NCBI GenBank assembly: GCA_039033415.1
Contig: JBCCCR010000028.1
Location: 1-64,000, forward strand
Source of the DNA: Pseudomonadota bacterium
GTDB taxonomy: Bacteria > Pseudomonadota > Gammaproteobacteria > Xanthomonadales > SZUA-38
Length of the DNA: 64,000 bases
Direction of reading: 5' to 3'
Below, in pieces: positions 1 through 64,000 of the stretch. Made by a program: the position numbers and the translations under genes. The notes under the pieces are model-generated. The model searched no databases. It was not told the DNA's origin and was given only the letters and a program-made list of their open reading frames with translations. How positions within the stretch are numbered: position 1 is the stretch's first letter; each line of letters starts with the position of its first letter.

Positions 1-475
<475 letters not shown>

Positions 476-639
476 AAAAAGGTGCTTCGTTTCCACGCCG
501 ACGTATAACGGTCGGTGCGGTCACTTAGCGATTCTTTCGAAGAGCCTGAATCCAGTTTTTCTCAAAACGAATTTAGGCTTCTTTACATCTAATTGACACT
601 TGCCTTAATGCAAGCGCCCACACAAATGACCTAGCTTAA

Positions 640-652
640 TTTTTAAAGAGCT
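640..652 (-). promoter_or_regulatory. boxA-like rRNA antitermination site
   Basis: On the minus strand the leader carries GCTCTTTAAAAAT, close to the E. coli rrn boxA (TGCTCTTTAACA). It sits between the rRNA promoters and the 16S start, where NusB/NusE-dependent antitermination sites occur. The stretch 476-639 between it and 16S is rRNA leader, with no gene seen. Confidence 0.6.
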
Positions 653-689
653 TTGTTGCGCCCGGGGCATTTCGCTCACCGGGCCGGCC

Positions 690-718
690 ATTATCGGCCG
701 GAGGTAATTTTGAGTCAA
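690..718 (-). promoter_or_regulatory. rRNA promoter P2 (proximal)
   Basis: Minus-strand -35 TTGACT (713-718), a 17-nt spacer, then -10 GATAAT (690-695). A start near 683 would give a leader of roughly 200 nt before 16S. It lies about 107 bp downstream of the stronger P1, the usual tandem arrangement of rrn operons. Confidence 0.75.
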
Positions 719-796
719 GAAAAAACGACGTCAATCGCCGTTTACTTGTTCCAAAATAAAGCGCCGCGAAGTGTCTCCGCAGCGCTGAGGAGGCGT

Positions 797-848
797 ATTA
801 TAGGGGTGGCCGGAAGCCTGTCAACACCTTTCGGAAAGTTTTTTGTGA
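797..848 (-). promoter_or_regulatory. rRNA promoter P1 with A-rich upstream element
   Basis: Minus-strand -35 TTGACA (819-824), a 16-nt spacer, then -10 TATAAT (797-802); both hexamers match the sigma-70 consensus exactly. A-rich sequence just upstream (about 833-848) resembles an UP element. The bases after the -10 (ACGCCTCC) are GC-rich, like a stringent-control discriminator. Between this promoter and argH (about 850-971) I see no gene and no convincing terminator. Confidence 0.85.
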
Positions 849-971
849 TCCCTGAGTGAACGCCCCTAGATTGTCGTTCCGGCACCCACCGACCACCAGC
901 GACTGATCGCCGAAATGGCCTGCGGGAAGCCTTTAGCGCGCTAGCTTTTCCGACTGACCCGCGCTGCTATC

Positions 972-2264
972 TCAAGGCTTCACGGCCTGCGCTCGCGCTC
1001 GGAGCTCGTCGAGCCGGAGCTCGGCGCACGCGCCGGGCGAAACCCGCGCGGCCACGCTTTCTGCGCCAGTCCGCTGTCCGACTTCCTGGCCCATGGCAGC
1101 GCGATAGGCTTCGCGGAACGGCACGCCGTCGCGGGCAGCCTCGACCGCAACGTCCGTGGCGAACATCGCTGGCTCCAGCGCCCGCTCCATGGCCTCTTTG
1201 TCGAACGTCATCTCGCTGACGAGCGCCGGCACCAGGGCCAGCGCCGGAAGCGTTGACTCGAAAGCTCGCAGCAGCGGCGGTTTGGTGGCCTGCAGATCTC
1301 GATGGTAGCCCGAAGGCAGCGCAATCACGGTCTGCAGCTCCGTGAGCGCACCGGCCACGACGCCGTGCTGTGCCCGCAGCAGCTCCACCGTATCGGGGTT
1401 GTATTTATTCGGCATAATCGACGAGCCGGTGACGTAGCGCTGCGGCAGGCCTACAAAGGCAAATTCGCCGCTGGTATACAAACTGAGGTCCCACGCCAGA
1501 CGGCGCAGCTCGAGCGTCGCCTGGGCTAGCGCGGTCAGCGCCTGGAGCTCAAATCGACCACGGGAATTCTGTGCGTACTGCGGATTGATCTGGAGCCGAT
1601 CAAAATCCAGGTCCTGAGCCGTTTGCTCACGCGCCAGGGGTAGATTGACGCCATAGCCGGCGGCCGTGCCCAGCGGCGATGAATTGATCCAGTCGCGCGT
1701 GCTGAGAGCCAGCGCGGCGATATCCACAAAGGCCTCCGCCAGGCCGCCCAGCCAGAGTCCCACCGTCGAGGGTACGGCCCTCTGTAAGTGGGTATAGCCC
1801 GGGATCACGGTCATCGCGTCCGCCTCGGCGCGGTCCAGCAGCCGCAGCGCGGTTTCTCGACACACCTCACCCAGCCGCTCCAGGCGGTTGCGCATATAAA
1901 GGCGCAGTGCGGTTTGCACCTGGTCGTTGCGGCTCCGCCCGGTGTGGACCTTGCCGCCCAGCGGGCCCAGCCGCTCGGTCAGGTAATGCTCGATGGCCGA
2001 ATGGCCGTCCTCGAACGGCGGCCCCAGGACAAACGCTCCGCTCTGTACCTCTGCCTCGAGCGCCGCCAGCCCTTCCTCAAGCTGCACGCACTCATCGCCG
2101 GTCAGGAGTTCGATGGTCTTTAGCCCGCGGACGTGGGCCGCCGTTGCCCGAATATCAAATGGCAGGAGGTGCCGGTCCAGCAGCACGTCCTCTCCGGCCA
2201 GAAATCGCTGAACCTCCTCGTCAGCGCCGCTCAAGCCCTGCTTTTGCCAAAGCGCGTCACTCAT
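972..2264 (-). CDS. argH: Argininosuccinate lyase
   Basis: Catalyses the last step of arginine synthesis, argininosuccinate to arginine plus fumarate, in the cytoplasm. The 430-residue protein belongs to the fumarase/aspartase superfamily and has its signature GSSIMPNKYNPD loop with the catalytic serine. It also has the N-terminal TGRSRNDQV substrate-binding motif. It is somewhat shorter than the usual 455-460 residues, but both ends look complete. It is the last gene of the arginine operon, 21 bp after argC, and presumably depends on the promoter and attenuator upstream of argF' at about 8 kb. No clear terminator follows it. Confidence 0.96.
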   Translation of the reverse strand: MSDALWQKQGLSGADEEVQRFLAGEDVLLDRHLLPFDIRATAAHVRGLKTIELLTGDECVQLEEGLAALEAEVQSGAFVLGPPFEDGHSAIEHYLTERLGPLGGKVHTGRSRNDQVQTALRLYMRNRLERLGEVCRETALRLLDRAEADAMTVIPGYTHLQRAVPSTVGLWLGGLAEAFVDIAALALSTRDWINSSPLGTAAGYGVNLPLAREQTAQDLDFDRLQINPQYAQNSRGRFELQALTALAQATLELRRLAWDLSLYTSGEFAFVGLPQRYVTGSSIMPNKYNPDTVELLRAQHGVVAGALTELQTVIALPSGYHRDLQATKPPLLRAFESTLPALALVPALVSEMTFDKEAMERALEPAMFATDVAVEAARDGVPFREAYRAAMGQEVGQRTGAESVAARVSPGACAELRLDELRARAQAVKP

Positions 2265-2285
2265 GTTGCTGCTTCCCGTTATTGA

Positions 2286-3254
2286 TTAAGCGTCCAGCCC
2301 CGCCAGGTGATCCAGGCCGTGCATCAGGTTCAGGTTTTCCAGCGCCTGGCTCGCGGCCCCCTTTAACAGGTTGTCGATGCACGCGACCCAGCGAATTTGC
2401 CGCGGATTGCGCGCATCGACGCTGAACCCGCCGATACGAACCGTGGGTCGATTTCGTACCTGCGCAATTTCTGGGATCCCGCGGTCAACCGTGACAAGAG
2501 GGAAGGCCTGATAGTACTCGCGGAAAAGATCGAGCAGCGCGTCCGTCGCAAGCGGCTCCTTCAGTTCCGCTAGCAGCGTGACGCTGATGCCGCGAAAAAA
2601 TGCCGCCACGTGCGGCGTAAACGCGACCGGATGCCCCAGCTGATGGCTGACCTCAGCTTCGTGGAGATGGCCGCTGAGCTTATAGGGCAGCAGGTTGTCA
2701 GCCAGCCGATCGGGGTTGTTGCGCTCGGATGGCGTCCGCCCAGCGCCGCTGTAGCCCGACACGCCAAAGGCTGCCGGGACCCCGGCCAGCTGATCGAGCA
2801 GCGGCAGCAGGCTAAGCTGCGTGGCGGTGGCGTAGCAGCCCGGATTGGCGACACGCTTGCTGGTCGTCAGGGTCTCGCGGTTTACCTCGGGTAGACCGTA
2901 GGTCCAAGCTGGATCGAACCGATAGTCGGCGCTGATGTCCACCACGCCGGCGGGGTTTTCCGCCGCGTCGAGGGCCTCAACAAACTCAGCCGCCTCGCCG
3001 TTGCTGCGGGCAAGCACGAGGACATCAACGTCGCGCGCGGCCACTGTCGCTGCATCCATCGACTCAAATGCGGCTGCGTCAGCGCCGGGCAGGTCTGATA
3101 AATCAGGAAATACCTGGCTGAGGCGCTGGCCGGCCAGCGATCGGGAAACCATAAACGCCAAGCGGCACACTGGATGCGGCAGCAGCAGCTTCAGCAGCTC
3201 CTCGCCGACGTAGCCACGACCGCCGACCAGCCCAACCCGGATTACTCCAGCCAC
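2286..3254 (-). CDS. argC: N-acetyl-gamma-glutamyl-phosphate reductase
   Basis: NADPH-dependent reduction of N-acetylglutamyl phosphate to the semialdehyde. The 322-residue product begins with a Rossmann nucleotide-binding segment (RVGLVGGRGYVGEELLKLL). It carries the catalytic cysteine in VANPGCYATATQLSLLPL, as in the family. The start overlaps the end of the acetylglutamate kinase gene by 13 bp, so the two are probably translationally coupled. Downstream it leads into argH. Confidence 0.96.
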   Translation of the reverse strand: MAGVIRVGLVGGRGYVGEELLKLLLPHPVCRLAFMVSRSLAGQRLSQVFPDLSDLPGADAAAFESMDAATVAARDVDVLVLARSNGEAAEFVEALDAAENPAGVVDISADYRFDPAWTYGLPEVNRETLTTSKRVANPGCYATATQLSLLPLLDQLAGVPAAFGVSGYSGAGRTPSERNNPDRLADNLLPYKLSGHLHEAEVSHQLGHPVAFTPHVAAFFRGISVTLLAELKEPLATDALLDLFREYYQAFPLVTVDRGIPEIAQVRNRPTVRIGGFSVDARNPRQIRWVACIDNLLKGAASQALENLNLMHGLDHLAGLDA

Positions 3255-4549
3255 GATTCGTCCCGGGCCAGAGCGTCATCGACATACTGCTGCATGTCGT
3301 CCATGGCAATGCCGTAGCTGAACACGCGCCAGTCTCCGGCCTTAAAGCTGATATCCGCCTGGCGGTGATACCAGTCGTTGATGGGATTGTGCAGCTTGGC
3401 ACGCCAGTAAAGCCGGTCGAAGTTGCCCCGCAGCTCGCGCCACAGCGCGGACGCTAGGCCTTCGCCCCGAGCTGCCGGCGTCACCGCAAATTTGTCTAGA
3501 TAGGGATAATCGTTCAGCCCGTGACTGATGACCGCCGCCGCGCGCCCGGAGTCGGACAGCAGGAGTCGATCGAGCGGCAGCTCGTCGAAGTAGCCAGGAT
3601 TCAGCTCCCGATCAAAACACTCGCCCAGCAGACTGCCGAGCTTGGATGACAAGTCCTCGTCCAGCTTGACGTGGGCAGAAAACCCTTCACCCCGCCGGAT
3701 CAGGGTGCCGCAGCCGCTGTGGGTGAAAAGCTCTCGGGTCAGGCCGCTGGCCGAGGTGATGGAAACCGACGTGGCGCCGGGCAGCTGATCCAGCAGATAT
3801 TTGATCTGCACAAGCTTCAGGCGCATGCCGGAGTGCACCCAGTCTTCAGCCAGCAGGTTGTCGAAGTCGGTGTGCAGGTTGATCGCCGGTATGATCTGGC
3901 CGCTCTCATTGAGCAGGCCGCCGGTCCCCGTCAGAAAAATCACCTTAAAAGGTTTCACGGCCAGGACCAGCGCCCGAGCCGCCACGTCGGCATTGATGTT
4001 CATTACCTGGCCAGAGCGCGACTCACCCAGACACGCAACAATCGGCAAGGCTCCGGCGTTGACCGCGGAGCGTAGCGTTTCTTTGTGTACCTCGGTCACG
4101 TCTCCCACGAGACCATATTTGCCTGGCGACAGGTAGTCACATTCGAACACGCCGTGCAGCAGGGAGCGGGTGGCTATGCCCTTGGCCTCCAGCGCCTCGG
4201 TGAGCTTCATGTTCTGCTCGTAGATCACCGGCCGCGCCACCGCCATCACTTCGGGCGTGGTGACGCGCATGCCGTCCACCACCTGCGATTCCACACCGGC
4301 TTCCGCCAGCGCTTCATTGAGCTGCGGCCCCGCGCCGTGCAGGACAATCGGCAGGAGGCCGACGTGGCGAAGGAACGACAACGCTGAAGCCAGCTCCTCC
4401 AGCTCCTCGGCGAGCACCGCGCCGCCGACCTTGACGATGGCGAACTGCACCGAGTCCACGGCAGAGAAACGCTGCAGATATTCCCGGGCTTCCCGGCTCG
4501 ACCCAAGCTGCCCGAGCAGCTCGAGGATGATGTTGCGTGTTTCAGTCAT
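3242..4549 (-). CDS. argB: Bifunctional N-acetylglutamate kinase / N-acetylglutamate synthase (NAGS/K)
   Basis: Expected to carry out the first two steps of arginine synthesis: acetylation of glutamate and phosphorylation of N-acetylglutamate. Residues about 1-290 are an amino-acid-kinase domain (FAIVKVGGAVL, VLHGAGPQLNEAL, MNINADVAARALVLAVKPF). About 295-435 form a GNAT domain (LDKFAVTPAARGEGLASALWREL). This fused architecture is known in Xanthomonas, Xylella and Maricaulis NAGS/K and resembles vertebrate NAGS. I start at the ATG at 4549 (MTETRNIILELLGQ); an upstream in-frame start adds 36 unlikely residues inside argE. It overlaps argE by 8 bp and argC by 13 bp. No separate argA or argJ is visible in the window. 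Confidence 0.93.
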   Translation of the reverse strand: MTETRNIILELLGQLGSSREAREYLQRFSAVDSVQFAIVKVGGAVLAEELEELASALSFLRHVGLLPIVLHGAGPQLNEALAEAGVESQVVDGMRVTTPEVMAVARPVIYEQNMKLTEALEAKGIATRSLLHGVFECDYLSPGKYGLVGDVTEVHKETLRSAVNAGALPIVACLGESRSGQVMNINADVAARALVLAVKPFKVIFLTGTGGLLNESGQIIPAINLHTDFDNLLAEDWVHSGMRLKLVQIKYLLDQLPGATSVSITSASGLTRELFTHSGCGTLIRRGEGFSAHVKLDEDLSSKLGSLLGECFDRELNPGYFDELPLDRLLLSDSGRAAAVISHGLNDYPYLDKFAVTPAARGEGLASALWRELRGNFDRLYWRAKLHNPINDWYHRQADISFKAGDWRVFSYGIAMDDMQQYVDDALARDESWLE

Positions 4550-5660
4550 GATTTCTTGCCAGTTGTTCGTACTGCGCACGCGCGGTCGCCAGATCCGCCA
4601 GCGGCACCCACTCATCGATAGCGTGCGCCAGCGCGATGTCACCCGGCCCCAGCACAAACGTCTGCAGCCCAGCGGCCGAAAACAGCGATGACTCGGTCCA
4701 GAAGCCCACCGCTTCGCCTAGCGGCAGGCCGATCGACTCGGCAAAAGCGATGGCCGGTGCGGGGTCAACGCCCGGGGCGGGCAGCGGCGGCCCGAGGAAC
4801 GGCACCTCCCAGGTCGGCTGACGAGACAGAAGGTCAGCCCCGGCGCTGGTGCTGACTTTAAGAAACTCATCGCTGTTGCTGCCGGGCGCCAGGCGAGCGC
4901 TGTACGCCACGTGGACGTTGTCAGCGATCACGTTGCTTTTGATGCCGCCGTCCACGCGGCCGAGGTTAAACCGCGAATCGGGATGCTCTCGTTCGACGAG
5001 CTCAACCGCGGCACCAGCCCAGCGCGCAAAGTCGTGCAGCGCGTTGTCTTTGACGCCGCGAAGATCAGAAGAGTGGCCAGCGACGCCGGTGAATTTTCCG
5101 ATCACCGACAGGTACCCGCGATGGGCGGTCACCACCCGACAGCTCGTCGGCTCGGCCACCACCACCAGCTCATACTCGCCGGGATTCAGGCCTTCACAAA
5201 AGCGCTTTACACAGCAGCCGCCCGACCCTTCCTCGTCGCTCGTGAAAAGCAGCGCCAGAGGAACATCGGTGGTTTCCGCTAGATCAAGGAGGCAGGCGGC
5301 GGCACCCTTGATGTCACAGCTGCCGCGGCCGTAGGCACGCCCGTCTTTGACCACCAGTTCAAGCGGATCGGTGCTCCAGCCTTCCCCCACCGGCACCGTG
5401 TCCAGATGCACATTAAAGAGCAGGCGCGGCCGGCCGCGGCGCGCCAGGTACGACACGTGGCCGTCACCATGATCGGTGATGTCGATATCGAATCCCTGGA
5501 GCTTGCTCGTCAGGTAGCCAAACATCGGATGTTCGCCGTCGATTTCCCGCGGCGGATTCTGGCTGTCGAATGACACCAGCCGCTCCAGGTGGCTGACGAT
5601 GGCGTCTAGCCCGGGCTCGGTGGTCGGCTTTACCGCCGGATCAGTTGCTGCATGACTCAT
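4542..5660 (-). CDS. argE: M20-family N-acetylcitrulline / N-acetylornithine deacetylase
   Basis: A 372-residue zinc amidohydrolase of the M20 family. It shows the metal-ligand blocks FNVHLDTVPVGEGW (H and D), GRGSCDIKGAAA (bridging D) and TSDEEGSGGC (catalytic and metal glutamates). In organisms that carry acetylornithine carbamoyltransferase, as here, the ArgE homologue hydrolyses N-acetylcitrulline to citrulline rather than acetylornithine; the adjoining argF' makes that the likely substrate. The start codon overlaps the argG stop as ATGA, and the 3' end overlaps argB by 8 bp, indicating coupled translation. Confidence 0.92.
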   Translation of the reverse strand: MSHAATDPAVKPTTEPGLDAIVSHLERLVSFDSQNPPREIDGEHPMFGYLTSKLQGFDIDITDHGDGHVSYLARRGRPRLLFNVHLDTVPVGEGWSTDPLELVVKDGRAYGRGSCDIKGAAACLLDLAETTDVPLALLFTSDEEGSGGCCVKRFCEGLNPGEYELVVVAEPTSCRVVTAHRGYLSVIGKFTGVAGHSSDLRGVKDNALHDFARWAGAAVELVEREHPDSRFNLGRVDGGIKSNVIADNVHVAYSARLAPGSNSDEFLKVSTSAGADLLSRQPTWEVPFLGPPLPAPGVDPAPAIAFAESIGLPLGEAVGFWTESSLFSAAGLQTFVLGPGDIALAHAIDEWVPLADLATARAQYEQLARNHD

Positions 5661-6868
5661 TTTGCTGGTCCTTTCATGACGCCGTTAACTCGCGCCGACA
5701 ACGTGGAACTCTGTCCCAAAAGCTTGATAAAACCTGCCGCCTCCTCGGGCGACCAGGAGCACGACTGGGCGTACACCGCGCCAGGATCCTGCAGGATATG
5801 GGGTGAGTCGATCGCCACCGCGGTCACCTCTCCACCAACCGTTTCCAGCGTGACATCCCCCGTGACCACCCGCTGCGAGCTGGTCAGATAGGCCTCCAGG
5901 TCAAACTTGTGCGGCTCGTAGAAGAAGCCGGTGTAAACCAGCTCGGCCCAGCGCTGGGATACCTGATGCTTAAACTGGTTCTGCAAACGGGTGTTCACCG
6001 CTTCCTCCAGCGCTCGATGGGCCGTCAGCAGCGCGTCGATGCCCGGACACTCAAAGACGATCCGCCCCTTGAGGCCAATCGATACATCCCCGGTATAGAC
6101 GTGCCGACCTACGCCATAGCGACCAAATTCGTCATTGAGCGTGGCGAGCATTTCCGGACCCGGCAGGGCCGAGCCGTCGAGAGCGGTCGGGACCCCCTTT
6201 TCGAAAGTCACCACTCGCCGCAGGGGCGTGTCGGGCCACTCCGCCCGCGATTTGGTCAGTGCGCGCGTGTCCGGACCGGCTGCCTGGAACTCGTCGATTT
6301 CCGAACCGGAGATCGTGACGCCAAGCAGGTTTTCGTTGATCGAATAGGCGCTGGAGGAGGCTCTTACCTCAACGCCGGCAGCTTCCAGCAGCGAGATTTC
6401 ATAGTCGCGCACCTTGTCGGTCCGCGCCTGCAGATCTCGGATCGGCGCCATGATTTCGTAGTCTCCCAGCGAACGAACCGTCTGATCGAAGCGCAGCTGG
6501 TCGTTCCCCATGCCGGTACAGCCGTGAGCAAAGAGCTTTGTCCCCAGCTCGTCACACAACTCCAGGCAACGTTTGACGATCAGATACCGATCGGAGCAGA
6601 GCAGCGGGTATTGGCCGTTCGCGCGCGCGCCGCTCTGAACCAGCGGCACCACAAACTCGTCCCACAGGTCCTGTCCAATCGCCACGACGTGGTGCTGGGC
6701 GGTGCCGAGCTCTTCCGCCCGCTGCGCGATGTAGTCTCGCTCCTCATCGCTGACGCCACCGGAATCGACAAACACCGAATGCACCGTGTAGCCATCCTCC
6801 ACCAGCTGGCGCAGGCAGTAGCTGGTGTCGAGGCCTCCGGAAAAGGCCAGTACTACCGTTTGACTCAT
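5657..6868 (-). CDS. argG: Argininosuccinate synthase
   Basis: Joins citrulline and aspartate with ATP to give argininosuccinate. The 403-residue protein opens with the PP-loop ATP-pyrophosphatase motif (VVLAFSGGLDTSYCL). It contains the family block FAHGCTGMGNDQLRFD for citrulline and ATP binding. It starts one base after the argF' stop and overlaps argE by 4 bp (ATGA). Its position directly behind argF' puts citrulline production and use in one transcript. Confidence 0.96.
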   Translation of the reverse strand: MSQTVVLAFSGGLDTSYCLRQLVEDGYTVHSVFVDSGGVSDEERDYIAQRAEELGTAQHHVVAIGQDLWDEFVVPLVQSGARANGQYPLLCSDRYLIVKRCLELCDELGTKLFAHGCTGMGNDQLRFDQTVRSLGDYEIMAPIRDLQARTDKVRDYEISLLEAAGVEVRASSSAYSINENLLGVTISGSEIDEFQAAGPDTRALTKSRAEWPDTPLRRVVTFEKGVPTALDGSALPGPEMLATLNDEFGRYGVGRHVYTGDVSIGLKGRIVFECPGIDALLTAHRALEEAVNTRLQNQFKHQVSQRWAELVYTGFFYEPHKFDLEAYLTSSQRVVTGDVTLETVGGEVTAVAIDSPHILQDPGAVYAQSCSWSPEEAAGFIKLLGQSSTLSARVNGVMKGPAK

Positions 6869-6869
6869 C

Positions 6870-7871
6870 TTATTTACCTTCCAGAAGTTTCAGCATGACC
6901 GCTTTCTGCACGTGGAGCCGGTTCTCCGCTTCCTCCACCGCTACGCAGTAGTCGGCGTCCATCACCTCATCGGTGGCTTTCACGTTTCGCCGGAGCGGCA
7001 AACAGTGGCTGAACAGCGCGCCGTCGGTCAGCGACATCTTTTTCTGATCGACCATAAAATGCCGGCACTGCTTGCGAAGCGCCCACTCGTCCTGGGGTTT
7101 GCCGTAGTAAGGCAGCGCTCCCCAGCTCTTTGCGTACACCACGTCCTGACCCTGGTAGGCGGCCTCGATGTCGTGCGAAACGGTCAGCTTGCCGCCCGCG
7201 TTTTCCGCATTTTCCTTGGCGGCCCGCATGAAACGTCGATCAAGCAGATACTGCTCCCCCGGACACAGCAGCGTCACGTCCATGCCCATCTTGGTGGCGA
7301 TCATCAGCGCCGAATTGGCCACGGCGGTATTGAGCGGCTTGGGGTGCCAGGTCCAGGTCAGCAGAAACCGGCGACCCCGCACCAGCCCGAGCTTCTCCTT
7401 CAGCGTCAGCATCAGCGCCAGCTCCTGGCACGGATGGACAATGGTCTCCATGTTGATCACCGGGACGGTGGCGTGTTTGGCCACGGCGTTGATCACCGGG
7501 TCCTGCCGATCGTGAGACCAGTCCTTGAACTTCGGAAACGCCCGGATGGCGATCAGATCACAGTAGCGCGACAGCACCGCCGCAACCTCACTCACGTGCT
7601 CTTCAGCGTCGCCGTCCATCACGGCGCCGGGCTCAAATTCGATGCCCCAGGCGTCCTGACCTGGCTGCAGCACCACCGCAATGCCACCCATCTGACCGAT
7701 GCCGACCTGGAAAGACGTCCGTGTACGCATCGAGGGATTCAGAAACAGCAGCGCCACCGATTTACCCATCATGCGTTCATTCACCGGATGCTTTTTGAGC
7801 TCACCCGCCGTCGCCAGCAGGCCGTCGATTTCGCTGGCGGACCAGCTTTCGGTGGACAGAAAGTGTCGCAT
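6870..7871 (-). CDS. argF': N-acetylornithine carbamoyltransferase (AOTCase, ArgF')
   Basis: Transfers a carbamoyl group to N-acetylornithine, giving N-acetylcitrulline. It has the carbamoyl-phosphate loop SMRTRT (residues 47-52), HPCQE, and a C-terminal HCLPLRRNVKATDEV. Two features mark AOTCase rather than ordinary or succinyl-ornithine OTCase: Trp75 in the DAWGIEF loop and Glu90 in MDGDAEEH. Glu90 is equivalent to X. campestris Glu92, which selects acetyl over succinyl substrates. I use the ATG at 7871 (333 residues) because GGAG lies 6 nt upstream; an in-frame TTG at 7886 would lie inside the terminator U-tract. It is the first structural gene of the arginine operon and sits only 13 bp from the attenuator. 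Confidence 0.95.
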   Translation of the reverse strand: MRHFLSTESWSASEIDGLLATAGELKKHPVNERMMGKSVALLFLNPSMRTRTSFQVGIGQMGGIAVVLQPGQDAWGIEFEPGAVMDGDAEEHVSEVAAVLSRYCDLIAIRAFPKFKDWSHDRQDPVINAVAKHATVPVINMETIVHPCQELALMLTLKEKLGLVRGRRFLLTWTWHPKPLNTAVANSALMIATKMGMDVTLLCPGEQYLLDRRFMRAAKENAENAGGKLTVSHDIEAAYQGQDVVYAKSWGALPYYGKPQDEWALRKQCRHFMVDQKKMSLTDGALFSHCLPLRRNVKATDEVMDADYCVAVEEAENRLHVQKAVMLKLLEGK

Positions 7872-7884
7872 CGTTTTCTCCGGC

Positions 7885-7915
7885 AAAAAAAAACCCAGCC
7901 GTCGGGCTGGGTTTT
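7885..7915 (-). terminator. Attenuator terminator in front of the arginine operon
   Basis: On the minus strand AAAACCCAGCC (7905-7915), loop CGAC (7901-7904) and GGCTGGGTTTT (7890-7900) form an 11-bp stem ending in a run of nine T (7885-7893). It looks like a strong Rho-independent terminator. It lies 13 nt before the argF' start codon and 30 nt after the leader peptide stop, so it would block the operon it precedes. Its 5' arm can instead pair with leader sequence 7944-7954. Confidence 0.9.
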
Positions 7916-7975
7916 GATGTTTTTGTTTAACTGCCTATGCAGCCATCACCCAGCACGCCGTTGGCTCAAACGGCG
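7906..7975 (-). promoter_or_regulatory. Pause hairpin and antiterminator of arginine attenuator
   Basis: Two mutually exclusive pairings are visible in the minus-strand RNA. First, 7969-7975 (CGCCGTT, inside the arginine codons) pairs perfectly with 7956-7962 (AACGGCG) around a 6-nt loop, a typical 1:2 pause stem. Second, GCTGGGTGATG (7944-7954) pairs with CATC plus ACCCAGC (7906-7919) over 11 bp with a 3-nt AAA bulge, consuming the 5' arm of the terminator. A ribosome stalled on the arginine run (7970-7984) would disrupt the first stem and leave 7944-7954 free to antiterminate. A ribosome reaching the stop codon at 7946 would cover it and allow termination. Confidence 0.8.
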
Positions 7976-8044
7976 GCGGCGGCGAAGCGCGGCTTGAATC
8001 ACAGGGGCCTTCAGCTGGGCCGGAAAGTGAACATGTGCAGTCAT
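7946..8044 (-). CDS. Arginine leader peptide (attenuator control peptide)
   Basis: A 32-codon reading frame between lhr and argF'. Its C-terminal part reads LRRRRRLSQRRAG and stop: five consecutive arginine codons (CGC x4, CGT; 7970-7984) and two more (CGT and CGG; 7955-7960), so 7 of the last 12 residues are arginine. The stop codon lies in the antiterminator segment. The ATG overlaps the lhr stop (CCATGA), so it could be translated by reinitiation from lhr or, if transcription starts at its own promoter, on a leaderless or nearly leaderless mRNA; no good Shine-Dalgarno is present. By analogy with hisL, trpL and ilvL it should sense charged tRNA-Arg. It has no expected function as a protein. 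Confidence 0.85.
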   Translation of the reverse strand: MTAHVHFPAQLKAPVIQAALRRRRRLSQRRAG

Positions 8045-11000
8045 GGCGCAGAATATGGCATGGGGGCGGCGGGTGTGCAAGGGATGGTTGGCGATTGGGC
8101 GGCAAAGTGGCCGCAGACCAGCGCCTGGCGGAGCGCCGCGTCCGGCTGACCCGCCGCGAGCGACTGAAGCTCTCCGGCAACCAGCGCCGCCACCGCTTCA
8201 CCGTCGACAAACGCCAGGCGGTTGCCCGCCACCGCCGGCACGCGGCGAAACGCGCTGAACAGCCGCCCGGTCAGGTTGAGCGGATCGCAGGCGGAGATCA
8301 CGACCGGCGTCTGCTGATTGCTGCGTCGCGCATCCCCGAGCGCCGTTACCGCTTCCGGCAGCGCAAACTGCTCTCCGGCCACGCCGTCGACAAAACGACC
8401 GCCAGCAATTTCTTCACTTTGCTCCAGGCGTCGCAGCACGTAGTGCAGGTCACGCCACGGCGGCAACTCCGGGCGGCCACGCGCCAGCGCCCGAAAAACA
8501 ACGCCGAAGCGGTTGAGCAACGCCCGTGCCGCATACTCAGCCCGCTGCCAGCGTTCGTCAGACGCATTACCCGGCGGTGGCAGCAGCACCCAGCGGCCGG
8601 CCTCAGCCAGGCCCGCCACCGGCAGGCCGCCCTGGCGGTGACGCTCGCGGCGCGTGCGCTCACGCTGCGACAGGGAGAGATAGCGGGCACCCTGAAAGCA
8701 GTCCGAGGTCACCAGACCTCGAGCCACCAGCTCCGCCAGCGCCGACTCGATGCTGGCATCCGCGAGCTTCGTCACCGGCCCGAGCTCGTCAGCGAAACTC
8801 GCCCCACGCTGCAGTAGCGCCTCCGACACCTTGCGGGCAGGTACCGACAGGTCAGCAAATCCCTCGCAGGCTGCGGCCTCTTGGCCGGCATCTGGATCAC
8901 CGGCGACCCGATTGAGCGTCAGTCCACCTTCCTGACCGTCCGGCAGCGCGCTCCGCCAAAAGCGCGCCGCTGAGCGTTTGACCAGCGCAACGGGCGTGGA
9001 CTGCCCGATGCCGATTGCCTCAGCGCCCGGGCTCAAGCGGAGCCACGTAAATTTGCCGTTACGCGATAGATCGTCCAACCATTCACTGCGATAACTTTGA
9101 AGCCGCGCCTCCAGGATCTTCTCCAGCTCCCGAGCGGGCGCGGCGCAGCCCTCCAGGCGGCCCAGCACCCGATCCAGCGCGCCGGCGCCCCGTCCGTCAG
9201 GCTCAGCCAGCTCGTGCCAGCTCAACAGGAACCGCGTAAAGGTGGCCATGTTGACCGGCCGAATCCTCCCGCGGCGGTTGCTCAGGCTATATTTATGAAT
9301 ACGGGCCAGCAGGCGGCGATTGCACCACAGCGCCTCGTCACCCAGAAAACGACCCCGTATCGCAATGCCCTCCTGCTCCAGAGCGGCCAGCGCCAGCGTG
9401 ACCTGCCCCGCATCCCAGCCCAGGCGCCGGGCAAGCTCCGGCTCACCGATCGGACCGGACAGCTCCAGCACGCTGCGCAGCAGTTCCACCCGTGCGCTAT
9501 CGGGGTCGGGGAGCTCGCCCAGAGGTTGGAGCTCTGCGGAGGTGTGACCGTAGGCCGCCATCGCCTCCGCCAGCCGTTCGCGAGCGACCCACAGGCGCCG
9601 CTCGCCGATCGTCAGCACCACAGCGCGTTCGGCCTGCCGCAATCCTTTGACCCAGACCTCGCCGCCGACGGCGTCCAGCAGCACTTCGTCCAGCAGCCCA
9701 CCCACCATCAGGAGGTCGTGAAGCTCGTCCGTATCGCGCACCGGCGGCTGCACCTCCTCCAGCACACGCGCAATGGCTTTCGGGTCCAGCCGGTTCAGAT
9801 TCGCGGCGTCTTCAACCGTTAGGTCCGGCCGCGTCCGCACCGACCGGGTTCGGCGGTTTTCCGCATCGCCGTCGTCCAGGAACGCATAGGGTTTGGCGTT
9901 GAGGACGGCTTCGGTGAGCGGCGAGGGATGCACCAGTTCGCGGCTCTCCACTTTGACTTCCCCACTGCCGATGCGGCGCAGCAGCGCCTCGAGGGCGTCG
10001 ATGTCCATCAGATCGGTCAGGCAATCTTCCAGCGTCTGCGCCACCAGCGGGTGGTCGGGCACTTCCCGTGAGCCGGCGAGGTTCTCGGCGCAGGCCAGCT
10101 GATCGGGAAACACGACCGCCATCAGATCTTCAGCGTCCGAGCGCTGAAACTGGGGCGGACGTTTCTTGCCACCGATCATGCGCTTGACCGCCAGCGCGAT
10201 GCAGGCGTTCCAGCGCCAGTGGGTTGGAAACATCGGCGCGTCGAGCAGCGCCTGGATCAGCACGTCCCGCACCGTCTCCGGTTTCAGGTAGCCCATCACC
10301 TCATCCATAGCGAAGCTGTGGGTTGGTCCCAGCGACAGGATCAGCGCATCTTCCACCGCAGAGGCCTGCAGCTCGAAATTGAACTTGCGGCAGAACCGCT
10401 TCCGCAGCGCCAGCCCGAGCGCCCGGTTGAGCCTTGAGCCGTACGTTGAGTGAATCACCAGGTGCATGTCACCCACCTCGTCGAAAAACCGCTCGACCAT
10501 TACCGTCTGATGATTCGGCAGGACCCCCAGGGCCGCGTACGCTTTATCCAGGTAAACCGTGAGTTGATCAGCCGCCGGTTCGCCGAGACCCGCGGCATCC
10601 ATCAGCCAGCGTTTGAGACCCCGCGGGTCGTCCGCCCCCAGGAGCCGGTTTGCCCGAACGCGCAGCTCGGACATCGCCTCGGACAGCTCGTCCGTGCGCC
10701 CCGGGGCCTCCCCGAACCAGAACGGCAGGGAAGGCGGCAGCCCGTGGGCGTCTTCCACAAAAACCTTCCCGGTCTCGACCTTGAGAATCCGGTAAGACGT
10801 GTTGCCCAGCTGGAAAATGTCACCCGGCACGCTCTCGAACGCAAAATCTTCGTTGAGCGTACCCACCGGGATATCCGCGGGGCGAAGCACTACCTGGTAA
10901 TCGAACAGATCGGGGATCGTACCGGCGTTGGTCAGCGCGGTGAGCCGGGCGCCTCGCCGAGGTCGAAGGACCCCGTGAACCCGGTCATAGTGCAGGTAGG

Positions 11001-12375
11001 CTCCACGGCGCCCGCGCAGGGTGGAATAGCCGTCTGCCAGCATGACCAGCACCTGCTCAAACTCCTGCCGGGTTAAGTCAGCGTAGCTGCGGCAGGCGGT
11101 AAGCTGTCGAAACAGCGCGTCCGCCTGCCACTCGCGCCCGGCGACCTCCGCGACGATGTGCTGGGCCAGCACGTCCAGCGGCTTAGAGGGGATGCGGATG
11201 CGGTCCAGCTGGCCGGCGGCGACGCTCCTCAGCAGCACCGTACACTCGGCAAGGTCATCGAGAGACACCGGCACCAGCAGGCCCTTGGGCGTTGCGCCGA
11301 CCGCATGGCCGGAGCGCCCCACCCGCTGGACAAACGCGGCGATCGAACCGGGGCTGGACAGCTGGCAGACGAGGTCAACATCTCCGATATCAATCCCCAG
11401 CTCCAGCGAGGCGGTGGCAACCACCGCTTTCAGCCGACCCGCCTTCAGACGCTGCTCAGCCTTGTGCCGATGCTCCTTGGCCAGCGAACCGTGATGCGCC
11501 ATCACCAGCTCTTCGCCGACCCGCTCAGCGAGATGCCGGGTGGCGCGCTCCGCCAGGCGCCGCGTGTTCACAAAGATCAGCGTCGTGCTGTGCTCAGCGA
11601 TCAGCTGAGCCAGATGGTCATAAACCTCCTCCCACACCTCGTTGGACATGATGGCGGTCAGGGGCGACGGTGGCACCCAGAGGCTCAAGTCCCGCCGCCG
11701 CTGGTGGCCGGCGTCCACCACCGCGCAGGGCCGACCATGACAGAGAAAGGCGGTCATTGCGTCGATCGGTTTCTGCGTCGCCGAAAGCCCAACCCTCACC
11801 GGCGGCTGGTCGGTCAGCGCCTCAAGCCGCGCCAGGGACAGCAGCAGGTGCGCGCCGCGTTTTGAGCCAGCCAGCGCGTGGATCTCGTCCACAATCACCT
11901 GACGGACGCCGCCGAGCATGCGCCGGCCCGCCTCGCTGGTCAGAAGGATAAACAACGATTCGGGGGTGGTGACCAGGATGTGCGGCGGCCGGCGCTTCAT
12001 TTTTTCGCGTTCCGCCGCCGGCGTATCACCGGTGCGAACCGCGGCGGTGACCGGCTCGCCCAACACCAGGCGCTCGCTGATGGCCGCCAGCGGCGCCTCC
12101 AGGTTGATCTGGATGTCTCCCGACAGCGCCTTCAGGGGTGACACGTAAAGCACCTGGACTCCCTCGCGAAGATCGCCGGCCTGGGAACGCTGGGCGAGAT
12201 CGTCGATGCAGGCCAGGAACGCGGCGAGCGTTTTCCCGGAACCGGTAGGGGCTGCGATCAGCACATTCTGCTGCTGCTTGATCAGCGGCCACGCCTGCGC
12301 CTGGGCTGGGGTCGGACGCTGATAGGTGTCCTCGAACCAGGCTTGAACCTGCGGATGGAATTGCCGCCACTCCAT
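8041..12375 (-). CDS. lhr: Lhr-family ATP-dependent helicase (full-length form)
   Basis: A superfamily 2 DEAD/DEAH-like helicase of 1,444 residues, close to E. coli Lhr (about 1,538). Visible motifs are the Walker A AAPTGSGKTLAAFL (residues 41-54), DEIH in VIVDEIHALAGSKRG, GLSATQ (motif III), and motif VI QRVGRSGH. The helicase core is followed by the Lhr winged-helix/beta-barrel region and a long C-terminal half with further winged-helix-like segments (SNRRGRIRPVNMATFTRFLL), found in the long bacterial Lhr class. Lhr proteins translocate on DNA and act in genome repair. I start at ATG 12375; a TTG lies one codon upstream. The stop overlaps the arginine leader peptide start. Confidence 0.95.
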   Translation of the reverse strand: MEWRQFHPQVQAWFEDTYQRPTPAQAQAWPLIKQQQNVLIAAPTGSGKTLAAFLACIDDLAQRSQAGDLREGVQVLYVSPLKALSGDIQINLEAPLAAISERLVLGEPVTAAVRTGDTPAAEREKMKRRPPHILVTTPESLFILLTSEAGRRMLGGVRQVIVDEIHALAGSKRGAHLLLSLARLEALTDQPPVRVGLSATQKPIDAMTAFLCHGRPCAVVDAGHQRRRDLSLWVPPSPLTAIMSNEVWEEVYDHLAQLIAEHSTTLIFVNTRRLAERATRHLAERVGEELVMAHHGSLAKEHRHKAEQRLKAGRLKAVVATASLELGIDIGDVDLVCQLSSPGSIAAFVQRVGRSGHAVGATPKGLLVPVSLDDLAECTVLLRSVAAGQLDRIRIPSKPLDVLAQHIVAEVAGREWQADALFRQLTACRSYADLTRQEFEQVLVMLADGYSTLRGRRGAYLHYDRVHGVLRPRRGARLTALTNAGTIPDLFDYQVVLRPADIPVGTLNEDFAFESVPGDIFQLGNTSYRILKVETGKVFVEDAHGLPPSLPFWFGEAPGRTDELSEAMSELRVRANRLLGADDPRGLKRWLMDAAGLGEPAADQLTVYLDKAYAALGVLPNHQTVMVERFFDEVGDMHLVIHSTYGSRLNRALGLALRKRFCRKFNFELQASAVEDALILSLGPTHSFAMDEVMGYLKPETVRDVLIQALLDAPMFPTHWRWNACIALAVKRMIGGKKRPPQFQRSDAEDLMAVVFPDQLACAENLAGSREVPDHPLVAQTLEDCLTDLMDIDALEALLRRIGSGEVKVESRELVHPSPLTEAVLNAKPYAFLDDGDAENRRTRSVRTRPDLTVEDAANLNRLDPKAIARVLEEVQPPVRDTDELHDLLMVGGLLDEVLLDAVGGEVWVKGLRQAERAVVLTIGERRLWVARERLAEAMAAYGHTSAELQPLGELPDPDSARVELLRSVLELSGPIGEPELARRLGWDAGQVTLALAALEQEGIAIRGRFLGDEALWCNRRLLARIHKYSLSNRRGRIRPVNMATFTRFLLSWHELAEPDGRGAGALDRVLGRLEGCAAPARELEKILEARLQSYRSEWLDDLSRNGKFTWLRLSPGAEAIGIGQSTPVALVKRSAARFWRSALPDGQEGGLTLNRVAGDPDAGQEAAACEGFADLSVPARKVSEALLQRGASFADELGPVTKLADASIESALAELVARGLVTSDCFQGARYLSLSQRERTRRERHRQGGLPVAGLAEAGRWVLLPPPGNASDERWQRAEYAARALLNRFGVVFRALARGRPELPPWRDLHYVLRRLEQSEEIAGGRFVDGVAGEQFALPEAVTALGDARRSNQQTPVVISACDPLNLTGRLFSAFRRVPAVAGNRLAFVDGEAVAALVAGELQSLAAGQPDAALRQALVCGHFAAQSPTIPCTPAAPMPYSAP
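8052..8080 (-). promoter_or_regulatory. Candidate arginine operon promoter
   Basis: Inside the 3' end of lhr, minus-strand TTGCAC (8075-8080), 17 nt, then CATATT (8052-8057), a weak sigma-70-like pair. The predicted start falls at about 8044-8046, on or beside the leader peptide ATG. No palindrome resembling an ArgR box was found around it. The hexamers match consensus at only 3/6 and 4/6 positions, so this is tentative. Confidence 0.35.
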
Positions 12376-12450
12376 CAAGCAGGTGTATCACGCCGTATTC
12401 TCAAATCCTGAGAATAGGACGCACCCCGCCGGCCTGGTTTGTGGAAAAGA

Positions 12451-12987
12451 TCAGTCGATCAAAGATTTGTGCATCGGCGCGAGGCGCAGCTTCTCACCGT
12501 TTGGCATGGCGTGCTCGAGCGTCATCGCCCCCCGGTAACCGTGGCTGCGATACAGGCGCACACCGGGCATGGTCGCCCCGGTCTCAAGGGTCTTGAAGCC
12601 CGCAGCCCGCGCCTGCTCTTCGCAGTGCGCCAGCAGCCTGCTGGCCAGGCCCTGCCGAGCCTTGTCCGGCTCGACAAAAAAAGCTCTCAGGTGAGCCGCT
12701 TCGCGGGACGGGTCCAGGCGACGCTCGCCGCTGAGGGCGCGGCCTTTGAGCGAGGTTTCCCTCGCGCTCCAGCCGCCGCAGGCGGCGATCTTCCCATCGA
12801 CTTCCAGCACGTAGTAGGTGCCGTCATCGATCAACATTTCATCTAGAGCCAGCACCGAATCGAGTGCACCTTCGAGCTGTTGCGGGGAATAATCATCACT
12901 GGCAAGCGCCAGGGTGGCACGACGGATCAGGTCGTTGATGGCCGGCTGATCTTCGGGCCGAGCCGGGCGAATCGCATTGGCGGCCAT
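12451..12987 (-). CDS. GNAT-family N-acetyltransferase
   Basis: A 178-residue protein with the single-domain GNAT fold: an N-terminal IRPARPEDQPAINDLIRRA helix, then YVLEVDGKIAACGGW. The acetyl-CoA site follows in LRAFFVEPDKARQGLASRLL (the R/Q-x-x-G-x-A region), and the C-terminal block VRLYRSHGYRG completes it. The substrate cannot be told from sequence. It lies 75 bp upstream of lhr on the same strand and about 44 bp after the Nudix gene, so it may be co-transcribed with either. No strong ribosome-binding site is evident. Confidence 0.85.
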   Translation of the reverse strand: MAANAIRPARPEDQPAINDLIRRATLALASDDYSPQQLEGALDSVLALDEMLIDDGTYYVLEVDGKIAACGGWSARETSLKGRALSGERRLDPSREAAHLRAFFVEPDKARQGLASRLLAHCEEQARAAGFKTLETGATMPGVRLYRSHGYRGAMTLEHAMPNGEKLRLAPMHKSLID

Positions 12988-13031
12988 AGCTTGAGGTTAC
13001 TAAGGTGACTGACGCTGTCGGTCAGTGTACT

Positions 13032-13550
13032 TCAGACCAGCTCAATAGCGTGATCGACCATGCTGTCATCGTCGAAGATGTAGCGGGCGAGGAACGGCTT
13101 TTCCTCCAGCATCAGCGGCAGCCAAAGCCGATCGTCTTCCCACATCTCGTCGAAGGGAATTTGATCGACCGGAAACCACAGCGGCAGCGCCTCGTCGGTC
13201 TCGGTCACCTCTCCCTCGTAGCTATCGCTCCGATAAACCCAGACGTGAATCGAGTAGCCGTCCACAAACTGAAACAGATGCTGGCCACAGTAGCGCGGCG
13301 CCAGCGGCGTGATGCAGAGCTCTTCCTGGCACTCTCTTACCGCGCAGGCTTCCGGGGTTTCCCCCGGATCCAGCTTGCCGCCGGGCCCGTTGATCTTCCC
13401 GGCGCCCAGCCCGCGCTTTTTGCGAATCAGCAGAATCTCGCCATCGCGCACGACGAACAGCAGCGTGGCCAGATCCTTTGCCTGCCATCGCGACCAGTCG
13501 ATCTGATCGACCAGGCGCGCCGTCGCCGGATCGCTGACAAAATCTGACAT
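13032..13550 (-). CDS. MTH1-like Nudix hydrolase (8-oxo-dGTP diphosphatase type)
   Basis: A 172-residue Nudix enzyme with a full Nudix box starting [20 protein letters not shown] (G-x5-E-x7-REUxEE). It looks more like eukaryotic MTH1/NUDT1 than E. coli MutT. The stretch [20 protein letters not shown] matches the MTH1 segment before its box, and [19 protein letters not shown] retains MTH1 Trp117, Asp119 and Asp120, which read 8-oxopurine bases. The likely role is cleaning oxidised purine triphosphates from the nucleotide pool. Its start overlaps the tyrS stop by one base (TGATG). Confidence 0.87.
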
Positions 13551-14752
13551 CAGCTGATGGTCACCTTGGCAAAGCGGCGCTTGCCCACCTGCAGCACGAG
13601 CTCTGTTCCCTGGGCAAGCTGCAGCTTCGGATCGCTGACGCGCTCCTGATCGATACGCACCGCGCCCTGCTTCAGCATCCGGTGTGCTTCGGAGGTGCTT
13701 GCGGTCAGGCCAGCCTCCTTCAGCAGCATCGGCAGGCCAATCTGCCCGCCTTCCACCGCCGCCACCGTCACCTCCGGCAGTTCGTCGGGGAGCCGATCCT
13801 TCTGGAAGCGGGCGATAAACTCCTGCTGCGCTGCTTCACCGGCGGACGGACCGTGAAACCGGTCGACCAGCTCCCGGGCGAGCTGAAACTTGATATCCCG
13901 AGGATTGACCCCCGCTTCGACCGCCTGGCGGTGCGCCGCAATCTCCTCATTGCTGGCGAAGCTCACCAGCTCGAAGTAGCGCCACATCAGGGTGTCGGAG
14001 ATGGACATGACCTTGCCGAAGATCTCCCCGGCCGACTCGTCGATACCGATGTAGTTGTCCAGCGACTTGGACATCTTTTGCACCCCGTCCAGCCCCTCCA
14101 AGAGCGGCACGGTCAGGATGATCTGCGGCGGCTGGTCATGCTGCTGCTGAAGCGTTCGGCCGACCAGCAGGTTGAACTTCTGGTCGGTTCCGCCCATTTC
14201 AACGTCCGTCTTCAGCGCAACCGAGTCATACCCCTGAGCCAGCGGGTAGAGAAACTCATGAATGGAGATCGGCTGTTCAGCCTTGAAGCGCTTGCTGAAG
14301 TCATCGCGCTCTAACATGCGGGCGACGGTGTAGCGGGAAGCGAGCCGGATCATGTCGGTGGCGTCCATCTTGCCCAGCCACTCGGAGTTGAAGCGCACCT
14401 CGGTCTGTTCTTTATCCAGGATCTTAAAGACCTGCTCAGCGTAGGTGTCAGCGTTCGCCTTGATCTGTTCGGGCGACAGCGGCGGTCGGGTTGCGTTGCG
14501 TCCGCTGGGATCGCCGATCATCGCGGTGAAATCTCCGATCAGAAAAATCACCGTATGCCCCAGCTCCTGGAACTGGCGCATCTTGTTCATGATGACCGTG
14601 TGGCCGAGGTGCAGGTCAGGCGCCGTCGGATCAAAGCCGACCTTCACCCTCAGCGGTCGCCCGAGCTTCAGCCGCTCCACCAGTTCGTCTCGTTTGATCA
14701 GCTCGTCGGCGCCGCGTTCCAGCACGGCGAGAGCCTGGTTGATGTCTTCCAT
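13550..14752 (-). CDS. tyrS: Tyrosyl-tRNA synthetase
   Basis: Charges tRNA-Tyr. A 400-residue class I synthetase with the HIGH-type motif HLGHT and the KMSKS loop ([14 protein letters not shown]). A C-terminal S4 RNA-binding domain ([19 protein letters not shown]) completes it. The motif variants and length match the TyrZ-like second bacterial TyrRS branch common in gammaproteobacteria rather than the E. coli TyrS branch (which has KFGKT). The 152-bp region up to the divergent DUF2007 gene shows no T-box or other leader structure that I can recognise. Confidence 0.95.
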
Positions 14753-14904
14753 GATTTGAGCCGCCGCGCGGCGCCAATGAAAGCAGCGAACGATAGCGGA
14801 TTTGTGACAGCCAGGGAACCGGCTGTCGGTCTAAGCGCGACGATGGCGTCAGCCAGCCCGAGCCGCTATCCTGCGTGGCGAGCCGTTGCCCAACCGGAGC
14901 CCGC

Positions 14905-15180
14905 ATGAAAGTTGTCTATCACGCTGAGAACATCATCGACGCGAACCTGGTGAAATCGCTTCTGGACAACGCCAGCATCCTGGCGTTCGTCAACGGTGAA
15001 TTTCTCGCGGGGGCCATCGGCGACGTGCCGGCATCCGGACTCATCACCGTTTCGGTGGCTGACAGCCACGAGGCCGAGGCGCGAAAGGTGGTTGCTGAAT
15101 TCGAAGCCGAAAGGCGGGACATCGCGGACGAAAACGATGCCGGGGCCCTTCGCGGCTTTCCCGGGCTCGCCGCCGACTGA
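14905..15180 (+). CDS. DUF2007-domain small protein
   Basis: A 91-residue protein whose first 68 residues (MKVVYHAENIIDANLVKSLL, then a GLITVSVADSHEAEARKVV motif) match the DUF2007 family, often labelled putative signal-transducing protein. The function is unknown. The ATG at 14905 is chosen because GGAG ends 5 nt upstream; a longer reading frame from 14875 lacks such a site. It is divergent from tyrS and convergent with gcvPA. Confidence 0.8.
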   Translation: MKVVYHAENIIDANLVKSLLDNASILAFVNGEFLAGAIGDVPASGLITVSVADSHEAEARKVVAEFEAERRDIADENDAGALRGFPGLAAD

Positions 15181-15189
15181 GCTCGCCTA

Positions 15190-15210
15190 CCGCCTGAACC
15201 GCGGGCTCAG
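15190..15210. terminator. Hairpin between convergent DUF2007 and gcvPA genes
   Basis: GCCTGA and TCAGGC form a 6-bp stem around a 9-nt loop exactly at the gcvPA stop codon, in a 26-bp convergent intergenic space. There is no T-run on either side, so termination is only a possibility. Confidence 0.3.
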
Positions 15211-16565
15211 GCCGCCAGCACCTCGCGCATGGCCGCCACAAAACCGTCGATGTCCGCCGCCGTTTTGGTTTCCGTTGCGCAGACCAGCAGGTCGTTCTCG
15301 TGCCCTCCGCCAACCGACGAAAGATCAAACCCCGGCAGCACCCGCCGCTCGGCCATCGCCTCGATCACGGACTTGGCAGTCCGGGGCAACCGCAGTGCAC
15401 ATTCGTGAAAGTAAACACCGCTGTAGCATTGACTGATGCCTTCGATGGCGGTCAGCCCCGCAACCAGACGCTGGGTGTTTTGGTGACTCGCCGCGGCCAC
15501 TTTCTCCAGCCCGGAAGCGCCGAGCAAAGACATATAGATGGTGGCCGCTGTGACCAGCAGCCCCTGGTTCGTGCAGATGTTCGAGGTGGCCTTGGCCCGG
15601 CGAATGTGCTGCTCCCGCGCCTGCAGAGTCAACGCAAACCCGGGCTTGCCGTCGAGGTCGGTGGTCCGTCCAACCAGGCGGCCCGGCATCTGGCGCACCA
15701 GCGCCTGGCGGCAACAGAGAAACCCAAAATACGGGCCGCCGGATGACAGCGGCACGCCCAGTGGCTGACCTTCGCCGCAGGCGATATCCACACCGTTCTC
15801 ACCCCACTGCCCCGGTGGCTTCAGCACCGCCATCGCCATCGGGTTGACCACCGCAATGGTCAGCGCCCCGGTAGCCGCGGCGGCGTTGGTCAGCGCGTCG
15901 ACGTCTTCCAGCACGCCAAAGAAATTCGGTTGAGGGATCACCACCGCAGCGATGTCCTCGTCAGCCAGCGACACCAGAGCCTCGACATCAGTCTGGCCGG
16001 TTGCCGGGTCCATCGGCAGCGTTTCGATGGTAATTTTCTGGGCTGAAACCAGATTGGTGAGCACCTGACGATAAATCGGATGCACCGTCTCCGGCACCAG
16101 CACCCGGCGCGACTTCGACTTGCGATTGGCTCGCAGGGCCATCAGCACCGCCTCGGCCAGGCCTGAGGCGCCGTCGTACAGCGAAGCGTTCGACACCTCC
16201 ATGGCCATCAGCGCCGCCATCATAGACTGGTACTCATAGATGACCTGGAGCGTGCCCTGGCTGGCTTCCGCCTGGTACGGCGTGTAAGCGCTATAAAACT
16301 CGCCGCGCGTGGTGATCTCCCAAACCGCCGCGGGAATGTGGTGCTCGTAGGCGCCGGCGCCGGCAAAACACGCAACCCCGGCGTCCTTCTCCGCCAGCGC
16401 CCGCATGTGTCGCGAAACCGCCATCTCCGACATGCCGTCGTCGATCGCCAGGCCCTCGATGCGCAGGGCGTCAGGGATTTCGTCGAACAGCTGATCGATG
16501 CTGTCAACCTTGATGGTGCTGAGCATCTGCTCAACGTCGCTGTCGGTATGTGGAATGAATGGCAT
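15207..16565 (-). CDS. gcvPA: Glycine dehydrogenase (decarboxylating) subunit 1
   Basis: The N-terminal half of the P-protein of the glycine cleavage system in organisms with a split enzyme; 452 residues is the normal subunit 1 length. Recognisable blocks are the start [18 protein letters not shown], the SPYQAE-like [20 protein letters not shown], and [19 protein letters not shown]. The PLP-binding lysine is on subunit 2 (gcvPB), which is not found anywhere in this window. The gene follows gcvT and gcvH on the same strand, 83 bp after gcvH. Confidence 0.94.
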
Positions 16566-16648
16566 GGTTTTTATGGGTCGTCGGTCAATGCCATCGGAGC
16601 CAGGGGGAGTTTTTGCTCTCCTCGCCGACTCGCAACAGCAGGCGGTTC

Positions 16649-17044
16649 CTAATCGTCTTCGTCAGCGATCGACTTCTGGTAGGCCTCGGCATCCAGCAGC
16701 TGACCCAGTTCGCTATCGTCGCTCGCGCGCACGGTAAACAACCAACCGTCGTCATAAGGTGATTCGTTGACGGTTTCCGGTGAATCGGCCAGAGACTCGT
16801 TCACCTCGACAATTTCACCGCTGACCGGCGCGTAAACGTCGGACGCCGCCTTGACCGATTCGACCACCGCGCAGGCGTCTTCGCGGAGGATGTCGTCACC
16901 GGACTCCGGCAGCTCTACGTAAACAAGGTCACCCAGCAGGTTTTGCGCATGATCGGAGATGCCGATCCGCAGGAGGCCGTCTTCCTCAACTCGCACCCAC
17001 TCGTGGGAGGCCATGAATTTCAGGTCGCCCGGGATATCGCTCAT
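16649..17044 (-). CDS. gcvH: Glycine cleavage system H protein
   Basis: A 131-residue lipoyl carrier that shuttles the aminomethyl group between the P, T and L proteins. The lipoylated lysine is Lys65 in the canonical [20 protein letters not shown] context. The C-terminal YDDGWLFTV block is also conserved. It lies 44 bp after gcvT and before gcvPA. No glycine riboswitch was seen in the short upstream spaces. Confidence 0.96.
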
Positions 17045-17088
17045 GTCATGTTCCTCTGTCTTGTCATGGTTTTTTTGCCGACCAGATT

Positions 17089-18192
17089 CTAGCTGTCGGC
17101 AGCTGAGACAAACGGCGGCTCGACGACGCGCGCCGGCACCTCCCGGCCCCGGATATCGACCGCCACCTGATCACCGGTGGTGACCGGGACGCGGGCCAGC
17201 CCGATCGACTGTTTCAGCGTGGGCGAAAACGTGCCGCTGGTGACCACACCCGCCGTTTCCTCGCTGACCACCGTCTGGCCCTGGCGCAGAACACCACGGC
17301 CCTCGAGCACCAGCCCCACAAGCTTCCGTGGCACGCCCGCTTCGAGCTGAGCTTCCAGCGCCGAGCGCCCTACAAAGCGCCGGTTATCCGACAGATCGAC
17401 GGTCCACTGGAGGCGCGACTCCGCCGGCGTGGTTGTCTCGTCGATGTCCTGGCCGTACAGGCTTAGGCCCGCCTCCAGCCGCAGGGTGTCGCGGGCCCCG
17501 AGCCCGCAGGGCGCCACGCCCGCCTCAAGTAATTGTTCCCACCATCGCGTCGCGGCCGACGCGTCCATCAGCATCTCGTAGCCGTCTTCCCCGGTATAGC
17601 CGGTGCGAGCGATGAACAGCGACTCGCTGTCCCAGGCCCAGAATCGGCCGAGCGCCGACACGGCCCCGCGATCCGCATCATCGAGGAGTCCATGCACAGC
17701 ATCTCGCGCCCGCGGCCCCTGCACCGCCAGCATCGCCAGATCCTCGCGCTCGATGACACTCACCGAGGTGCCCTCAGCCTGAGCTCGAATCCAGGCGAGG
17801 TCTTTTTCCCGGGTCGCCGCGTTGACGACAGCGCGATAGGCGCCGTCAGGTCTGCCGTAGACGATCAGGTCGTCGATAATGCCGCCGTTTTCGGCGAGCA
17901 TGCAGGTGTAGAGGGCTCGGCCGGGCCGCTTGAGCTTGGCCACGTTGTTGGCCAGCAGCTCGGACAGAAAGTCCCGGCAGCCTTCACCCTCAAAGTCGAC
18001 CACGGTCATGTGGGACACGTCGAACAGCCCGGCCTCCTGGCGAACCGCATGATGCTCTTCGACCTGGGATCCGTAGTGGACGGGCAGCGCCCAGCCGCCG
18101 AAGTCGACCATGCGGCCACCTTGGCTTTGGTGCTGCTCAAAAAGAGGCGTGTGGGCGGGCACGGTCCTGTCCACGGGTAAAGGGATCGGCAT
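17089..18192 (-). CDS. gcvT: Glycine cleavage system aminomethyltransferase (T protein)
   Basis: A 367-residue tetrahydrofolate-dependent aminomethyltransferase. Signature blocks are [27 protein letters not shown], and the folate-binding [12 protein letters not shown]. The C-terminal [11 protein letters not shown]-like barrel is present as SIGLARVPV. It begins 11 bp after the HDAC-family gene on the same strand and leads gcvH and gcvPA, so the cluster is probably one transcript starting further upstream. Confidence 0.95.
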
Positions 18193-18203
18193 GATAACTC
18201 AAG

Positions 18204-19136
18204 TTACGCGGAAATCGGCGCCGAAAGCGCACCGACGTGGGCGCTGACCGAATCGGCGAGCGCCTGGGTGTTGTAGCCGCCCTCGAGCGAAGACACGAGC
18301 CTCCCCGCACAGTGCCGATCGGCCACCGCCAGCAGCTCCCGGGTGACCCAGGCATAGTCGTCGACGGTCAGCTTGAGACCTGCCAGCGGATCGTCGCGGT
18401 GGGCGTCAAAACCGGCGGAGACAATCAGCAGCTCTGGCTTAAATTCGGCCAACGCCGGCAGCCAATGCCGCTGAACCGCGTCGCGGAAGGTCTCCCCGCC
18501 GCTGCCGCTGAGCAGTGGGACGTTCACGATATTTCCCACGCCGGTCTGATCCCGACCGCCGGTGCCGGGATAGAGCGGCATTTGGTGGGTCGACAAAAAC
18601 ATGACGCGCGGATCAGCAGCAAAAATGTCCTGGGTGCCGTTGCCGTGATGGACATCGAAATCCGCCACCGCGACCCGCTTAAGCCCATGATGGTTCAGGG
18701 CATGCAGCGCGCCTACGGCCACCGAGTTGAACAGACAAAAGCCCATCGCCTGATCGCGCTCGGCATGGTGCCCGGGCGGGCGCACCGCGCAAAAGACGTT
18801 CGGGTGCGCGCCGGTAACCACGGCGTCGACGCCCGCCACCACCGCTCCGGCCGCCGCGCGGGCGGCGGTCAGGGAGGCCGGCGACATGACGGTGTCAGCG
18901 TCGACGCCCACCGAACCACTTTCCGGCGCTATGCGCGCCAAAGTCTCGATCAGCGCATCGCTATGGGCGGCCGCCAGGTGTTCGTTTTGCGCCAGCGGCG
19001 CTTCCTGCCATGACAGCGCCGGAAAATCCTGCCGGAGCCGCTCGACAACCGCTCGCAGCCGGCCGGGGTGCTCCGGATGATGGGACCCGGGGTCGTGTGC
19101 CTCGCAGGCGGGGTGCGTCAGCAGCAGGGTAGTCAC
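18204..19136 (-). CDS. Histone deacetylase-family deacylase
   Basis: A 310-residue zinc hydrolase of the arginase/deacetylase fold. Active-site blocks are RPPGHHAE (His123, His124), VADFDVHHGNGTQD (Asp161, His163) and SAGFDAHRDDPL (metal aspartate). The family includes acetoin utilisation protein AcuC and acetylpolyamine amidohydrolases, so the substrate may be an acetyl-lysine, polyamine or other small amide. It sits between the cobalamin adenosyltransferase and gcvT with gaps of 24 and 11 bp, implying co-transcription. Confidence 0.92.
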   Translation of the reverse strand: MTTLLLTHPACEAHDPGSHHPEHPGRLRAVVERLRQDFPALSWQEAPLAQNEHLAAAHSDALIETLARIAPESGSVGVDADTVMSPASLTAARAAAGAVVAGVDAVVTGAHPNVFCAVRPPGHHAERDQAMGFCLFNSVAVGALHALNHHGLKRVAVADFDVHHGNGTQDIFAADPRVMFLSTHQMPLYPGTGGRDQTGVGNIVNVPLLSGSGGETFRDAVQRHWLPALAEFKPELLIVSAGFDAHRDDPLAGLKLTVDDYAWVTRELLAVADRHCAGRLVSSLEGGYNTQALADSVSAHVGALSAPISA

Positions 19137-19160
19137 GGTTGCACAAACGCTGCCACAGGT

Positions 19161-19712
19161 TTAGCTGTAGCGCTCCCGGTCCCAGAGGGTCTCACCGGCG
19201 TCGGAAGCGGCCGCCAGGCGACGGGCGACAACAAACAGCAGATCCGACAGGCGGTTGAGATATTGGCGGGCAACGTCGGCCACCGGCTGGTCTGCCGACA
19301 GGGTGATCAGACGGCGCTCCGCGCGACGGCTGATGGTCCGCGCCATGTGGCAGGCCGCCGCCGCCGCGTCACCGCCGGGGAGAATAAACTCCTTCAGCGG
19401 CTTGAGATCTTCGTTAAAGGTATCCAGATCGCGTTCGAGGCGTTCGACCTGCTTGGCGTTCACTAGCTCGGTGCCGGGAATGCTCAGCTCTCCGCCGAGA
19501 TCGAACAGGTCGTGTTGCACCGTGATCAGGCAGGTTTTCACCGCCTCATCCGCGGTGAACGCAATTACCAGCCCGACAGCGCTGTTCAGCTCATCAACCG
19601 TCCCGTATGCCTCAACCCGCAGACTGTCTTTACCCACTCGGCTGCCGTCTCCCAGGCCGGTGGTTCCGTCATCGCCGGTCCGCGTATAGATTTTCGAAAG
19701 TCGGTGTCCCAA
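19161..19712 (-). CDS. PduO-type cob(I)alamin adenosyltransferase
   Basis: Adds the adenosyl group from ATP to cob(I)alamin to make coenzyme B12. The 183-residue protein has the ATP-binding N-terminus KIYTRTGDDGTTGLGDGSRV and the C-terminal SRRAERRLITL plus YLNRLSDLLFVVARRLA blocks of the PduO family. The start codon is TTG, chosen because the protein then begins MGHRLSKIYTRTGDDG as in homologues. It heads the run ATR-HDAC-gcvT-gcvH-gcvPA. Confidence 0.94.
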   Translation of the reverse strand: MGHRLSKIYTRTGDDGTTGLGDGSRVGKDSLRVEAYGTVDELNSAVGLVIAFTADEAVKTCLITVQHDLFDLGGELSIPGTELVNAKQVERLERDLDTFNEDLKPLKEFILPGGDAAAAACHMARTISRRAERRLITLSADQPVADVARQYLNRLSDLLFVVARRLAAASDAGETLWDRERYS

Positions 19713-19795
19713 AGCTTCTCTACTCCAAGTAAGGCCAGACGCGCGGCTGCGTCGAAGCGCGAGATTGTGCGCAACCAGCGCTCATGCAAAATGTG

Positions 19796-19817
19796 AAAAA
19801 CGGGCGCCCGAAGCGCC
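19796..19817 (-). terminator. Intrinsic terminator after ampE
   Basis: Minus strand: GGCGC, loop TTCGG, GCGCC (19803-19817), followed by CGTTTTT. It lies about 15 nt after the ampE stop codon and before the cobalamin adenosyltransferase gene, separating the two transcription units. Confidence 0.7.
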
Positions 19818-19831
19818 GGGACCCCGCCAGA

Positions 19832-20701
19832 TCAATTCAACACCATCACGACGGTTGTCACCGCGGCCACCGTCAGCCAGCACACGAGAACCCGCCACAC
19901 CAGATTCATCGCGATATTGACCCGACCCGGCGCGCCACTGAACTCGTGATCAAAGGCGTCATCCGGCGCAACCTGGACGATCATCGCACCCGTTTTTGGC
20001 CAGACGTCGCGAGCAAATGTCTGCCAGCCCGTTTTGGCGATCAGCTGGCGCGAACCGCTGACCACCCGGTCGAAGTCGCCGACCATCGCCAGCCCGAGGC
20101 TCGCGAGCAGCGCCGCCGGCCAGTCCACGATACTGAGCCAGCGCTGACCGGACCGCACCTGTCGCTCGCTGAGCAGCGCCAGATTGCGTTCCTCGGCAAG
20201 CAGCGCGTGGAGGAAGCGAAACATGACCGCCCCGCCCGGCCCAGCGATGAGAAACCAAAATAGGGCTCCGAACCACCGGGCCAGCGCCTGATAGAACACG
20301 CCTTCAACCAGCACCTCCGCTTTCTCGTCGTCGAGGACCGATCCGGCCTCCCGGTAATTCATGAGCAGCATACCGGCGGCATGGTGCCGTTCCTGCGCGT
20401 CGTCCGCTTCGAGATAGTGCTGCACGTCGGCGTCGAGATCGCGGGAGCCCCACGCGAAAACCAGTGCCGCAAGCGAGACCAGCGCGGCGCTGAAAAGCTG
20501 CCCCTGCTGCAGCAGGTATAGGTGCAATACCGCCACCGCGAGACCCGGCAGCAGGGTCAGCACGACGGGCCGGAGCGGATGGCCACTGCGGCCCATCAGC
20601 CTGGCGAACCAGGCATGGATTAAAAGGTGTTTGAGGTCCCGCAGCTGTCGGCCGGCTAGCCAGCCGATCATGAGCGCCAGCAGAATGATCAGCAGCGTCA
20701 T
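19832..20701 (-). CDS. ampE: AmpE-like membrane protein
   Basis: A 289-residue integral membrane protein. Hydrophobic segments lie near residues 2-16, 45-85, about 160-180 and at the C-terminus. The block YQALARWFGALFWFLIAGPG is typical of the AmpE/CobD-related family. In enterobacteria AmpE accompanies AmpD and is linked loosely to beta-lactamase regulation and peptidoglycan recycling; no ampD lies next to it here. The start overlaps the nudC stop by 4 bp (ATGA). Confidence 0.8.
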   Translation of the reverse strand: MTLLIILLALMIGWLAGRQLRDLKHLLIHAWFARLMGRSGHPLRPVVLTLLPGLAVAVLHLYLLQQGQLFSAALVSLAALVFAWGSRDLDADVQHYLEADDAQERHHAAGMLLMNYREAGSVLDDEKAEVLVEGVFYQALARWFGALFWFLIAGPGGAVMFRFLHALLAEERNLALLSERQVRSGQRWLSIVDWPAALLASLGLAMVGDFDRVVSGSRQLIAKTGWQTFARDVWPKTGAMIVQVAPDDAFDHEFSGAPGRVNIAMNLVWRVLVCWLTVAAVTTVVMVLN

Positions 20702-21636
20702 CGTTGCCAGACGCCACCGCCCCAGCTGCTGATATCCAGCTGGTGCCGACTCGCCATAAAGTGCGCAATCAGGTGCCAGGATACCGACGCCTTGAATGGC
20801 AGGATGATCTCCCCGCTTTTCACGAGTCGCTGCAGCTCCAGCGGCTCAAACCAGCGGGCGTCTTCCAGCTCATCGTCAAGACGAATGTCGGTCCTTACCG
20901 CTTCGCCGGTGAAGCCCACCATCAGCGACGACGGAAACGGCCACGGCTGGGACGAGTGGTAGCTGAGGTGTCCGACGACAACCCCACTCTCCTCGGCCAC
21001 TTCGCGCCGCACGGCATCCTCCAGCGACTCGCCCGGCTCCACAAACCCCGCCAGCGTAGAGTACCGACCCGGCGGCCAGGACGGCTGACGTCCCAAGAGG
21101 ATGCTGCCGCGGTAGCCCACCGCGACGATCACCGCCGGATCGAGCCTTGGAAAGTGCACCCGTCCACAGTCCGGGTTCTGGCAAACCATGCGAAACCCCG
21201 CCTGATCGATTTCACAGCGGGTGCCGCAGCGACCGCAGAAGCGGTGGTTTGCCTGCCATAGATCTAAACCTCGCGCGTAGGCAGCCAGCCCCGCCTGGGT
21301 GCCTTCGAGGTCCGCCACGATGCTGCGGAGTCCCCGCAGTCTCGCGCCCTGCTCGTCGGCGAGGCTCTCTGCGGTGGCTTTGGAAACGCTGGCGACAAAC
21401 CAGGTATTGGAGTCGAGCTCACCCAGCAGCGCCTGATAGTGGCTTTGCTGACGAAGCGCCGGCGGCAAATCGGCCAGCCGAGCTTCAGGTCCGCGACCGC
21501 AAACCAGTACCCGGCCTTCGGACACCACCATGACCCGGGACCGCGGGTTGGCAAATTCCCGGCTCAGCCACGCCTCATCGCTCCGGCGCTCAGCCAGGCG
21601 ATTGATCGGCAGCCCGCTCATAGGATTAACGCTCAA
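20698..21636 (-). CDS. nudC: NAD(+) diphosphatase / NAD-capped RNA hydrolase
   Basis: A 312-residue NudC. It has a zinc ribbon (FCGRCGTRCE, then CQNPDCGRVHFPR), the Nudix box beginning GFVEPGESLEDAVRREVAEE, and the NudC hallmark SQPWPFPSSLM. The enzyme cleaves NAD(H) to NMN and AMP and removes NAD caps from RNA. The frame opens with TTG at 21636, which has AGGAA upstream; an ATG at 21621 is an alternative. The 215-bp stretch 21637-21851 upstream contains no gene or RNA that I can recognise. Confidence 0.93.
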   Translation of the reverse strand: MSVNPMSGLPINRLAERRSDEAWLSREFANPRSRVMVVSEGRVLVCGRGPEARLADLPPALRQQSHYQALLGELDSNTWFVASVSKATAESLADEQGARLRGLRSIVADLEGTQAGLAAYARGLDLWQANHRFCGRCGTRCEIDQAGFRMVCQNPDCGRVHFPRLDPAVIVAVGYRGSILLGRQPSWPPGRYSTLAGFVEPGESLEDAVRREVAEESGVVVGHLSYHSSQPWPFPSSLMVGFTGEAVRTDIRLDDELEDARWFEPLELQRLVKSGEIILPFKASVSWHLIAHFMASRHQLDISSWGGGVWQR

Positions 21637-21851
21637 AAAAGTGATTCCTGTGTTGGCCGTGCATCAGCGAGACCGTTTGCGTTCATCTAGGGCGGCTGCG
21701 ACATGTTGGCCAGGCGGCCCGCTCGTGACGTTGCGAGTTGTCCCGCCACCGACAACAGCTGATACGGTGGCCGGTCAGCCCCCGGGCTGAGCGCCGAGGC
21801 GACTAACGTCGAAGAATCTTGCAGCCCGCTGCGCGGGAGGCTTTCCTCAGG

Positions 21852-22187
21852 TCAGACCGAAAAGGATGAACCGCAGCCGCAGGTGGTGGTCGCGTTCGGA
21901 TTGCGAATCACAAACTGTGCGCCCTTCAGCGACTCCGAGTAATCGATCTCAGCGCCAAGCAGATACTGCAGGCTCATCGGATCGATCAGCAGCATCACGC
22001 CCTCTTTTTCGATCTCCAGGTCGCCCTCGGTGATCTCTTCGTCGAACGTGAAGCCGTACTGGAAGCCTGAGCAGCCTCCACCACTGATGTAGACCCGCAG
22101 CTTCAGCTCCGGGTTTTCCTCTTCCAGGATGAGCTCCCGCACTTTGCGTGCAGCAGCGTCGGTAAAATCGACGGCGGCGGTATCCAT
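21852..22187 (-). CDS. erpA: Iron-sulfur cluster insertion protein ErpA
   Basis: An A-type iron-sulfur carrier, 111 residues. The three cluster-binding cysteines are present: Cys39 in [12 protein letters not shown] and Cys103/Cys105 in the C-terminal TTCGCGSSF. It delivers clusters to apo-enzymes such as IspG. It lies 31 bp after the bactofilin gene on the same strand, and DUF6776-bactofilin-erpA is a recurrent arrangement in gammaproteobacteria to my knowledge. Confidence 0.94.
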
Positions 22188-22218
22188 AAGTAGAAGGTAG
22201 GCCTAGTGGGCCAATCTT

Positions 22219-22638
22219 TCAAGCATCAGCGGCGCTGGCCTTGCTGGCCGCGGGTTTGCTGGTCACGGGCGTCACGCTGGCTTTGCTCTTGGAAACCAGC
22301 TGCCCGTTGACCTCCGCGCCGAGGCGCATCTCGATCGCCTGATAATGAATGTTGCCTGAGACGCGTGCTTTTTCGCGCAGCTCCAGTCGATCGTCCGCGT
22401 GGACGTCACCTTCCACCTTGCCGTTCACCACAATGACCGGCGCGCGGAGCTCACCTTTCACCACCGCGCTTTCGCTCAGGTGCACCACGCCAGCGCCCTC
22501 AGCAGCCGTCACGCTGCCGTCGACCTCACCGTCGATGTGCAGCCCGCCGGTGAATTTGATATCCCCCTTGATTCGGCTTTTTTCGCCGATCAGGGTCTCG
22601 ATCGGCGTCCCGTCATCGCCGGACTCATTCTTAAACAT
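22219..22638 (-). CDS. Bactofilin (polymer-forming cytoskeletal protein)
   Basis: A 139-residue protein with the right-handed beta-helix DUF583 core. Short repeats such as IKGDIKFTGGLHIDGEVDGS and VVNGKVEGDVHADDRLELRE are typical. Bactofilins self-assemble without nucleotide at the membrane and organise cell-wall or polar structures. An Ala/Ser/Lys-rich tail follows residue 120. The ATG at 22638 is preceded by GGAG; upstream in-frame sequence overlapping the DUF6776 gene is not used. Confidence 0.92.
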   Translation of the reverse strand: MFKNESGDDGTPIETLIGEKSRIKGDIKFTGGLHIDGEVDGSVTAAEGAGVVHLSESAVVKGELRAPVIVVNGKVEGDVHADDRLELREKARVSGNIHYQAIEMRLGAEVNGQLVSKSKASVTPVTSKPAASKASAADA

Positions 22639-22714
22639 GCTGCACTCCTGAACCTGAGGTACGGAAGCGGGATGATACCAGCGCTGCCGGAAAAATCTGT
22701 GACTGCGACCCCCA

Positions 22715-23437
22715 TCAGGTTGCCGGCGCCGCCTCGTCGGCAACCTGCCAAGAAAACGTCCGTTCGATGGTCCGCTTGCTGCCTTTGGCTTTCGCCTGCA
22801 CCTCCACCTCCATGGGGGTGAAACCGGCGGGTAACGTGATGCGACCTTCCAGCAGCTGATAGTACTTAAACTCGAACGCACGCGACGGGTCGGCAAGCCC
22901 AAGCTCAACCCCGGTGAGTCGTGTCGCGCGGTCGTCGGCCACGCCAGCGACCGTGAGCGCCAGCGTCCCGTCAACCCGTCGCGTCTTTTTGAGATTCTGG
23001 GTCAACACCAGGCGGTAGCCGAAAACCTGCGGCGAAGGCGTCGGGGTGAGCTCAAATTCGTGCACCGCAAGACCCCTGACGCTGCCGCCAGCATCGAGCA
23101 GGCGCCGGTAAAAGCTAACCTCCTCCCGCTGACTGGCAAGCTGCTGGTCGAGCTCAAAGACCGACCGCTTCAGTTCTGCCATGGCGTTTTCGCCGACCTG
23201 GCGGGCGCGTTCGGCGACGGCCACCTGACGCCCAAGATCTTCGACCTCTGCCTCGAGTTGCACCGTAGACTGCGTCGATGGTCCCGCCGAACCTGAGTCC
23301 GGGCGCGTAATCAGCAGCGCGCCGCCGGCGCCGAGCGCGGCACCCATGAGAAGGCTCCCGCCCAAGACCCAAGGCTTGGGACTCGAGTCCTGGGGTCCGA
23401 TGACGACCCGGGGTTTGACGGTGGATTGATCGTTCAT
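22715..23437 (-). CDS. DUF6776-type membrane-anchored coiled-coil protein
   Basis: A 240-residue protein with one transmembrane segment near residues 23-44 (WVLGGSLLMGAALGAGGALL). A predicted coiled coil follows at about 60-112, then a beta-rich periplasmic domain (VHEFELTPTPSPQVFGYRLV). The family has no assigned biochemical role. Directly upstream of bactofilin and erpA on the same strand; the bactofilin may use it as a membrane partner, but that is inference from order only. Confidence 0.72.
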   Translation of the reverse strand: MNDQSTVKPRVVIGPQDSSPKPWVLGGSLLMGAALGAGGALLITRPDSGSAGPSTQSTVQLEAEVEDLGRQVAVAERARQVGENAMAELKRSVFELDQQLASQREEVSFYRRLLDAGGSVRGLAVHEFELTPTPSPQVFGYRLVLTQNLKKTRRVDGTLALTVAGVADDRATRLTGVELGLADPSRAFEFKYYQLLEGRITLPAGFTPMEVEVQAKAKGSKRTIERTFSWQVADEAAPAT

Positions 23438-23585
23438 GAGTCGGCGGGCGCGATGATCAGCAGCTATCTTGAGCGGGCCGGGTCGCAGCGGTCAAGCGCC
23501 CTCGCTCCGGGTACCGTTCGGGTTCGCTTGGCGGCGGGGCCGCGACACAGTAGATTGCGTGCTTGCACTGGTACAAGGAAGCTTC

Positions 23586-24014
23586 GTGCTCTGGATTAAG
23601 GCCTTTCATATCATTTTTATGGTGACGTGGTTCGCCGGACTGTTTTACCTGCCCCGGCTGTTCATTTATCACCACAACGCCAGCGACGAGATCAGCCTGG
23701 AGCGGTTTGTGATCATGGAGCGGCGCCTGTTTGCGATCACCACGATCGGCGGGGCGCTCACGGTGGTTTTTGGCCTGCTGCTGATCTGGCTTCTCGGTGG
23801 CCTCGACGCGGCGCTTTGGCGCTTTGGGTGGTGGCACGTCAAACTGCTGCTGGTGGCGAGCCTGATCGGCTACCAGGTGTGGTGCAAACGCATTATGGGA
23901 CAGCTGGCGCAGGGAAACAGCCCGCACAGCGATACCTGGTATCGATGGTTCAACGAAGTGCCCGCCATCATGCTGATCGGCGTGGTCGTGATGGTCGTGG
24001 TAAGGCCTTTCTAA
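23586..24014 (+). CDS. hemJ: Protoporphyrinogen IX oxidase HemJ
   Basis: A 142-residue four-helix membrane protein that oxidises protoporphyrinogen IX late in haem synthesis. The first helix LWIKAFHIIFMVTWFAGLFY carries the conserved histidine, and YLPRLFIYH, WWHVKLLLV and WYRWFNEVPAIMLIGVV follow as in HemJ. The start is the GTG at 23586, with AAGGA 6 nt upstream; an earlier in-frame start would add 39 unrelated residues. Divergent from the DUF6776 gene. Confidence 0.92.
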   Translation: MLWIKAFHIIFMVTWFAGLFYLPRLFIYHHNASDEISLERFVIMERRLFAITTIGGALTVVFGLLLIWLLGGLDAALWRFGWWHVKLLLVASLIGYQVWCKRIMGQLAQGNSPHSDTWYRWFNEVPAIMLIGVVVMVVVRPF

Positions 24015-24093
24015 AACGAGCCACAGGACACAATACGCTTGCTGCAACTAATGCTATATTTATCAGCCATTTGCTGTGGATATCGAGAGAAAA

Positions 24094-24147
24094 ATGAAGG
24101 TGGCAGCCAAGTTCTGCTCAAAGTGCGTGCAAGACTCGGGGCGTTGA
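24094..24147 (+). CDS. Possible 17-residue upstream peptide
   Basis: A short frame with GAGAGA just upstream of its ATG. It encodes 17 residues containing FCSKC, with the stop one base before the GTG start of the receiver/GGDEF-EAL gene. Such spacing favours translational coupling. It may be chance; only conservation could settle it. Confidence 0.3.
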   Translation: MKVAAKFCSKCVQDSGR

Positions 24148-24148
24148 C

Positions 24149-26983
24149 GTGAGCAGCGACTCGCAACAAAGCCGCGACGCACAGCTGCGAAAAGCGTTTC
24201 AAAAGACGCTGCCCCGGCGCATCGGCGGCGTCCAGCGACGGCTGCGAGCGCTGGCCGAAAACGGCTGGGACATCAATACGCTGCACTTGATATTCGTTGA
24301 AATTCAGCAACTTGCCGGATCCAGCGGCAAGTATGGTCTCGTCGAGGCCAGCGAACAGCTCTCGGCGCTGGAGATCGTGCTGGGTTCGTACCTGAGCGGT
24401 GCGGGCCTGCCTCAGCAGGAGCAGAACGAAGAAATCCTCCGCCTGGTAGGCGAGCTCGACCAGATTAGCGGCGGCGCAGATCTCGAAGATCTCGATGTCA
24501 GCCAACCGACGGTTGTGGCCAAAATGATCGCCACTCCAAAGCTGGCCGACCCGGTGGTGTCTCCCTCCGGCCTGCCCGCGCTCGAAAACATTCCCAACTG
24601 GGTCAGGCCCCCGGCGGAGTTTCTGCCGTTTGAACCCAACGCGGTGCGTCCGTTTCATCGGCTCTCACCCGGCGGGGACGACGATCTGGCCGCCCCCCTG
24701 GAACAGACCAGCGACCCGGAACTCAACCGGCTCGCCGAAGAAAACCTGAACCTCGAGCTCGGCGATATCGCCAGCCAGATCATCACCGGTGACGAGCAGT
24801 TCAACGTTCAGGAATCCGATCAGATCAGCAACGACTGGAAGCGGGACGCGGCCAAGGCGCAGCAAGCGGAGCCCACGCCGGCAGAACCCGAAGACACAGC
24901 GCCAGCTGAAGTGGCTGAACCGGTTCCTGAGCCAGAACCGACCACCCGAACCCTTTACTACCTGCATCGCGACAACGACCACTCGAAGCTGCTCGCCGCC
25001 GACCTTGGCCGCAGCTTTGAGGTCAACTCGTTTGCCGACGTCGACGATTTTCGCGACCAGCTTAGCGCGATGGGCCCAGATGCCGTGCTGATCGACGGTG
25101 TGTTCATCGACGAGATTGAGACCCTGGGACCGCTGGTCAGGAAGATCCGGCGCAAGCAGGACCGGCCTATGCCCATGCTGGCCTTCTCCGAAGCCACGGA
25201 CGTCGCGCAGCGCTTGAAGATCCTGCGCGCCGGCGCCGACGCTTTTATGAAAAGCACCGCCAGTTCGCGAGATGTGCAGCGTCGTCTCAGCGAGCTGATG
25301 CGCGATCCGCAGGACGACCCTTATCGGGTCCTGATCGTCGAGGACGATCGTTCCCAGGCGATGTTTGCTGAGTCGATTCTGCGCAAGGCCGGCATGGCCG
25401 TCAAAATGGAACGCAATCCGCTGCAGGTGCTCGACCACCTTGAGGAGTTCAACCCGGAGCTGATCCTGATGGATCTTTACATGCCTGAATGTGACGGCAT
25501 GGAGTTGACGTCCATCATTCGCGAGCGGGACGACTTCATCAACACGCCCATCGTTTTCCTGTCCGGTGAAAGCAACACCGACAAACACTTCGACGCGCTT
25601 CTGGCCGGCGGCGATGACTTTCTGTCCAAGCCTATCCGACCGCGGCATCTGATCCAGGCGGTGACCAACCGCGTGCAGCGAGCCCGAGCACTGGCACGCC
25701 GCAAACTCACGCGCGCCGAGCCAGATACGGTCACCGGCCTGGCCGATCGGCCGCAGCTCCTGGAACGGATCAATGACCTGCTCGCCGAAGCCGACAACGA
25801 CCATTCCGATCATCCCGGCGGCGTGCTCTACGTCGAAATTGACGACCCATTCGATCTACGCCAACGGCTCGGGTTGGGCGGCTTTGAAATGGTCGCCGAT
25901 CAGCTGGGCCCGCTGCTCAGCAGCGAGCTGGGCAGCAGGGACATGGCCACCCGCTACGGCGACAACGCCTACTGCCTGCTGCTGGCAGACCGAAGCGTTG
26001 AGGCGCTGAAAAATGCCGCCGAGAAGTGTGCTGAGCGAATCGCCAGCCAGCTTTTTCAGACCGGGGATGGTACCACCAACATGTCGGCCTCCATCGGCGT
26101 GTGCCAGCTCACCAGCCAGTTTGCGGACGCCGGCGCGCTGATCTCGGCTGCGGAACGGGCCTGCAATCTGGGTTACAGCAGCGGCACGTCGCGGGTCAAC
26201 GTCCAGGAACTGGCGCTGGATTTCTCTGAAGAAAGCGATGACTCAGTGGCGCTGACGCTGGAGCTGGCGCTGGACAAGGATGACCTGCAGGTGCTCTTTC
26301 AGCCGATCGTCTCGCTGCGGGGTGACGCCGAGGAACAGTACCAGGCGCTGGTGCGGGTCAACGGCGATGACGGCAAGCCGATCGCCGCCTCGCGCCTCAT
26401 TCCGGCGGCTGAGCGGCATGGATTGCTGGGGCGCATCGATCACTGGATGCTCAAGCGGGCGCTGGCGGTGCTCGACGAACGCCAGCGGCTGGAGCGACCC
26501 ATCCGGCTGTTCGTCAACCAGTCTGCGCACTCGCTCACCGACCGGGAAGTGCTCCCGAGGCTTTACAAACAGTTGCAAACACGCGGTCTTTCAGCCTCTT
26601 ACCTGGTGCTAGAGTTCAAGCTGCCGGAGATTGCCAACCGGCTGAAAGCAGCGGTTCAGCATTGCCGAAAGCTGCAGGAAATCGGCGTTAAGGTAGCGCT
26701 GGGTGCATTCGATGGCAGCAACACCGCCTTCCAGACGCTCAACCACCTGTCGGTGGATTACGTGAAGCTGCCCGCTTCGGATGAGGACGGGGCGCTGGGG
26801 AAAAACCTGACGTCGGTGATCGATCGACTGCATCACACCGGCCAACTGGTGATCATTCCGGCGATCGAGGATGCACGAACGGCGGCAAGGCTTTGGCAGA
26901 CCGGCGTGGATTTTATCCAGGGATATTTTGTACAGGCGCCGGAAGCGGAGCTGGCGTACCAGTTTAACGAGTCGCAAATTTGA
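24149..26983 (+). CDS. Dual-receiver protein with degenerate GGDEF and EAL domains
   Basis: A 944-residue cytoplasmic regulator. Domain order: an Hpt-like helical domain (about 10-110) whose phosphoacceptor position reads QQLAG instead of H-x-L-x-G; an acidic Pro/Glu linker (225-265); a divergent receiver (268-388, Asp316); and a canonical receiver (391-515, VEDD, acceptor Asp442, Lys in FLSKP). A GGDEF-like domain (524-690) follows with RYGDNAY at 602-608 where GGDEF should be, then an EAL domain (about 695-940) reading YQALVRV where the catalytic Glu belongs. Both enzymatic domains are therefore probably inactive, so it is more likely a c-di-GMP sensor or scaffold like FimX. The start is GTG. 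The next gene begins 15 bp after it. Confidence 0.85.
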   Translation: MSSDSQQSRDAQLRKAFQKTLPRRIGGVQRRLRALAENGWDINTLHLIFVEIQQLAGSSGKYGLVEASEQLSALEIVLGSYLSGAGLPQQEQNEEILRLVGELDQISGGADLEDLDVSQPTVVAKMIATPKLADPVVSPSGLPALENIPNWVRPPAEFLPFEPNAVRPFHRLSPGGDDDLAAPLEQTSDPELNRLAEENLNLELGDIASQIITGDEQFNVQESDQISNDWKRDAAKAQQAEPTPAEPEDTAPAEVAEPVPEPEPTTRTLYYLHRDNDHSKLLAADLGRSFEVNSFADVDDFRDQLSAMGPDAVLIDGVFIDEIETLGPLVRKIRRKQDRPMPMLAFSEATDVAQRLKILRAGADAFMKSTASSRDVQRRLSELMRDPQDDPYRVLIVEDDRSQAMFAESILRKAGMAVKMERNPLQVLDHLEEFNPELILMDLYMPECDGMELTSIIRERDDFINTPIVFLSGESNTDKHFDALLAGGDDFLSKPIRPRHLIQAVTNRVQRARALARRKLTRAEPDTVTGLADRPQLLERINDLLAEADNDHSDHPGGVLYVEIDDPFDLRQRLGLGGFEMVADQLGPLLSSELGSRDMATRYGDNAYCLLLADRSVEALKNAAEKCAERIASQLFQTGDGTTNMSASIGVCQLTSQFADAGALISAAERACNLGYSSGTSRVNVQELALDFSEESDDSVALTLELALDKDDLQVLFQPIVSLRGDAEEQYQALVRVNGDDGKPIAASRLIPAAERHGLLGRIDHWMLKRALAVLDERQRLERPIRLFVNQSAHSLTDREVLPRLYKQLQTRGLSASYLVLEFKLPEIANRLKAAVQHCRKLQEIGVKVALGAFDGSNTAFQTLNHLSVDYVKLPASDEDGALGKNLTSVIDRLHHTGQLVIIPAIEDARTAARLWQTGVDFIQGYFVQAPEAELAYQFNESQI

Positions 26984-26998
26984 ATATTGGGGACACCT

Positions 26999-29830
<2,832 letters not shown>

Positions 29831-29860
29831 CAGGCCGCCACCCCGCTGCACCGGCGGTTG

Positions 29861-29884
29861 GATCAGCCCTCTTTCGGGCTGATC
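29861..29884. terminator. Hairpin at the bfr 3' end
   Basis: GATCAGCCC and GGGCTGATC form a 9-bp stem around a short loop, spanning the last codons of bfr and lying between the convergent kinase and bfr genes. No T-tract follows on either strand, so a role as a bidirectional terminator or mRNA-stabilising end is only suggested. Confidence 0.4.
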
Positions 29885-30342
29885 TGCGTCTGCTGGTAGT
29901 TTTCCAGACCCACCTTCTCGATCAGTCCGAGCTGGGTCTCCAGCCAGTCCACATGCTCTTCTTCGTTATCGAGGATCTCTCGGAACAGCTCCCGGCTCAC
30001 GTAGTCGCGGACGGAATCAGCATAGTTGACGGCCTCACGGAGATCGGGGATAGCCTCCATCTCCAGATCGAGATCGCACTGCAGAATCTCAGGAACCGTC
30101 TCGCCGATACGAAGCCGACCGAGATCCTGCAGGTTGGGCAGGCCTTCGAGGAAGAGGATCCGCTCGATGAGCTTGTCCGCATGCTGCATCTCTTCGATCG
30201 ACTCGTGGTATTCATAGTCGCCCAGCTTGTCCAGGCCCCAGTCTTTCAGCATGCGAGAGTGGAGAAAATACTGGTTAATCGCGCGAAGCTCGTTATAGAG
30301 GATCTTGTTGAGATGCTCGATGACCTTGGAATCGCCTTTCAT
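29863..30342 (-). CDS. bfr: Bacterioferritin
   Basis: A 159-residue haem-containing ferritin that stores iron in a 24-mer shell. The ferroxidase ligands are all present: Glu18 (NELRA), Glu51 and His54 (SIEEMQHAD), Glu94, and Glu127/His130 (EEEHVDW). The haem ligand Met52 is also conserved, so this is a haem-binding subunit. It is downstream of bfd on the same strand, separated by about 150 bp that holds a -10-like TATAAG but no clear -35. Confidence 0.97.
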
Positions 30343-30491
30343 TGTGTTCAGCTTCCTTGAATTGGTGAGGACCAGACTCGGTTTCAGCCGTGATCTTATA
30401 CCGAGGAAGCGTAGTCGAAGTGTGAAAAATAGTCGAGCACAAGAAAACCGCCAGCTAACGGCAGTCTCGAAAAAAGCGTTTGTGCTGCTTT

Positions 30492-30510
30492 ACTTAAGCT
30501 GGGCTTAAGT
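30492..30510. repeat. Perfect inverted repeat at the bfd stop codon
   Basis: ACTTAAGC, TGG, GCTTAAGT: an 8-bp perfect palindrome with a 3-nt loop that includes the bfd TAA. There is no adjoining T-run, so it could be a terminator stem, an mRNA end stabiliser or a protein-binding site. Confidence 0.5.
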
Positions 30511-30718
30511 TGTGCAGGTTTAGAACGTCGAGCACGTGGCCCGGACCCTCGCTGCGGTGCTCGTCGAGCAGGCTGATCGCCGTATCAACGCAGCTTCCAC
30601 AGTTCGTGGCGCATCCCGTCTGAGCCCGCAGATCGCCAATACTCGACGCTCCGCCACGAATGGCTTCGCGGATCTGCTTTTCGGACACAGCATTACAAAC
30701 GCAAATAATCACGTTCAT
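30494..30718 (-). CDS. bfd: Bacterioferritin-associated ferredoxin
   Basis: A 74-residue [2Fe-2S] ferredoxin that docks on bacterioferritin and passes electrons to the haem to release stored iron. Cluster ligands are Cys6 and Cys8 (CVC) and Cys40/Cys43 (NCGSC), the spacing of E. coli Bfd. The ATG at 30718 gives MNVIICVCNAVSEKQIREAI; a GTG two codons later is an alternative because the promoter seen upstream would start transcription almost at the start codon. It is followed by bfr. Confidence 0.92.
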   Translation of the reverse strand: MNVIICVCNAVSEKQIREAIRGGASSIGDLRAQTGCATNCGSCVDTAISLLDEHRSEGPGHVLDVLNLHNLSPA

Positions 30719-30719
30719 A

Positions 30720-30749
30720 ATTAAAATGCAAACACGAATGATTGTCAAT
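30720..30749 (-). promoter_or_regulatory. bfd promoter overlapped by a Fur-box-like sequence
   Basis: Minus strand: TTGACA (30743-30748), 17 nt, TTTAAT (30720-30725), a near-consensus sigma-70 promoter. Overlapping it is TTATTGACAATCATTCGT, which matches about 12 of 19 positions of the Fur consensus, with GACAATCATT as the core. Repression of bfd by Fe-Fur is the usual logic for this gene. The promoter lies over the rppH 3' end. Confidence 0.6.
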
Positions 30750-31254
30750 AAGAAACTGAGCGGCTGGCCTGTTTTTCGAGCACCGGGGCGAGCATCGGCT
30801 CAAAATGCGTCAGCGCCCGCCGGTAAACCGGGCGTTTGAAGTGCACCACGTTTTGCGCCGGGTACCAGAAGTCGACCCAGCGGAAAGAATCAAATTCGGG
30901 GCTATCGCTGTGATCCAGACGCAACGCGCTCTCGCTGGCGACCAGCCGCAAAAGAAACCAGACCTGTTTCTGGCCGAGACAGGGCAACCGTTCGGTTCGA
31001 CGGCGCAGACGTTGGGGCAGGCGATAGCGGAGCCAGCCCGGCGTTGCCCCGAGCAGCTCGACATCCTGAGTCGCTAAGCCGGTCTCTTCCTCGAGTTCCC
31101 GGTACATGGCCTCCTCGGGCGTTTCGTCGGTGCGCATGCCCCCCTGCGGGAATTGCCAGCCGTCCCGGGTGATGCGTCTGGCCCAGAACAGCTTGCCGTC
31201 TTCCCGGCTCAGAACAATGCCGACGTTTGGACGAAAGCCGTCCGGATCGATCAT
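30745..31254 (-). CDS. rppH: RNA 5' pyrophosphohydrolase
   Basis: A 169-residue Nudix enzyme that removes pyrophosphate from mRNA 5' ends to trigger decay. It begins [15 protein letters not shown], typical of RppH. The Nudix box [20 protein letters not shown] is intact, and [20 protein letters not shown] matches the family C-terminus. Its 3' end carries the bfd promoter. The 209 bp up to the divergent DUF1631 gene holds presumably both promoters; I see no gene there. Confidence 0.95.
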
Positions 31255-31463
31255 CTACTTCCTCCACTGCTCGATCGATTGTTCCACGGGCGACCGGTTT
31301 CGGGCAAGTCGTCCCAGCGCCCTTTTGAAGACCTTTGTGTCAAACAATGTGACTGCCAATAGCTGCTGACGAATCAAGACCTTAAAGCTGCTATGCTTGT
31401 GACCGATAACAAGGCGGAAACCGCCAAAAAAAGTCTACCCCGGATACTGATCGAAAGAAGTCC

Positions 31464-34043
31464 ATGTCCAAGGTCCCATCGAATATGTCTCAGGATCAAA
31501 ACGCGGCGCTGGGTGCTCTTCCGAAGAGACCAACCGAGCTGCTCAGCGCCTGTGAGCGGGACCTGATCAAACACCTGCTGACCTACATCACGCCGGCCTT
31601 CGAAGACACCGACAAAGCGCTGTTTGATCAGGCGGCCAAAGCCGCCAGCACGGAGGGGCAGAATCGGCTGTTTGAGGCCATGAACACGATCAAGGGTAAG
31701 AAGACCTTGTTCACCGAAGCGTTGAGCGAGCAAGTCACCGCCGCCTTCGCGGATTTCATCAAAGGCGCGCCGGAGCCGGAAGACCATGGCCTGACCTTCG
31801 GACACAACGAAATGAGCCTCGTGGAGGAGCAGGATCTGGAGGAAGGCCTGGCCATCACGCAGATGGTCAGCAAGGCGGAAATCCGCAATACCCAGGCCAT
31901 CTACGCGCTAAACCAGCGATTCTCGGTACTCAACCGCGGCCTGCCGGTCAAAAACGATACCAATCCCTGCGGACCGCTCAAGCTGGGCCGCGCGATCCGC
32001 AAGGCCGCCGAGTGCATCGAGGTGCCCTCCGGACCCAAAGTACTGCTCTTCAACGCGCTGGACCGCCAGATCCATGCTCAGATTGGCACCTGCTACGAGG
32101 AGCTCAACAAGCGGCTGATCGAAGCGGGCGTCCTGCCTAACCTGAAGTTTGAAAAGCCCGCCAAGCCCGCCCGCCGAGCGCCACCGCGGGGCAGCGAGGG
32201 AAGCGAACCGGATAGTCCGCAGCCAGCCATGGACCCGGTCAGCAACACGCCGGAGCTCGATTTTTTTGGCCGGGCCACCCAGGGTGTGGCTGACGCCAGC
32301 GGCCTGCCCCAGAACGCCACCGATGCCGGTCTCGTTCAGGATATCCGCCAGATGCTCAGCGAGATTGCCGGCCCGGCGGCGCAGGTACCGCCCGCCGGAG
32401 TCAGTTTCGCACCGCCGCCAGCGCTACAAACCGCCCTGTCGAGCCTCCAGTCCCAGCTGGCCATGCCCGGCCCCGAACAGGTCGCCGAACTGCTCAGTGC
32501 CGCCGAGATCAAGCAGCTGGTTCGCAAGGCGCTGGGCACTGATCCCACCGGCAGACCCATGGCGCTGGCCAATCATCACGCGCAAACCATCGACATCATG
32601 GGCATGCTCTACGACCACATTCAGCAGGAGAATCTGCTGCATGAACCGGTCCAGCAGCTGCTGCACCGGCTGCAGCTACCCATGATTCGAGTGGCGCTGC
32701 AGGAAGAGAGTTTCTTCGAGGAGCGCGAGCATCCGGCGCGCCAGTTTTTCAACACGATTGCCGACGCCGGCGAGCTGTGGCTCGAAGACGAGCCGCAGGA
32801 GTCTCCGACCTTCCAGAAAATGCAGGTTGCCGTCGACCGAATTCTCACCGATTACCAGGACGACCTGAACGTCTTCAAAGAGCTGATCGGCGATCTCGAT
32901 AAACACATCGGGACCCTCAGCAAGAAAGCAAAGCTGGCCGAAAAACGCCAGGTTGAGCGCGCTCGGGGCCAGGAAAAGCTCGAGCTGGCGCGAGAGCAGG
33001 CGCGCAACGAAATGGAGCGCCTGATCAAGAAATATCAGCCGCCCCGCTTTGTTGAGTCTGTGCTGGAGCACCCGTGGACCGACTTCATGGCGCTGACGGC
33101 GCTGCGCTATGGGGATGAAGGTGAGCAGTGGAAAGAGGCGCGAAAGGTCGCCAAGACGCTGATTTTCTCGGTCCGTAAGGGCCTGTCGGAAAGCGTCAAA
33201 ATGAAGCTGCGCAGCAAGGTCTCCTGGCTGACGCAGAAGCTCTCGCATGGGCTGAGCCAGGTCGGCTATTTCGAGCAGGACGTCAAGGTGGTCCTCGGCA
33301 ACCTCGAGACCTGCCATCGCTGGTCGCTGGCGCCGAAGAAACGCAAGAAGAAAGTTGCGCAGCCGGCGCTTCGCACAGGACCCGGACGCACCGCGAGGCC
33401 GTCAGCACCCGCCGCTGAGCCGCCAGCGCCCGCTGAAACCGACCCGCCCGAGGCGGGCGAGGCCGCAACGCCCGAATGGGCTGACGCCGACCCGCCGGCC
33501 TCCGCGGAACCGCCGGCACCAGCCGCCGCTGAACCTGCCCCCGAACCGACGGAAGCGCCCACCGAAACCACTGAGCAGGCTGACGCCGCTCCTGGCAGCG
33601 AAGACGTTGCCGCGATGGTGGAGGCTGAACCGGAGCCGCCAGCGGTACTCCATGAGCCGGCACCCCGCAGCGAGGCAGGCAGCAAGCTGGCGGAGCCGAG
33701 CGTCAAGCCGGTCGCGCGGACGGAGCTTACGGCCGATCAAAAACATAACCTGGCCAAGGTTCGGCTGATGGCCTTTGGCACGTGGTTTGAGCTCAAGCTC
33801 GGCGACGACCAAAACTGGATCAAGCGCAAGCTGTCCTGGTACAGCCCCGTCACCGGCCGGTGTCTGTTCGTCAACAACCGTGGCGGCATGGCAGAGGAGC
33901 TCAACCTGCACGATTTGGCGATTGCCATGTCGGAGGACCGGGCCCGAGTATTTGAGGCCAACGCGAGGCCGCTGATGGATCGCGCATTTGAATCGATCTT
34001 CACCCGGCTGAAGGGGCTGGTGACGAAGAAGTCTACGGCCTGA
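31464..34043 (+). CDS. DUF1631-family protein
   Basis: An 859-residue soluble protein of the DUF1631 family, sometimes misnamed thymidine phosphorylase. The N-terminal region (about 25-240) and the middle (about 330-620) are helical and conserved. A long Pro/Ala/Glu-rich linker (about 635-750) separates them from a C-terminal domain (WFELKLGDDQNWIKRKLSW, then TGRCLFVNNRGG) that resembles a PilZ-like beta-barrel used by the family. Function unknown; its neighbour is a PilZ protein, and both may belong to the c-di-GMP network with the signalling genes just upstream. Confidence 0.85.
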   Translation: MSKVPSNMSQDQNAALGALPKRPTELLSACERDLIKHLLTYITPAFEDTDKALFDQAAKAASTEGQNRLFEAMNTIKGKKTLFTEALSEQVTAAFADFIKGAPEPEDHGLTFGHNEMSLVEEQDLEEGLAITQMVSKAEIRNTQAIYALNQRFSVLNRGLPVKNDTNPCGPLKLGRAIRKAAECIEVPSGPKVLLFNALDRQIHAQIGTCYEELNKRLIEAGVLPNLKFEKPAKPARRAPPRGSEGSEPDSPQPAMDPVSNTPELDFFGRATQGVADASGLPQNATDAGLVQDIRQMLSEIAGPAAQVPPAGVSFAPPPALQTALSSLQSQLAMPGPEQVAELLSAAEIKQLVRKALGTDPTGRPMALANHHAQTIDIMGMLYDHIQQENLLHEPVQQLLHRLQLPMIRVALQEESFFEEREHPARQFFNTIADAGELWLEDEPQESPTFQKMQVAVDRILTDYQDDLNVFKELIGDLDKHIGTLSKKAKLAEKRQVERARGQEKLELAREQARNEMERLIKKYQPPRFVESVLEHPWTDFMALTALRYGDEGEQWKEARKVAKTLIFSVRKGLSESVKMKLRSKVSWLTQKLSHGLSQVGYFEQDVKVVLGNLETCHRWSLAPKKRKKKVAQPALRTGPGRTARPSAPAAEPPAPAETDPPEAGEAATPEWADADPPASAEPPAPAAAEPAPEPTEAPTETTEQADAAPGSEDVAAMVEAEPEPPAVLHEPAPRSEAGSKLAEPSVKPVARTELTADQKHNLAKVRLMAFGTWFELKLGDDQNWIKRKLSWYSPVTGRCLFVNNRGGMAEELNLHDLAIAMSEDRARVFEANARPLMDRAFESIFTRLKGLVTKKSTA

Positions 34044-34175
34044 GGGCGTCGCCCACGGCCATAACGGAAGTCAGGAAAACCAGATATAGCAACCGTACCG
34101 ACGGTTTCAAAATCGCCGCGGATCGGAACTTCACCAGGGGGAGCTGGTGGCAACTGAGGGAAAAGGTGTCTCCAC

Positions 34176-34526
34176 ATGAGTCAACAAGTGAGGGCTGAAC
34201 AGCGTTCGGCCGCGAGAAAAGAACTGTCGACGATCGTCGACGTGTTCGACACGATGTCCGGAGAGAGGGTTGGCCACATCGGCAACATCTCGCGGTCCGG
34301 CATGATGGTCATTTGCCAAAGAAAGGTTGGCGAAGGACACCTGTACCAGCTGGGCTTTACGCTGCCCGAGCCAGAGCCTGCGCCGCCCCGTCAGTTCAAC
34401 GTGGGCGCAATGTGTCTGTGGTGTTCGGAGGCGGAGTCAACCGGCACATTCTGGGCCGGCTTTGAGGTCATCGATATCGCCGACGACGAGGCGGAAATCC
34501 TGGAAGGAATTGTCGTTACCCTTTAG
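34176..34526 (+). CDS. PilZ-domain protein
   Basis: A 116-residue single-domain protein. The two halves of the c-di-GMP-binding signature are present: RxxxR at residues 10-14 (RSAAR) and (D/N)xSxxG at 37-42 (NISRSG). It should therefore bind the second messenger and act by changing partner. It lies 132 bp after the DUF1631 gene on the same strand. Confidence 0.88.
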   Translation: MSQQVRAEQRSAARKELSTIVDVFDTMSGERVGHIGNISRSGMMVICQRKVGEGHLYQLGFTLPEPEPAPPRQFNVGAMCLWCSEAESTGTFWAGFEVIDIADDEAEILEGIVVTL

Positions 34527-34687
34527 TGTCTTGACCCAGCGCGTAGCCGCGTCGGCCCTGCCCCTGCCACTCGCCGCTGCTGCGCTGCTGCCGCGGCTGA
34601 CTTTTCCCCGCGGTAGGCCTGCCTGCATGCATATTCTGGGACCCGAGTGAGCGTTATACTGACGCCCCGCTCAGCAAGGACCACAGC

Positions 34688-36007
34688 ATGTCTGCTGCCC
34701 AAAGCCACTACGCCGACCATCACCGCCGCCTGCAGGACATCTTCGAGCAGGCAGTCGAAGGCCTGGGGTTTGACGCCGTCGCCATTTACGCCGGCACCGC
34801 CAAGATCGCCTTTCTGGACGATTATCATTTCCCGTTCAAGGCCAATCCCCACTTCCTTTGGTGGGCTCCGCTGGAAGAACTGGCCGAGAGCTGGATCCTG
34901 GTCAGGCCCGGGGACCGGCCTCTGCTGCTCTACCATCAACCGGCCGACTACTGGCACCTGCCGCCATCCGACCCGGAGGGCTACTGGACCTCACACTTTG
35001 ACATCACGGTAACCGGAGACGCTCAGGAAGCCCGAAGCGCTTTGCCCGGCGACCTTTCTCGCGTAGCGGTCATCGGCGAGAACCCACCCGACTGGGGCTT
35101 TGCTGAGATCAACCCCGAAACGCTGATCAATCGCCTCCATTGGCAGCGCGCGGCCAAATCGGAGTACGAGCTGTGTCTGATGCGCAGCGCCTCAGAGAGT
35201 GGCGCCCGGGCCCATCGCGCCGCGGCGAAGGCGTTTGCTGAGGGCGACAGCGAGTATGAGATCCACCTCAAGTATCTGGCTGCCTGTCACCATGCGGAGA
35301 AAGAGCTGCCCTACAACAACATCATCGCGCTGAACGACCACGCGGCAGTGCTGCATTACCAAAACCTGTCCCGGGACCGGAGCGGTCCCCGCAACAGCTT
35401 CCTCATCGACGCCGGCGCCATGTGCGAGGGTTATGCCAGCGACATCACCCGAACCTATGCCCGCGCTGGAAGCGGCTTTGCTGAACTCGTCAGCGCGATG
35501 GAGGAGCGCCAGCAGCAGATGGTGGACGGCGTGCGGGCGGGCGCGTGGTACCCGGAACTCCACCAGCAGGCTCATCAGCATGTGGCTGAATTGCTGGAGC
35601 AGTTCGAGCTGGTCAATATGCCGGCCGCAGATCAGCTCGAGGCCGGCATCACAAGTACCTTCCTGCCACACGGCCTGGGCCACCTGATCGGGCTGCAGGT
35701 GCATGACGTCGGCGGTCAGCAGGCTGAACCGGACGGCGGCCAAAAACCGCCGCCCGAGACCCATCCGTTCCTGCGCACCACCCGACAAATTGAGGCAGGT
35801 TTTGTCGTGACCATTGAGCCGGGGCTGTACCTGATTCCTGCTCTGCTGCAGCTCCTAAAGGAGGGGCCACACAAACAGGCGGTGAACTGGGAGCTGATCG
35901 AGCAGTGGCTGCCGTTCGGCGGCATTCGGATCGAAGATGACGTCGTCGCCCGCAGCAGCGGCAGCCCGGAGAACCTGACCCGGGACGCCTTCGCCCGGAT
36001 CGACTAA
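34688..36007 (+). CDS. pepQ: Xaa-Pro dipeptidase
   Basis: A 439-residue M24 metallopeptidase that cleaves dipeptides with C-terminal proline. It has an N-terminal creatinase-like domain. The pita-bread catalytic domain has the metal ligands Asp (LIDAGAMCEGYASDITRTYA, two aspartates), His (HGLGHLIGLQVHDVGG), and Glu in TIEPGLY and GIRIEDDV. Length and order match E. coli PepQ (443). A -10-like TATACT at about 34655 precedes it. Convergent with the metalloprotease gene, 13 bp apart. Confidence 0.96.
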   Translation: MSAAQSHYADHHRRLQDIFEQAVEGLGFDAVAIYAGTAKIAFLDDYHFPFKANPHFLWWAPLEELAESWILVRPGDRPLLLYHQPADYWHLPPSDPEGYWTSHFDITVTGDAQEARSALPGDLSRVAVIGENPPDWGFAEINPETLINRLHWQRAAKSEYELCLMRSASESGARAHRAAAKAFAEGDSEYEIHLKYLAACHHAEKELPYNNIIALNDHAAVLHYQNLSRDRSGPRNSFLIDAGAMCEGYASDITRTYARAGSGFAELVSAMEERQQQMVDGVRAGAWYPELHQQAHQHVAELLEQFELVNMPAADQLEAGITSTFLPHGLGHLIGLQVHDVGGQQAEPDGGQKPPPETHPFLRTTRQIEAGFVVTIEPGLYLIPALLQLLKEGPHKQAVNWELIEQWLPFGGIRIEDDVVARSSGSPENLTRDAFARID

Positions 36008-36020
36008 GCGCGGGGTTCCG

Positions 36021-38432
36021 TTAGATCGGAGAACCAGGCGGAACGGTTTCTCGGGCGGGAAGCCCGTCCATGCTGGGATCTTCCAGAAACCGGGTGATCT
36101 CACTGGCCATCTGGCGCGCCTGCGGCGTGCGACGCAGCTCACCGATGAGGTTAGTCAGCCTGTCGCGCACCGCCATGCCGGTCGGATCGGCGCCTCCTGA
36201 CACGGCCGCTCGCTGCAGCTCGCGCAGCGCCACCCACGCGGTCTCGAGTTCGATCAAGCCCGCGTCGCGCTGAATCACCGGCAAGATCAGCCGCTCGGTA
36301 TATTGCTCCAGCAGCTCACCGAGACTGAGCTGACCGGCATCGGTCGCGGTCTGCTGATGGACGCGCTGCAGACGGTTCGGCTCCAGCACCATCTGCGTGA
36401 TCAGCTGGGAGAGTGCCCGGGCTGGTGCCGCCTGATCAAAGTGATTGGCCGTACGGTGCGAAAAGTACTCCCGGCTACGTCGGTCGCCATAGGATGGCGG
36501 CACGAGATAAGGCAGCAGAGACTGCGGCAGCCGGAGCTCGTCGGGACCCAGCGCACCAAGCAGCACATTCAGCGCCTCCCGCTGCTCTTCGCCGGGAATC
36601 ACCGACAGCCCGTCGGTTGAATCACCCCGCAGCACGTAGTCGTAGTCAACGCCGCCGACCAGCTTCGCCACCGCTTCAGCCTGGTAGCGATGCAGGAGGA
36701 AGGTCGGGACCAGCGCTTCTTCCAGCTTCGCGAGTGGCTCTCCAGGCCGGATCACCGCCGGACTGAACCCGGCCAACGCCGCGCGGCGAACGGCACGGAG
36801 TTCCGAAAACCGATCCAGGACGCTCGCTCCGTTGTCCCATAGATGGGCGCCCGCATGAGCCGTTGCCGGCCCCCGGACTTCCGGGTCAGAAACAAATCTG
36901 AGACCGTCCTGATGCGCCGCTGTCAGGATTTGAGCCAGGCCGGCCAGCTCCTGCTGCGTCTCGGCAAAAACCCGGTAACCGTAGTTGATCGCGGCCTTAT
37001 CCCACTCGCCGATATCGACGTCGTAGGCGTTCGCCAGACTGACCCGCCCGCTGGCGTTGAGCTTCACATTCGGGTGCGGGTAGTCCATCACCGACGCATC
37101 ACCCCAGGCGCTGGCAAAAAAGTTGTGAGCCAGGCCCAGCGTGTGGCCGACCTCGTGGGCCGACAGCTGGCGCAGGCGGGCCAGCGCCATTTCGCGAGCG
37201 GCCGTGCCGCCGTCACCATCATCGCTGAACGGTGCAGTGAGGCCCTGCGCGATGAGCATGTCCTGACGAACCCGCAGCGAGCCCAGACTCACGTGCCCTT
37301 TGATGATCTCGCCGGTGCGCGGGTCGATAATCCCCCAGCCGTAAGACCAGCCGCGGGTTGAACGGTGTACCCACTGAATGACGTTATAGCGGATGTCCAG
37401 CGGATCGACGCCTTCGGGCAGCACCTCAACCTGAAAAGCATTGCGAAAGCCCGCCGCCTCAAAAGCCTGGTTCCACCAGCTTGCGCCCTCGATCAGGGCG
37501 GAGCGAATCGGCTCCGGAGCACCCCGATCCACGTAATAGATCAGCGGCTCCACCGCCTCGCTCACCGCTGCCTGGGGGTCTTTCTTTTCCAGGCGGTGTC
37601 GCACCAAAAGGTGCTTGCCGAGCGCCTCGTCCAGACCCGCCGCGTAGTCGAGGTAAGGCACGGAAAAGTAGCCTGACCGAGGATGATAGGTCCGCAGCGG
37701 AAAATTGTCGTCGGGCAGCTGAATAAACTCATGCCGGGTTTTGACCGTAGCCGCCGTCGGCGTCGGCACGACGCTGCGCAGCTGCGCGCCGGGCTTGTCG
37801 CCGGTCAGCGTGATCCAGGATTCCAGCAGCGTGTTTTCCGGGAAACTCTTGAGCATCTCCGGATCGGGCGCTGAGCGCCCCGCGTCCACCCGATAAGCAC
37901 CCTCCTCCAGCGCCGCCAGCCTTGCGGCGACACCGTAGGCATCGCTCGTCAGGAGCGGCGTCAAGTCGACCAGCGCGACGGTCGGTGCCTGGCCGCTGTC
38001 ATCGCGTGCCTCCGCCACCACGGTGAAACCCGCCAAAACGCTGCGCGCGAAAGCTTCGGAGACCGCCCGGCGCTCGTCAGGATTATCCGACACGGCGCGG
38101 AACGCGAGGTTGCGTTCAACGAGGAGCACCTTCGGCCCGCTGCGGCTGAAATAGACCACCTTAGTGTCGCTAAGCTGCCCTCGGTCAAGCCCGATGTCGT
38201 TTGATCCGAGGCCGGTCGGCAGCGACACCATATAGAGGATGTCTTCGTCAAAGCGACTGATCTCGGCCAGTACCCGGCCCTTTTCAGCGTCCCACCACAG
38301 CGGAATAAAACCGTCCACCCGGCGTGCGCCCGCCGTCGCCTCCGTAAGCTCGGGCAGCGCCTGGACCGGCTGAACAGCGGCCACCATCATCGTGATCAAC
38401 AGCAAGAGCAGGGGATAGGTTTTTCTAATCAT
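36021..38432 (-). CDS. Secreted zinc-dependent metalloprotease
   Basis: An 803-residue exported protein of the DUF5117/DUF4953 metalloprotease group. A signal peptide (MIRKTYPLLLLLITMMVAAV..VQA) opens it. The zincin motif HEVGHTLGLAHN is intact, with a nearby SVMDYPHPN that looks like the Met-turn of metzincins. The N-terminal domain is beta-rich, with DGFIPLWWDAEKGRVLAEI. The target is unknown, probably extracellular peptide or protein. I use the ATG at 38432, which overlaps the M28 stop by 8 bp; a longer frame from 38612 lies inside the M28 gene and is rejected. Confidence 0.88.
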   Translation of the reverse strand: MIRKTYPLLLLLITMMVAAVQPVQALPELTEATAGARRVDGFIPLWWDAEKGRVLAEISRFDEDILYMVSLPTGLGSNDIGLDRGQLSDTKVVYFSRSGPKVLLVERNLAFRAVSDNPDERRAVSEAFARSVLAGFTVVAEARDDSGQAPTVALVDLTPLLTSDAYGVAARLAALEEGAYRVDAGRSAPDPEMLKSFPENTLLESWITLTGDKPGAQLRSVVPTPTAATVKTRHEFIQLPDDNFPLRTYHPRSGYFSVPYLDYAAGLDEALGKHLLVRHRLEKKDPQAAVSEAVEPLIYYVDRGAPEPIRSALIEGASWWNQAFEAAGFRNAFQVEVLPEGVDPLDIRYNVIQWVHRSTRGWSYGWGIIDPRTGEIIKGHVSLGSLRVRQDMLIAQGLTAPFSDDGDGGTAAREMALARLRQLSAHEVGHTLGLAHNFFASAWGDASVMDYPHPNVKLNASGRVSLANAYDVDIGEWDKAAINYGYRVFAETQQELAGLAQILTAAHQDGLRFVSDPEVRGPATAHAGAHLWDNGASVLDRFSELRAVRRAALAGFSPAVIRPGEPLAKLEEALVPTFLLHRYQAEAVAKLVGGVDYDYVLRGDSTDGLSVIPGEEQREALNVLLGALGPDELRLPQSLLPYLVPPSYGDRRSREYFSHRTANHFDQAAPARALSQLITQMVLEPNRLQRVHQQTATDAGQLSLGELLEQYTERLILPVIQRDAGLIELETAWVALRELQRAAVSGGADPTGMAVRDRLTNLIGELRRTPQARQMASEITRFLEDPSMDGLPARETVPPGSPI

Positions 38433-39861
38433 CAGCGTTTTCCAGCCCGAGGCGGGCACCAAAATCCCCCGGCGCCATGGCGCTGAGGTATGCAAACACC
38501 GTGTAGGCAGCGACATTTTGCGCCAGATCTTCTGGCTTGACCTTGTCCAGCGTGTCGTTGGCGGTGTGGTGATAATCGAAGTAATCGGTGCCGTCCTGAT
38601 GCAAGGTGGCAACCGCCATCCCGGCCTGGCGCATCGGAATCAGATCCGGTCCACCGCTGGCGATGTTGTCGCCCCGCACGATGCCGAGCGGCGCCAGCAC
38701 CTGCGACAGCTGATCGACCAGCCCGAGCGCAGAAGGCTTAACCCGGCTTGAAAAGCGATAGATAGGACCGGCACCAAAGTCGGATTCAGCGCCGATGATA
38801 TGCCGGTCCAATTCGTCAGCGTGCGCCTGCCGATACGCGCGCGCACCCCAAAGCCCCTGCTCTTCGTTGGCGTAGAGCACCACCCGGATCGTGCGCTGAG
38901 GCGCCATGTCGAGGCGGCCAATCAGGGCGCCGGCGGCCATGGTGATCGCACACCCGGCTCCGTCGTCGATCGCGCCGGTACCCAGATCCCAGGAATCCAA
39001 ATGTCCACCAATCACGACGTACTCGTCCGGTTTGGCGCTGCCGACAATGTCGCCGATAACGTTGTAAGAGGTGTAATCGCCGTCCCAGTAGCTGCCGAGC
39101 TCCAGCGCCACCTCCACCGGCTGACCGCGCTGAACCATGTTGACCAGGAGGTCAGCGTCGGGATTGGAAAGAGCCGCTGCCGGTATCCGTCGAACGTCCA
39201 GCGCGTAGGACATCAGACCGGTATGTGGAAGGCGGTCCTGATCGGTACCAATCGACCTGATCAGGATGGCGCTGGCGCCTTTTTTTGCGGCAGTCACCGC
39301 GCCGTTGCTGCGGGCCGCCACCGCCTGACCGTAACCCGCGCCGTCGCGAAAACGTTTCATGCGGTTGCTGATGAAGACAATCTGACCATCCAGGCTGTCG
39401 TCGGGCACCGCGGCGAGCTCCTGGAGCGTAGCGAAATGAGCGACCGGGGTGCGCAGCTCACCATCGGTGGCAATGCTACCGCCGAGGGCCGTGACTACCA
39501 GCGGCTGCGGAAAAGGCGCGACGACGCTCGCCGCTTCGCGACCCCGGCGCCACGCCGGGAACGTCACTGGCTCGAGCGTGACGCGGTCGAAACCGAGCTG
39601 TTCGAATTTCGCCTGGGCCCAGGCCACGGCTCTCGCATCCCCACTCGAGCCCGCCATTCGCGGACCGACCTCGGTGGTGAGGCTCTCGAGGATTTCGTAG
39701 GCCAGTCCGCTGTCTTGCGCCTCGTCGCGCAACAAGGCGGCTTGGGTCAGCGAGGTGTCATCGAGCAGGGATTGGCTGCCACCGGGTCCGGCTGCCGCCA
39801 GCAAAAGCCCCGGCAGCAAGATCGCTTTTAAGGTTGCGCGCAGCGGATCCAAACTCCTCAA
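38425..39861 (-). CDS. Secreted M28-family aminopeptidase
   Basis: A 478-residue exported peptidase with a signal-like N-terminus (residues about 10-30). A PA domain insert (about 120-240) precedes the M28 catalytic domain with its metal ligands: GGHLDSWD, GAIDDGAG, NEEQGLWG, AESDFG and DYHHTANDTLD. It resembles glutamate carboxypeptidase-like and aminopeptidase S/Q-type enzymes. The start is uncertain: TTG at 39861 overlaps the sufT stop, and an in-frame TTG at 39852 is an option. Overlaps with both neighbours suggest one transcript. Confidence 0.92.
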   Translation of the reverse strand: MRSLDPLRATLKAILLPGLLLAAAGPGGSQSLLDDTSLTQAALLRDEAQDSGLAYEILESLTTEVGPRMAGSSGDARAVAWAQAKFEQLGFDRVTLEPVTFPAWRRGREAASVVAPFPQPLVVTALGGSIATDGELRTPVAHFATLQELAAVPDDSLDGQIVFISNRMKRFRDGAGYGQAVAARSNGAVTAAKKGASAILIRSIGTDQDRLPHTGLMSYALDVRRIPAAALSNPDADLLVNMVQRGQPVEVALELGSYWDGDYTSYNVIGDIVGSAKPDEYVVIGGHLDSWDLGTGAIDDGAGCAITMAAGALIGRLDMAPQRTIRVVLYANEEQGLWGARAYRQAHADELDRHIIGAESDFGAGPIYRFSSRVKPSALGLVDQLSQVLAPLGIVRGDNIASGGPDLIPMRQAGMAVATLHQDGTDYFDYHHTANDTLDKVKPEDLAQNVAAYTVFAYLSAMAPGDFGARLGLENADD

Positions 39862-40409
39862 AACATCCCGACTTCGAGGCGTGCGGCCTCCGTCATCATG
39901 CTCTGGTTCCAGGGCGGATCAAAAACCAGCTCAACGTCAACCTCGCTCACCGTCGGAATGATGATCAGCTTACTGCGTACGTCGGCGACCAGGATATCGC
40001 CCATCCCGCAGCCCGGGGCGGTCAGCGTCATGTCCACTTCGATGCGGCGCTGACCATCGTCTTCTTTTTCGATGTCGCAGCGGTAGATCAGCCCAAGGTC
40101 GGCGATATTTACCGGGATCTCAGGGTCATAGCAGGTGCCGAGCTGGGTCCACACGAGCTCTTCGAAATCGTCATCGGACGCGTTTTCCGGCAGCGCCGGG
40201 CGCGGCAGCGGCTCCTTGCCGAGCGCGTCCGCATCTATCCCGTCAATCCGGAACAGATTGCCCTCGACAAACACCGTAAAGCTGCCGCCGAGCTGCTGCG
40301 TGATGTAACCCACGGTACCCGCCGGCAGCGTCACCTCATCACCCGCCGGGACGATGATGGCCGGGCAGTCGCGCTCCAGCTTGATCGGTTCGCTGTTGTG
40401 GCTGTACAT
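39858..40409 (-). CDS. sufT: Iron-sulfur cluster assembly protein SufT
   Basis: A 183-residue protein of the MIP18/DUF59 family, the form known as SufT. The C-terminal two thirds carry YDPEIPVNIADLGLIYRCDI and MTLTAPGCGMGDILVADVRS, with the conserved Cys, and VDVELVFDPPWNQSMMT. SufT helps mature iron-sulfur proteins under high demand. It has a promoter-like TATAAT about 27 bp upstream and is followed directly by the two peptidases, an unexpected pairing. Confidence 0.93.
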   Translation of the reverse strand: MYSHNSEPIKLERDCPAIIVPAGDEVTLPAGTVGYITQQLGGSFTVFVEGNLFRIDGIDADALGKEPLPRPALPENASDDDFEELVWTQLGTCYDPEIPVNIADLGLIYRCDIEKEDDGQRRIEVDMTLTAPGCGMGDILVADVRSKLIIIPTVSEVDVELVFDPPWNQSMMTEAARLEVGMF

Positions 40410-40435
40410 GTCGCTACCGCTAGTTAGGGCCGCAT

Positions 40436-40465
40436 ATTATAGAGTCCCGGGGAGCATGGGTGCCA
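40436..40465 (-). promoter_or_regulatory. sufT promoter candidate
   Basis: Minus strand TGGCAC (40460-40465), 18 nt, TATAAT (40436-40441). The consensus -10 and a leader of about 20 nt to the sufT ATG support it; the -35 is poor. The rest of the 344-bp gap to the plus-strand gene at 40754 shows no gene or recognisable structured RNA. Confidence 0.5.
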
Positions 40466-40753
40466 GCCTGCAAGCCATTGAAATTCCCATGCTTTTCCCG
40501 AAGGTCAACTTCGATCGAAGCGACCGAGCCGGGACATCCTCTAAGTCGTTGATTACCGGCCTCCACCTTTTGACACTGGCGCCGGTGCGCAGGTCTAGCC
40601 AAGATGCGCCTAACGCGGGTTAAACCTTCACCCGAGGCCGGCCATCCAATACAGGTTACCGGCGCCTTGCCTCAGGGCCCTGTGGCTACGCGCTGAAATG
40701 CAATGAACCGGTCCAGCAGGACAGAGGTCCTGTCGGACACCAGGGAGACAACG

Positions 40754-41593
40754 ATGAGAGTATTGATTGCTGTGGGCCTTCTGGTCACCGCCACCGTTCA
40801 GGCTGAGGACTACTGCGAGTTTCGAAAGTCGCTGGATGTGGCGGTGCCAGCTGCTGCCCTGACGACCCTCGATCTGACCGCCGGCGCGGGAAATCTGGAA
40901 ATCAACGGACAGGCCGGCGCTGACGAGGTGACCGTGATCGCTACCGCCTGCGCCTCCAGTCAGAGAATTCTGGATGGTCTGAGCCTGGACCAGCGAATCA
41001 GCTCGGACACGCTGCGGCTCGAAACCCGCGAGAGCGATGGCTTGGGCTGGGGAATCGGCAATCGCTATGCGGGGATCACCCTGGACATCGTTGTGCCGGA
41101 ACGCTTTGCCGTGGTGGTGGACGACTGCAGTGGTGCTTCCGTGATTCGTGGCGTTGCTTCGGTGGACGTCGAGGACGGTTCCGGCAACCTTGAGATTGCC
41201 AACATCGGCGGTGACGTCACCGTCGATGACAACTCGGGCAGCCTGAGCATCCGCGATGCGCTCGGGCGAGTTTACCTGCGAGACGGTTCCGGCGGCATCA
41301 AGATCGTCAACGTGGAGCAGGACGTCTTTATTGAAGAAGACGGCTCCGGCAGCATCGAAATCCGCGACGTAGGGCTGGACGTCGTCGTGGAGGAAGACGG
41401 TTCCGGCAGTATTGAGGTCAGCCAGGTCGGCGGCGACGTGCGGATTGACCGGGATGGCTCCGGCGGCATTCGGGTCGCGGACGTCGAGGGCAGCCTGACC
41501 GTCGACCGGGACGGCAACGGTGGTATCACCCACCGCAACGTAGCAGGCAACGTGTCGATCCCGGAAACGCGCAAAAACCGCAAGCGTATGTAG
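40754..41593 (+). CDS. Exported DUF4097-like beta-helix protein
   Basis: A 279-residue protein with a short signal peptide (MRVLIAVGLLVTATVQAED). The rest looks like a parallel beta-helix of about 20-residue rungs. A D-G-S-G turn recurs at least six times, for example EEDGSGSIEIRDVGLDVVVE and DRDGSGGIRVADVEGSLTVD. This resembles putative adhesin/DUF4097 beta-strand proteins. Two cysteines (in EDYCEF and ACASSQ) and one in DDCSGAS may pair. No enzyme motif is visible. The ATG at 40754 has a purine-rich AGGGAGAC upstream. A minus-strand reading frame across this gene is a shadow of the repeat. Confidence 0.78.
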   Translation: MRVLIAVGLLVTATVQAEDYCEFRKSLDVAVPAAALTTLDLTAGAGNLEINGQAGADEVTVIATACASSQRILDGLSLDQRISSDTLRLETRESDGLGWGIGNRYAGITLDIVVPERFAVVVDDCSGASVIRGVASVDVEDGSGNLEIANIGGDVTVDDNSGSLSIRDALGRVYLRDGSGGIKIVNVEQDVFIEEDGSGSIEIRDVGLDVVVEEDGSGSIEVSQVGGDVRIDRDGSGGIRVADVEGSLTVDRDGNGGITHRNVAGNVSIPETRKNRKRM

Positions 41594-41682
41594 CGAGGTT
41601 CGCCGCAGCGGCGAGCGCCTCGGCGACCGCGCCGAGGCACGTCGCTGGCGGGTGTAACCGATTCTGCTAAAGTGCCGCTCGA

Positions 41683-42846
41683 TTGACGCGGCAATTCGCT
41701 GCGTCGGCAGCGGATCCGCACGTGCATACCGAGCCAGGCACCACACCCAAAAACCCATCGCAAAACAACCGCCGAGGTTCCTGGCTGAAAGGCGTCTCGC
41801 TCGCGGTTTTGATCGCAGCCTTGAGCTTTGTCGGGGCCGGGGCGCTGGATGCCGGCTGGCTGGGGCTGGAGGTTTCACCGTTCAGCCCCGTGATCCTCGC
41901 GATCGTGTTCGGCGCCTTGATCGCCAACCTGGGCCTTGCACCGGAAGCCTGGCGCTGCGGCTTTGCCTTTTGCAGCAAATTCCTGCTCCAGGCCGGAATT
42001 GTGGCCCTCGGCTTTCGGCTCAGCTTGACCAGCGCAGGCAGCATCGGCCTGGAGGCGCTGCCGCTGGTGCTGACCTGCATCACCACGGCGCTGCTGATCG
42101 TTACGGTATCGGGACGGCTGATGGGACTGCCGGGCAGACTCACCGGCCTGATTGCGGTCGGCACCAGCATCTGTGGCTGCACCGCGATCGTAGCGCTGGC
42201 GCCGCTGATCAGGGCCAAAGACGAAGAGGTGAGCTACGGAATCGCCGTGGTCGCCCTCTTTGGCATGCTGGCGATGCTCGGCTATCCCTGGCTGGCACAC
42301 TGGCTTTTTGCCGATCAGTCACAGCTGGCCGGTTTCTTTCTGGGTACCGCCATTCACGACACGGCGCAGGTCGCAGGCGCGGCGCTCATCTACGCCGACC
42401 AGTTTCTGGCGCCTGAAGCCCTGGACGTGGCGACCGTCACCAAGCTTGTGCGCAATCTGATGATGGTGCTGCTGCTGCCGCTGATGGCGCTGCTGTACCG
42501 GACTCAAGCATCGACGGACGCCAGGCGCGGCTTGACCTTCAGCCTGCTGCCGCCTTTCATCCTGGCGTTTGTCGGCATGAGCGCGCTGCGCAGCTGGGGT
42601 GACATGACCCTGAGCGAAAGCCAGGCGGCGCTGGGCATGCTGGACGCCGGTGCCTGGCAACAGGTGATCTCGGTCCTCAGCACGGCCGCCAAGTGGCTGC
42701 TCGCCATCGCTATGGCGGCGGTGGGGCTCACAACGCGTTTTTCTGTCCTCCGCGAGCTGGGACTGAAGCCTTTTATGCTGGGCCTGACCGCCGCCGCGGC
42801 GGTCGGTCTAACCAGCCTGATGTGGCTAAAGTGGTTCTCGGCGTAG
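41683..42846 (+). CDS. YeiH-family putative sulfate/anion exporter (UPF0324)
   Basis: A 387-residue membrane protein with about ten transmembrane helices. It has the YeiH/UPF0324 core: SPVILAIVFGALIANLG, LLQAGIVALGFRLSL, GTSICGCTAIVALAPLIRAK and IHDTAQVAGAALIYAD. Homologues are labelled putative sulfate exporters, without firm proof. The frame opens with TTG at 41683; a GTG at 41722 is another possibility, and the first 30 residues are hydrophilic. Confidence 0.88.
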   Translation: MTRQFAASAADPHVHTEPGTTPKNPSQNNRRGSWLKGVSLAVLIAALSFVGAGALDAGWLGLEVSPFSPVILAIVFGALIANLGLAPEAWRCGFAFCSKFLLQAGIVALGFRLSLTSAGSIGLEALPLVLTCITTALLIVTVSGRLMGLPGRLTGLIAVGTSICGCTAIVALAPLIRAKDEEVSYGIAVVALFGMLAMLGYPWLAHWLFADQSQLAGFFLGTAIHDTAQVAGAALIYADQFLAPEALDVATVTKLVRNLMMVLLLPLMALLYRTQASTDARRGLTFSLLPPFILAFVGMSALRSWGDMTLSESQAALGMLDAGAWQQVISVLSTAAKWLLAIAMAAVGLTTRFSVLRELGLKPFMLGLTAAAAVGLTSLMWLKWFSA

Positions 42847-42886
42847 CCGCGCCTTCGACCGGTTGCTGGCCGAGGCGTGAGGCAGG

Positions 42887-44227
42887 TCAAAGGCTTTCGA
42901 AGCTGTCTTTGAACAAGCCGTCTTCGTACTCAAAGAAGAACGCTTTTCCGATACGACTTCCGGCATCGGTACGTTCGAAGGTGTCATCAGCGATGACCGC
43001 CACGGTCCGTGTTCCGCTTACCCCAAGCCCAATGCTATGCCCAAAATTCCGGAACAACTCGGGCTCTTGATCGTTGGTGTCAGCGGTTTGGAAAGACTGA
43101 CGCAGGGGCCACTGATCGCCAAATCGTTCATACAGCCACGCCCCACCGCTGACCGACGACCCAGGCCCATCTCCGACCAGCATCAGTCGACCTTCGATCT
43201 GTATGTTGCCGCCAAAGCCGGCTACGGCCGGATTTGGAAGGACTTCGTCGACTAGTCCCCAGGAGTCGAGACCGTCGGAGTTCTGCTCATAGACATAAAC
43301 CGCTCGGTCATTGCTGGTCGCGGGCGTCAGGTCGCCGGCCGGACCGGCGACGGCAGCTACGCCGTCGCCCAGCTCTACGTCGTCTCCAAAGAAGCCGCTG
43401 CTAGACGGTATGGGATTCAGAAATGTGCGTCTGAGCCCCCAGTTATTCGGACCGCCCAGGTTCCGTTCAAATAGCCAGGCTTGTCCGACCCCGGTAAACG
43501 TTCCATCACTAAAGCCGCCCGCACCTACCAGAAGACGCTCACCCCGAAGTGAAACCCGGGTCCCGAACCCCCCGCCCTCACGATCCATGATCGGAGGCAG
43601 GATAACGGTGATCTCCCCCCAGTTGTTGGGTCCACCTGCGTCGCGCTCATGAATCGCAACCTCGCCCATACCATTGATGAACGGGTCACCGACAAAATCG
43701 GTTTCCGACCTGCCAACCGCCAACAAGTCTCCTGATATCGAAACGTCACTTGATGCGCCACCTCGGCTTAGGTCCACCACATCCAGCGGCTCAGCCAACC
43801 GTCCCCATAAGCCCCAGTTGTCACTGCCGCCTCGATCACGTTCGTACAGAAAGGGCCGGCAGCCCGTGCTGGCAACCAGCCAGTCCGCATTCAGCGACAT
43901 GCGCCCACCGGCAAGGCAGAAGCTGACGTCCGCGGGCAGGGTGAGGGCCTTGACCAGATCCCATGGACGCCCGGTGTCGGACGCACGAAACAAGCTAAGC
44001 TGGCCTATCCTATTGTTGGCAAAAGGCGCGCTGATCATCGCCCACTCGCCGTCCGTCTCCACCGCTCGGCCAAATCGGCCGCCGATATCGGGCTCCGTCG
44101 GCGCTACGTCGTCCCAACGGTAGGCGTCCACAACTTCCAGTGGCGGCGCCGTCACCAATATGCCGCCGGCGGTGGCGAGTAGAACAATCAGGAGGCCTGT
44201 GCTTAACGCGAGCATCTTTTTGATCAT
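42887..44227 (-). CDS. Secreted repeat protein, beta-propeller-like
   Basis: A 446-residue protein with a clear N-terminal hydrophobic signal (MIKKMLALSTGLLIVLLATA). A motif of the form (Y/H/F)ER-(D/N)-x-GG-x-(D/N)NWG appears three times (YERDRGGSDNWG, HERDAGGPNNWG, FERNLGGPNNWG), with YEQNSDGLDSWG as a fourth. Blocks such as GFGTRVSLRGERLLVGA separate the copies. This resembles FG-GAP/integrin-alpha propeller blades. It ends FKDSFESL, similar to short C-terminal tails on other secreted proteins of related bacteria as I recall, possibly a sorting signal. Function unknown. Divergent from the Ser/Thr kinase-sigma pair. Confidence 0.75.
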   Translation of the reverse strand: MIKKMLALSTGLLIVLLATAGGILVTAPPLEVVDAYRWDDVAPTEPDIGGRFGRAVETDGEWAMISAPFANNRIGQLSLFRASDTGRPWDLVKALTLPADVSFCLAGGRMSLNADWLVASTGCRPFLYERDRGGSDNWGLWGRLAEPLDVVDLSRGGASSDVSISGDLLAVGRSETDFVGDPFINGMGEVAIHERDAGGPNNWGEITVILPPIMDREGGGFGTRVSLRGERLLVGAGGFSDGTFTGVGQAWLFERNLGGPNNWGLRRTFLNPIPSSSGFFGDDVELGDGVAAVAGPAGDLTPATSNDRAVYVYEQNSDGLDSWGLVDEVLPNPAVAGFGGNIQIEGRLMLVGDGPGSSVSGGAWLYERFGDQWPLRQSFQTADTNDQEPELFRNFGHSIGLGVSGTRTVAVIADDTFERTDAGSRIGKAFFFEYEDGLFKDSFESL

Positions 44228-44345
44228 GCTTTACACTCAATTTTTGCCAATGCTGCCCTCTGAGTCGAAATTCGGACGGCAAACCGATCAAGTTTATGAG
44301 TGACGCAGTCTTGGGTACCTGGCGCGGCCTGGATTTCTCGGGACC

Positions 44346-46898
44346 ATGAGTGCCAAAAAAGAAGAACCTTATGCGTGGTCGGAGGTGGCCCATCTCCTCG
44401 ACCAGGCCTTTGCTGTGCCAGAGCCCCAGCGTCGCGACTGGCTCGAGCAAAGCTGCCGGGGTAAGCCGGAACTCAGGGCCGAACTAGAATCGCTGCTGGC
44501 CGCCGATAGCGCTGCACAGGCCCTGTTTGGTGATGGCGGGTCACTGGGGAACGAGGAGGGCCCCGAACTCAACGTGTCCCTGGTCGGATCCAGGATCGGA
44601 CCCTACGAGCTGCTCAAGCCAATTGGCCAGGGCGGCATGGGACAGGTATTCCTTGCCAAGCGCGCGACCGGCGATTTTGAACAGCGCGTCGCCATCAAGC
44701 TACTTTCCCTGCAGCTTGACGAAGATGCCCGCCGTCGGTTTCATAGCGAATGTGAGCATCTGGCCCGCCTGGATCATCCCCATATCGTGGGCCTGCTTGC
44801 CGCCGGTACGTCCCAAGCCGGCGTCAGCTATCTGGTTCTTCAGCTGGTAGAGGGCGATACGCTAGACCGCTGGTCCGCCGAGAGTGGTGCCACGCTAAGG
44901 CAGCGAATGCGCCTCTTCAGCCAGCTCTGCGACGCCGTCAATCACGCGCACCAAAATCTCGTCATTCATCGAGATATCAAACCGGCCAATGTTTTGGTCG
45001 CCTCGGATCCCGATCGCCGCGCCCATGGCAAATTACTGGACTTTGGCATCAGTCGACACCTGGATGACGACCACACCGCCACATCGTCGCTGATGACCCC
45101 ACGCTTTGCCGCGCCGGAGCAGCTGCAGGGTCACCCCATCACAACCCAGACTGACGTTTATGGACTGGGCGTTGTGTTGCATGTGCTGCTCACGGGGCTC
45201 GCCCCCTATGAAGACGACAACCTCTCCCTGACGGCGCTCGCCGCCCGGTCTCGTCGGCGCGAACCGCTGGCACCCAGCAACCTCCATGAAAACGAGGTCA
45301 CCCCGCTACCTCGGCGACGCCTTCGCGGAGACCTCGATGCGATGGTGTTGAAGTGCCTCCAAACCAACCCTGAAGATCGCTATGAATCAGCGCTGGCGTT
45401 ACGAGATGATGTAGGTGCCTGGCTGGAGGGCCGGGAACTCAAAGCACGACGGCCCAGTTTGCTTCGCCGACTAATGCGCGGGGCACAGCGAAACCGGTGG
45501 CGAACGGGGGGAGCCGCTGTGGCGTTGTTACTGACCGCCGGCGCCGCGAACTATCACTGGCAAACGCTGAACGCCGAGCGCGACGAAGCGATCGCTACTC
45601 GAGACTTCCTGGTCAACCTTGTGTCGGATACCGACCCCTTCCGGCGGAGCGCCGACGACGCGCTGGTAATGCCCCTCTCGGAGTTTTATGTGGCGGGTTT
45701 GGGAGCACTCGAAAACAGCTCGATGTCGCCGCAAGGTCAGGCCATGCTGGCGATTGCGTTTTCTCAGGGACTTCGATCAATCGACGCCACCGAGGAAGCG
45801 CTGGAGGCCGCTGAGAAAGCGGTCAGCTGGACCGACCCTCACGAGGTCGAGGCATTCCTCCGGTCGAAACAACAGCAGGCCCTGGCGCTAACCAGTCTCC
45901 GGCGCTTTGACGAAGCAGAGGCGGTCTTTCGGGAACTCCTGTCGCACATTGGAACCGCCGTGCCTGAAAACAGCGTTTGGGCGGCGAGCTTGCTTTTGCA
46001 GTACGCCGATTGTCTGCTCAACGCTGGTGAAGTAGCCGAATCACTCAACTTGACTGATCGTGCCTGGGCCCAGCTGCCCGGAGATAAATCCAGCGAAGAA
46101 GTGAGAAGCCATGCACTATCAGCGCTGATGCAGCAGGCGGCGGCAAGGTCGCGGCTGGGTCTGCACGCTGCAGCTCGCGAAAGCAGCGATCAACACATCG
46201 AGCTGGCCCGGGCTTGGCATGGGGAAGACCACATCGAGTACGTGCGTGCCTTGGGCCAGGCGGTCACCGTGCGTCAAGATGGGTCGCAAAACGCGTTTGC
46301 CGAGCAGGCCTTTCGCGCCGCAGAACGAGTGCTTGGATCGAACCATTCAGAAACCCTGACCATGCACAACAACTACGCGCTGAGGCTCGCCTGGCAGGAT
46401 CGCAACGAGGAGGCAGTCGAGCAATTCAAGAGCCTGATTGCGATTCGACAGCAAGCGGGCCTGGCCGTGGGAGATCCGCATCAGAACATGGCTGCTTCAC
46501 TGCGCAGCCTGAATCGGCTTGACGAGGCTTGGCAACAGACCGAGCTCGCGCGGGACGTCTACGCAAAAAACCTAGGCGACAAGCACTGGCGGCTGGCGAT
46601 GCCCCTGCTTACCCAGGCTGACATCGCCCTGGCACAACAAAGGCCTGCGTTGGCCTTTGAGCGGGCTGCCGAAGCCGCGAGGCTGCTCGATCAGACACTG
46701 GGTAAAGATCACTACGCTGCACGCGTTGCTCGGGTCATCGCCATGGCCGCCCGGGAAAACCTCAAGCTTTGCACGCCTCCCGATTTGCTGCTGTCGGGCA
46801 GCGATCTCAGCGAAACCGAAGATGCGCTCCAGACCCAGGGGCGGGCAAATTTTCTCGCCTATCTGGTTCGCGGTTCTCTGGCTCACCCATGTCGATAA
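44346..46898 (+). CDS. Membrane serine/threonine protein kinase with TPR-like region
   Basis: An 850-residue Hanks-type kinase. After a 75-residue N-terminal helical segment, the kinase domain (about 85-355) has IGQGGMGQVFLAKR, Lys118 in VAIKLL, catalytic HRDIKPANVL (Asp210), DFGIS (Asp232) and an APE-like APEQ. A transmembrane helix near residues 385-400 is followed by an alpha-helical region with repeated TPR-like segments (ETLTMHNNYALRLAWQDRNE). It overlaps the following ECF sigma gene by 10 bp. In Vibrio EcfP/PknT such a kinase activates its sigma by phosphorylation; the same may apply here. Confidence 0.92.
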   Translation: MSAKKEEPYAWSEVAHLLDQAFAVPEPQRRDWLEQSCRGKPELRAELESLLAADSAAQALFGDGGSLGNEEGPELNVSLVGSRIGPYELLKPIGQGGMGQVFLAKRATGDFEQRVAIKLLSLQLDEDARRRFHSECEHLARLDHPHIVGLLAAGTSQAGVSYLVLQLVEGDTLDRWSAESGATLRQRMRLFSQLCDAVNHAHQNLVIHRDIKPANVLVASDPDRRAHGKLLDFGISRHLDDDHTATSSLMTPRFAAPEQLQGHPITTQTDVYGLGVVLHVLLTGLAPYEDDNLSLTALAARSRRREPLAPSNLHENEVTPLPRRRLRGDLDAMVLKCLQTNPEDRYESALALRDDVGAWLEGRELKARRPSLLRRLMRGAQRNRWRTGGAAVALLLTAGAANYHWQTLNAERDEAIATRDFLVNLVSDTDPFRRSADDALVMPLSEFYVAGLGALENSSMSPQGQAMLAIAFSQGLRSIDATEEALEAAEKAVSWTDPHEVEAFLRSKQQQALALTSLRRFDEAEAVFRELLSHIGTAVPENSVWAASLLLQYADCLLNAGEVAESLNLTDRAWAQLPGDKSSEEVRSHALSALMQQAAARSRLGLHAAARESSDQHIELARAWHGEDHIEYVRALGQAVTVRQDGSQNAFAEQAFRAAERVLGSNHSETLTMHNNYALRLAWQDRNEEAVEQFKSLIAIRQQAGLAVGDPHQNMAASLRSLNRLDEAWQQTELARDVYAKNLGDKHWRLAMPLLTQADIALAQQRPALAFERAAEAARLLDQTLGKDHYAARVARVIAMAARENLKLCTPPDLLLSGSDLSETEDALQTQGRANFLAYLVRGSLAHPCR

Positions 46899-47458
46899 AT
46901 CCAGACCAGCTCCAGAAGGTCTTTGAGACCGTCGCGCTGGAACGGACCGGATCCCACGGACAGCGAGACGCGCTGATTTATCAAGATCTTAAGCTTATTG
47001 CTAGGCGTGTGAGCGGAAGGGTTCAACCCGGAGCCACGCTCGCCACAACAGCACTGCTCCACGAGGCCTGGGAACGTCTTGCTGGCACCGACCTTTCAGC
47101 GATTCATCAACGACGGCAATTTCTTTCGCTCGCGGCGACGATTATGCACCGGGTTGCCGTCGATCATGTGCGCAAGCGTGTCAGCCGAAAACGAGGCGGC
47201 CACGCGTCGAAGATCTCGCTGGACCTGGCCTGGCAGCAGGCGAGTGCCGGTGACCCAGATGAACTTCTCCTGCAGCTGCACGAAGGGCTGACCGAACTAA
47301 AGAAGCTGGCACCCGATCTTGCGGAGCTCACGGAGCAGCTGTTTTTTGTCGGCATGACGCAAAAAGAGGTCGCCGAACTCAGGGGCGTGTCCGAGATCAC
47401 CGTGCGACGAGAATGGCGGAAGGCCAGGGCGTGGCTTTACCGCGAGCTGAGTAACTAG
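46889..47458 (+). CDS. ECF sigma factor of the kinase-linked type
   Basis: A 189-residue sigma-70-family regulator of the ECF group whose members sit beside Ser/Thr kinases (ECF43-like). Region 2 reads GATLATTALLHEAWERL, where classical ECF sigmas carry the acidic D-A-E-D patch; the threonines there are candidate phosphosites. Region 4 is LFFVGMTQKEVAELRGVSEI with a helix-turn-helix, then EWRKARAWLYREL. The ATG at 46889 overlaps the kinase end; an earlier in-frame start lies inside the kinase gene and is rejected. No anti-sigma gene is adjacent, as expected if phosphorylation is the switch. Confidence 0.9.
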   Translation: MSINPDQLQKVFETVALERTGSHGQRDALIYQDLKLIARRVSGRVQPGATLATTALLHEAWERLAGTDLSAIHQRRQFLSLAATIMHRVAVDHVRKRVSRKRGGHASKISLDLAWQQASAGDPDELLLQLHEGLTELKKLAPDLAELTEQLFFVGMTQKEVAELRGVSEITVRREWRKARAWLYRELSN

Positions 47459-47477
47459 CGAGCTACCCTTCACCGCC

Positions 47478-49175
47478 TCAGGCATCCGCCAGCAGCTGAT
47501 GGATAGACTGAACGCATACCGAACCCTCGCCGACCGCGGAGGCCACCCGTTTGACAGAGCCGCTGCGAACGTCACCGACGGCAAACACCCGGGGACAGCT
47601 GGTTTCGTAAAAATGCGGCCGCCGTTCTTCCGCCCAGCCGGCAGAGTTGAGCAATTCATCGTCCAACGAGTTGCCGGTCAGCACGAACCCCTTGGCGTCG
47701 AGTGCCACCGAGTCGCCGAGAAAGTCTGAACCTGGCTGCGCCCCAATGAAGATAAACAGGTGGCCCACAGCCATGCTGCTGAGCTCGCCGCTGCGGGAAT
47801 CTTTGAGCTGCAATCGCTCCAGCCTGCCGTCACCCTCCGCCCGCTGCACCTCTCGATACGGATGCACCGTGATGTTGGGAATCTTGTTGATCCGCTGGAT
47901 CAGATAGTCGGACATGCTGTGGGTGAGGTCTTTGCCTCGGATCAGGATGTGGACGTGACTGGCGCGCGCAGACAGATAAACGGCCGCCTGCCCCGCCGAA
48001 TTGCCGCCACCCACCACCGCCACATCCAGGCCCATACAGAGCTGACCCTCAACGTGGCTGGCGCCGTAATGAACGCCACCGAAGCTGTCCAGATTTTCCA
48101 CCGGCGGCCGCCGGTAGATCGCACCCGTTGCCACCACAATCACGCGGGCGGCGACACTCTCGTTATTGTCCAGATGCAGGCGGTGGACCTCTTCTCCGGG
48201 CTCAAGACTCTGAATCTCCCGGGCGATGGCGATGCTGGCGCCAAACTTCTGGGCCTGAAGATACCCCCGGCCAGCCAGCGCCTGACCGGAAATACCGGTA
48301 GGAAAACCCAGATAGTTTTCGATCTTGGAACTGCTGCCGGCCTGCCCGCCCGGCGCCACCGACTCAACGACCAGCACCCGGAGCCCTTCCGAGGCCGCGT
48401 AAACCGCCGCCGCCAGCCCCCCGGGGCCGGCGCCGACCACCGCAACGTCAAACACGTCACTGCAGTTGAGCGGCTGGGTGATGCCCAGAGCTTCGGCGAC
48501 AAGCCGGTTGCAGGGGGCAACCAGCACATCGTCGTTGCAGATCACCACCGGTTGTTCGGTGCCCTCGATCCCGTGCTTGGCCAGCAGGCTGGCCGCCCGC
48601 TGAGGTTCCTGGAAGCTGTCGATCACCTCAAACGGCACCCCATTGCGGGACAGAAACGTGTGCAGCGCGTTGCCATCCGGGGTGTCGGTATCCGCAACCA
48701 GGGTTACGTCACCCAGGTTTTCGGCAATCATTCGCATTCGCCGCAGGATAAAGCTAAGCAGAATTTTCTCGCCGAGGTCTGCCTCGGTGGCGATCAGCCG
48801 CCGAATCTGTTCCGCGTCGAGAAAAATCGTCTCGAGTGCCGTGGCGGCCTGCCCCGCCACGCGTGCGCTGGCGCCACTCATCGTGACGGTCTCGCCGGTA
48901 TAGGCCCCCCGGCCGTGCTCGGCCACAAGCTCACCCTCGCCACCGCGCAGAACACGAAGCCGGCCGTCGACCACCAGATGAAAGCCGCTGTCGCGGTCCC
49001 CGGCGTTCCACAGCATCTCGCCTGGCTCGTAGCGGCGCGTTTCGCCGTAGCTGGCAACAATTTCCATCTCGTCATCGTTGAGCGTCGGAAACAGCTCGTG
49101 AGCACGGGCCTGGGTGCCGGCGGCCCATGGGGGAATGTCAGCGGCCGGCGTTATGGGAGAGGCGGATTCGGTCAT
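47478..49175 (-). CDS. cNMP-binding / thioredoxin-reductase-like flavoprotein
   Basis: A 565-residue fusion. Residues about 25-145 are a cyclic-nucleotide-binding-like domain (EPGEMLWNAGDRDSGFHLVV), about 155-225 a thioredoxin-like fold, and 240-565 a TrxR-type FAD/NAD(P)H module (VAVVGAGPGGLAAAVYAASE, VVATGAIYRRP, AVVGGGNSAGQAAVYLS, FAVGDVRSGSVKRVASAVGE). The redox CxxC of thioredoxin reductase is missing: the corresponding region reads HYGASHVEGQLC. The protein therefore probably oxidises NAD(P)H for another acceptor. Convergent with the sigma gene, 19 bp apart. Confidence 0.88.
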   Translation of the reverse strand: MTESASPITPAADIPPWAAGTQARAHELFPTLNDDEMEIVASYGETRRYEPGEMLWNAGDRDSGFHLVVDGRLRVLRGGEGELVAEHGRGAYTGETVTMSGASARVAGQAATALETIFLDAEQIRRLIATEADLGEKILLSFILRRMRMIAENLGDVTLVADTDTPDGNALHTFLSRNGVPFEVIDSFQEPQRAASLLAKHGIEGTEQPVVICNDDVLVAPCNRLVAEALGITQPLNCSDVFDVAVVGAGPGGLAAAVYAASEGLRVLVVESVAPGGQAGSSSKIENYLGFPTGISGQALAGRGYLQAQKFGASIAIAREIQSLEPGEEVHRLHLDNNESVAARVIVVATGAIYRRPPVENLDSFGGVHYGASHVEGQLCMGLDVAVVGGGNSAGQAAVYLSARASHVHILIRGKDLTHSMSDYLIQRINKIPNITVHPYREVQRAEGDGRLERLQLKDSRSGELSSMAVGHLFIFIGAQPGSDFLGDSVALDAKGFVLTGNSLDDELLNSAGWAEERRPHFYETSCPRVFAVGDVRSGSVKRVASAVGEGSVCVQSIHQLLADA

Positions 49176-49256
49176 GCAGATCTCCTGAGTTAGCGCGCTT
49201 TACTGTTGGCCGAAGCACGTCGGACCAAGCACACAAAAATGGCTAGTTTAGCCAGA

Positions 49257-51428
49257 TCAGTTGAACGTTTTGCGAAGCGCCAGGATAGCGCCTCTGCCGG
49301 GCGCGTCGATACCCGATCCATGCTCTCGGTAGCTGCGATCCGCAAGATTATGCAGCGTTAAATCAACCGACCAGTCGTCTGACGGTAACCATCCAGCTCG
49401 CAGGTCGATCACCCCCCAGCCCGGCGTGCCGTCGGGGTTAATCCGCGGGTCAGAACGGTCTCGATCGCTCAGGCGGTCCTGCCGTCGGGCGAAGCGTCCA
49501 AGAATGCTCAGTTTCCAGGGAGCGGCCGGCTGCCAGCTCAGGCTCGCCTCGCCGTTAAACGGCGGTATGCGATCAGCGGGTCGGTCGGGGCCGCCGGCCC
49601 CATCCTCCACGCCTCGGATGCTGTTGAGCGTCAGCGAGCCGGAAACCTCCGGGTTAAACTGATAAGCCAGAGCCAGTTCAAGGCCGCGCAACCGGACCCG
49701 ACCAACGTTGTCGCTGCGCACGACCTGGCGTCCGCTGGGCGTTACCTCGCCGGTAAACACGGACGTGATCTGGTCCTCGTAGTCCAGCTCAAACGCCACC
49801 AGCTCTCCCCGCCAGGATGGGCTGCGCCATTTGATGCCAAGATCGAAACTGAGCACCCGCTCCGGCCCCAGCCCCGGATTGGCGACGTTGAATCGATTTC
49901 CGGGTCGCGGACCGAGCGTGCCGAGATCAAAAATGTTGGGTACGCGGAACCCTTCCCCGATGTTCGCCACCAGGTTGACCCGATCGGTTAACGCCCAGCG
50001 CGCCGCCATACTGGCGGTGAACTCATCGAGATCGAGCTCCGCACCCAGCGGACGATCCGCCGCCGCCAAATCGATGGCAAAGCGGGAATAGCGCACGCCG
50101 GCCTCGAGATGGAAGCGCTCGCTCACCGCGCTTTCCAGATGCACGTACAGCGCGGAGTTGCGCAACCGGGAACCGTCGGGGAAGCGAGCGATGGTCGGCA
50201 CTCGCTCTCCGCTGTCGAGCGCTTCCAGCTGCCGGGCACTGCTGACCCGATCGTCATAAAACTCAAAGCCGTAAACCAGATCCGTCAAGACTCCCAGGGG
50301 GCGCTCGAATTGACCGCTGAATCCGTAAAGGTCGCTGCGATTCTGCTCGATGGTTCGGACATCCTCAGCAAAATCCCGCGACCGGCGGTCGTCGGTGATG
50401 CGCTGGGCCGACAGATGAAGCTCGTAGGCGCTGTACAAAAGCCCGTCGCTGGAACCGGTCAGCCTCAGGTGGGCAAAGCTTCGCCGGTTGGGCTCAAAGA
50501 AGAATTCGCTTGAGGCCGGTTGGGTTTCGCCAAAGCCGGGCACCAGCTCGTCGACCCGGGGAGTCGACGGCTGCTCCAGATGCTGAAGGTCCAGCTGAAG
50601 CTCGCTGGCGCCGCTGATCCGTTGGCGCCAGCTCACGGCCCCCGACCGGGCCTCATAGCCCGATGGCGCGACGACTCCGCTCGCGGTGCGCCGATTGCCA
50701 ACATCCTGGCTGCTTAGCCTCACCTGCCAGGCGCTGTCGTCATCCCCACCCGAGGCAAAGCCGCTCACCGTCAGCAGGTCATCGACGCTGCCGGCGATCA
50801 GATCCATGCCGCCCTGCAGCGCCGAGTCGAACTCGGGTCGGGCGGTGAGGAAGTGCACAACCCCGCCCATCGCATCGGCGCCGTAAAGTGTCGAGGCCGA
50901 GCCTCTAACCACCTCGGTGCTCGACACCTGCAGCGGATCGATCAGCGCGAGATACTGATTGGGCGCGTTGCGAAAAAGCGCGTTGTTCAACCTGACACCG
51001 TCAACCAGATGCAGCACCTCGGAACCCTTCAGGCCCCGGACGATCGCATTGCCCTGCCCGGGCGTGGTTTGCTGGACAAACACCCCGGCCTGCCCGCGAA
51101 GTGCGTCCGCGATCACCTTCGGCTGGCTCGCACGAAGCAGCTCGTCCGAAACCACGGTCACCGGCTGCGAAGTATCAAATACGCTCGCAGCGCGGCGTCG
51201 GGCCGTGACCTGTATCACCTCCAGCGGCAGCGCCGGCGTGTTGCTTGCGTCCTGCTCCTGACGCTCCGAAACTTCCGCTGCCGCTGCGCCGGTTGACGGG
51301 CTCGCCTGGTCCTGAGCCTGCAGCTGACCCACTGCTGCAGCCAGCGCCAAGCCCAGGGTTGCTATCACCCAACGGGGTGCCAAACGCATGAATCGGTCGC
51401 AGCCTGGCAGGTGACGAAAAACATCCAT
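49257..51428 (-). CDS. TonB-dependent outer membrane receptor
   Basis: A 723-residue receptor with signal peptide (best cut after VGQLQAQ), TonB box LEVIQVTAR and a plug domain (ALRGQAGVFVQQTTPGQGNA, LDGV-like LVDGVRLNNALF). A 22-strand barrel follows and ends in RGAILALRKTFN with a terminal aromatic residue. The plug resembles haem/hemin and siderophore receptors, but the ligand cannot be fixed. A start at ATG 51389 would begin directly with the signal peptide and is an alternative to 51428. No riboswitch or Fur box was found in the 156 bp upstream. Confidence 0.92.
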   Translation of the reverse strand: MDVFRHLPGCDRFMRLAPRWVIATLGLALAAAVGQLQAQDQASPSTGAAAAEVSERQEQDASNTPALPLEVIQVTARRRAASVFDTSQPVTVVSDELLRASQPKVIADALRGQAGVFVQQTTPGQGNAIVRGLKGSEVLHLVDGVRLNNALFRNAPNQYLALIDPLQVSSTEVVRGSASTLYGADAMGGVVHFLTARPEFDSALQGGMDLIAGSVDDLLTVSGFASGGDDDSAWQVRLSSQDVGNRRTASGVVAPSGYEARSGAVSWRQRISGASELQLDLQHLEQPSTPRVDELVPGFGETQPASSEFFFEPNRRSFAHLRLTGSSDGLLYSAYELHLSAQRITDDRRSRDFAEDVRTIEQNRSDLYGFSGQFERPLGVLTDLVYGFEFYDDRVSSARQLEALDSGERVPTIARFPDGSRLRNSALYVHLESAVSERFHLEAGVRYSRFAIDLAAADRPLGAELDLDEFTASMAARWALTDRVNLVANIGEGFRVPNIFDLGTLGPRPGNRFNVANPGLGPERVLSFDLGIKWRSPSWRGELVAFELDYEDQITSVFTGEVTPSGRQVVRSDNVGRVRLRGLELALAYQFNPEVSGSLTLNSIRGVEDGAGGPDRPADRIPPFNGEASLSWQPAAPWKLSILGRFARRQDRLSDRDRSDPRINPDGTPGWGVIDLRAGWLPSDDWSVDLTLHNLADRSYREHGSGIDAPGRGAILALRKTFN

Positions 51429-51584
51429 GTCGTCCGGCCTATTGATCTACGAAAAGAGACGTATTAAGTTTGCCCTGCAGGTGGCCGGTGTCCCAACTGC
51501 CACCTGTCTTCCCCGTGCCAAGGGCACATGGACGTGCCTGTTTTTTTGCACCCTCGTTCGTCGTCGACACAGCTGAACCATCCT

Positions 51585-51959
51585 TCACAGAGCTGCCAGA
51601 ACAAACAGTCCGATCATCGACCCGTAAGCTCCCAGCCAGACCGCCGACCGCGTGCTGGGCCAGTCCGCCACGTAGGCTGCGCCGTGCGCCAGCCGAAAGA
51701 CGATAAAAAGCACCGCCAGTCGATCCATCCACTGCGGGTCGGCGCCGGCGAGATGAGCGATGATCACGGCGGCGGCAAATCCCGGCAATGCCTCGAACGC
51801 ATTGAGCTGTGCCCAGTGAGCTCGCTGACGAAAGCCGCTGCTCTCCGCCAGGTAGACCCGGGGCTGACGGTTGTCGTAACGGCCGCTGTATTTGGCGAAT
51901 CCCGTCCAGAACAGGGGCATGATGGTAGCGATCAGGACGCACCAGAAGGCGATGGACAT
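51585..51959 (-). CDS. MAPEG-family membrane protein
   Basis: A 124-residue protein with four hydrophobic helices and the MAPEG (eicosanoid and glutathione metabolism) pattern. It contains QRAHWAQLNAFEALPGFAAA with conserved Arg, Asn and Glu-Ala, then FRLAHGAAYVADWPSTRSAV. Bacterial members are glutathione-associated membrane proteins of unclear role. It lies between the TonB receptor and the thiamine operon, on the minus strand. Confidence 0.85.
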   Translation of the reverse strand: MSIAFWCVLIATIMPLFWTGFAKYSGRYDNRQPRVYLAESSGFRQRAHWAQLNAFEALPGFAAAVIIAHLAGADPQWMDRLAVLFIVFRLAHGAAYVADWPSTRSAVWLGAYGSMIGLFVLAAL

Positions 51960-52063
51960 AGCGTGGGTTCGGACGACACGGGAGCGGCATTCTAGCCTAA
52001 ACCGCCTGATATTGCGGTGATCACGTGCTGCGAGCGGTCAGCCCCGCGCGGCCGCTCAGCGTA

Positions 52064-52894
52064 TCAGGCCAGCACAAGCCGGAGCTGGCGTAGGCGGGAC
52101 TCGCCGCCGGCCACCTCGTAGCCCTGATCCAACCGCGCCTCCAGCCAAAAGAACTCCAGCAGCCGCACGAGCCGCAGCGCGAGCGCCAGCAGCTTGCGGG
52201 TGTAGGGATCTGCTCCGCCGAAATAGGCCGCCAGCAGCGGAAGCTGCTGATCGGGCGTCAGATCATGCTGCTGCACCAGCCAGGCGAGGTCCAGCATCGG
52301 GTTGGCCCGGCAGGCGTACTCAAAATCGACAAAACGGACGGGGTTTCGGCCGAGCAGCTGACCAAGGTGGAGGTCGCCGTGGCACAGCGCGTGCTGGTCG
52401 ACAATCAGGCTGCTCACCCGCAGCTCAGCGGCCAGATCACTCACCTCACGCCTGAGGGTCGCTTCCTCCTTCGACGGGCTGAACGCGAGCAGCTCGGGGA
52501 GCCGGTCGGCCCAGTTGGTTGCCGCCAGCCCCTCGACGTCGAGGCGATGGAGCTCGCGCAAACGGCGAGCCAGCTGGTCCAGCGCGTCAGCATCTTCGAG
52601 CTGAGCGAGATTCCATTCAGGCCCAGCAAGCCAGCGAGTGATCAGGTAGGCATCACAACAAGCCACGGGCTCCGGGGCGAGGTCGGCGGCCGCCGCCCGC
52701 CGCAGCGCCAGGCACTCCTGCGAACGCGCTACCCCCGCGCCAGCCGCGTTGCGCCGCACAACCCACACACCCGCCGCGGACGCCACCCGCCAGGAACGAT
52801 TGATTGACCCATGGCGCAGCGCTGAAATCTGGACCGGCCCGACGGCTGACACCTCTTTCAGCCCCGCAACCCAAGCGTGGTTCTCCTCAGTCAT
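52064..52894 (-). CDS. Aminoglycoside phosphotransferase-fold kinase, probable thiamine kinase
   Basis: A 276-residue small-molecule kinase with the APH/choline-kinase fold. The Brenner motif ALCHGDLHLGQLL provides the catalytic Asp, and VRFVDFEYACRANPMLDLAW the metal-binding Asp. The N-terminal SALRHGSINRSWRV resembles the choline/thiamine kinase loop. Because it is the last gene of the unit that begins with a TPP riboswitch, and sits after pnuC/pnuT, thiamine kinase (ThiK) is the best guess. Nine bases separate it from the transporter gene. Confidence 0.8.
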   Translation of the reverse strand: MTEENHAWVAGLKEVSAVGPVQISALRHGSINRSWRVASAAGVWVVRRNAAGAGVARSQECLALRRAAAADLAPEPVACCDAYLITRWLAGPEWNLAQLEDADALDQLARRLRELHRLDVEGLAATNWADRLPELLAFSPSKEEATLRREVSDLAAELRVSSLIVDQHALCHGDLHLGQLLGRNPVRFVDFEYACRANPMLDLAWLVQQHDLTPDQQLPLLAAYFGGADPYTRKLLALALRLVRLLEFFWLEARLDQGYEVAGGESRLRQLRLVLA

Positions 52895-52903
52895 AGCTTT
52901 GGC

Positions 52904-53488
52904 TCACGTGGGCGCCGCCAGCGCCGCTTTTGAGCCCCGCACCATCGCGCGGCGCCAGCTGAAAAACCCCGCCACGCAGATCCCGAGGTAGAGCGCGAAC
53001 AACCCGGCCGTCAAGGTCAGACCTTTGGCCAGGTAGAGGTAGATCGACACCGAGTCGACCACCAGCCAGTACAACCAGTTTTCGAGCACTTTACGCGTGA
53101 CCATAAAGGTGGTCACCACCGCGTAACACGTTGTGGCGGCGTCCAGGTAGGCGTATTCAGCACCCGCCGCGGACGTGAGGCGGGCCAGCAGCGGGACGCA
53201 CAGCGCCGTGCCTAGAATCACCGCCACGTGGCGGCGCCAGCTCCAGCGGTGAATCTCGCGCCGCTCGACGCCGCCACCCCCGCGCCACTGCCACCATCCG
53301 TAGACCGCCATCACCAGATAGAAGATATTGAGCAGCGATTCAGACAGCAGCGCCACCGTGTAAAACAGCCCGATATAGATGGCGGTGCTGATAAAAGCAC
53401 ACACCCAGCACCAGCTGTTTTCCCGAGCTGCCAGCAGGAGGTAGGCGATCGCCAGCACCACGGCGATGGCTTCGAGCAGCTGAAACAT
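52904..53488 (-). CDS. pnuT: PnuC/PnuT-family vitamin transporter
   Basis: A 194-residue protein with about seven transmembrane helices. It has the PnuC-family motif YGWWQWRGG and the later KVLENWLYWLVVDSVSIYLY block. PnuC family members move nicotinamide riboside, riboflavin or thiamine by facilitated diffusion, trapping the vitamin by phosphorylation. The TPP riboswitch and a kinase neighbour point to thiamine (PnuT). It starts 2 bp after the YkoF-like gene, so translation is coupled. Confidence 0.85.
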   Translation of the reverse strand: MFQLLEAIAVVLAIAYLLLAARENSWCWVCAFISTAIYIGLFYTVALLSESLLNIFYLVMAVYGWWQWRGGGGVERREIHRWSWRRHVAVILGTALCVPLLARLTSAAGAEYAYLDAATTCYAVVTTFMVTRKVLENWLYWLVVDSVSIYLYLAKGLTLTAGLFALYLGICVAGFFSWRRAMVRGSKAALAAPT

Positions 53489-53490
53489 GC

Positions 53491-53757
53491 TCAGTCGGTG
53501 GGAGAACCGGTCAGCAGATTGCCATTGAGCACTTTCATCACAAAACTCGCTTTAGGCACGTCGGCGTGGGTTTTTTGCATTTCCGCAGCCAGAATCTCCA
53601 GCGTCCGGCCGTAAGGGCCGAAGACCTGCGTGCTCATGCAGTTGGTCTGCACCGTCAGCTCCGGATACTGATTGAGCCGATCGATGAAATCGGCGATCGG
53701 CGTCACAAACTGCTCGGTCAGGGGATAAAGGCTAATCTCAACAGAAACCTGGCTCAT
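53491..53757 (-). CDS. YkoF/MTH1187-like thiamine-binding protein
   Basis: An 88-residue ferredoxin-like protein of the YkoF/MTH1187 group: VSVEISLYPLTEQFVTPIAD, VQTNCMSTQVFGPYG and EMQKTHADVPKASFVMKVLN. Bacillus YkoF binds thiamine and hydroxymethylpyrimidine. The ATG has GGAG 5 nt upstream. It lies between the TonB receptor and the PnuC/PnuT gene, fitting a vitamin-salvage role. Confidence 0.85.
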   Translation of the reverse strand: MSQVSVEISLYPLTEQFVTPIADFIDRLNQYPELTVQTNCMSTQVFGPYGRTLEILAAEMQKTHADVPKASFVMKVLNGNLLTGSPTD

Positions 53758-53804
53758 CGGTGCTCCTTTGCCGGCATTGTTCCTCGGGGAAGTCGACCTG
53801 TGTT

Positions 53805-55892
53805 TTACATGCGCCAGGTTGCGGTGAGGCCAAAGACCGCCGGATCACCGAGCTGCGTGTAGAGCCGATCGGGAAAATCCGGCGGCTCCAGGCCAAAGAA
53901 AAAGCCCCGGGTCGCGAACTCTTCGTCGGTCACGTTGCGCCCCCACAGCTCAACCGACCAGCGGTCGGAAGCATAGCCCAGATTAACGTTGACCAGCTCA
54001 TACGGCTGCGACCGCTGATCGTGCGAATCAGAGAAAAAGAAGTCGTCGCGACCGGTGACCTCAAATCGTGCGTAGTATCCCTGCTCAGACTCCCAGTTCA
54101 GACCGAGCGCAAACTGATAGCCCGGAGCATGGGCCTGATCACGACCGTCGAGGGTCCGCTGTGGCGACTGAAAGTCTTCGAAGCGGGTGTCCAGCAGCCC
54201 GAGCGCCAGATCTGCCCGCCACCGATCATTGATGCGGTATTCGCCTTCCAGCTCCAGCCCCATGTTCCGGCCGCTGGAAGCGTTGTCGGTGAAAAAGACA
54301 AACGTCAGCGGATCGGTCGGATCAGCCTGGAACGACGTTCCGACCTGCATGTCGTCACGACGCGCGACAAACACCGACAGGCTGCCGCGCGCCCGACCGT
54401 CCAGCCAGCGACCGCGGATGCCCGCCTCCAGGTTCCACAGGTACTCCGGCTCAAACTCCCGGCGCCCCTCCGGCACCGACAGCCCCAGATTAAACCCACC
54501 GGCCTTGTAGCCGCGGGCCAGGGTCACATAGCTGCTGCTGGCATCTGACAGCTGACGAACCCACGACAGCTGACCGCCGACCATGGTGTCGTCAGGGCTA
54601 GCGCTGACGCCGCCCGTATCGCTGTAGTCTGCGCTGCGCTGCTCCAGCCGCAGCCCCAGCGTCAGCGTATCGCGCTCGCTGAGGTCTTGGTCCAACTCGC
54701 CAAACAGCGCAATCGACGTCGACTCAAAGCTGCTGGACAGGTCGCGAAAAACCTCGTCGTTAAAGAAATCGTTGAAGCGGTTGTCTTCATCCAGGTCCAG
54801 CAGATAGACGCCGCCGACCCAGCGGCGGGGGCCTGCGCCCGTGGAGGCCAGGCGAAACTCCTGGCTGAACGTCTGGCGATCGCGCAGCGTGGCCGACGTA
54901 AAGTCGTAGGGCGCAAACTCACCCCAGTAGCGGTCGTTGCCCCAGTCGCCGTCAAAGGTATACACGATGTCAGAGTCGGCGACGCTGGTGATCGACGTGA
55001 AGTCCATCTGCGAACCGCGGTAGACGGCGCGCAGCGCCCCTCCCAGCGAGCGCTGGGCGTCGCGCCCTGGATCATCGCTGTGAACAACAAAGGTGTTTTC
55101 GGGCGCAAAAGCGTCAAAGCCGTTGTCGATGTCCGCCAGCAGCAGCGTCAGATCGAGCGACAGCCGATCGCTGGGCAGCCACCGCAGTCGCACCCGGGCG
55201 CTCAGCTCATCACGTCGGTTGGTATCGTCCGCCGGAAAGAAATCGTTGTCCCGGAAGCCGTTGTTCTCGAACTGCTCGACCGCCACTCGCCAGGCCGCGG
55301 TATTGCCCTCGTTGAGGGCACCGCCGGCGGACACGCCCAGCCCCAGCGTGCCTTCGGTGCCACCGGTGGCCCGCACGTCCAAGTGCGGGTCGAACGACGG
55401 CGCGGCGGTCTGCACGTAAATCAGGCCAGCGAGCGCGTTCGCCCCGTAGCGGGTCCCCTGAGGTCCGCGTAACACCTCAACCCGCTCGGTGTCGAACAGC
55501 GTGCCCACCAGCCCCAGGCCGGAGAAGTCGATGTCGTCGACCACAAAACCGACGGACGGGTTGGGCGCACCCTCGTACTGGCTGCGCTCGCCGATCCCGC
55601 GTAGCTGAAAGAAACGAGGGCGGTTCGACGCCGAAGACCAGTTCAGGTTCGGCACGCGGTCCATCACCTCCTGGAAATGCTGCACGCCGCCCGCCTTCAG
55701 CTGATCGTCGAGCACCGTGACGGAAACCGGCACATCGAGCAACGACTGAGACTCGCGCAGCGAGGCGGTCACGACGATCTCTTCGAGCTCCTGTGCCCCC
55801 AGCGGGGCCAGGCCGATCGACCCCGGACCGAGGACAAGACAAAAGGCGGCGGCCACCAGGCGGTGGACTTGGGTGGAACGGTACGGTCGCAT
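53805..55892 (-). CDS. TonB-dependent receptor, probable thiamine importer
   Basis: A 695-residue outer membrane receptor. Start chosen at the ATG at 55892 because AAGGAG lies 6 nt upstream and a signal peptide follows (MRPYRSTQVHRLVAAAFCLV..LGAQ). The TonB-box region reads ELEEIVVTASLRESQSLLDV, then the plug, then a barrel ending GDPAVFGLTATWRM. The TPP riboswitch about 90 nt upstream and downstream thiamine genes imply that the ligand is thiamine or its phosphates/precursors. The next gene starts 47 bp after its stop. Confidence 0.9.
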   Translation of the reverse strand: MRPYRSTQVHRLVAAAFCLVLGPGSIGLAPLGAQELEEIVVTASLRESQSLLDVPVSVTVLDDQLKAGGVQHFQEVMDRVPNLNWSSASNRPRFFQLRGIGERSQYEGAPNPSVGFVVDDIDFSGLGLVGTLFDTERVEVLRGPQGTRYGANALAGLIYVQTAAPSFDPHLDVRATGGTEGTLGLGVSAGGALNEGNTAAWRVAVEQFENNGFRDNDFFPADDTNRRDELSARVRLRWLPSDRLSLDLTLLLADIDNGFDAFAPENTFVVHSDDPGRDAQRSLGGALRAVYRGSQMDFTSITSVADSDIVYTFDGDWGNDRYWGEFAPYDFTSATLRDRQTFSQEFRLASTGAGPRRWVGGVYLLDLDEDNRFNDFFNDEVFRDLSSSFESTSIALFGELDQDLSERDTLTLGLRLEQRSADYSDTGGVSASPDDTMVGGQLSWVRQLSDASSSYVTLARGYKAGGFNLGLSVPEGRREFEPEYLWNLEAGIRGRWLDGRARGSLSVFVARRDDMQVGTSFQADPTDPLTFVFFTDNASSGRNMGLELEGEYRINDRWRADLALGLLDTRFEDFQSPQRTLDGRDQAHAPGYQFALGLNWESEQGYYARFEVTGRDDFFFSDSHDQRSQPYELVNVNLGYASDRWSVELWGRNVTDEEFATRGFFFGLEPPDFPDRLYTQLGDPAVFGLTATWRM

Positions 55893-55978
55893 CAGACACT
55901 CCTTGAATATCTGCCGGACTGCCAACATGCGACAGCCCGGCTGCGGCCGGTTATACGGAGGCGGGGAAAACAGGCGAG

Positions 55979-56108
55979 CCCATTCCTACGCCGGCACTAA
56001 CCGGTTCAGGTTCTAAGGGTTCGCGCGTGCGCATCTCAGGCTGCCGTCGCGCTGCGCGGAGGGCCTCAAAGGCATTCACGCAGCGGAGCGGTCTCGCCAC
56101 CCCTTGGG
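55979..56108 (-). promoter_or_regulatory. TPP riboswitch (THI element)
   Basis: The minus strand contains the conserved TPP aptamer core: CAAGGGGTGG (P1/P2 5' side) and CTGAGATGCGC, with a long P3 insertion between. Then come ACCCTTAGAACCTGA and ACCGGTTAGTGCCGGCG (P4/P5), and finally TAGGAATGGG. AAGGGT pairs with ACCCTT (P2) and CCCA with TGGG (P1). About 85 nt of expression platform with a CCGGC/GCCGG hairpin separates it from the receptor ATG. Thiamine pyrophosphate should turn the operon off. Confidence 0.93.
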
Positions 56109-56169
56109 AAACGAGCGTTAACGATAAAGGTTTTGACGGAGAAGGTCGATCCCCGGCTGGGCGCAGCGC

Positions 56170-56622
56170 TCAGCCGGCCGGCGCGGGCTCCGAAGCCCAG
56201 GGCCAGCGAGGCCGCATCTTCTTAAGGTCCGACTCCAGGGCCGCCAGTTCTGCTTCGAGCGGCGCAAGCTCCTGGAGCCCCTGAAGCTTGTCGAGCGGCT
56301 GAGCGAGGCGTTCCTCCAGCAGCTCAGTCAGCGCCAGCGCCGCAGGGTCGGGCGTTATGGGCGCCGACCGATCTGCCGGCAGGCGTTCACCGGAGAACCA
56401 GACCGCCACGATCAGCGAGGCGGTTAAGGCCCCACCCAGCATGGGAGCAGCAAGGGCAGGCCACCACCGGTGTCGATCGGCCGCAGGCTGCGCAGCCGGC
56501 GTTTCCCGCTGCGCGGCCGACACCGCCCGCATCACCGACTCGTGGAGCGCCGGCCCGACGGTATCAGATCGCCGCGCGGTCCGGAGGTGATCTTCAATCG
56601 TGTTCTCAAGGTGTCGGGTCAT
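56170..56622 (-). CDS. Probable anti-sigma factor (single-pass membrane protein)
   Basis: A 150-residue protein with a charged helical N-terminus (residues 1-45) and one transmembrane helix at about 55-77. A periplasmic tail follows, with the helical segment LTELLEERLAQPLDKLQGLQ and on. The size, topology and place directly after an ECF sigma gene fit an anti-sigma factor, although no zinc-finger (HxxxCxxC) motif is present. No family is recognised with certainty. It sits 49 bp after the sigma gene on the same strand. Confidence 0.6.
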   Translation of the reverse strand: MTRHLENTIEDHLRTARRSDTVGPALHESVMRAVSAAQRETPAAQPAADRHRWWPALAAPMLGGALTASLIVAVWFSGERLPADRSAPITPDPAALALTELLEERLAQPLDKLQGLQELAPLEAELAALESDLKKMRPRWPWASEPAPAG

Positions 56623-56671
56623 GAGTGGCCAACCGTTGTCCTGGGGCGTCTCGCAGTGGTGATCCGCGCGG

Positions 56672-57190
56672 TCATAGCACCGCCCGCTGGCCGTGCTGAT
56701 CGAGCAGCCGAGCCAGACGCTTACGCGCGCGGTGCAGCGTGACTTTCACCCAGCTTACCGGTTGCCCAAGGCAGGCCGCAATCTCCGCCAGCTTCCACTG
56801 CTCGTGGTAGTGCAGCCAGACCGTGGTAAAAGCCGTGCTGGACAGGTGCTGGCGGGCGAAGCCCCAGATATCCATTTCCAGGCTATCGGTGCTGCCGGGC
56901 GCCGTGAGCTCAACCTGATCCAGACTCACCTGCGCCGCTTGTTCGGTACCACCGTTGTCTCGCAGCCGCAGGCCGTGCCGCAGCGCAATTCGATAGAGCC
57001 ACGTACTGAAGCGCCAGCGAGCCCGGTAGCTGTCGCGGAAGCGCCAGGCGGCCGCAAAGGCCTCCTGCAGCACGTCCTGCGCGTCGGACGCATGCCCCAG
57101 GCGAGCGACGAGAAACCGGTAAAGCGGCGTTTCGTGACGCCTCACCAGTTCCTCGAAGGCCCGGTGGTCTCCCGCACAGGCGGCCTTCAT
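56672..57190 (-). CDS. ECF RNA polymerase sigma factor
   Basis: A 172-residue ECF sigma. Region 2 has the canonical acidic core (SDAQDVLQEAFAAAWRF), then WRFSTWLYRIALRHGLRLRD. Region 4 has VWLHYHEQWKLAEIAACLGQ with the helix-turn-helix PVSWVKVTLHRARKRLARLL. It differs in kind from the kinase-linked sigma at 46.9 kb. It is flanked upstream by a secreted protein gene (29 bp away) and downstream by the probable anti-sigma. Confidence 0.93.
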   Translation of the reverse strand: MKAACAGDHRAFEELVRRHETPLYRFLVARLGHASDAQDVLQEAFAAAWRFRDSYRARWRFSTWLYRIALRHGLRLRDNGGTEQAAQVSLDQVELTAPGSTDSLEMDIWGFARQHLSSTAFTTVWLHYHEQWKLAEIAACLGQPVSWVKVTLHRARKRLARLLDQHGQRAVL

Positions 57191-57219
57191 CAGATCGGTG
57201 TCGGTGGCCGGGGGGGTAG

Positions 57220-58167
57220 CTACAGCTCGTCCACCAGATCAGCCGCCAGCTCCGGCGGAATGGTCAGATCCAGCGTTACCTCGGGTCCGTCGCTGGTGAT
57301 CGACAGCAGGCTGATCAGCGTGTTGAAAGCCGGATCAGAGCCCGCGTCCAGCGCTTTGAGCGACACCAGCCCCTGAAGGATGTTGTGGACATAGGAGGCG
57401 GTCGCATCATCTCGCGCGAAGACCTTGGCGTAGACCGAGAGTCCAGCGGCGGATTCGGACACGACACCGCCCAGCTGATCGATGTTTTCCAGCAGCGAGG
57501 AATCAAACGGGCCAGCGCCGCTCATGCCGCCAGGATTCAGGCCACCCTGCACCAGCGCCTGGCTGGCCTTGAGCACGATCAGCGCGTCCCCAGTCGGCGG
57601 CTGGGTGCCCGAAAGCTGTGACCCGGCATCAATGAACTGCTGGAGCAAGTCCAGATCGCTGGTGACCAGCGTCTGCTCGGGGCCAAAGCTGAACAGCATG
57701 GTGTCGTTGACGTCGATCCGATGGCCGTCGCCGAAGTGTTTGCCGACCTGGTAGTAGCTCACGCCGGCGTAGTCCATCTCCAGCAGCTCACCGTGCTCGG
57801 TAATGAGCTCCAGCACCGAAAGCTGCGTGGTCTCGGTCAGGCCGTGCAGGACCACCGCAGCGGAGTCAGAAGGAATGGACGCACCAAAGGCAGTCACGCC
57901 GGTCAGCTCCTGACTGAGGTCCAGCCCAATTTCTTCCTCGATGTCGGAAAAGGCCTCGCCCAGACTCTCCTCATAAAAGGGCGAAAGCAGGTCGGACTGC
58001 CGCAGGCCCTGGACGTTTGCATGAACATACCACTGCGCGTTTTCCGGCAGATCGCCGGCGTCGAGCACCGGCTGGCCGCACGCAGCCCCCGGCGGCAGCA
58101 GGGCTGCGGCAAGCAGCGCCAGTAGAAAAAACCCGTGGCGATGACGAGTGAGTGTAGAAGGTGACAT
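57220..58167 (-). CDS. Secreted protein of unknown function
   Basis: A 315-residue exported protein. A signal peptide covers residues about 10-35 (FFLLALLAAALLPPGAACGQ), where an A-A-C could mark a lipoprotein site. The rest is beta-rich, with VLDAGDLPENAQWYVHANVQ, DGHRIDVNDTMLFSFGPEQT and a C-terminal VTLDLTIPPELAADLVDEL. I do not recognise a family. The ATG at 58167 has GGAG 6 nt upstream; a GTG at 58191 would add 8 residues. It heads the unit with the ECF sigma and anti-sigma genes. Confidence 0.75.
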   Translation of the reverse strand: MSPSTLTRHRHGFFLLALLAAALLPPGAACGQPVLDAGDLPENAQWYVHANVQGLRQSDLLSPFYEESLGEAFSDIEEEIGLDLSQELTGVTAFGASIPSDSAAVVLHGLTETTQLSVLELITEHGELLEMDYAGVSYYQVGKHFGDGHRIDVNDTMLFSFGPEQTLVTSDLDLLQQFIDAGSQLSGTQPPTGDALIVLKASQALVQGGLNPGGMSGAGPFDSSLLENIDQLGGVVSESAAGLSVYAKVFARDDATASYVHNILQGLVSLKALDAGSDPAFNTLISLLSITSDGPEVTLDLTIPPELAADLVDEL

Positions 58168-58198
58168 AGCAAGCTCCGTAGTCAGGTTCACAGGCTTA

Positions 58199-58224
58199 TA
58201 GCGCCATCACCGCAAAAAGGTTAC
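58199..58224 (-). promoter_or_regulatory. ECF-type promoter candidate
   Basis: Minus strand GTAACC (58219-58224), 16 nt, then GCTATAAG (from 58202). A GTAACC -35 with a 16-nt spacer is used by some ECF sigmas, such as Caulobacter SigF, so self-activation of this operon is plausible. The -10 differs from that sigma, so this is tentative. Confidence 0.4.
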
Positions 58225-58279
58225 ACCTCGTTCGGCACGACTGCTGTTACCGTGCTCGCCCCTGCCCGGGGAGGGCAGC

Positions 58280-61200
58280 CTACTGCGGTTGTCCTGAGGT
58301 GTCGCCGGAGCGCTCGCCGAGCTCCTGGTAGTAATCGCTGACGGCATCACGGTACTCGGGAGCCACCTGCCGGGGCACCATCGAACGCACCTGCTCCTCC
58401 CGGTTGGCGCGCACCGCGGTGCGTACGCCGATCTCCAGGTTCTCCGCCAGCCTCAGCAGCCGCGACAGCTCAGCGTCCAGGAGCGCGGTATCGCCGGTCA
58501 AAGACGCCAGATCGAACTCGCCCAGCAGCTCGCGCAGCTCCCGTAGCTCTTCTTCACTCACCCGACGTCCGGCCAGCGAGGGCAGCGCGTCTGAGAGTGA
58601 GTCGGCGACCCCATCAGCCCGGTCGTTGAGCATCTGCTGGGCCTCAGCCGGCTGCAGCGCCGCGCTGGCCCGTCGAGGCTGAAAGGTGGCTCCGGCGGGC
58701 GAACTGCCGGCTCCCGCGCCGTACGGATTGGACAATCCGCCGCGGGAGTCGGGCCCACCCGGCTGCCCGCCAGCGTCCGCGAGGCGGGTTTCTGCACCGC
58801 CGCGATCCCCGGCGGACTGGCCGGGACCCGGCTGCTCGCCGGGCTCGGACGACGCGGTATCGCCGAAGGCACCACGCCCCGGCTGCTGTCCCGGTTGCTC
58901 CCCGGATTGCTGTCCTGGCTGCTGTCCTGGCTGCTCGCCAGCCTGCTGACCGGGCGTCTGTCCAGTTTGCTGGCCGGGTTCCTGCCCGAGCGGTCCAGCA
59001 CCGGGTTCTGCGCTGCCTTCAGCCAGCGCCTGGAGATCGCGGCGAAGCTGACTCAGCTCTGCCAGCGCCTCGTCCAGCGCGCCACGACCCTGCGCCGCGG
59101 ATCGGCCGGCCCGACGGGCCGCGTCAGCGGCGTTATCGCGCAGGCTGCGCATGGCGTTGGTGACCAGATCTTCGGTTGAGACGATGTAGGCCGCGGCACC
59201 ATATTCGATGTATTCCGCGGCGACGCCCAGCCGGACGATGGCCTCCGACCGATCGAGCTCAGCGACCCCTTCCCGAAGCGCCTGGCTCCCTTCGGGCGAG
59301 GCCTCGTCAAACTGCTGCGCTGCCTCCAGCATGTCTTGCTGCAACGTCTGCAGGTCCTGCCCGAGACGCCGTTTTTGTGTGGCGAGCTCATATTCCTGCA
59401 TCGGCGTGAGCCCTGATTCCGGCCGGCCGTTGCTGGACAGTCGGTTGGGTTCATCACCCCGCTTCTCCATCGCCTCGCGCAGCGCCGTGTCTAGCGTCTC
59501 CGCCAGCTCACTTTGCTCATCCAGGAGCGCCTGCGCCTGATCGGTCAGACCGTCGAAGGTTTCTTCCATCGTCTGCGCCTGCCGCTGGAGCGCCTCGTCT
59601 CTGGCAGCCTGCAGCTGGGCCAGCGCCTGCCGCGCCGCCTCGACGTCGGACCCCGCAGCGCCGTTTTCCCCGCCGGCCGGCTGGCCGGCGGGCGCGCTGT
59701 TGTCGTTGCTTGCCTGCGCGGAATTTGACGCGTCTTCACCGCTTGACCCCTGGGGTTCCCCGCCCGGCGGCTGCCCTGAACGATTGAGCTCAGCCATCGC
59801 CTCAGCCGCCTGCTCGAGCCGCTCCTCCAGCGATGGCTCACCGGACTGCGGCATTTCACTGCTGGAGGACTGCTGCTGCGAGCCGCTGCTGCCGGACTGA
59901 GACTGAGACTGGGCCTGAGCCTGACTCTGGCTCTGACTCTGTCCGTCGCTGGGCCGGCCGCGCAGCTGCTCCAGCAGTTCTTCAACCTCGCGCTGCAGTC
60001 GCTCCTGCTGCCAGCGCTGGGCGGGCGTGGGACCGCCGGCGCTGTTCATCGCGTCAGCCAGCGCCTGCTGGCGCCGAGCCAGGTCCTCCAGCGCATCCAG
60101 CGTCTCGTCTTCGGACTGACCTGGCTGCTGAGGTGACGCCTGGCTGGCGGTCTCGTACTGGTTTTTCTCCAGGTCCAGCTCCAGCTCCATCATCTCCGCC
60201 AGATCACTGCCCGAGCCGGAGCCCTGAGCGTTGCTGCTGGTGGTGATCGCAATATCGGTGAACACCGATTCAGCGCGCAGCAGGTGCTGCAGCGCCTCTT
60301 GCTCTGGCGCCATGGCCAATTCAAACTCGCCGAGCCTCAGCTGCTCAATCGCTGGCTCCATGGCCACCACCGCGTCGTCGAGGTGGCCGATATACCGAGC
60401 GATGTCGTCATCAGCGGCGCTGAGCTGCCGAGCCCGGGCCCGCTCAGCAAGGCTGGTCGCCTGGGCGGCCAGCGTCGCCTGCAGGTCCGACAGCAGGCTG
60501 GCTTTGTCCGCCAGTGCGCCGGCGGGCGGATTGGAGGCGACCGGCGCGTCGCTGGCCGGCTCGGCGCCGTTGGCCTCGGCCAGGGTTTCCTCGTCACCGG
60601 CTGGCGTCTCGTCGTCCCCCAGATCTTTTTCCTGGCGACGCAGATTCCAGGTGGACAGGATGATCTCGCGCTGGCGCTGCGAAATCTCGTCCTGGTTGCC
60701 GGGACCGGACTGGCCGCCGGCCATCTGGGACTGGGAAACTCGCCGATCGAAGGGCTTGATGCTGACAAAAAACAGGTCGGACTCAGCCTCGCTCTCACGA
60801 TCGCGGGCGCTGGCGTAATACGAGACCACGTCCCCGGGACGCAGGTAGGCACCGTCAGCCAGCGTCTCAAGCATCAGCAGGTGGCTGCGCCGTGCCTTCT
60901 CGTCCGGACCGCTGGCCGATTCACCCGCTGGCGCGGCCGCAGGTTCGAGCAGCGGGTGCTCCGTGAACGGGCCACCGTTCACCGCAATGTGCAGCGTCAG
61001 GTCCTCAAGCCCAAAGTCGTCCTCCGCGGTCACGTTCAGCGGAATCTCTTCCAGCGCGTGAGCATCCAGATCGCGTGCCGGGCTGGCGAAACTCAAGGCC
61101 GGCGCCTGGTCTTCCAGCGCCCGGATCAGGAAATTTTCGGTCAGCCGGACCTGATCTCCGCCGACCACCGCCGCCAGGTAGTATTCCTCGTCCTCGGCAA

Positions 61201-62260
61201 CCGTTAGCGTCCCGCGGGCGACACTTCCGTCCAGCGTCATCGGGGTCGACGAGCCAGCCAGCACCACAGCGGCACCCGGCAGCGGCGCGTCGGTGGTCAC
61301 CTCAAGCGCCACCTCGGTTCCAGCGATGGCCTTGATATCGCCGCCGGGGCGGATGGTTTCAGACTCCCGGCGAGTCCACAGGGGATACCGATAGGTCATG
61401 GAGAAATCGGTGATTCGCGGTAGCGCAATCACTTCGGCGTTGAAGGTTGGACTGCGAACGCCGCCGGCCTGGACGTAATATTCCAGCGCCTCGCGCACCG
61501 CGGGAAACGTAAAGCCGAAGCGATCCGGCGACGATTCGCCGTCCGGACCCTCAGCGCCCGCAAGCTCCCGCATACCGGTCGACTGCCAGTCGCCACCGGC
61601 GCGCCGCGCGAAAACCTCCGCTGCGGCGGGCGAAAAGCCTTCCGCCTTCGCCTCAACCAGTAGACGACCGCCTCGTCGGACCAGCGTATCGCCCGGAGTG
61701 ACCACAATGGACTGTGGCGGCAGCAGATCGGGAATCAGCCAGCCACCCCAAAGGTGGCGCATGCCGTAGCCAAACAACCCGGCGCCGCCGGCGAGCAGCA
61801 CCAGCAGCCCCACCACGCAGAGTCCCGCCAGCGCCGCCGGCACGTTGAGCCGTTTGCTGCTGAGCAGCGCGTCGGGCGCGTGCTCGCGTGCGATGGTCAA
61901 AGCATCATCTGCCAGCAGCGGGCGCAGCGGATTGTCCGACGGGGTTCCGGCCCAGGTTTCCAGCCGGCCATCGAAAGGCGCACGCTCTTCGAGCGCTTTG
62001 GCCTGCTCGGCGCTATCGGGGGGCCGGCGCAGCGGCCGCCACAGGAGCACGTAGCCCAGCACCGCCAGCAGCAGCACGCCGCCGATGCGAAGCGCCCCCA
62101 CCTCCGCCTCCGGAAAGCCGTTGCGTACCAGCCAGAAAACCGCGAGCAGCGAGAAGCCTAAGGCCACAGCCGCCAGCACCGCCAGCCCGTCATTGCGCTG
62201 CCGGCGTCGCAGACGTTCGGCAAATTCCGTCACGTAGTGATTGAGTTTGCGCTGACTCAT
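58280..62260 (-). CDS. DUF4175-family large membrane protein
   Basis: A 1,326-residue protein. Three hydrophobic segments near residues 27-47, 58-76 and 134-160 anchor it. A long beta-rich region follows to about 500, then extended helical and coiled-coil stretches. Glutamine-, serine- and glycine-rich tracts appear at about 760-870 (SQSQSQAQAQSQSQSGSSGS) and again near 1,110-1,160 (repeats of the form GQQPGQQ and GEQPGQQ). This matches DUF4175 proteins that follow MoxR-DUF58-VWA genes. It overlaps the VWA gene by 4 bp (ATGA). Role unknown; it probably acts in envelope stress or complex assembly. Confidence 0.85.
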   Translation of the reverse strand: MSQRKLNHYVTEFAERLRRRQRNDGLAVLAAVALGFSLLAVFWLVRNGFPEAEVGALRIGGVLLLAVLGYVLLWRPLRRPPDSAEQAKALEERAPFDGRLETWAGTPSDNPLRPLLADDALTIAREHAPDALLSSKRLNVPAALAGLCVVGLLVLLAGGAGLFGYGMRHLWGGWLIPDLLPPQSIVVTPGDTLVRRGGRLLVEAKAEGFSPAAAEVFARRAGGDWQSTGMRELAGAEGPDGESSPDRFGFTFPAVREALEYYVQAGGVRSPTFNAEVIALPRITDFSMTYRYPLWTRRESETIRPGGDIKAIAGTEVALEVTTDAPLPGAAVVLAGSSTPMTLDGSVARGTLTVAEDEEYYLAAVVGGDQVRLTENFLIRALEDQAPALSFASPARDLDAHALEEIPLNVTAEDDFGLEDLTLHIAVNGGPFTEHPLLEPAAAPAGESASGPDEKARRSHLLMLETLADGAYLRPGDVVSYYASARDRESEAESDLFFVSIKPFDRRVSQSQMAGGQSGPGNQDEISQRQREIILSTWNLRRQEKDLGDDETPAGDEETLAEANGAEPASDAPVASNPPAGALADKASLLSDLQATLAAQATSLAERARARQLSAADDDIARYIGHLDDAVVAMEPAIEQLRLGEFELAMAPEQEALQHLLRAESVFTDIAITTSSNAQGSGSGSDLAEMMELELDLEKNQYETASQASPQQPGQSEDETLDALEDLARRQQALADAMNSAGGPTPAQRWQQERLQREVEELLEQLRGRPSDGQSQSQSQAQAQSQSQSGSSGSQQQSSSSEMPQSGEPSLEERLEQAAEAMAELNRSGQPPGGEPQGSSGEDASNSAQASNDNSAPAGQPAGGENGAAGSDVEAARQALAQLQAARDEALQRQAQTMEETFDGLTDQAQALLDEQSELAETLDTALREAMEKRGDEPNRLSSNGRPESGLTPMQEYELATQKRRLGQDLQTLQQDMLEAAQQFDEASPEGSQALREGVAELDRSEAIVRLGVAAEYIEYGAAAYIVSTEDLVTNAMRSLRDNAADAARRAGRSAAQGRGALDEALAELSQLRRDLQALAEGSAEPGAGPLGQEPGQQTGQTPGQQAGEQPGQQPGQQSGEQPGQQPGRGAFGDTASSEPGEQPGPGQSAGDRGGAETRLADAGGQPGGPDSRGGLSNPYGAGAGSSPAGATFQPRRASAALQPAEAQQMLNDRADGVADSLSDALPSLAGRRVSEEELRELRELLGEFDLASLTGDTALLDAELSRLLRLAENLEIGVRTAVRANREEQVRSMVPRQVAPEYRDAVSDYYQELGERSGDTSGQPQ

Positions 62261-64000
62261 GCCGGTTTCCTCATGGTGTAGTTACCCAGCAGCGATTCGG
62301 CCAGCACCAGCGCCGCCAGGGCGCAGAGCAGCCAGATCGCCAGCCGGTTGTCGTTCGGTTCGTCGCTCACCGCGTCGACCGGCTGCGCGCTGCGCAGACT
62401 GCGTTGGGTCAACGCATCGCGCCAGCGGCTGATCGTCGCCTCGTCCAGAGCGACCAGATCCGATTCCCGCGGGTCGACGTTAACGGCGATGTGTCTGACC
62501 GTGCCGTCACTTCCGTGCAAGGCGTAAAAGCCGGTCTGGTCCAGCCGCACGCCCGACCTGTCCAGGCGCTGACCAAACAGATCCCCGGCTGCGCTCGGCG
62601 CGACCAGCTCGTAGCTGACGCCTTCGCGCTCGGGCAACGTGAGCAGCGTGCCAGCAACCCGTTGCCGCTCCAGCGTCCGGTGACCTGCCAGATAGTCTGC
62701 AACAACCCCGACAAACGGCACAAACGACGCCTTGGTCGGCCAGTCGTTGAAGCGACGATCGAAGCCGCCGTTTACCAGCAGCACGAGCCCGTCGCCCAGG
62801 CGATGCTCCAGCACCAGCGGCGGTCCACCCGCCAGCCAGAGTAACGGCTGATCGTCCTCCAGCGATTCCAGCGGCAGAAGCTGGCTCACCTGGATGTCGC
62901 GAAACGACAGCCGGCGATCAATCAGCGGGTGCCCCACGGCCACGCCGGTGACCGCTTGTGGATTCGCCGGGCCCTGGTCATCCGCAAGGGCCAGGTCGGT
63001 ATCCGCGAGCTCGTGACCGGTCAGAGGCAGCCGGCGCAGGCCCTGCGACGCAGCAGCCGCCCCGGCCAACACGCGGCCGCCGCTTCGCACCCACGACTCC
63101 AGGGCCCGGCCCAGCCCGCTGGAGACACTGCCGAGATCCTCGATGACCAGCCACCGGTGTCTGCTGAGTCGCCGAGCGTCAAACTCAGCTGACGCTACCG
63201 GGGTGAGCTCCGCTCGCGTGCTGACAGCTGTGAGCGCTGCGCTCAGGTAGGGATTGGCCTCCTCAGCACCTGACGCGGGTCCGGCTGACAGCAGCGGAAC
63301 CTGTTCCTTTGGCGACCGGTCCACCAGCAGGTGGAACTGGTTGTCCATCGTCGTTGCGCCGTCGTCCAGGGAGAGTTTGATCAGGTTTTCCTGCGGCAGC
63401 AGGTCAAGCTCGGCACGAAGCAGGCCGCTGGTCGGATCTGACGTCACCCGCAGTGGCGGCTCGTCACCCACCTGAACGAGCACCTCACCGAAGCCGTCTC
63501 CCCCCACCAGCTGCGCCGTCAGCACCTCTTCGGAAACGTTGGCAGCGCTGATCCAGGTATTGTCGGTCGCGCCGACCACCGGGTGCAGCTGAAGCTGATA
63601 GGGCGCCCGGGGCACCAGTAGAGAAAACTGTGACGGTAGCGCACTCGCCTGAAAATCGCTGACCAGATGCACCACCGCGTCCGCCGCGCTTCGGTCCAGA
63701 AAGTCGCCGAGCGAGCTGACCACCTCACCAAGATCCAGGCGGCCGGCCCCGGGCTCAAGTCGGCCAGCAGCGCCGACCAGGGCGCCGCGCGCCTGACCGA
63801 GTGGCACAGTCACCTGCAGCCCCCCCTGCGCTGCCAGGAGACCCACCGGCTGGTCGTCAGGAATGGAGGCCAGCACGCGCTCGATCGTCTCCGAAATCGC
63901 GTCGTCTAAAGCCGGTCGCTGCATGGACGCGCTCAGATCCAGCACAACCCAATGGATGGTCTCGTCTTCCCCCGCCCCGGCGCCGGCCCTTAGCTGGGGC
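62257..64000 (-). CDS. VWA-domain (BatA-like) protein, 5' end outside window
   Basis: At least 580 residues, the frame continuing without interruption to the window edge. The first complete portion contains the MIDAS motif DLSAS in VVLDLSASMQRP, then VHLVSDFQASALP. Beta-rich domains follow, and a C-terminal transmembrane helix (LAIWLLCALAALVLAESLLG) ends in a short basic tail. It resembles the membrane VWA protein of MoxR-linked clusters, which works with the downstream DUF4175 protein. The N-terminal membrane part lies to the right of the window. Confidence 0.85.
   Translation of the reverse strand, partial: PQLRAGAGAGEDETIHWVVLDLSASMQRPALDDAISETIERVLASIPDDQPVGLLAAQGGLQVTVPLGQARGALVGAAGRLEPGAGRLDLGEVVSSLGDFLDRSAADAVVHLVSDFQASALPSQFSLLVPRAPYQLQLHPVVGATDNTWISAANVSEEVLTAQLVGGDGFGEVLVQVGDEPPLRVTSDPTSGLLRAELDLLPQENLIKLSLDDGATTMDNQFHLLVDRSPKEQVPLLSAGPASGAEEANPYLSAALTAVSTRAELTPVASAEFDARRLSRHRWLVIEDLGSVSSGLGRALESWVRSGGRVLAGAAAASQGLRRLPLTGHELADTDLALADDQGPANPQAVTGVAVGHPLIDRRLSFRDIQVSQLLPLESLEDDQPLLWLAGGPPLVLEHRLGDGLVLLVNGGFDRRFNDWPTKASFVPFVGVVADYLAGHRTLERQRVAGTLLTLPEREGVSYELVAPSAAGDLFGQRLDRSGVRLDQTGFYALHGSDGTVRHIAVNVDPRESDLVALDEATISRWRDALTQRSLRSAQPVDAVSDEPNDNRLAIWLLCALAALVLAESLLGNYTMRKPA

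What the first reader, a model, noticed from the sequence alone, without database searches (positions are those of the whole stretch)
7871..8044. Ribosome-mediated arginine attenuator controlling the whole arg operon
The 174-nt leader has every part of a classical attenuator. A 32-codon peptide ends LRRRRRLSQRRAG, with five consecutive arginine codons (7970-7984) and a further pair. A hairpin pairs 7969-7975 with 7956-7962. An 11-bp antiterminator pairs 7944-7954 with the terminator's 5' arm (7906-7919). The terminator at 7890-7915 ends in nine U (7885-7893), 13 nt before the argF' ATG. The stop codon at 7946 lies in the antiterminator segment, so ribosome position alone would decide which structure forms. 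Known proteobacterial attenuators of this kind respond to His, Trp, Thr, Phe and branched-chain amino acids; arginine operons are usually controlled by ArgR. I do not know of a described arginine attenuator in this lineage, so this may be new.
Basis: partly seen in the sequence, partly recalled or inferred. Interest (0 to 1): 0.93.

Follow-up and report, generated by a model that had tools for sequence, protein, structure and literature searches.

The report
Arginine attenuator upstream of the arginine operon
A short RNA leader in front of the arginine-making genes appears to switch them off when a ribosome reads smoothly through a string of arginine codons, and related bacteria, including Xanthomonas relatives, carry the same kind of switch instead of the usual arginine repressor.

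Summary
In folding, a ribosome on any of the five Arg codons frees the antiterminator; at the next Arg pair or the stop it cannot form. The five-codon run alone is not rare; conservation carries the case. Of 192 argF' upstream regions, 167 have a strict terminator, 164 of these an Arg-rich leader ORF (31-43 in controls), and the antiterminator hexamer changes with the terminator arm. ArgR occurs in 8 of 299 genomes of the order, all in one family, whose six inspected loci lack the attenuator. Leader Arg codons are nearly all CGC, CGU, CGA. Other families encode a conserved GMTSRARRP peptide instead; Rfam files that leader as sRNA Xoo5. Best reading: a ribosome-mediated arginine attenuator standing in for ArgR. 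My searches listed no description of it; no expression data were available.

The parts
8075..8080 (-). -35-like hexamer TTGCAC
   Evidence: 17 nt before the -10-like hexamer, by the scoring script. Not reported by the consensus scan, so weak on its own; supported by the same placement in relatives.
8052..8057 (-). -10-like hexamer CATATT, ending 7 nt before the leader ATG (transcript start predicted at or near the ATG)
   Evidence: the Rfam Xoo5 model, as long as the 5'-RACE-mapped 124-nt RNA, begins 2 nt before the leader ATG in L004
7946..8044 (-). leader peptide ORF, 32 codons plus TGA stop (MTAHVHFPAQLKAPVIQAALRRRRRLSQRRAG)
   Evidence: the nearest relative L002/L144 (ArgF' 98% identical) keeps the ORF and the RRRRR run
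7970..7984 (-). five consecutive Arg codons (CGC x4, CGT), the control codons
   Evidence: of the positions tested, ribosomes held here leave the antiterminator free
7956..7975 (-). segment 1:2 hairpin over the Arg codons (7975-7969 with 7962-7956)
   Evidence: -10.3 kcal/mol
7944..7954 (-). antiterminator 5' strand GCTGGGTGATG, overlapping the leader stop codon
   Evidence: the hexamer tracks the terminator arm across relatives
7906..7919 (-). antiterminator 3' strand (CATC, AAA bulge, ACCCAGC), shared with the terminator 5' arm
7890..7915 (-). intrinsic terminator hairpin, 11 bp, loop CGAC
   Evidence: conserved
7885..7893 (-). run of nine T/U (overlaps the base of the stem)
6870..7871 (-). 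argF', N-acetylornithine carbamoyltransferase
   Evidence: NF003384, 539 bits against a cut-off of 288
5657..6868 (-). argG, argininosuccinate synthase
   Evidence: best family PRK04527.1, 577 bits, a little under its cut-off of 603
4542..5660 (-). argE', acetylornithine deacetylase
   Evidence: NF006439, 356 bits, over its cut-off of 345
3242..4546 (-). acetylglutamate kinase of the Xanthomonas type (argA/B)
   Evidence: NF003387, over cut-off. That the Xanthomonas campestris enzyme is a bifunctional synthase-kinase is from the title of PMC1865377 (listing); not tested here
2286..3254 (-). argC
   Evidence: TIGR01850 over cut-off
972..2264 (-). argH
   Evidence: TIGR00838 over cut-off

Best explanation
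A ribosome-mediated transcription attenuator specific for arginine controls the argF'GE'(A/B)CH operon. RNA polymerase starts at or next to the leader ATG and a ribosome follows it. When charged tRNA-Arg (the isoacceptor that reads CGC, CGU and CGA; decoding recalled) is plentiful, the ribosome runs through the Arg codons to the UGA stop at 7948-7946, covers 7954-7944, the antiterminator cannot form, and the terminator at 7915-7890 ends transcription 13 nt before argF'. When charged tRNA-Arg is scarce, the ribosome waits on one of the five Arg codons, the antiterminator (7954-7944 with 7919-7906) forms first and the operon is transcribed. Shown by sequence and computation: the parts, their positions, mutually exclusive pairings, conservation, covariation, codon restriction, no ArgR hit. 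Inferred: the direction of the response, the start site in this organism, and cotranscription of the six genes.
For: Anatomy and energies. Position logic in the window and across loci: terminator arm captured (at least 5 of 6 bases paired) with the ribosome at the last Arg in 144 of 164 (33.5 expected in shuffles), with the ribosome at the stop in 21 of 164. Arg-rich ORFs against controls, 164 v 31-43 of 167 and, without the motif, 40 v 0-1 of 57. Covariation: CCCAGC arms with upstream GCTGGG 64 of 83, CCCGGC arms with GCCGGG 53 of 78, CCTGGC with GCCAGG 2 of 2; on 44 type-B rows the terminator is paired in 100% and the antiterminator in 96.1% of cells, and the cells with changes on both sides (27 and 14) exceed all 500 shuffles. 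ArgR in 8 of 299 genomes, all in family f11, whose six inspected argF' loci have no terminator. Only 13 nt separate the T run from argF', so no separate argF' promoter fits after it. Leader Arg codons avoid CGG: 2 of 192 (type A) against 215 of 977 in argF' genes; 1 of 333 (type B) against 169 of 1400. A short transcript of the homologous leader was seen in Xanthomonas oryzae (PMC3039613, passages).
Against: No expression, termination or starvation data from this organism. A run of five CGN codons alone is unremarkable. For stalls on Arg 3-5 the minimum-energy fold of the complete leader is the terminator form, so the switch must be kinetic. Nineteen of 192 upstream regions have no terminator even with a relaxed search: six f11, ten f9/Wenzhouxiangella-like, one f4, one f5 and one poor argF' match (L095); no f9 genome in the sample has an ArgR hit. 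In f3 (0 of 3), f4 (3 of 6), Marinicella-containing f8 (2 of 5) and Kangiella (3 of 6 bases) the predicted antiterminator is weak or absent, and in f2 it can still pair with the ribosome at the stop in 18 of 44. Two of the five measures (number of pairs changed on both sides, further pair types) do not exceed the shuffles. Reported Xoo5 sizes (124-nt RNA; about 130 and 100 nt on Northern blots) are below the 158 nt expected for an end at the terminator, and the authors state that their sRNA deletions were made without affecting expression of flanking genes, which fits an independent sRNA better than a leader. The predicted promoter is below the scan threshold.
Confidence: 0.9

Rival explanations
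1. The leader peptide acts as a nascent-chain arrest peptide that senses free arginine (or a pathway metabolite) in the ribosome, as the fungal arginine attenuator peptide does (recalled), rather than as a tRNA-charging sensor.
For: In families f2, f3, f4 and f12 the peptide A-R-M-A-[AS]-G-M-T-S-R-A-R-R-P is conserved at the amino-acid level including non-Arg residues: codon positions 1 and 2 are invariant or nearly so while position 3 varies at Ala-8, Ala-5, Gly-3, Thr-1, Arg1, Ala2 and Arg3; Arg-7 and Met-6 are kept in 83% and 81%; the flanks vary at all three positions (117 loci).
Against: In the window and its clade I saw Arg clusters but no such shared peptide. With this geometry, stalling at the Arg codons in high arginine would raise expression, the wrong way for biosynthesis (inference). 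Leader codon choice follows one isoacceptor, which fits tRNA sensing.
Confidence: 0.1
2. The terminator simply ends the upstream helicase transcript and the Arg run is an accident of GC-rich sequence; the operon is expressed by read-through or from a promoter elsewhere.
For: Runs of CGN codons are common in this window; the leader ATG overlaps the helicase stop codon.
Against: The arrangement is kept upstream of argF' where the preceding ORF is another one (for example ORFs ending in a DPGxRLRVRVSV-like stretch in f2/f4 loci); Arg-rich ORFs 40 of 57 against 0-1; covarying antiterminator; no room for a promoter between the T run and argF'.
Confidence: 0.03
3. The leader RNA is mainly a trans-acting sRNA (Xoo5-like), with any effect on argF' secondary.
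For: Rfam RF02242 and PMC3039613 describe the Xanthomonas homologue as an independent sRNA whose deletion left flanking genes unaffected.
Against: Conservation lies in the ORF reading frame and in the switch next to argF'; one match per genome in 154 of 299 genomes, next to argF' in the loci examined; the deletion mutants, Xoo5's included, showed no change in growth or virulence (PMC3039613 passage). A released leader could still have a second role.
Confidence: 0.03

Closest known systems
Ribosome-mediated attenuators of enteric his, trp, leu, ilv, thr and phe operons (recalled)
   Same: Leader ORF with control codons, 1:2, 2:3 and 3:4 pairings, stop codon placed to block the antiterminator, terminator before the first structural gene.
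   Different: Senses arginine; transcript predicted to start at or near the leader ATG; pathway elsewhere controlled by ArgR. PMC6245113 (passage) states that attenuation is not used for any arginine gene or operon in E. coli.
Rfam RF02242 Xoo5, 'Xanthomonadaceae sRNA'
   Same: Homologous leader upstream of argF' in f2 loci (104-144 bits in 5 of 5 tried); model start 2 nt before the leader ATG.
   Different: The model stops 6-10 nt before the terminator and labels it an sRNA; the window's own leader does not match at the gathering score.
Salmonella speF leader orf34
   Same: Ribosome pausing at consecutive Arg codons of a leader ORF links arginine supply to expression (PMC6386406, abstract).
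   Different: Controls ornithine decarboxylase through Rho, RBS access and RNase G, not an intrinsic terminator of an arginine biosynthetic operon.
Pseudomonas carA leader / P32 RNA
   Same: A leader peptide is reported before P. aeruginosa carA and a short 5'-UTR transcript in P. syringae (PMC4997734, passages).
   Different: Described there as pyrimidine-linked attenuation, with ArgR present; I saw no Arg-codon switch described. The primary 1994 paper was not held.
Fungal arginine attenuator peptide (recalled)
   Same: Short conserved upstream peptide answering to arginine.
   Different: Eukaryotic, translational, senses free arginine; no terminator.

Membership tests
Ribosome-mediated transcription attenuator | Short ORF with clustered codons for the end product of the operon | tested here: met
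Ribosome-mediated transcription attenuator | Mutually exclusive antiterminator and intrinsic terminator | tested here: met
Ribosome-mediated transcription attenuator | Ribosome position selects the structure: antiterminator free at the control codons, blocked at the stop | tested here: met
   by folding only: window; 144 of 164 and 21 of 164 loci, (exceptions in f2, f3, f4, f8)
Ribosome-mediated transcription attenuator | Terminator lies between promoter and first gene with no promoter after it | tested here: met
   13 nt from T run to ATG
Ribosome-mediated transcription attenuator | Termination falls when the cognate tRNA is uncharged | not testable with these tools
   needs expression measurements
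Rfam RF02242 (Xoo5) | Covariance-model match at the gathering score | tested here: not met
   window: no match. f2 loci: 5 of 5 tried match; f12 locus L101 27 bits, under the cut-off of 50
ArgR-controlled arginine operon | ArgR encoded in the genome | tested here: not met
   PF01316: 0 of 1; order sample: 8 of 299, all f11
T-box, riboswitch or other described RNA family | Rfam match in the leader at the gathering score | tested here: not met
Arginine-sensing arrest peptide | Amino-acid-level conservation of the nascent chain, with ligand-dependent arrest | tested here: inconclusive
   conservation met in f2/f3/f4/f12 leaders, no shared peptide seen in the window's clade; arrest itself untested

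The most novel reading that the evidence does not exclude
The f2/f3/f4/f12 form of the leader (Xanthomonadaceae, Rhodanobacteraceae and two more families) is an arginine-responsive arrest peptide as well as a codon counter: the conserved ARMA[AS]GMTSRARRP nascent chain holds the ribosome through contacts in the exit tunnel, tuned by a slow CGA codon and by tRNA-Arg charging, so that related lineages show a peptide-sensing and a plain poly-Arg solution to the same task on one RNA architecture, together standing in for ArgR.
Probability: 0.3. Interest if true: 0.85.

Novelty: new member of a known kind. Interest (0 to 1): 0.74.

Why it matters
Arginine synthesis is a standard example of repressor control, and PMC6245113 says attenuation plays no part in it in E. 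coli (passage). Here 290 of 299 sampled genomes of an order lie outside the one family with ArgR, have no ArgR hit, and most argF' loci examined carry a leader-peptide attenuator instead, in two forms that share RNA architecture. It would explain an RNA filed in Rfam as an sRNA, give a clear case of regulator replacement, and offer a natural experiment on codon choice in attenuators, since leader Arg codons are nearly all those read by one tRNA-Arg (decoding recalled; counts).

Tried and rejected
Significance from the Arg run alone: rejected; five CGN codons in a row occur 6 times in the window. ArgR control: no ArgR found in this genome. A described RNA family for the window's leader: none. 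A second copy elsewhere in the genome: the antiterminator-terminator pattern with the same hexamer occurs once. The type-B motif was matched in 154 of 299 genomes of the order, one match in each listed row, reversed control 0; in a class sample of 369 it was matched in 4, all of this order, and in 0 of the 364 genomes outside it. Explaining the near-invariant TCG and CGA codons of type B by codon choice alone: a hairpin UCGCG-NNNN-CG-N-CGA needs them too, so RNA structure and codon choice are not separated there; in type A, without that motif, CGA is also enriched (61 of 192 against 68 of 977; rows are related, so the tests overstate certainty).

Rows dropped: alignment A2 used 44 of the 51 non-redundant type-B segments; the seven left out (L036, L037, L039, L041, L043, L044, L191) are mostly f3/f4 loci in which one search found no matching antiterminator hexamer, so the 96.1% is flattering; one search shows those families without that choice. 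L003 and L061 were dropped as second copies of the same genomes. Leader starts of 37 type-A loci were picked by hand, 50 listings. The tree used 111 of 150 proteins; its root and long branches (f11, f10) are unsure, and its label A means 'not B', loci without an attenuator included.

Literature: 10 searches of open-licence PMC papers; none of their listings showed a bacterial arginine-operon attenuator. Passages only were read of PMC3039613, PMC2965389 (its main text has no 'arginin' or 'argF'), PMC4997734, PMC6245113, PMC8297930 and PMC1262725; the abstract and section list of PMC6386406. Subscription papers on proteobacterial attenuation (recalled: Vitreschak and co-workers, 2004) were not looked up, so an earlier prediction cannot be excluded.

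Full report
What is there. On the minus strand a six-gene cluster argF'-argG-argE'-argA/B-argC-argH runs from 7871 to 972. Before it, a 32-codon ORF (8044-7946) carries five consecutive Arg codons, and its stop codon lies inside GCTGGGTGATG, which can pair with the 5' arm of an 11-bp intrinsic terminator ending in nine U's, 13 nt before the argF' ATG.

How it would work. I folded the RNA left free by a ribosome at each Arg codon and at the stop, taking about 14 nt downstream of the first A-site base as covered. With the A site on any of Arg 1-5, the nascent RNA up to the terminator arm folds into the antiterminator (-19.6 to -20.9 kcal/mol). With the A site on the sixth or seventh Arg codon, or on the stop, that pairing is covered and the terminator is free. 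So the run of five, not the later pair, sits in the controlling position; the later pair holds the leader's only CGG codon. For stalls on Arg 3-5 the minimum-energy fold of the complete leader is the terminator form, so the switch depends on which forms first.

Is it more than chance? The Arg run alone is not (6 matches in the window, 1.0 expected). The combination is. I collected argF' upstream regions by family search in the window's order and by a scan with record titles: 192 after removing duplicates. A strict terminator is found in 167 and a relaxed one in six more. Of the 167, 164 have an Arg-rich leader ORF; with the upstream sequence shuffled the figure is 31-36, reversed 43. The terminator arm varies and the upstream antiterminator hexamer varies with it: CCCAGC with GCTGGG 64 of 83 (GCCGGG alone 6, neither 13), CCCGGC with GCCGGG 53 of 78 (GCTGGG without it 5, neither 20), CCTGGC with GCCAGG 2 of 2; one further arm (CCCGGT) and three loci without a register make up the 167. 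On 44 aligned type-B leaders the terminator is paired in 100% of 352 cells and the antiterminator in 96.1% of 308, with 27 and 14 cells changed on both sides, above all 500 shuffles; sliding the partner by 1-3 columns drops pairing to 22-63%. The counts of pairs changed on both sides (2 and 1) and of further pair types do not exceed shuffles, relatedness inflates the rest, and seven mostly poor segments were left out.

Two kinds of leader peptide. In the window's family and mostly in f6-f10, and in Kangiella aquimarina (L219), the leaders carry Arg clusters such as RRRRR, VVVRRRRP or RRLRRP. In f2 (42 of 45 loci), f12 (31 of 31), f4 (6 of 7) and f3 (3 of 3) they carry a conserved motif around MTSRARR (117 loci). 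f2 is Xanthomonadaceae by Rfam's label; f12 is Rhodanobacteraceae by shared contigs titled Dyella and Frateuria. Third codon positions vary under an invariant amino acid at several non-Arg residues, so the peptide itself is constrained; TCG (81 of 82) and CGA (80 of 82) are nearly fixed as nucleotides, and a predicted hairpin uses them. In the ArgF' tree 66 of the 68 non-motif rows form one clade (99/99), with motif loci around it; the root is uncertain.

Regulator replacement. ArgR (PF01316) is found in 8 of 299 genomes of the order, all in family f11 (8 of its 9 sampled genomes; families from the listings). In the f11 locus read in detail, argR is divergent from an argD-like gene followed by argF', and the six f11 upstream regions examined have no terminator. 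The other 290 genomes have no ArgR hit. f11's ArgF' is far from the rest in the tree, so this is a contrast between lineages, not a proven one-step swap.

Codon choice. Arg codons in the leaders are nearly all CGC, CGA and CGU: CGG 2 of 192 in type A against 215 of 977 in argF' genes, 1 of 333 in type B against 169 of 1400; CGA 61 of 192 against 68 of 977, and 108 of 333 against 19 of 1400 (gene backgrounds from 55 and 71 loci, type-A codons from 45 loci). The three codons are read by one tRNA-Arg and CGG by another (recalled), so the leader probably reports the charging of one isoacceptor.

Start of the transcript. The best promoter-like pair ends 6-10 nt before the leader start codon in f1 3 of 3, f2 39 of 44, f3 3 of 3, f4 7 of 7, f6 2 of 2, f7 7 of 12, f8 1 of 5, f9 6 of 6 and f10 1 of 1, but 24-30 nt in at least 21 of 30 f12 loci (shuffled expectation for a 4-9 nt gap in f2 is 3.5 of 44, 31 observed). 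PMC3039613 (passages) gives sRNA-Xoo5 of X. oryzae a 5'-RACE-mapped end and 124 nt, directly before PXO_00353, named there as N-acetylornithine carbamoyltransferase. The 124-position Rfam model begins 2 nt before the leader ATG of the homologous locus L004. So Xoo5 is very probably the released attenuator leader. Against this stand its reported length (124 nt; about 130 and 100 nt on blots, the longer only in early growth), below the 158 nt expected, and the authors' statement that their deletions left flanking genes unaffected.

Verdict. A ribosome-mediated arginine attenuator: a new member of a well-known kind, for an amino acid for which my ten searches listed no described biosynthetic attenuator, widespread in the sampled order and standing in for ArgR. 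The direct test, termination against arginine supply, is still to be done.

Noticed in passing
window 1-475, - strand: The 5' part of a 16S rRNA gene (RF00177, 418 bits, cut by the window edge) lies downstream of argH in the same direction.
   Followed up: no
window 55966-56114, - strand: A TPP riboswitch (RF00059, 63.9 bits).
   Followed up: no
L004 1237-1360 and other f2 loci: Rfam's Xoo5 model ends just before the terminator, and its label 'sRNA' looks like a mis-annotated leader transcript.
   Followed up: yes
L074, L075, L076, L079, L085, L166, L179, L185, L189, L200: f9/Wenzhouxiangella-like argF' loci without a recognisable terminator; sampled f9 genomes have no ArgR hit either, so their arginine control is unknown. 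L076 does have an Arg-rich ORF and a hairpin with an interrupted T run.
   Followed up: partly
PMC3039613, Table 4 (passage): A mutant lacking another sRNA, Xoo1, had lower ArgG and ArgF' protein (ratios 3.25 and 1.7 as tabulated), a possible second input to the operon.
   Followed up: no
L228 177-2794: In family f11 an ArgR-like ORF (-) is divergent from an aminotransferase-like ORF (argD by eye) that immediately precedes argF'.
   Followed up: partly

Follow-up and report, generated by a model that had tools for sequence, protein, structure and literature searches.

In Bacteroides thetaiotaomicron, OMthi and PnuT-Tnr3 are placed under TPP riboswitches, and the deletions of OMthi and PnuT support their participation in thiamine uptake (PMC5613172). 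In marine bacteria, the omr1 receptor gene is reported to adjoin TPP riboswitches, in a paper in which ykoF is also given as a B1/HMP-binding protein (PMC10881298), and the omr1 receptor is expressed by marine gammaproteobacteria (PMC12442306).

The operon analyzed here lies on the minus strand at 52064-56114 of the window (the whole 64,000-nucleotide stretch of DNA that was analyzed), and consists of a riboswitch with four closely packed genes downstream of it (Table 1). It has in common with the B. thetaiotaomicron OMthi/PnuT-Tnr3 system a TPP-riboswitch-controlled TonB receptor, a PnuT carrier, and a thiamine-phosphorylating enzyme, whereas it differs in that an APH-fold kinase and ThiL take the place of Tnr3, a YkoF-like gene is added, and the genome lacks thiamine biosynthesis. 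In the literature, no description of this exact gene set (receptor, YkoF-like protein, PnuT, and APH kinase) was found. The operon is another member of the known thiamine-uptake kind that additionally carries a YkoF-like gene and a kinase of the APH fold.

We consider it highly likely that the locus is a TPP-repressed operon for thiamine uptake and trapping, in a marine gammaproteobacterium that is probably unable to make thiamine. This reading rests on the aptamer, the gene content, the conserved order, the receptor clade, the YkoF fold, the missing biosynthesis genes, and ThiL. At low TPP concentrations, the leader would permit expression of the operon; the TonB receptor would then carry thiamine over the outer membrane, the PnuT-like carrier would serve for the inner membrane crossing, and cytoplasmic thiamine would be held by the YkoF-like protein and converted to TMP by the APH-fold kinase, so that it is trapped. 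ThiL, encoded elsewhere, would make TPP, and, when TPP is plentiful, the aptamer would be bound and expression would fall, most likely with the ribosome binding site hidden. In this scheme, we infer thiamine as the substrate of the receptor, carrier, and kinase, as well as the translational mode of switching and the role of the binder.

Table 1. Features of the operon and its leader in the window
Feature	Position	Strand	Basis and remarks
TPP riboswitch aptamer (RF00059)	55966-56114	(-)	Rfam; P3 arm enlarged
UAACCGG linker element, candidate anti-sequestor	55947-55953	(-)	Fold prediction
Putative Shine-Dalgarno AAGGAGUG	55897-55904	(-)	Sequence and folds; inside predicted hairpin
TonB-dependent outer membrane receptor, OMR1/OMthi-like clade	53805-55892	(-)	Pfam PF00593 and PF07715; tree
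Single-domain YkoF/MTH1187-fold protein, 88 aa	53491-53757	(-)	Pfam sub-threshold; AlphaFold; Foldseek
Inner membrane carrier of the PnuC family, putative PnuT	52904-53488	(-)	PF04973, 3e-49
APH/choline-kinase-fold kinase	52064-52894	(-)	PF01636, 8e-19

Aptamer and conserved gene order

The covariance model RF00059 matched the window aptamer over its full length (positions 1-105), with 63.9 bits (gathering score, 54.3 bits; E 3e-10). The fold of the aptamer was therefore retained above the threshold, and the TPP aptamer that the initial annotation had placed at the head of the operon is a TPP riboswitch, for which TPP binding and switching of expression are predicted.

A scan of genome contigs yielded 80 loci, or 81 with the window. 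The YkoF-like gene was followed by the PnuC gene in 80 of the 81 loci, the contig ending first in the other one, and the kinase was also present in 71, a receptor lay upstream in 57, and a TPP motif or Rfam match preceded the receptor in 47. This recurrence in tens of genomes indicates that the gene order of the operon is not due to chance. The hosts of the YkoF-PnuT(-kinase) core include Marinicella, Microbulbifer, Pseudoalteromonas, Arsukibacterium, Rheinheimera, and Thalassolituus; no study of the binder or the kinase of this conserved cassette was found in the literature. The nearest named record is the Lysobacterales MAG IP29b_bin.149, in which the small protein is 84% identical.

In Pseudoalteromonas, the core is often seen without a TPP switch or a receptor nearby, so that control there must differ. 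Behind the operon, the window encodes a MAPEG-family protein and a TonB receptor of the heme type (49257-51959, minus strand), a pair that also comes after the operon in a same-genus genome and in a further member of the family. A 16S rRNA gene is cut by the start of the contig (window 1-475, minus strand; first 476 bases of the gene).

Receptor, YkoF-like protein, carrier, and kinase

The initial annotation had named a TonB receptor, a PnuC/PnuT carrier, and an APH-fold kinase behind the aptamer, and the Pfam matches in Table 1 bear out each of these families. For the receptor, both the plug and the barrel domains are present. The receptors linked to a riboswitch or to the operon (beside YkoF), 34 sequences in which two genomes appear twice or more via different loci, formed one clade with a support of 1.0, in a tree in which no characterized OMthi sequence was among those placed. 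All 29 receptor-homologue loci that had been sampled in the window's genome fell outside this clade. These results suggest that the window receptor is likely a thiamine receptor, as judged from its sequence relationships. TonB receptor homologues are unusually numerous in the window's 6.4 Mb genome, with 84 matching stretches (dozens of receptors).

The receptor likely starts at 55892 and not at the longer ATG at 55928, since a GGAG stands six bases upstream of the former and a signal-peptide-like N-terminus comes after it. The ATG at 55928 is within a predicted hairpin loop.

For the 88-aa protein, the Pfam scores were below gathering (Ykof, 19.4 vs 21 bits; Thiamine_BP, 17.5 vs 24.9), and the sequence search against solved structures (PDB) gave chance matches only. 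However, the AlphaFold model, built from 32 relatives (pLDDT 88.9), matched MJ1052, SP2199, and TM0486 in Foldseek with E values of 1e-6 to 2e-5; the YkoF structures with thiamin (1sbr, TM 0.64) and without it (1s99) were matched at lower ranks. The YkoF/Thiamine_BP fold of the predicted structure, and with it the YkoF label of the initial annotation, is thus confirmed. The ferredoxin-like fold is common to the window protein, B. subtilis YkoF (ykoFEDC), and the MTH1187/TM0486 (Thiamine_BP) family, whereas the window protein is a single domain encoded with PnuT and YkoF is a tandem pair encoded with an ECF-type transporter. Residues E7, Y11-P12-L13, N39, S42-T43-Q44, G47, and K75 were invariant in 81 homologues.

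No signal peptide was visible at the N-terminus of the 88-aa protein, which starts directly in the first beta strand, and the protein is therefore most likely cytoplasmic. Of the two sites for binding that had been considered at first, the periplasm and the cytoplasm, the latter is the more likely. The protein likely binds thiamine or HMP. The single-domain YkoF gene adjoins the PnuT gene in essentially every locus, and it is conceivable, as a tentative proposal that we would not favor at present, that the protein is a working partner of PnuT, taking thiamine from the passive carrier and passing it on to the kinase; no description of such a transport-coupled vitamin chaperone for PnuT systems was found in the literature.

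YkoF-superfamily proteins are able to bind the pyrimidine moiety, which, together with the B1/HMP-binding role given to ykoF, would fit a system whose main salvage substrates are precursors or breakdown products of thiamine (HMP, for example) and not intact thiamine. We regard this as improbable, because the joining of HMP with the thiazole would not be possible in a genome without ThiE, ThiG, and a full-length ThiD match.

For the carrier, the score against TIGR01528 (63.2 bits) is over the PnuC equivalog cut-off, and the carrier matched the PnuC structure 4qtn in phmmer; these PnuC models do not distinguish thiamine from nicotinamide riboside. The cut-off would be in line with a PnuC-type carrier and a kinase that serve nicotinamide riboside or another metabolite, with only the receptor acting on thiamine. 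This is, however, very improbable, since the YkoF-like gene, the carrier, and the kinase stand together behind the TPP switch and the receptor in most loci, and since several relatives retain the switch, the receptor, and PnuT without the remaining genes. From this gene context, we infer that the carrier moves thiamine, in the role of PnuT.

The kinase has the APH fold and the HxD catalytic motif in common with E. coli ThiK (YcfN). It matched the ThiK model TIGR02721 with an E value of 7e-19, yet its 68 bits are well below the family cut-off of 299 bits. H172, D174, and D190 (HxD and D190) were invariant across 71 homologues. Gln179 (HGDLHLGQ) takes the place of the Asn in HxDxxxxN, a change shared by the window and its sister genome alone, and two others have His at this site, whereas nearly all of the kinase relatives retain the usual Asn. 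The kinase with Gln179 may still work, and this is the weakest link of the operon reading. The kinase is a probable thiamine kinase. Four further strong APH-fold matches were found in the window's genome, so that another kinase could perform the thiamine phosphorylation step.

Thiamine biosynthesis genes

In family searches of the window's genome, a draft of 62 contigs estimated to be 98.7% complete (1.3% short), ThiC, ThiG, ThiE, and thiamine pyrophosphokinase (TPK) were not found, and the ThiD family gave a weak, partial match and no full-length one. The same searches matched ThiC in 13, ThiG in 14, ThiE in 11, TPK in 7, and ThiD in 14 of 14 control genomes. A ThiL gene lies elsewhere in the genome (315 bits). 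Since ThiC, ThiG, ThiE, and TPK are absent and ThiL is kept, thiamine would be converted to TMP by the operon kinase and then to TPP by ThiL, which is the sole route that could be reconstructed from the predicted genes.

The reliance on external thiamine that the initial annotation had raised as a possibility gained support from these searches, and a predicted thiamine auxotrophy of the organism, which rests on the absent genes, is well supported. That the organism is instead a prototroph whose biosynthesis genes were lost in the gaps of the draft is extremely unlikely, as three separate biosynthesis genes are missing in spite of the estimated completeness, ThiC is absent in all four family genomes searched (the window's included), and the TPP riboswitch of the operon is the only one detected genome-wide in the Rfam search. 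The missing genes would provide a genetic basis for thiamine dependence in large-genome uncultured gammaproteobacteria near Lysobacterales and Marinicella.

Within the order, 16 of 41 genomes (the window's included) were without ThiC, and in 14 of these 16, again including the window's, a homologue of the window receptor stood immediately behind a TPP switch; as these genomes are related, the counts cannot be treated as independent. Those of the 14 genomes' receptors that were tested all grouped in one clade. In one of the other two genomes, a PnuC-domain protein comes after the switch, and the second lacks a switch. A TPP switch precedes a 507-aa open frame with a PnuC domain at its end in a ThiC-less genome (2062-3582 of the locus, plus strand). 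In the fetched switch loci of genomes with ThiC, no homologous receptor was close by, and the switch was mostly approximately 500-650 bases upstream of ThiC.

The idea that the operon by itself indicates auxotrophy was rejected. Among the 50 other operon genomes tested, ThiC was present in 37 and absent in 13, the Marinicella (M. litoralis included) being among the latter, suggesting that likely prototrophs use the operon too.

Leader and mode of switching

No terminator-like site was found between the window aptamer and the start codon, and control by a transcriptional terminator was rejected on this basis. In the window fold, the UAACCGG linker element is complementary to CCGGUUA of the aptamer P5 (55998-56004). 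The CCGG core of the element is invariant across four family members, and the linker/P5 architecture is the same in relatives.

In many relatives, the linker resembles AACCGGGTCTC...GAGATCC-ATG, in which the first part is predicted to pair with the aptamer GATCCGGTT and the second part with the bases immediately preceding the start codon. Two-way pairing of this kind corresponds to the arrangement of a translational switch, and suggests such control in the relatives. The support from compensatory changes was modest, with 89 of 98 cells paired as compared to a mean of 84 with permuted partners, and 30 of 5000 permutations reaching 89, in a test for which the arms had been chosen for pairing and the relatedness of the genomes was uncorrected. 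The automatic hairpin picker gave a poor hairpin for the window, and its choice was not used there.

In constrained folding of the window with P5 forced, the predicted exposure of the Shine-Dalgarno sequence was unchanged. Translational switching would nevertheless be the presumed mode in the window, where the ribosome binding site is in a predicted hairpin.
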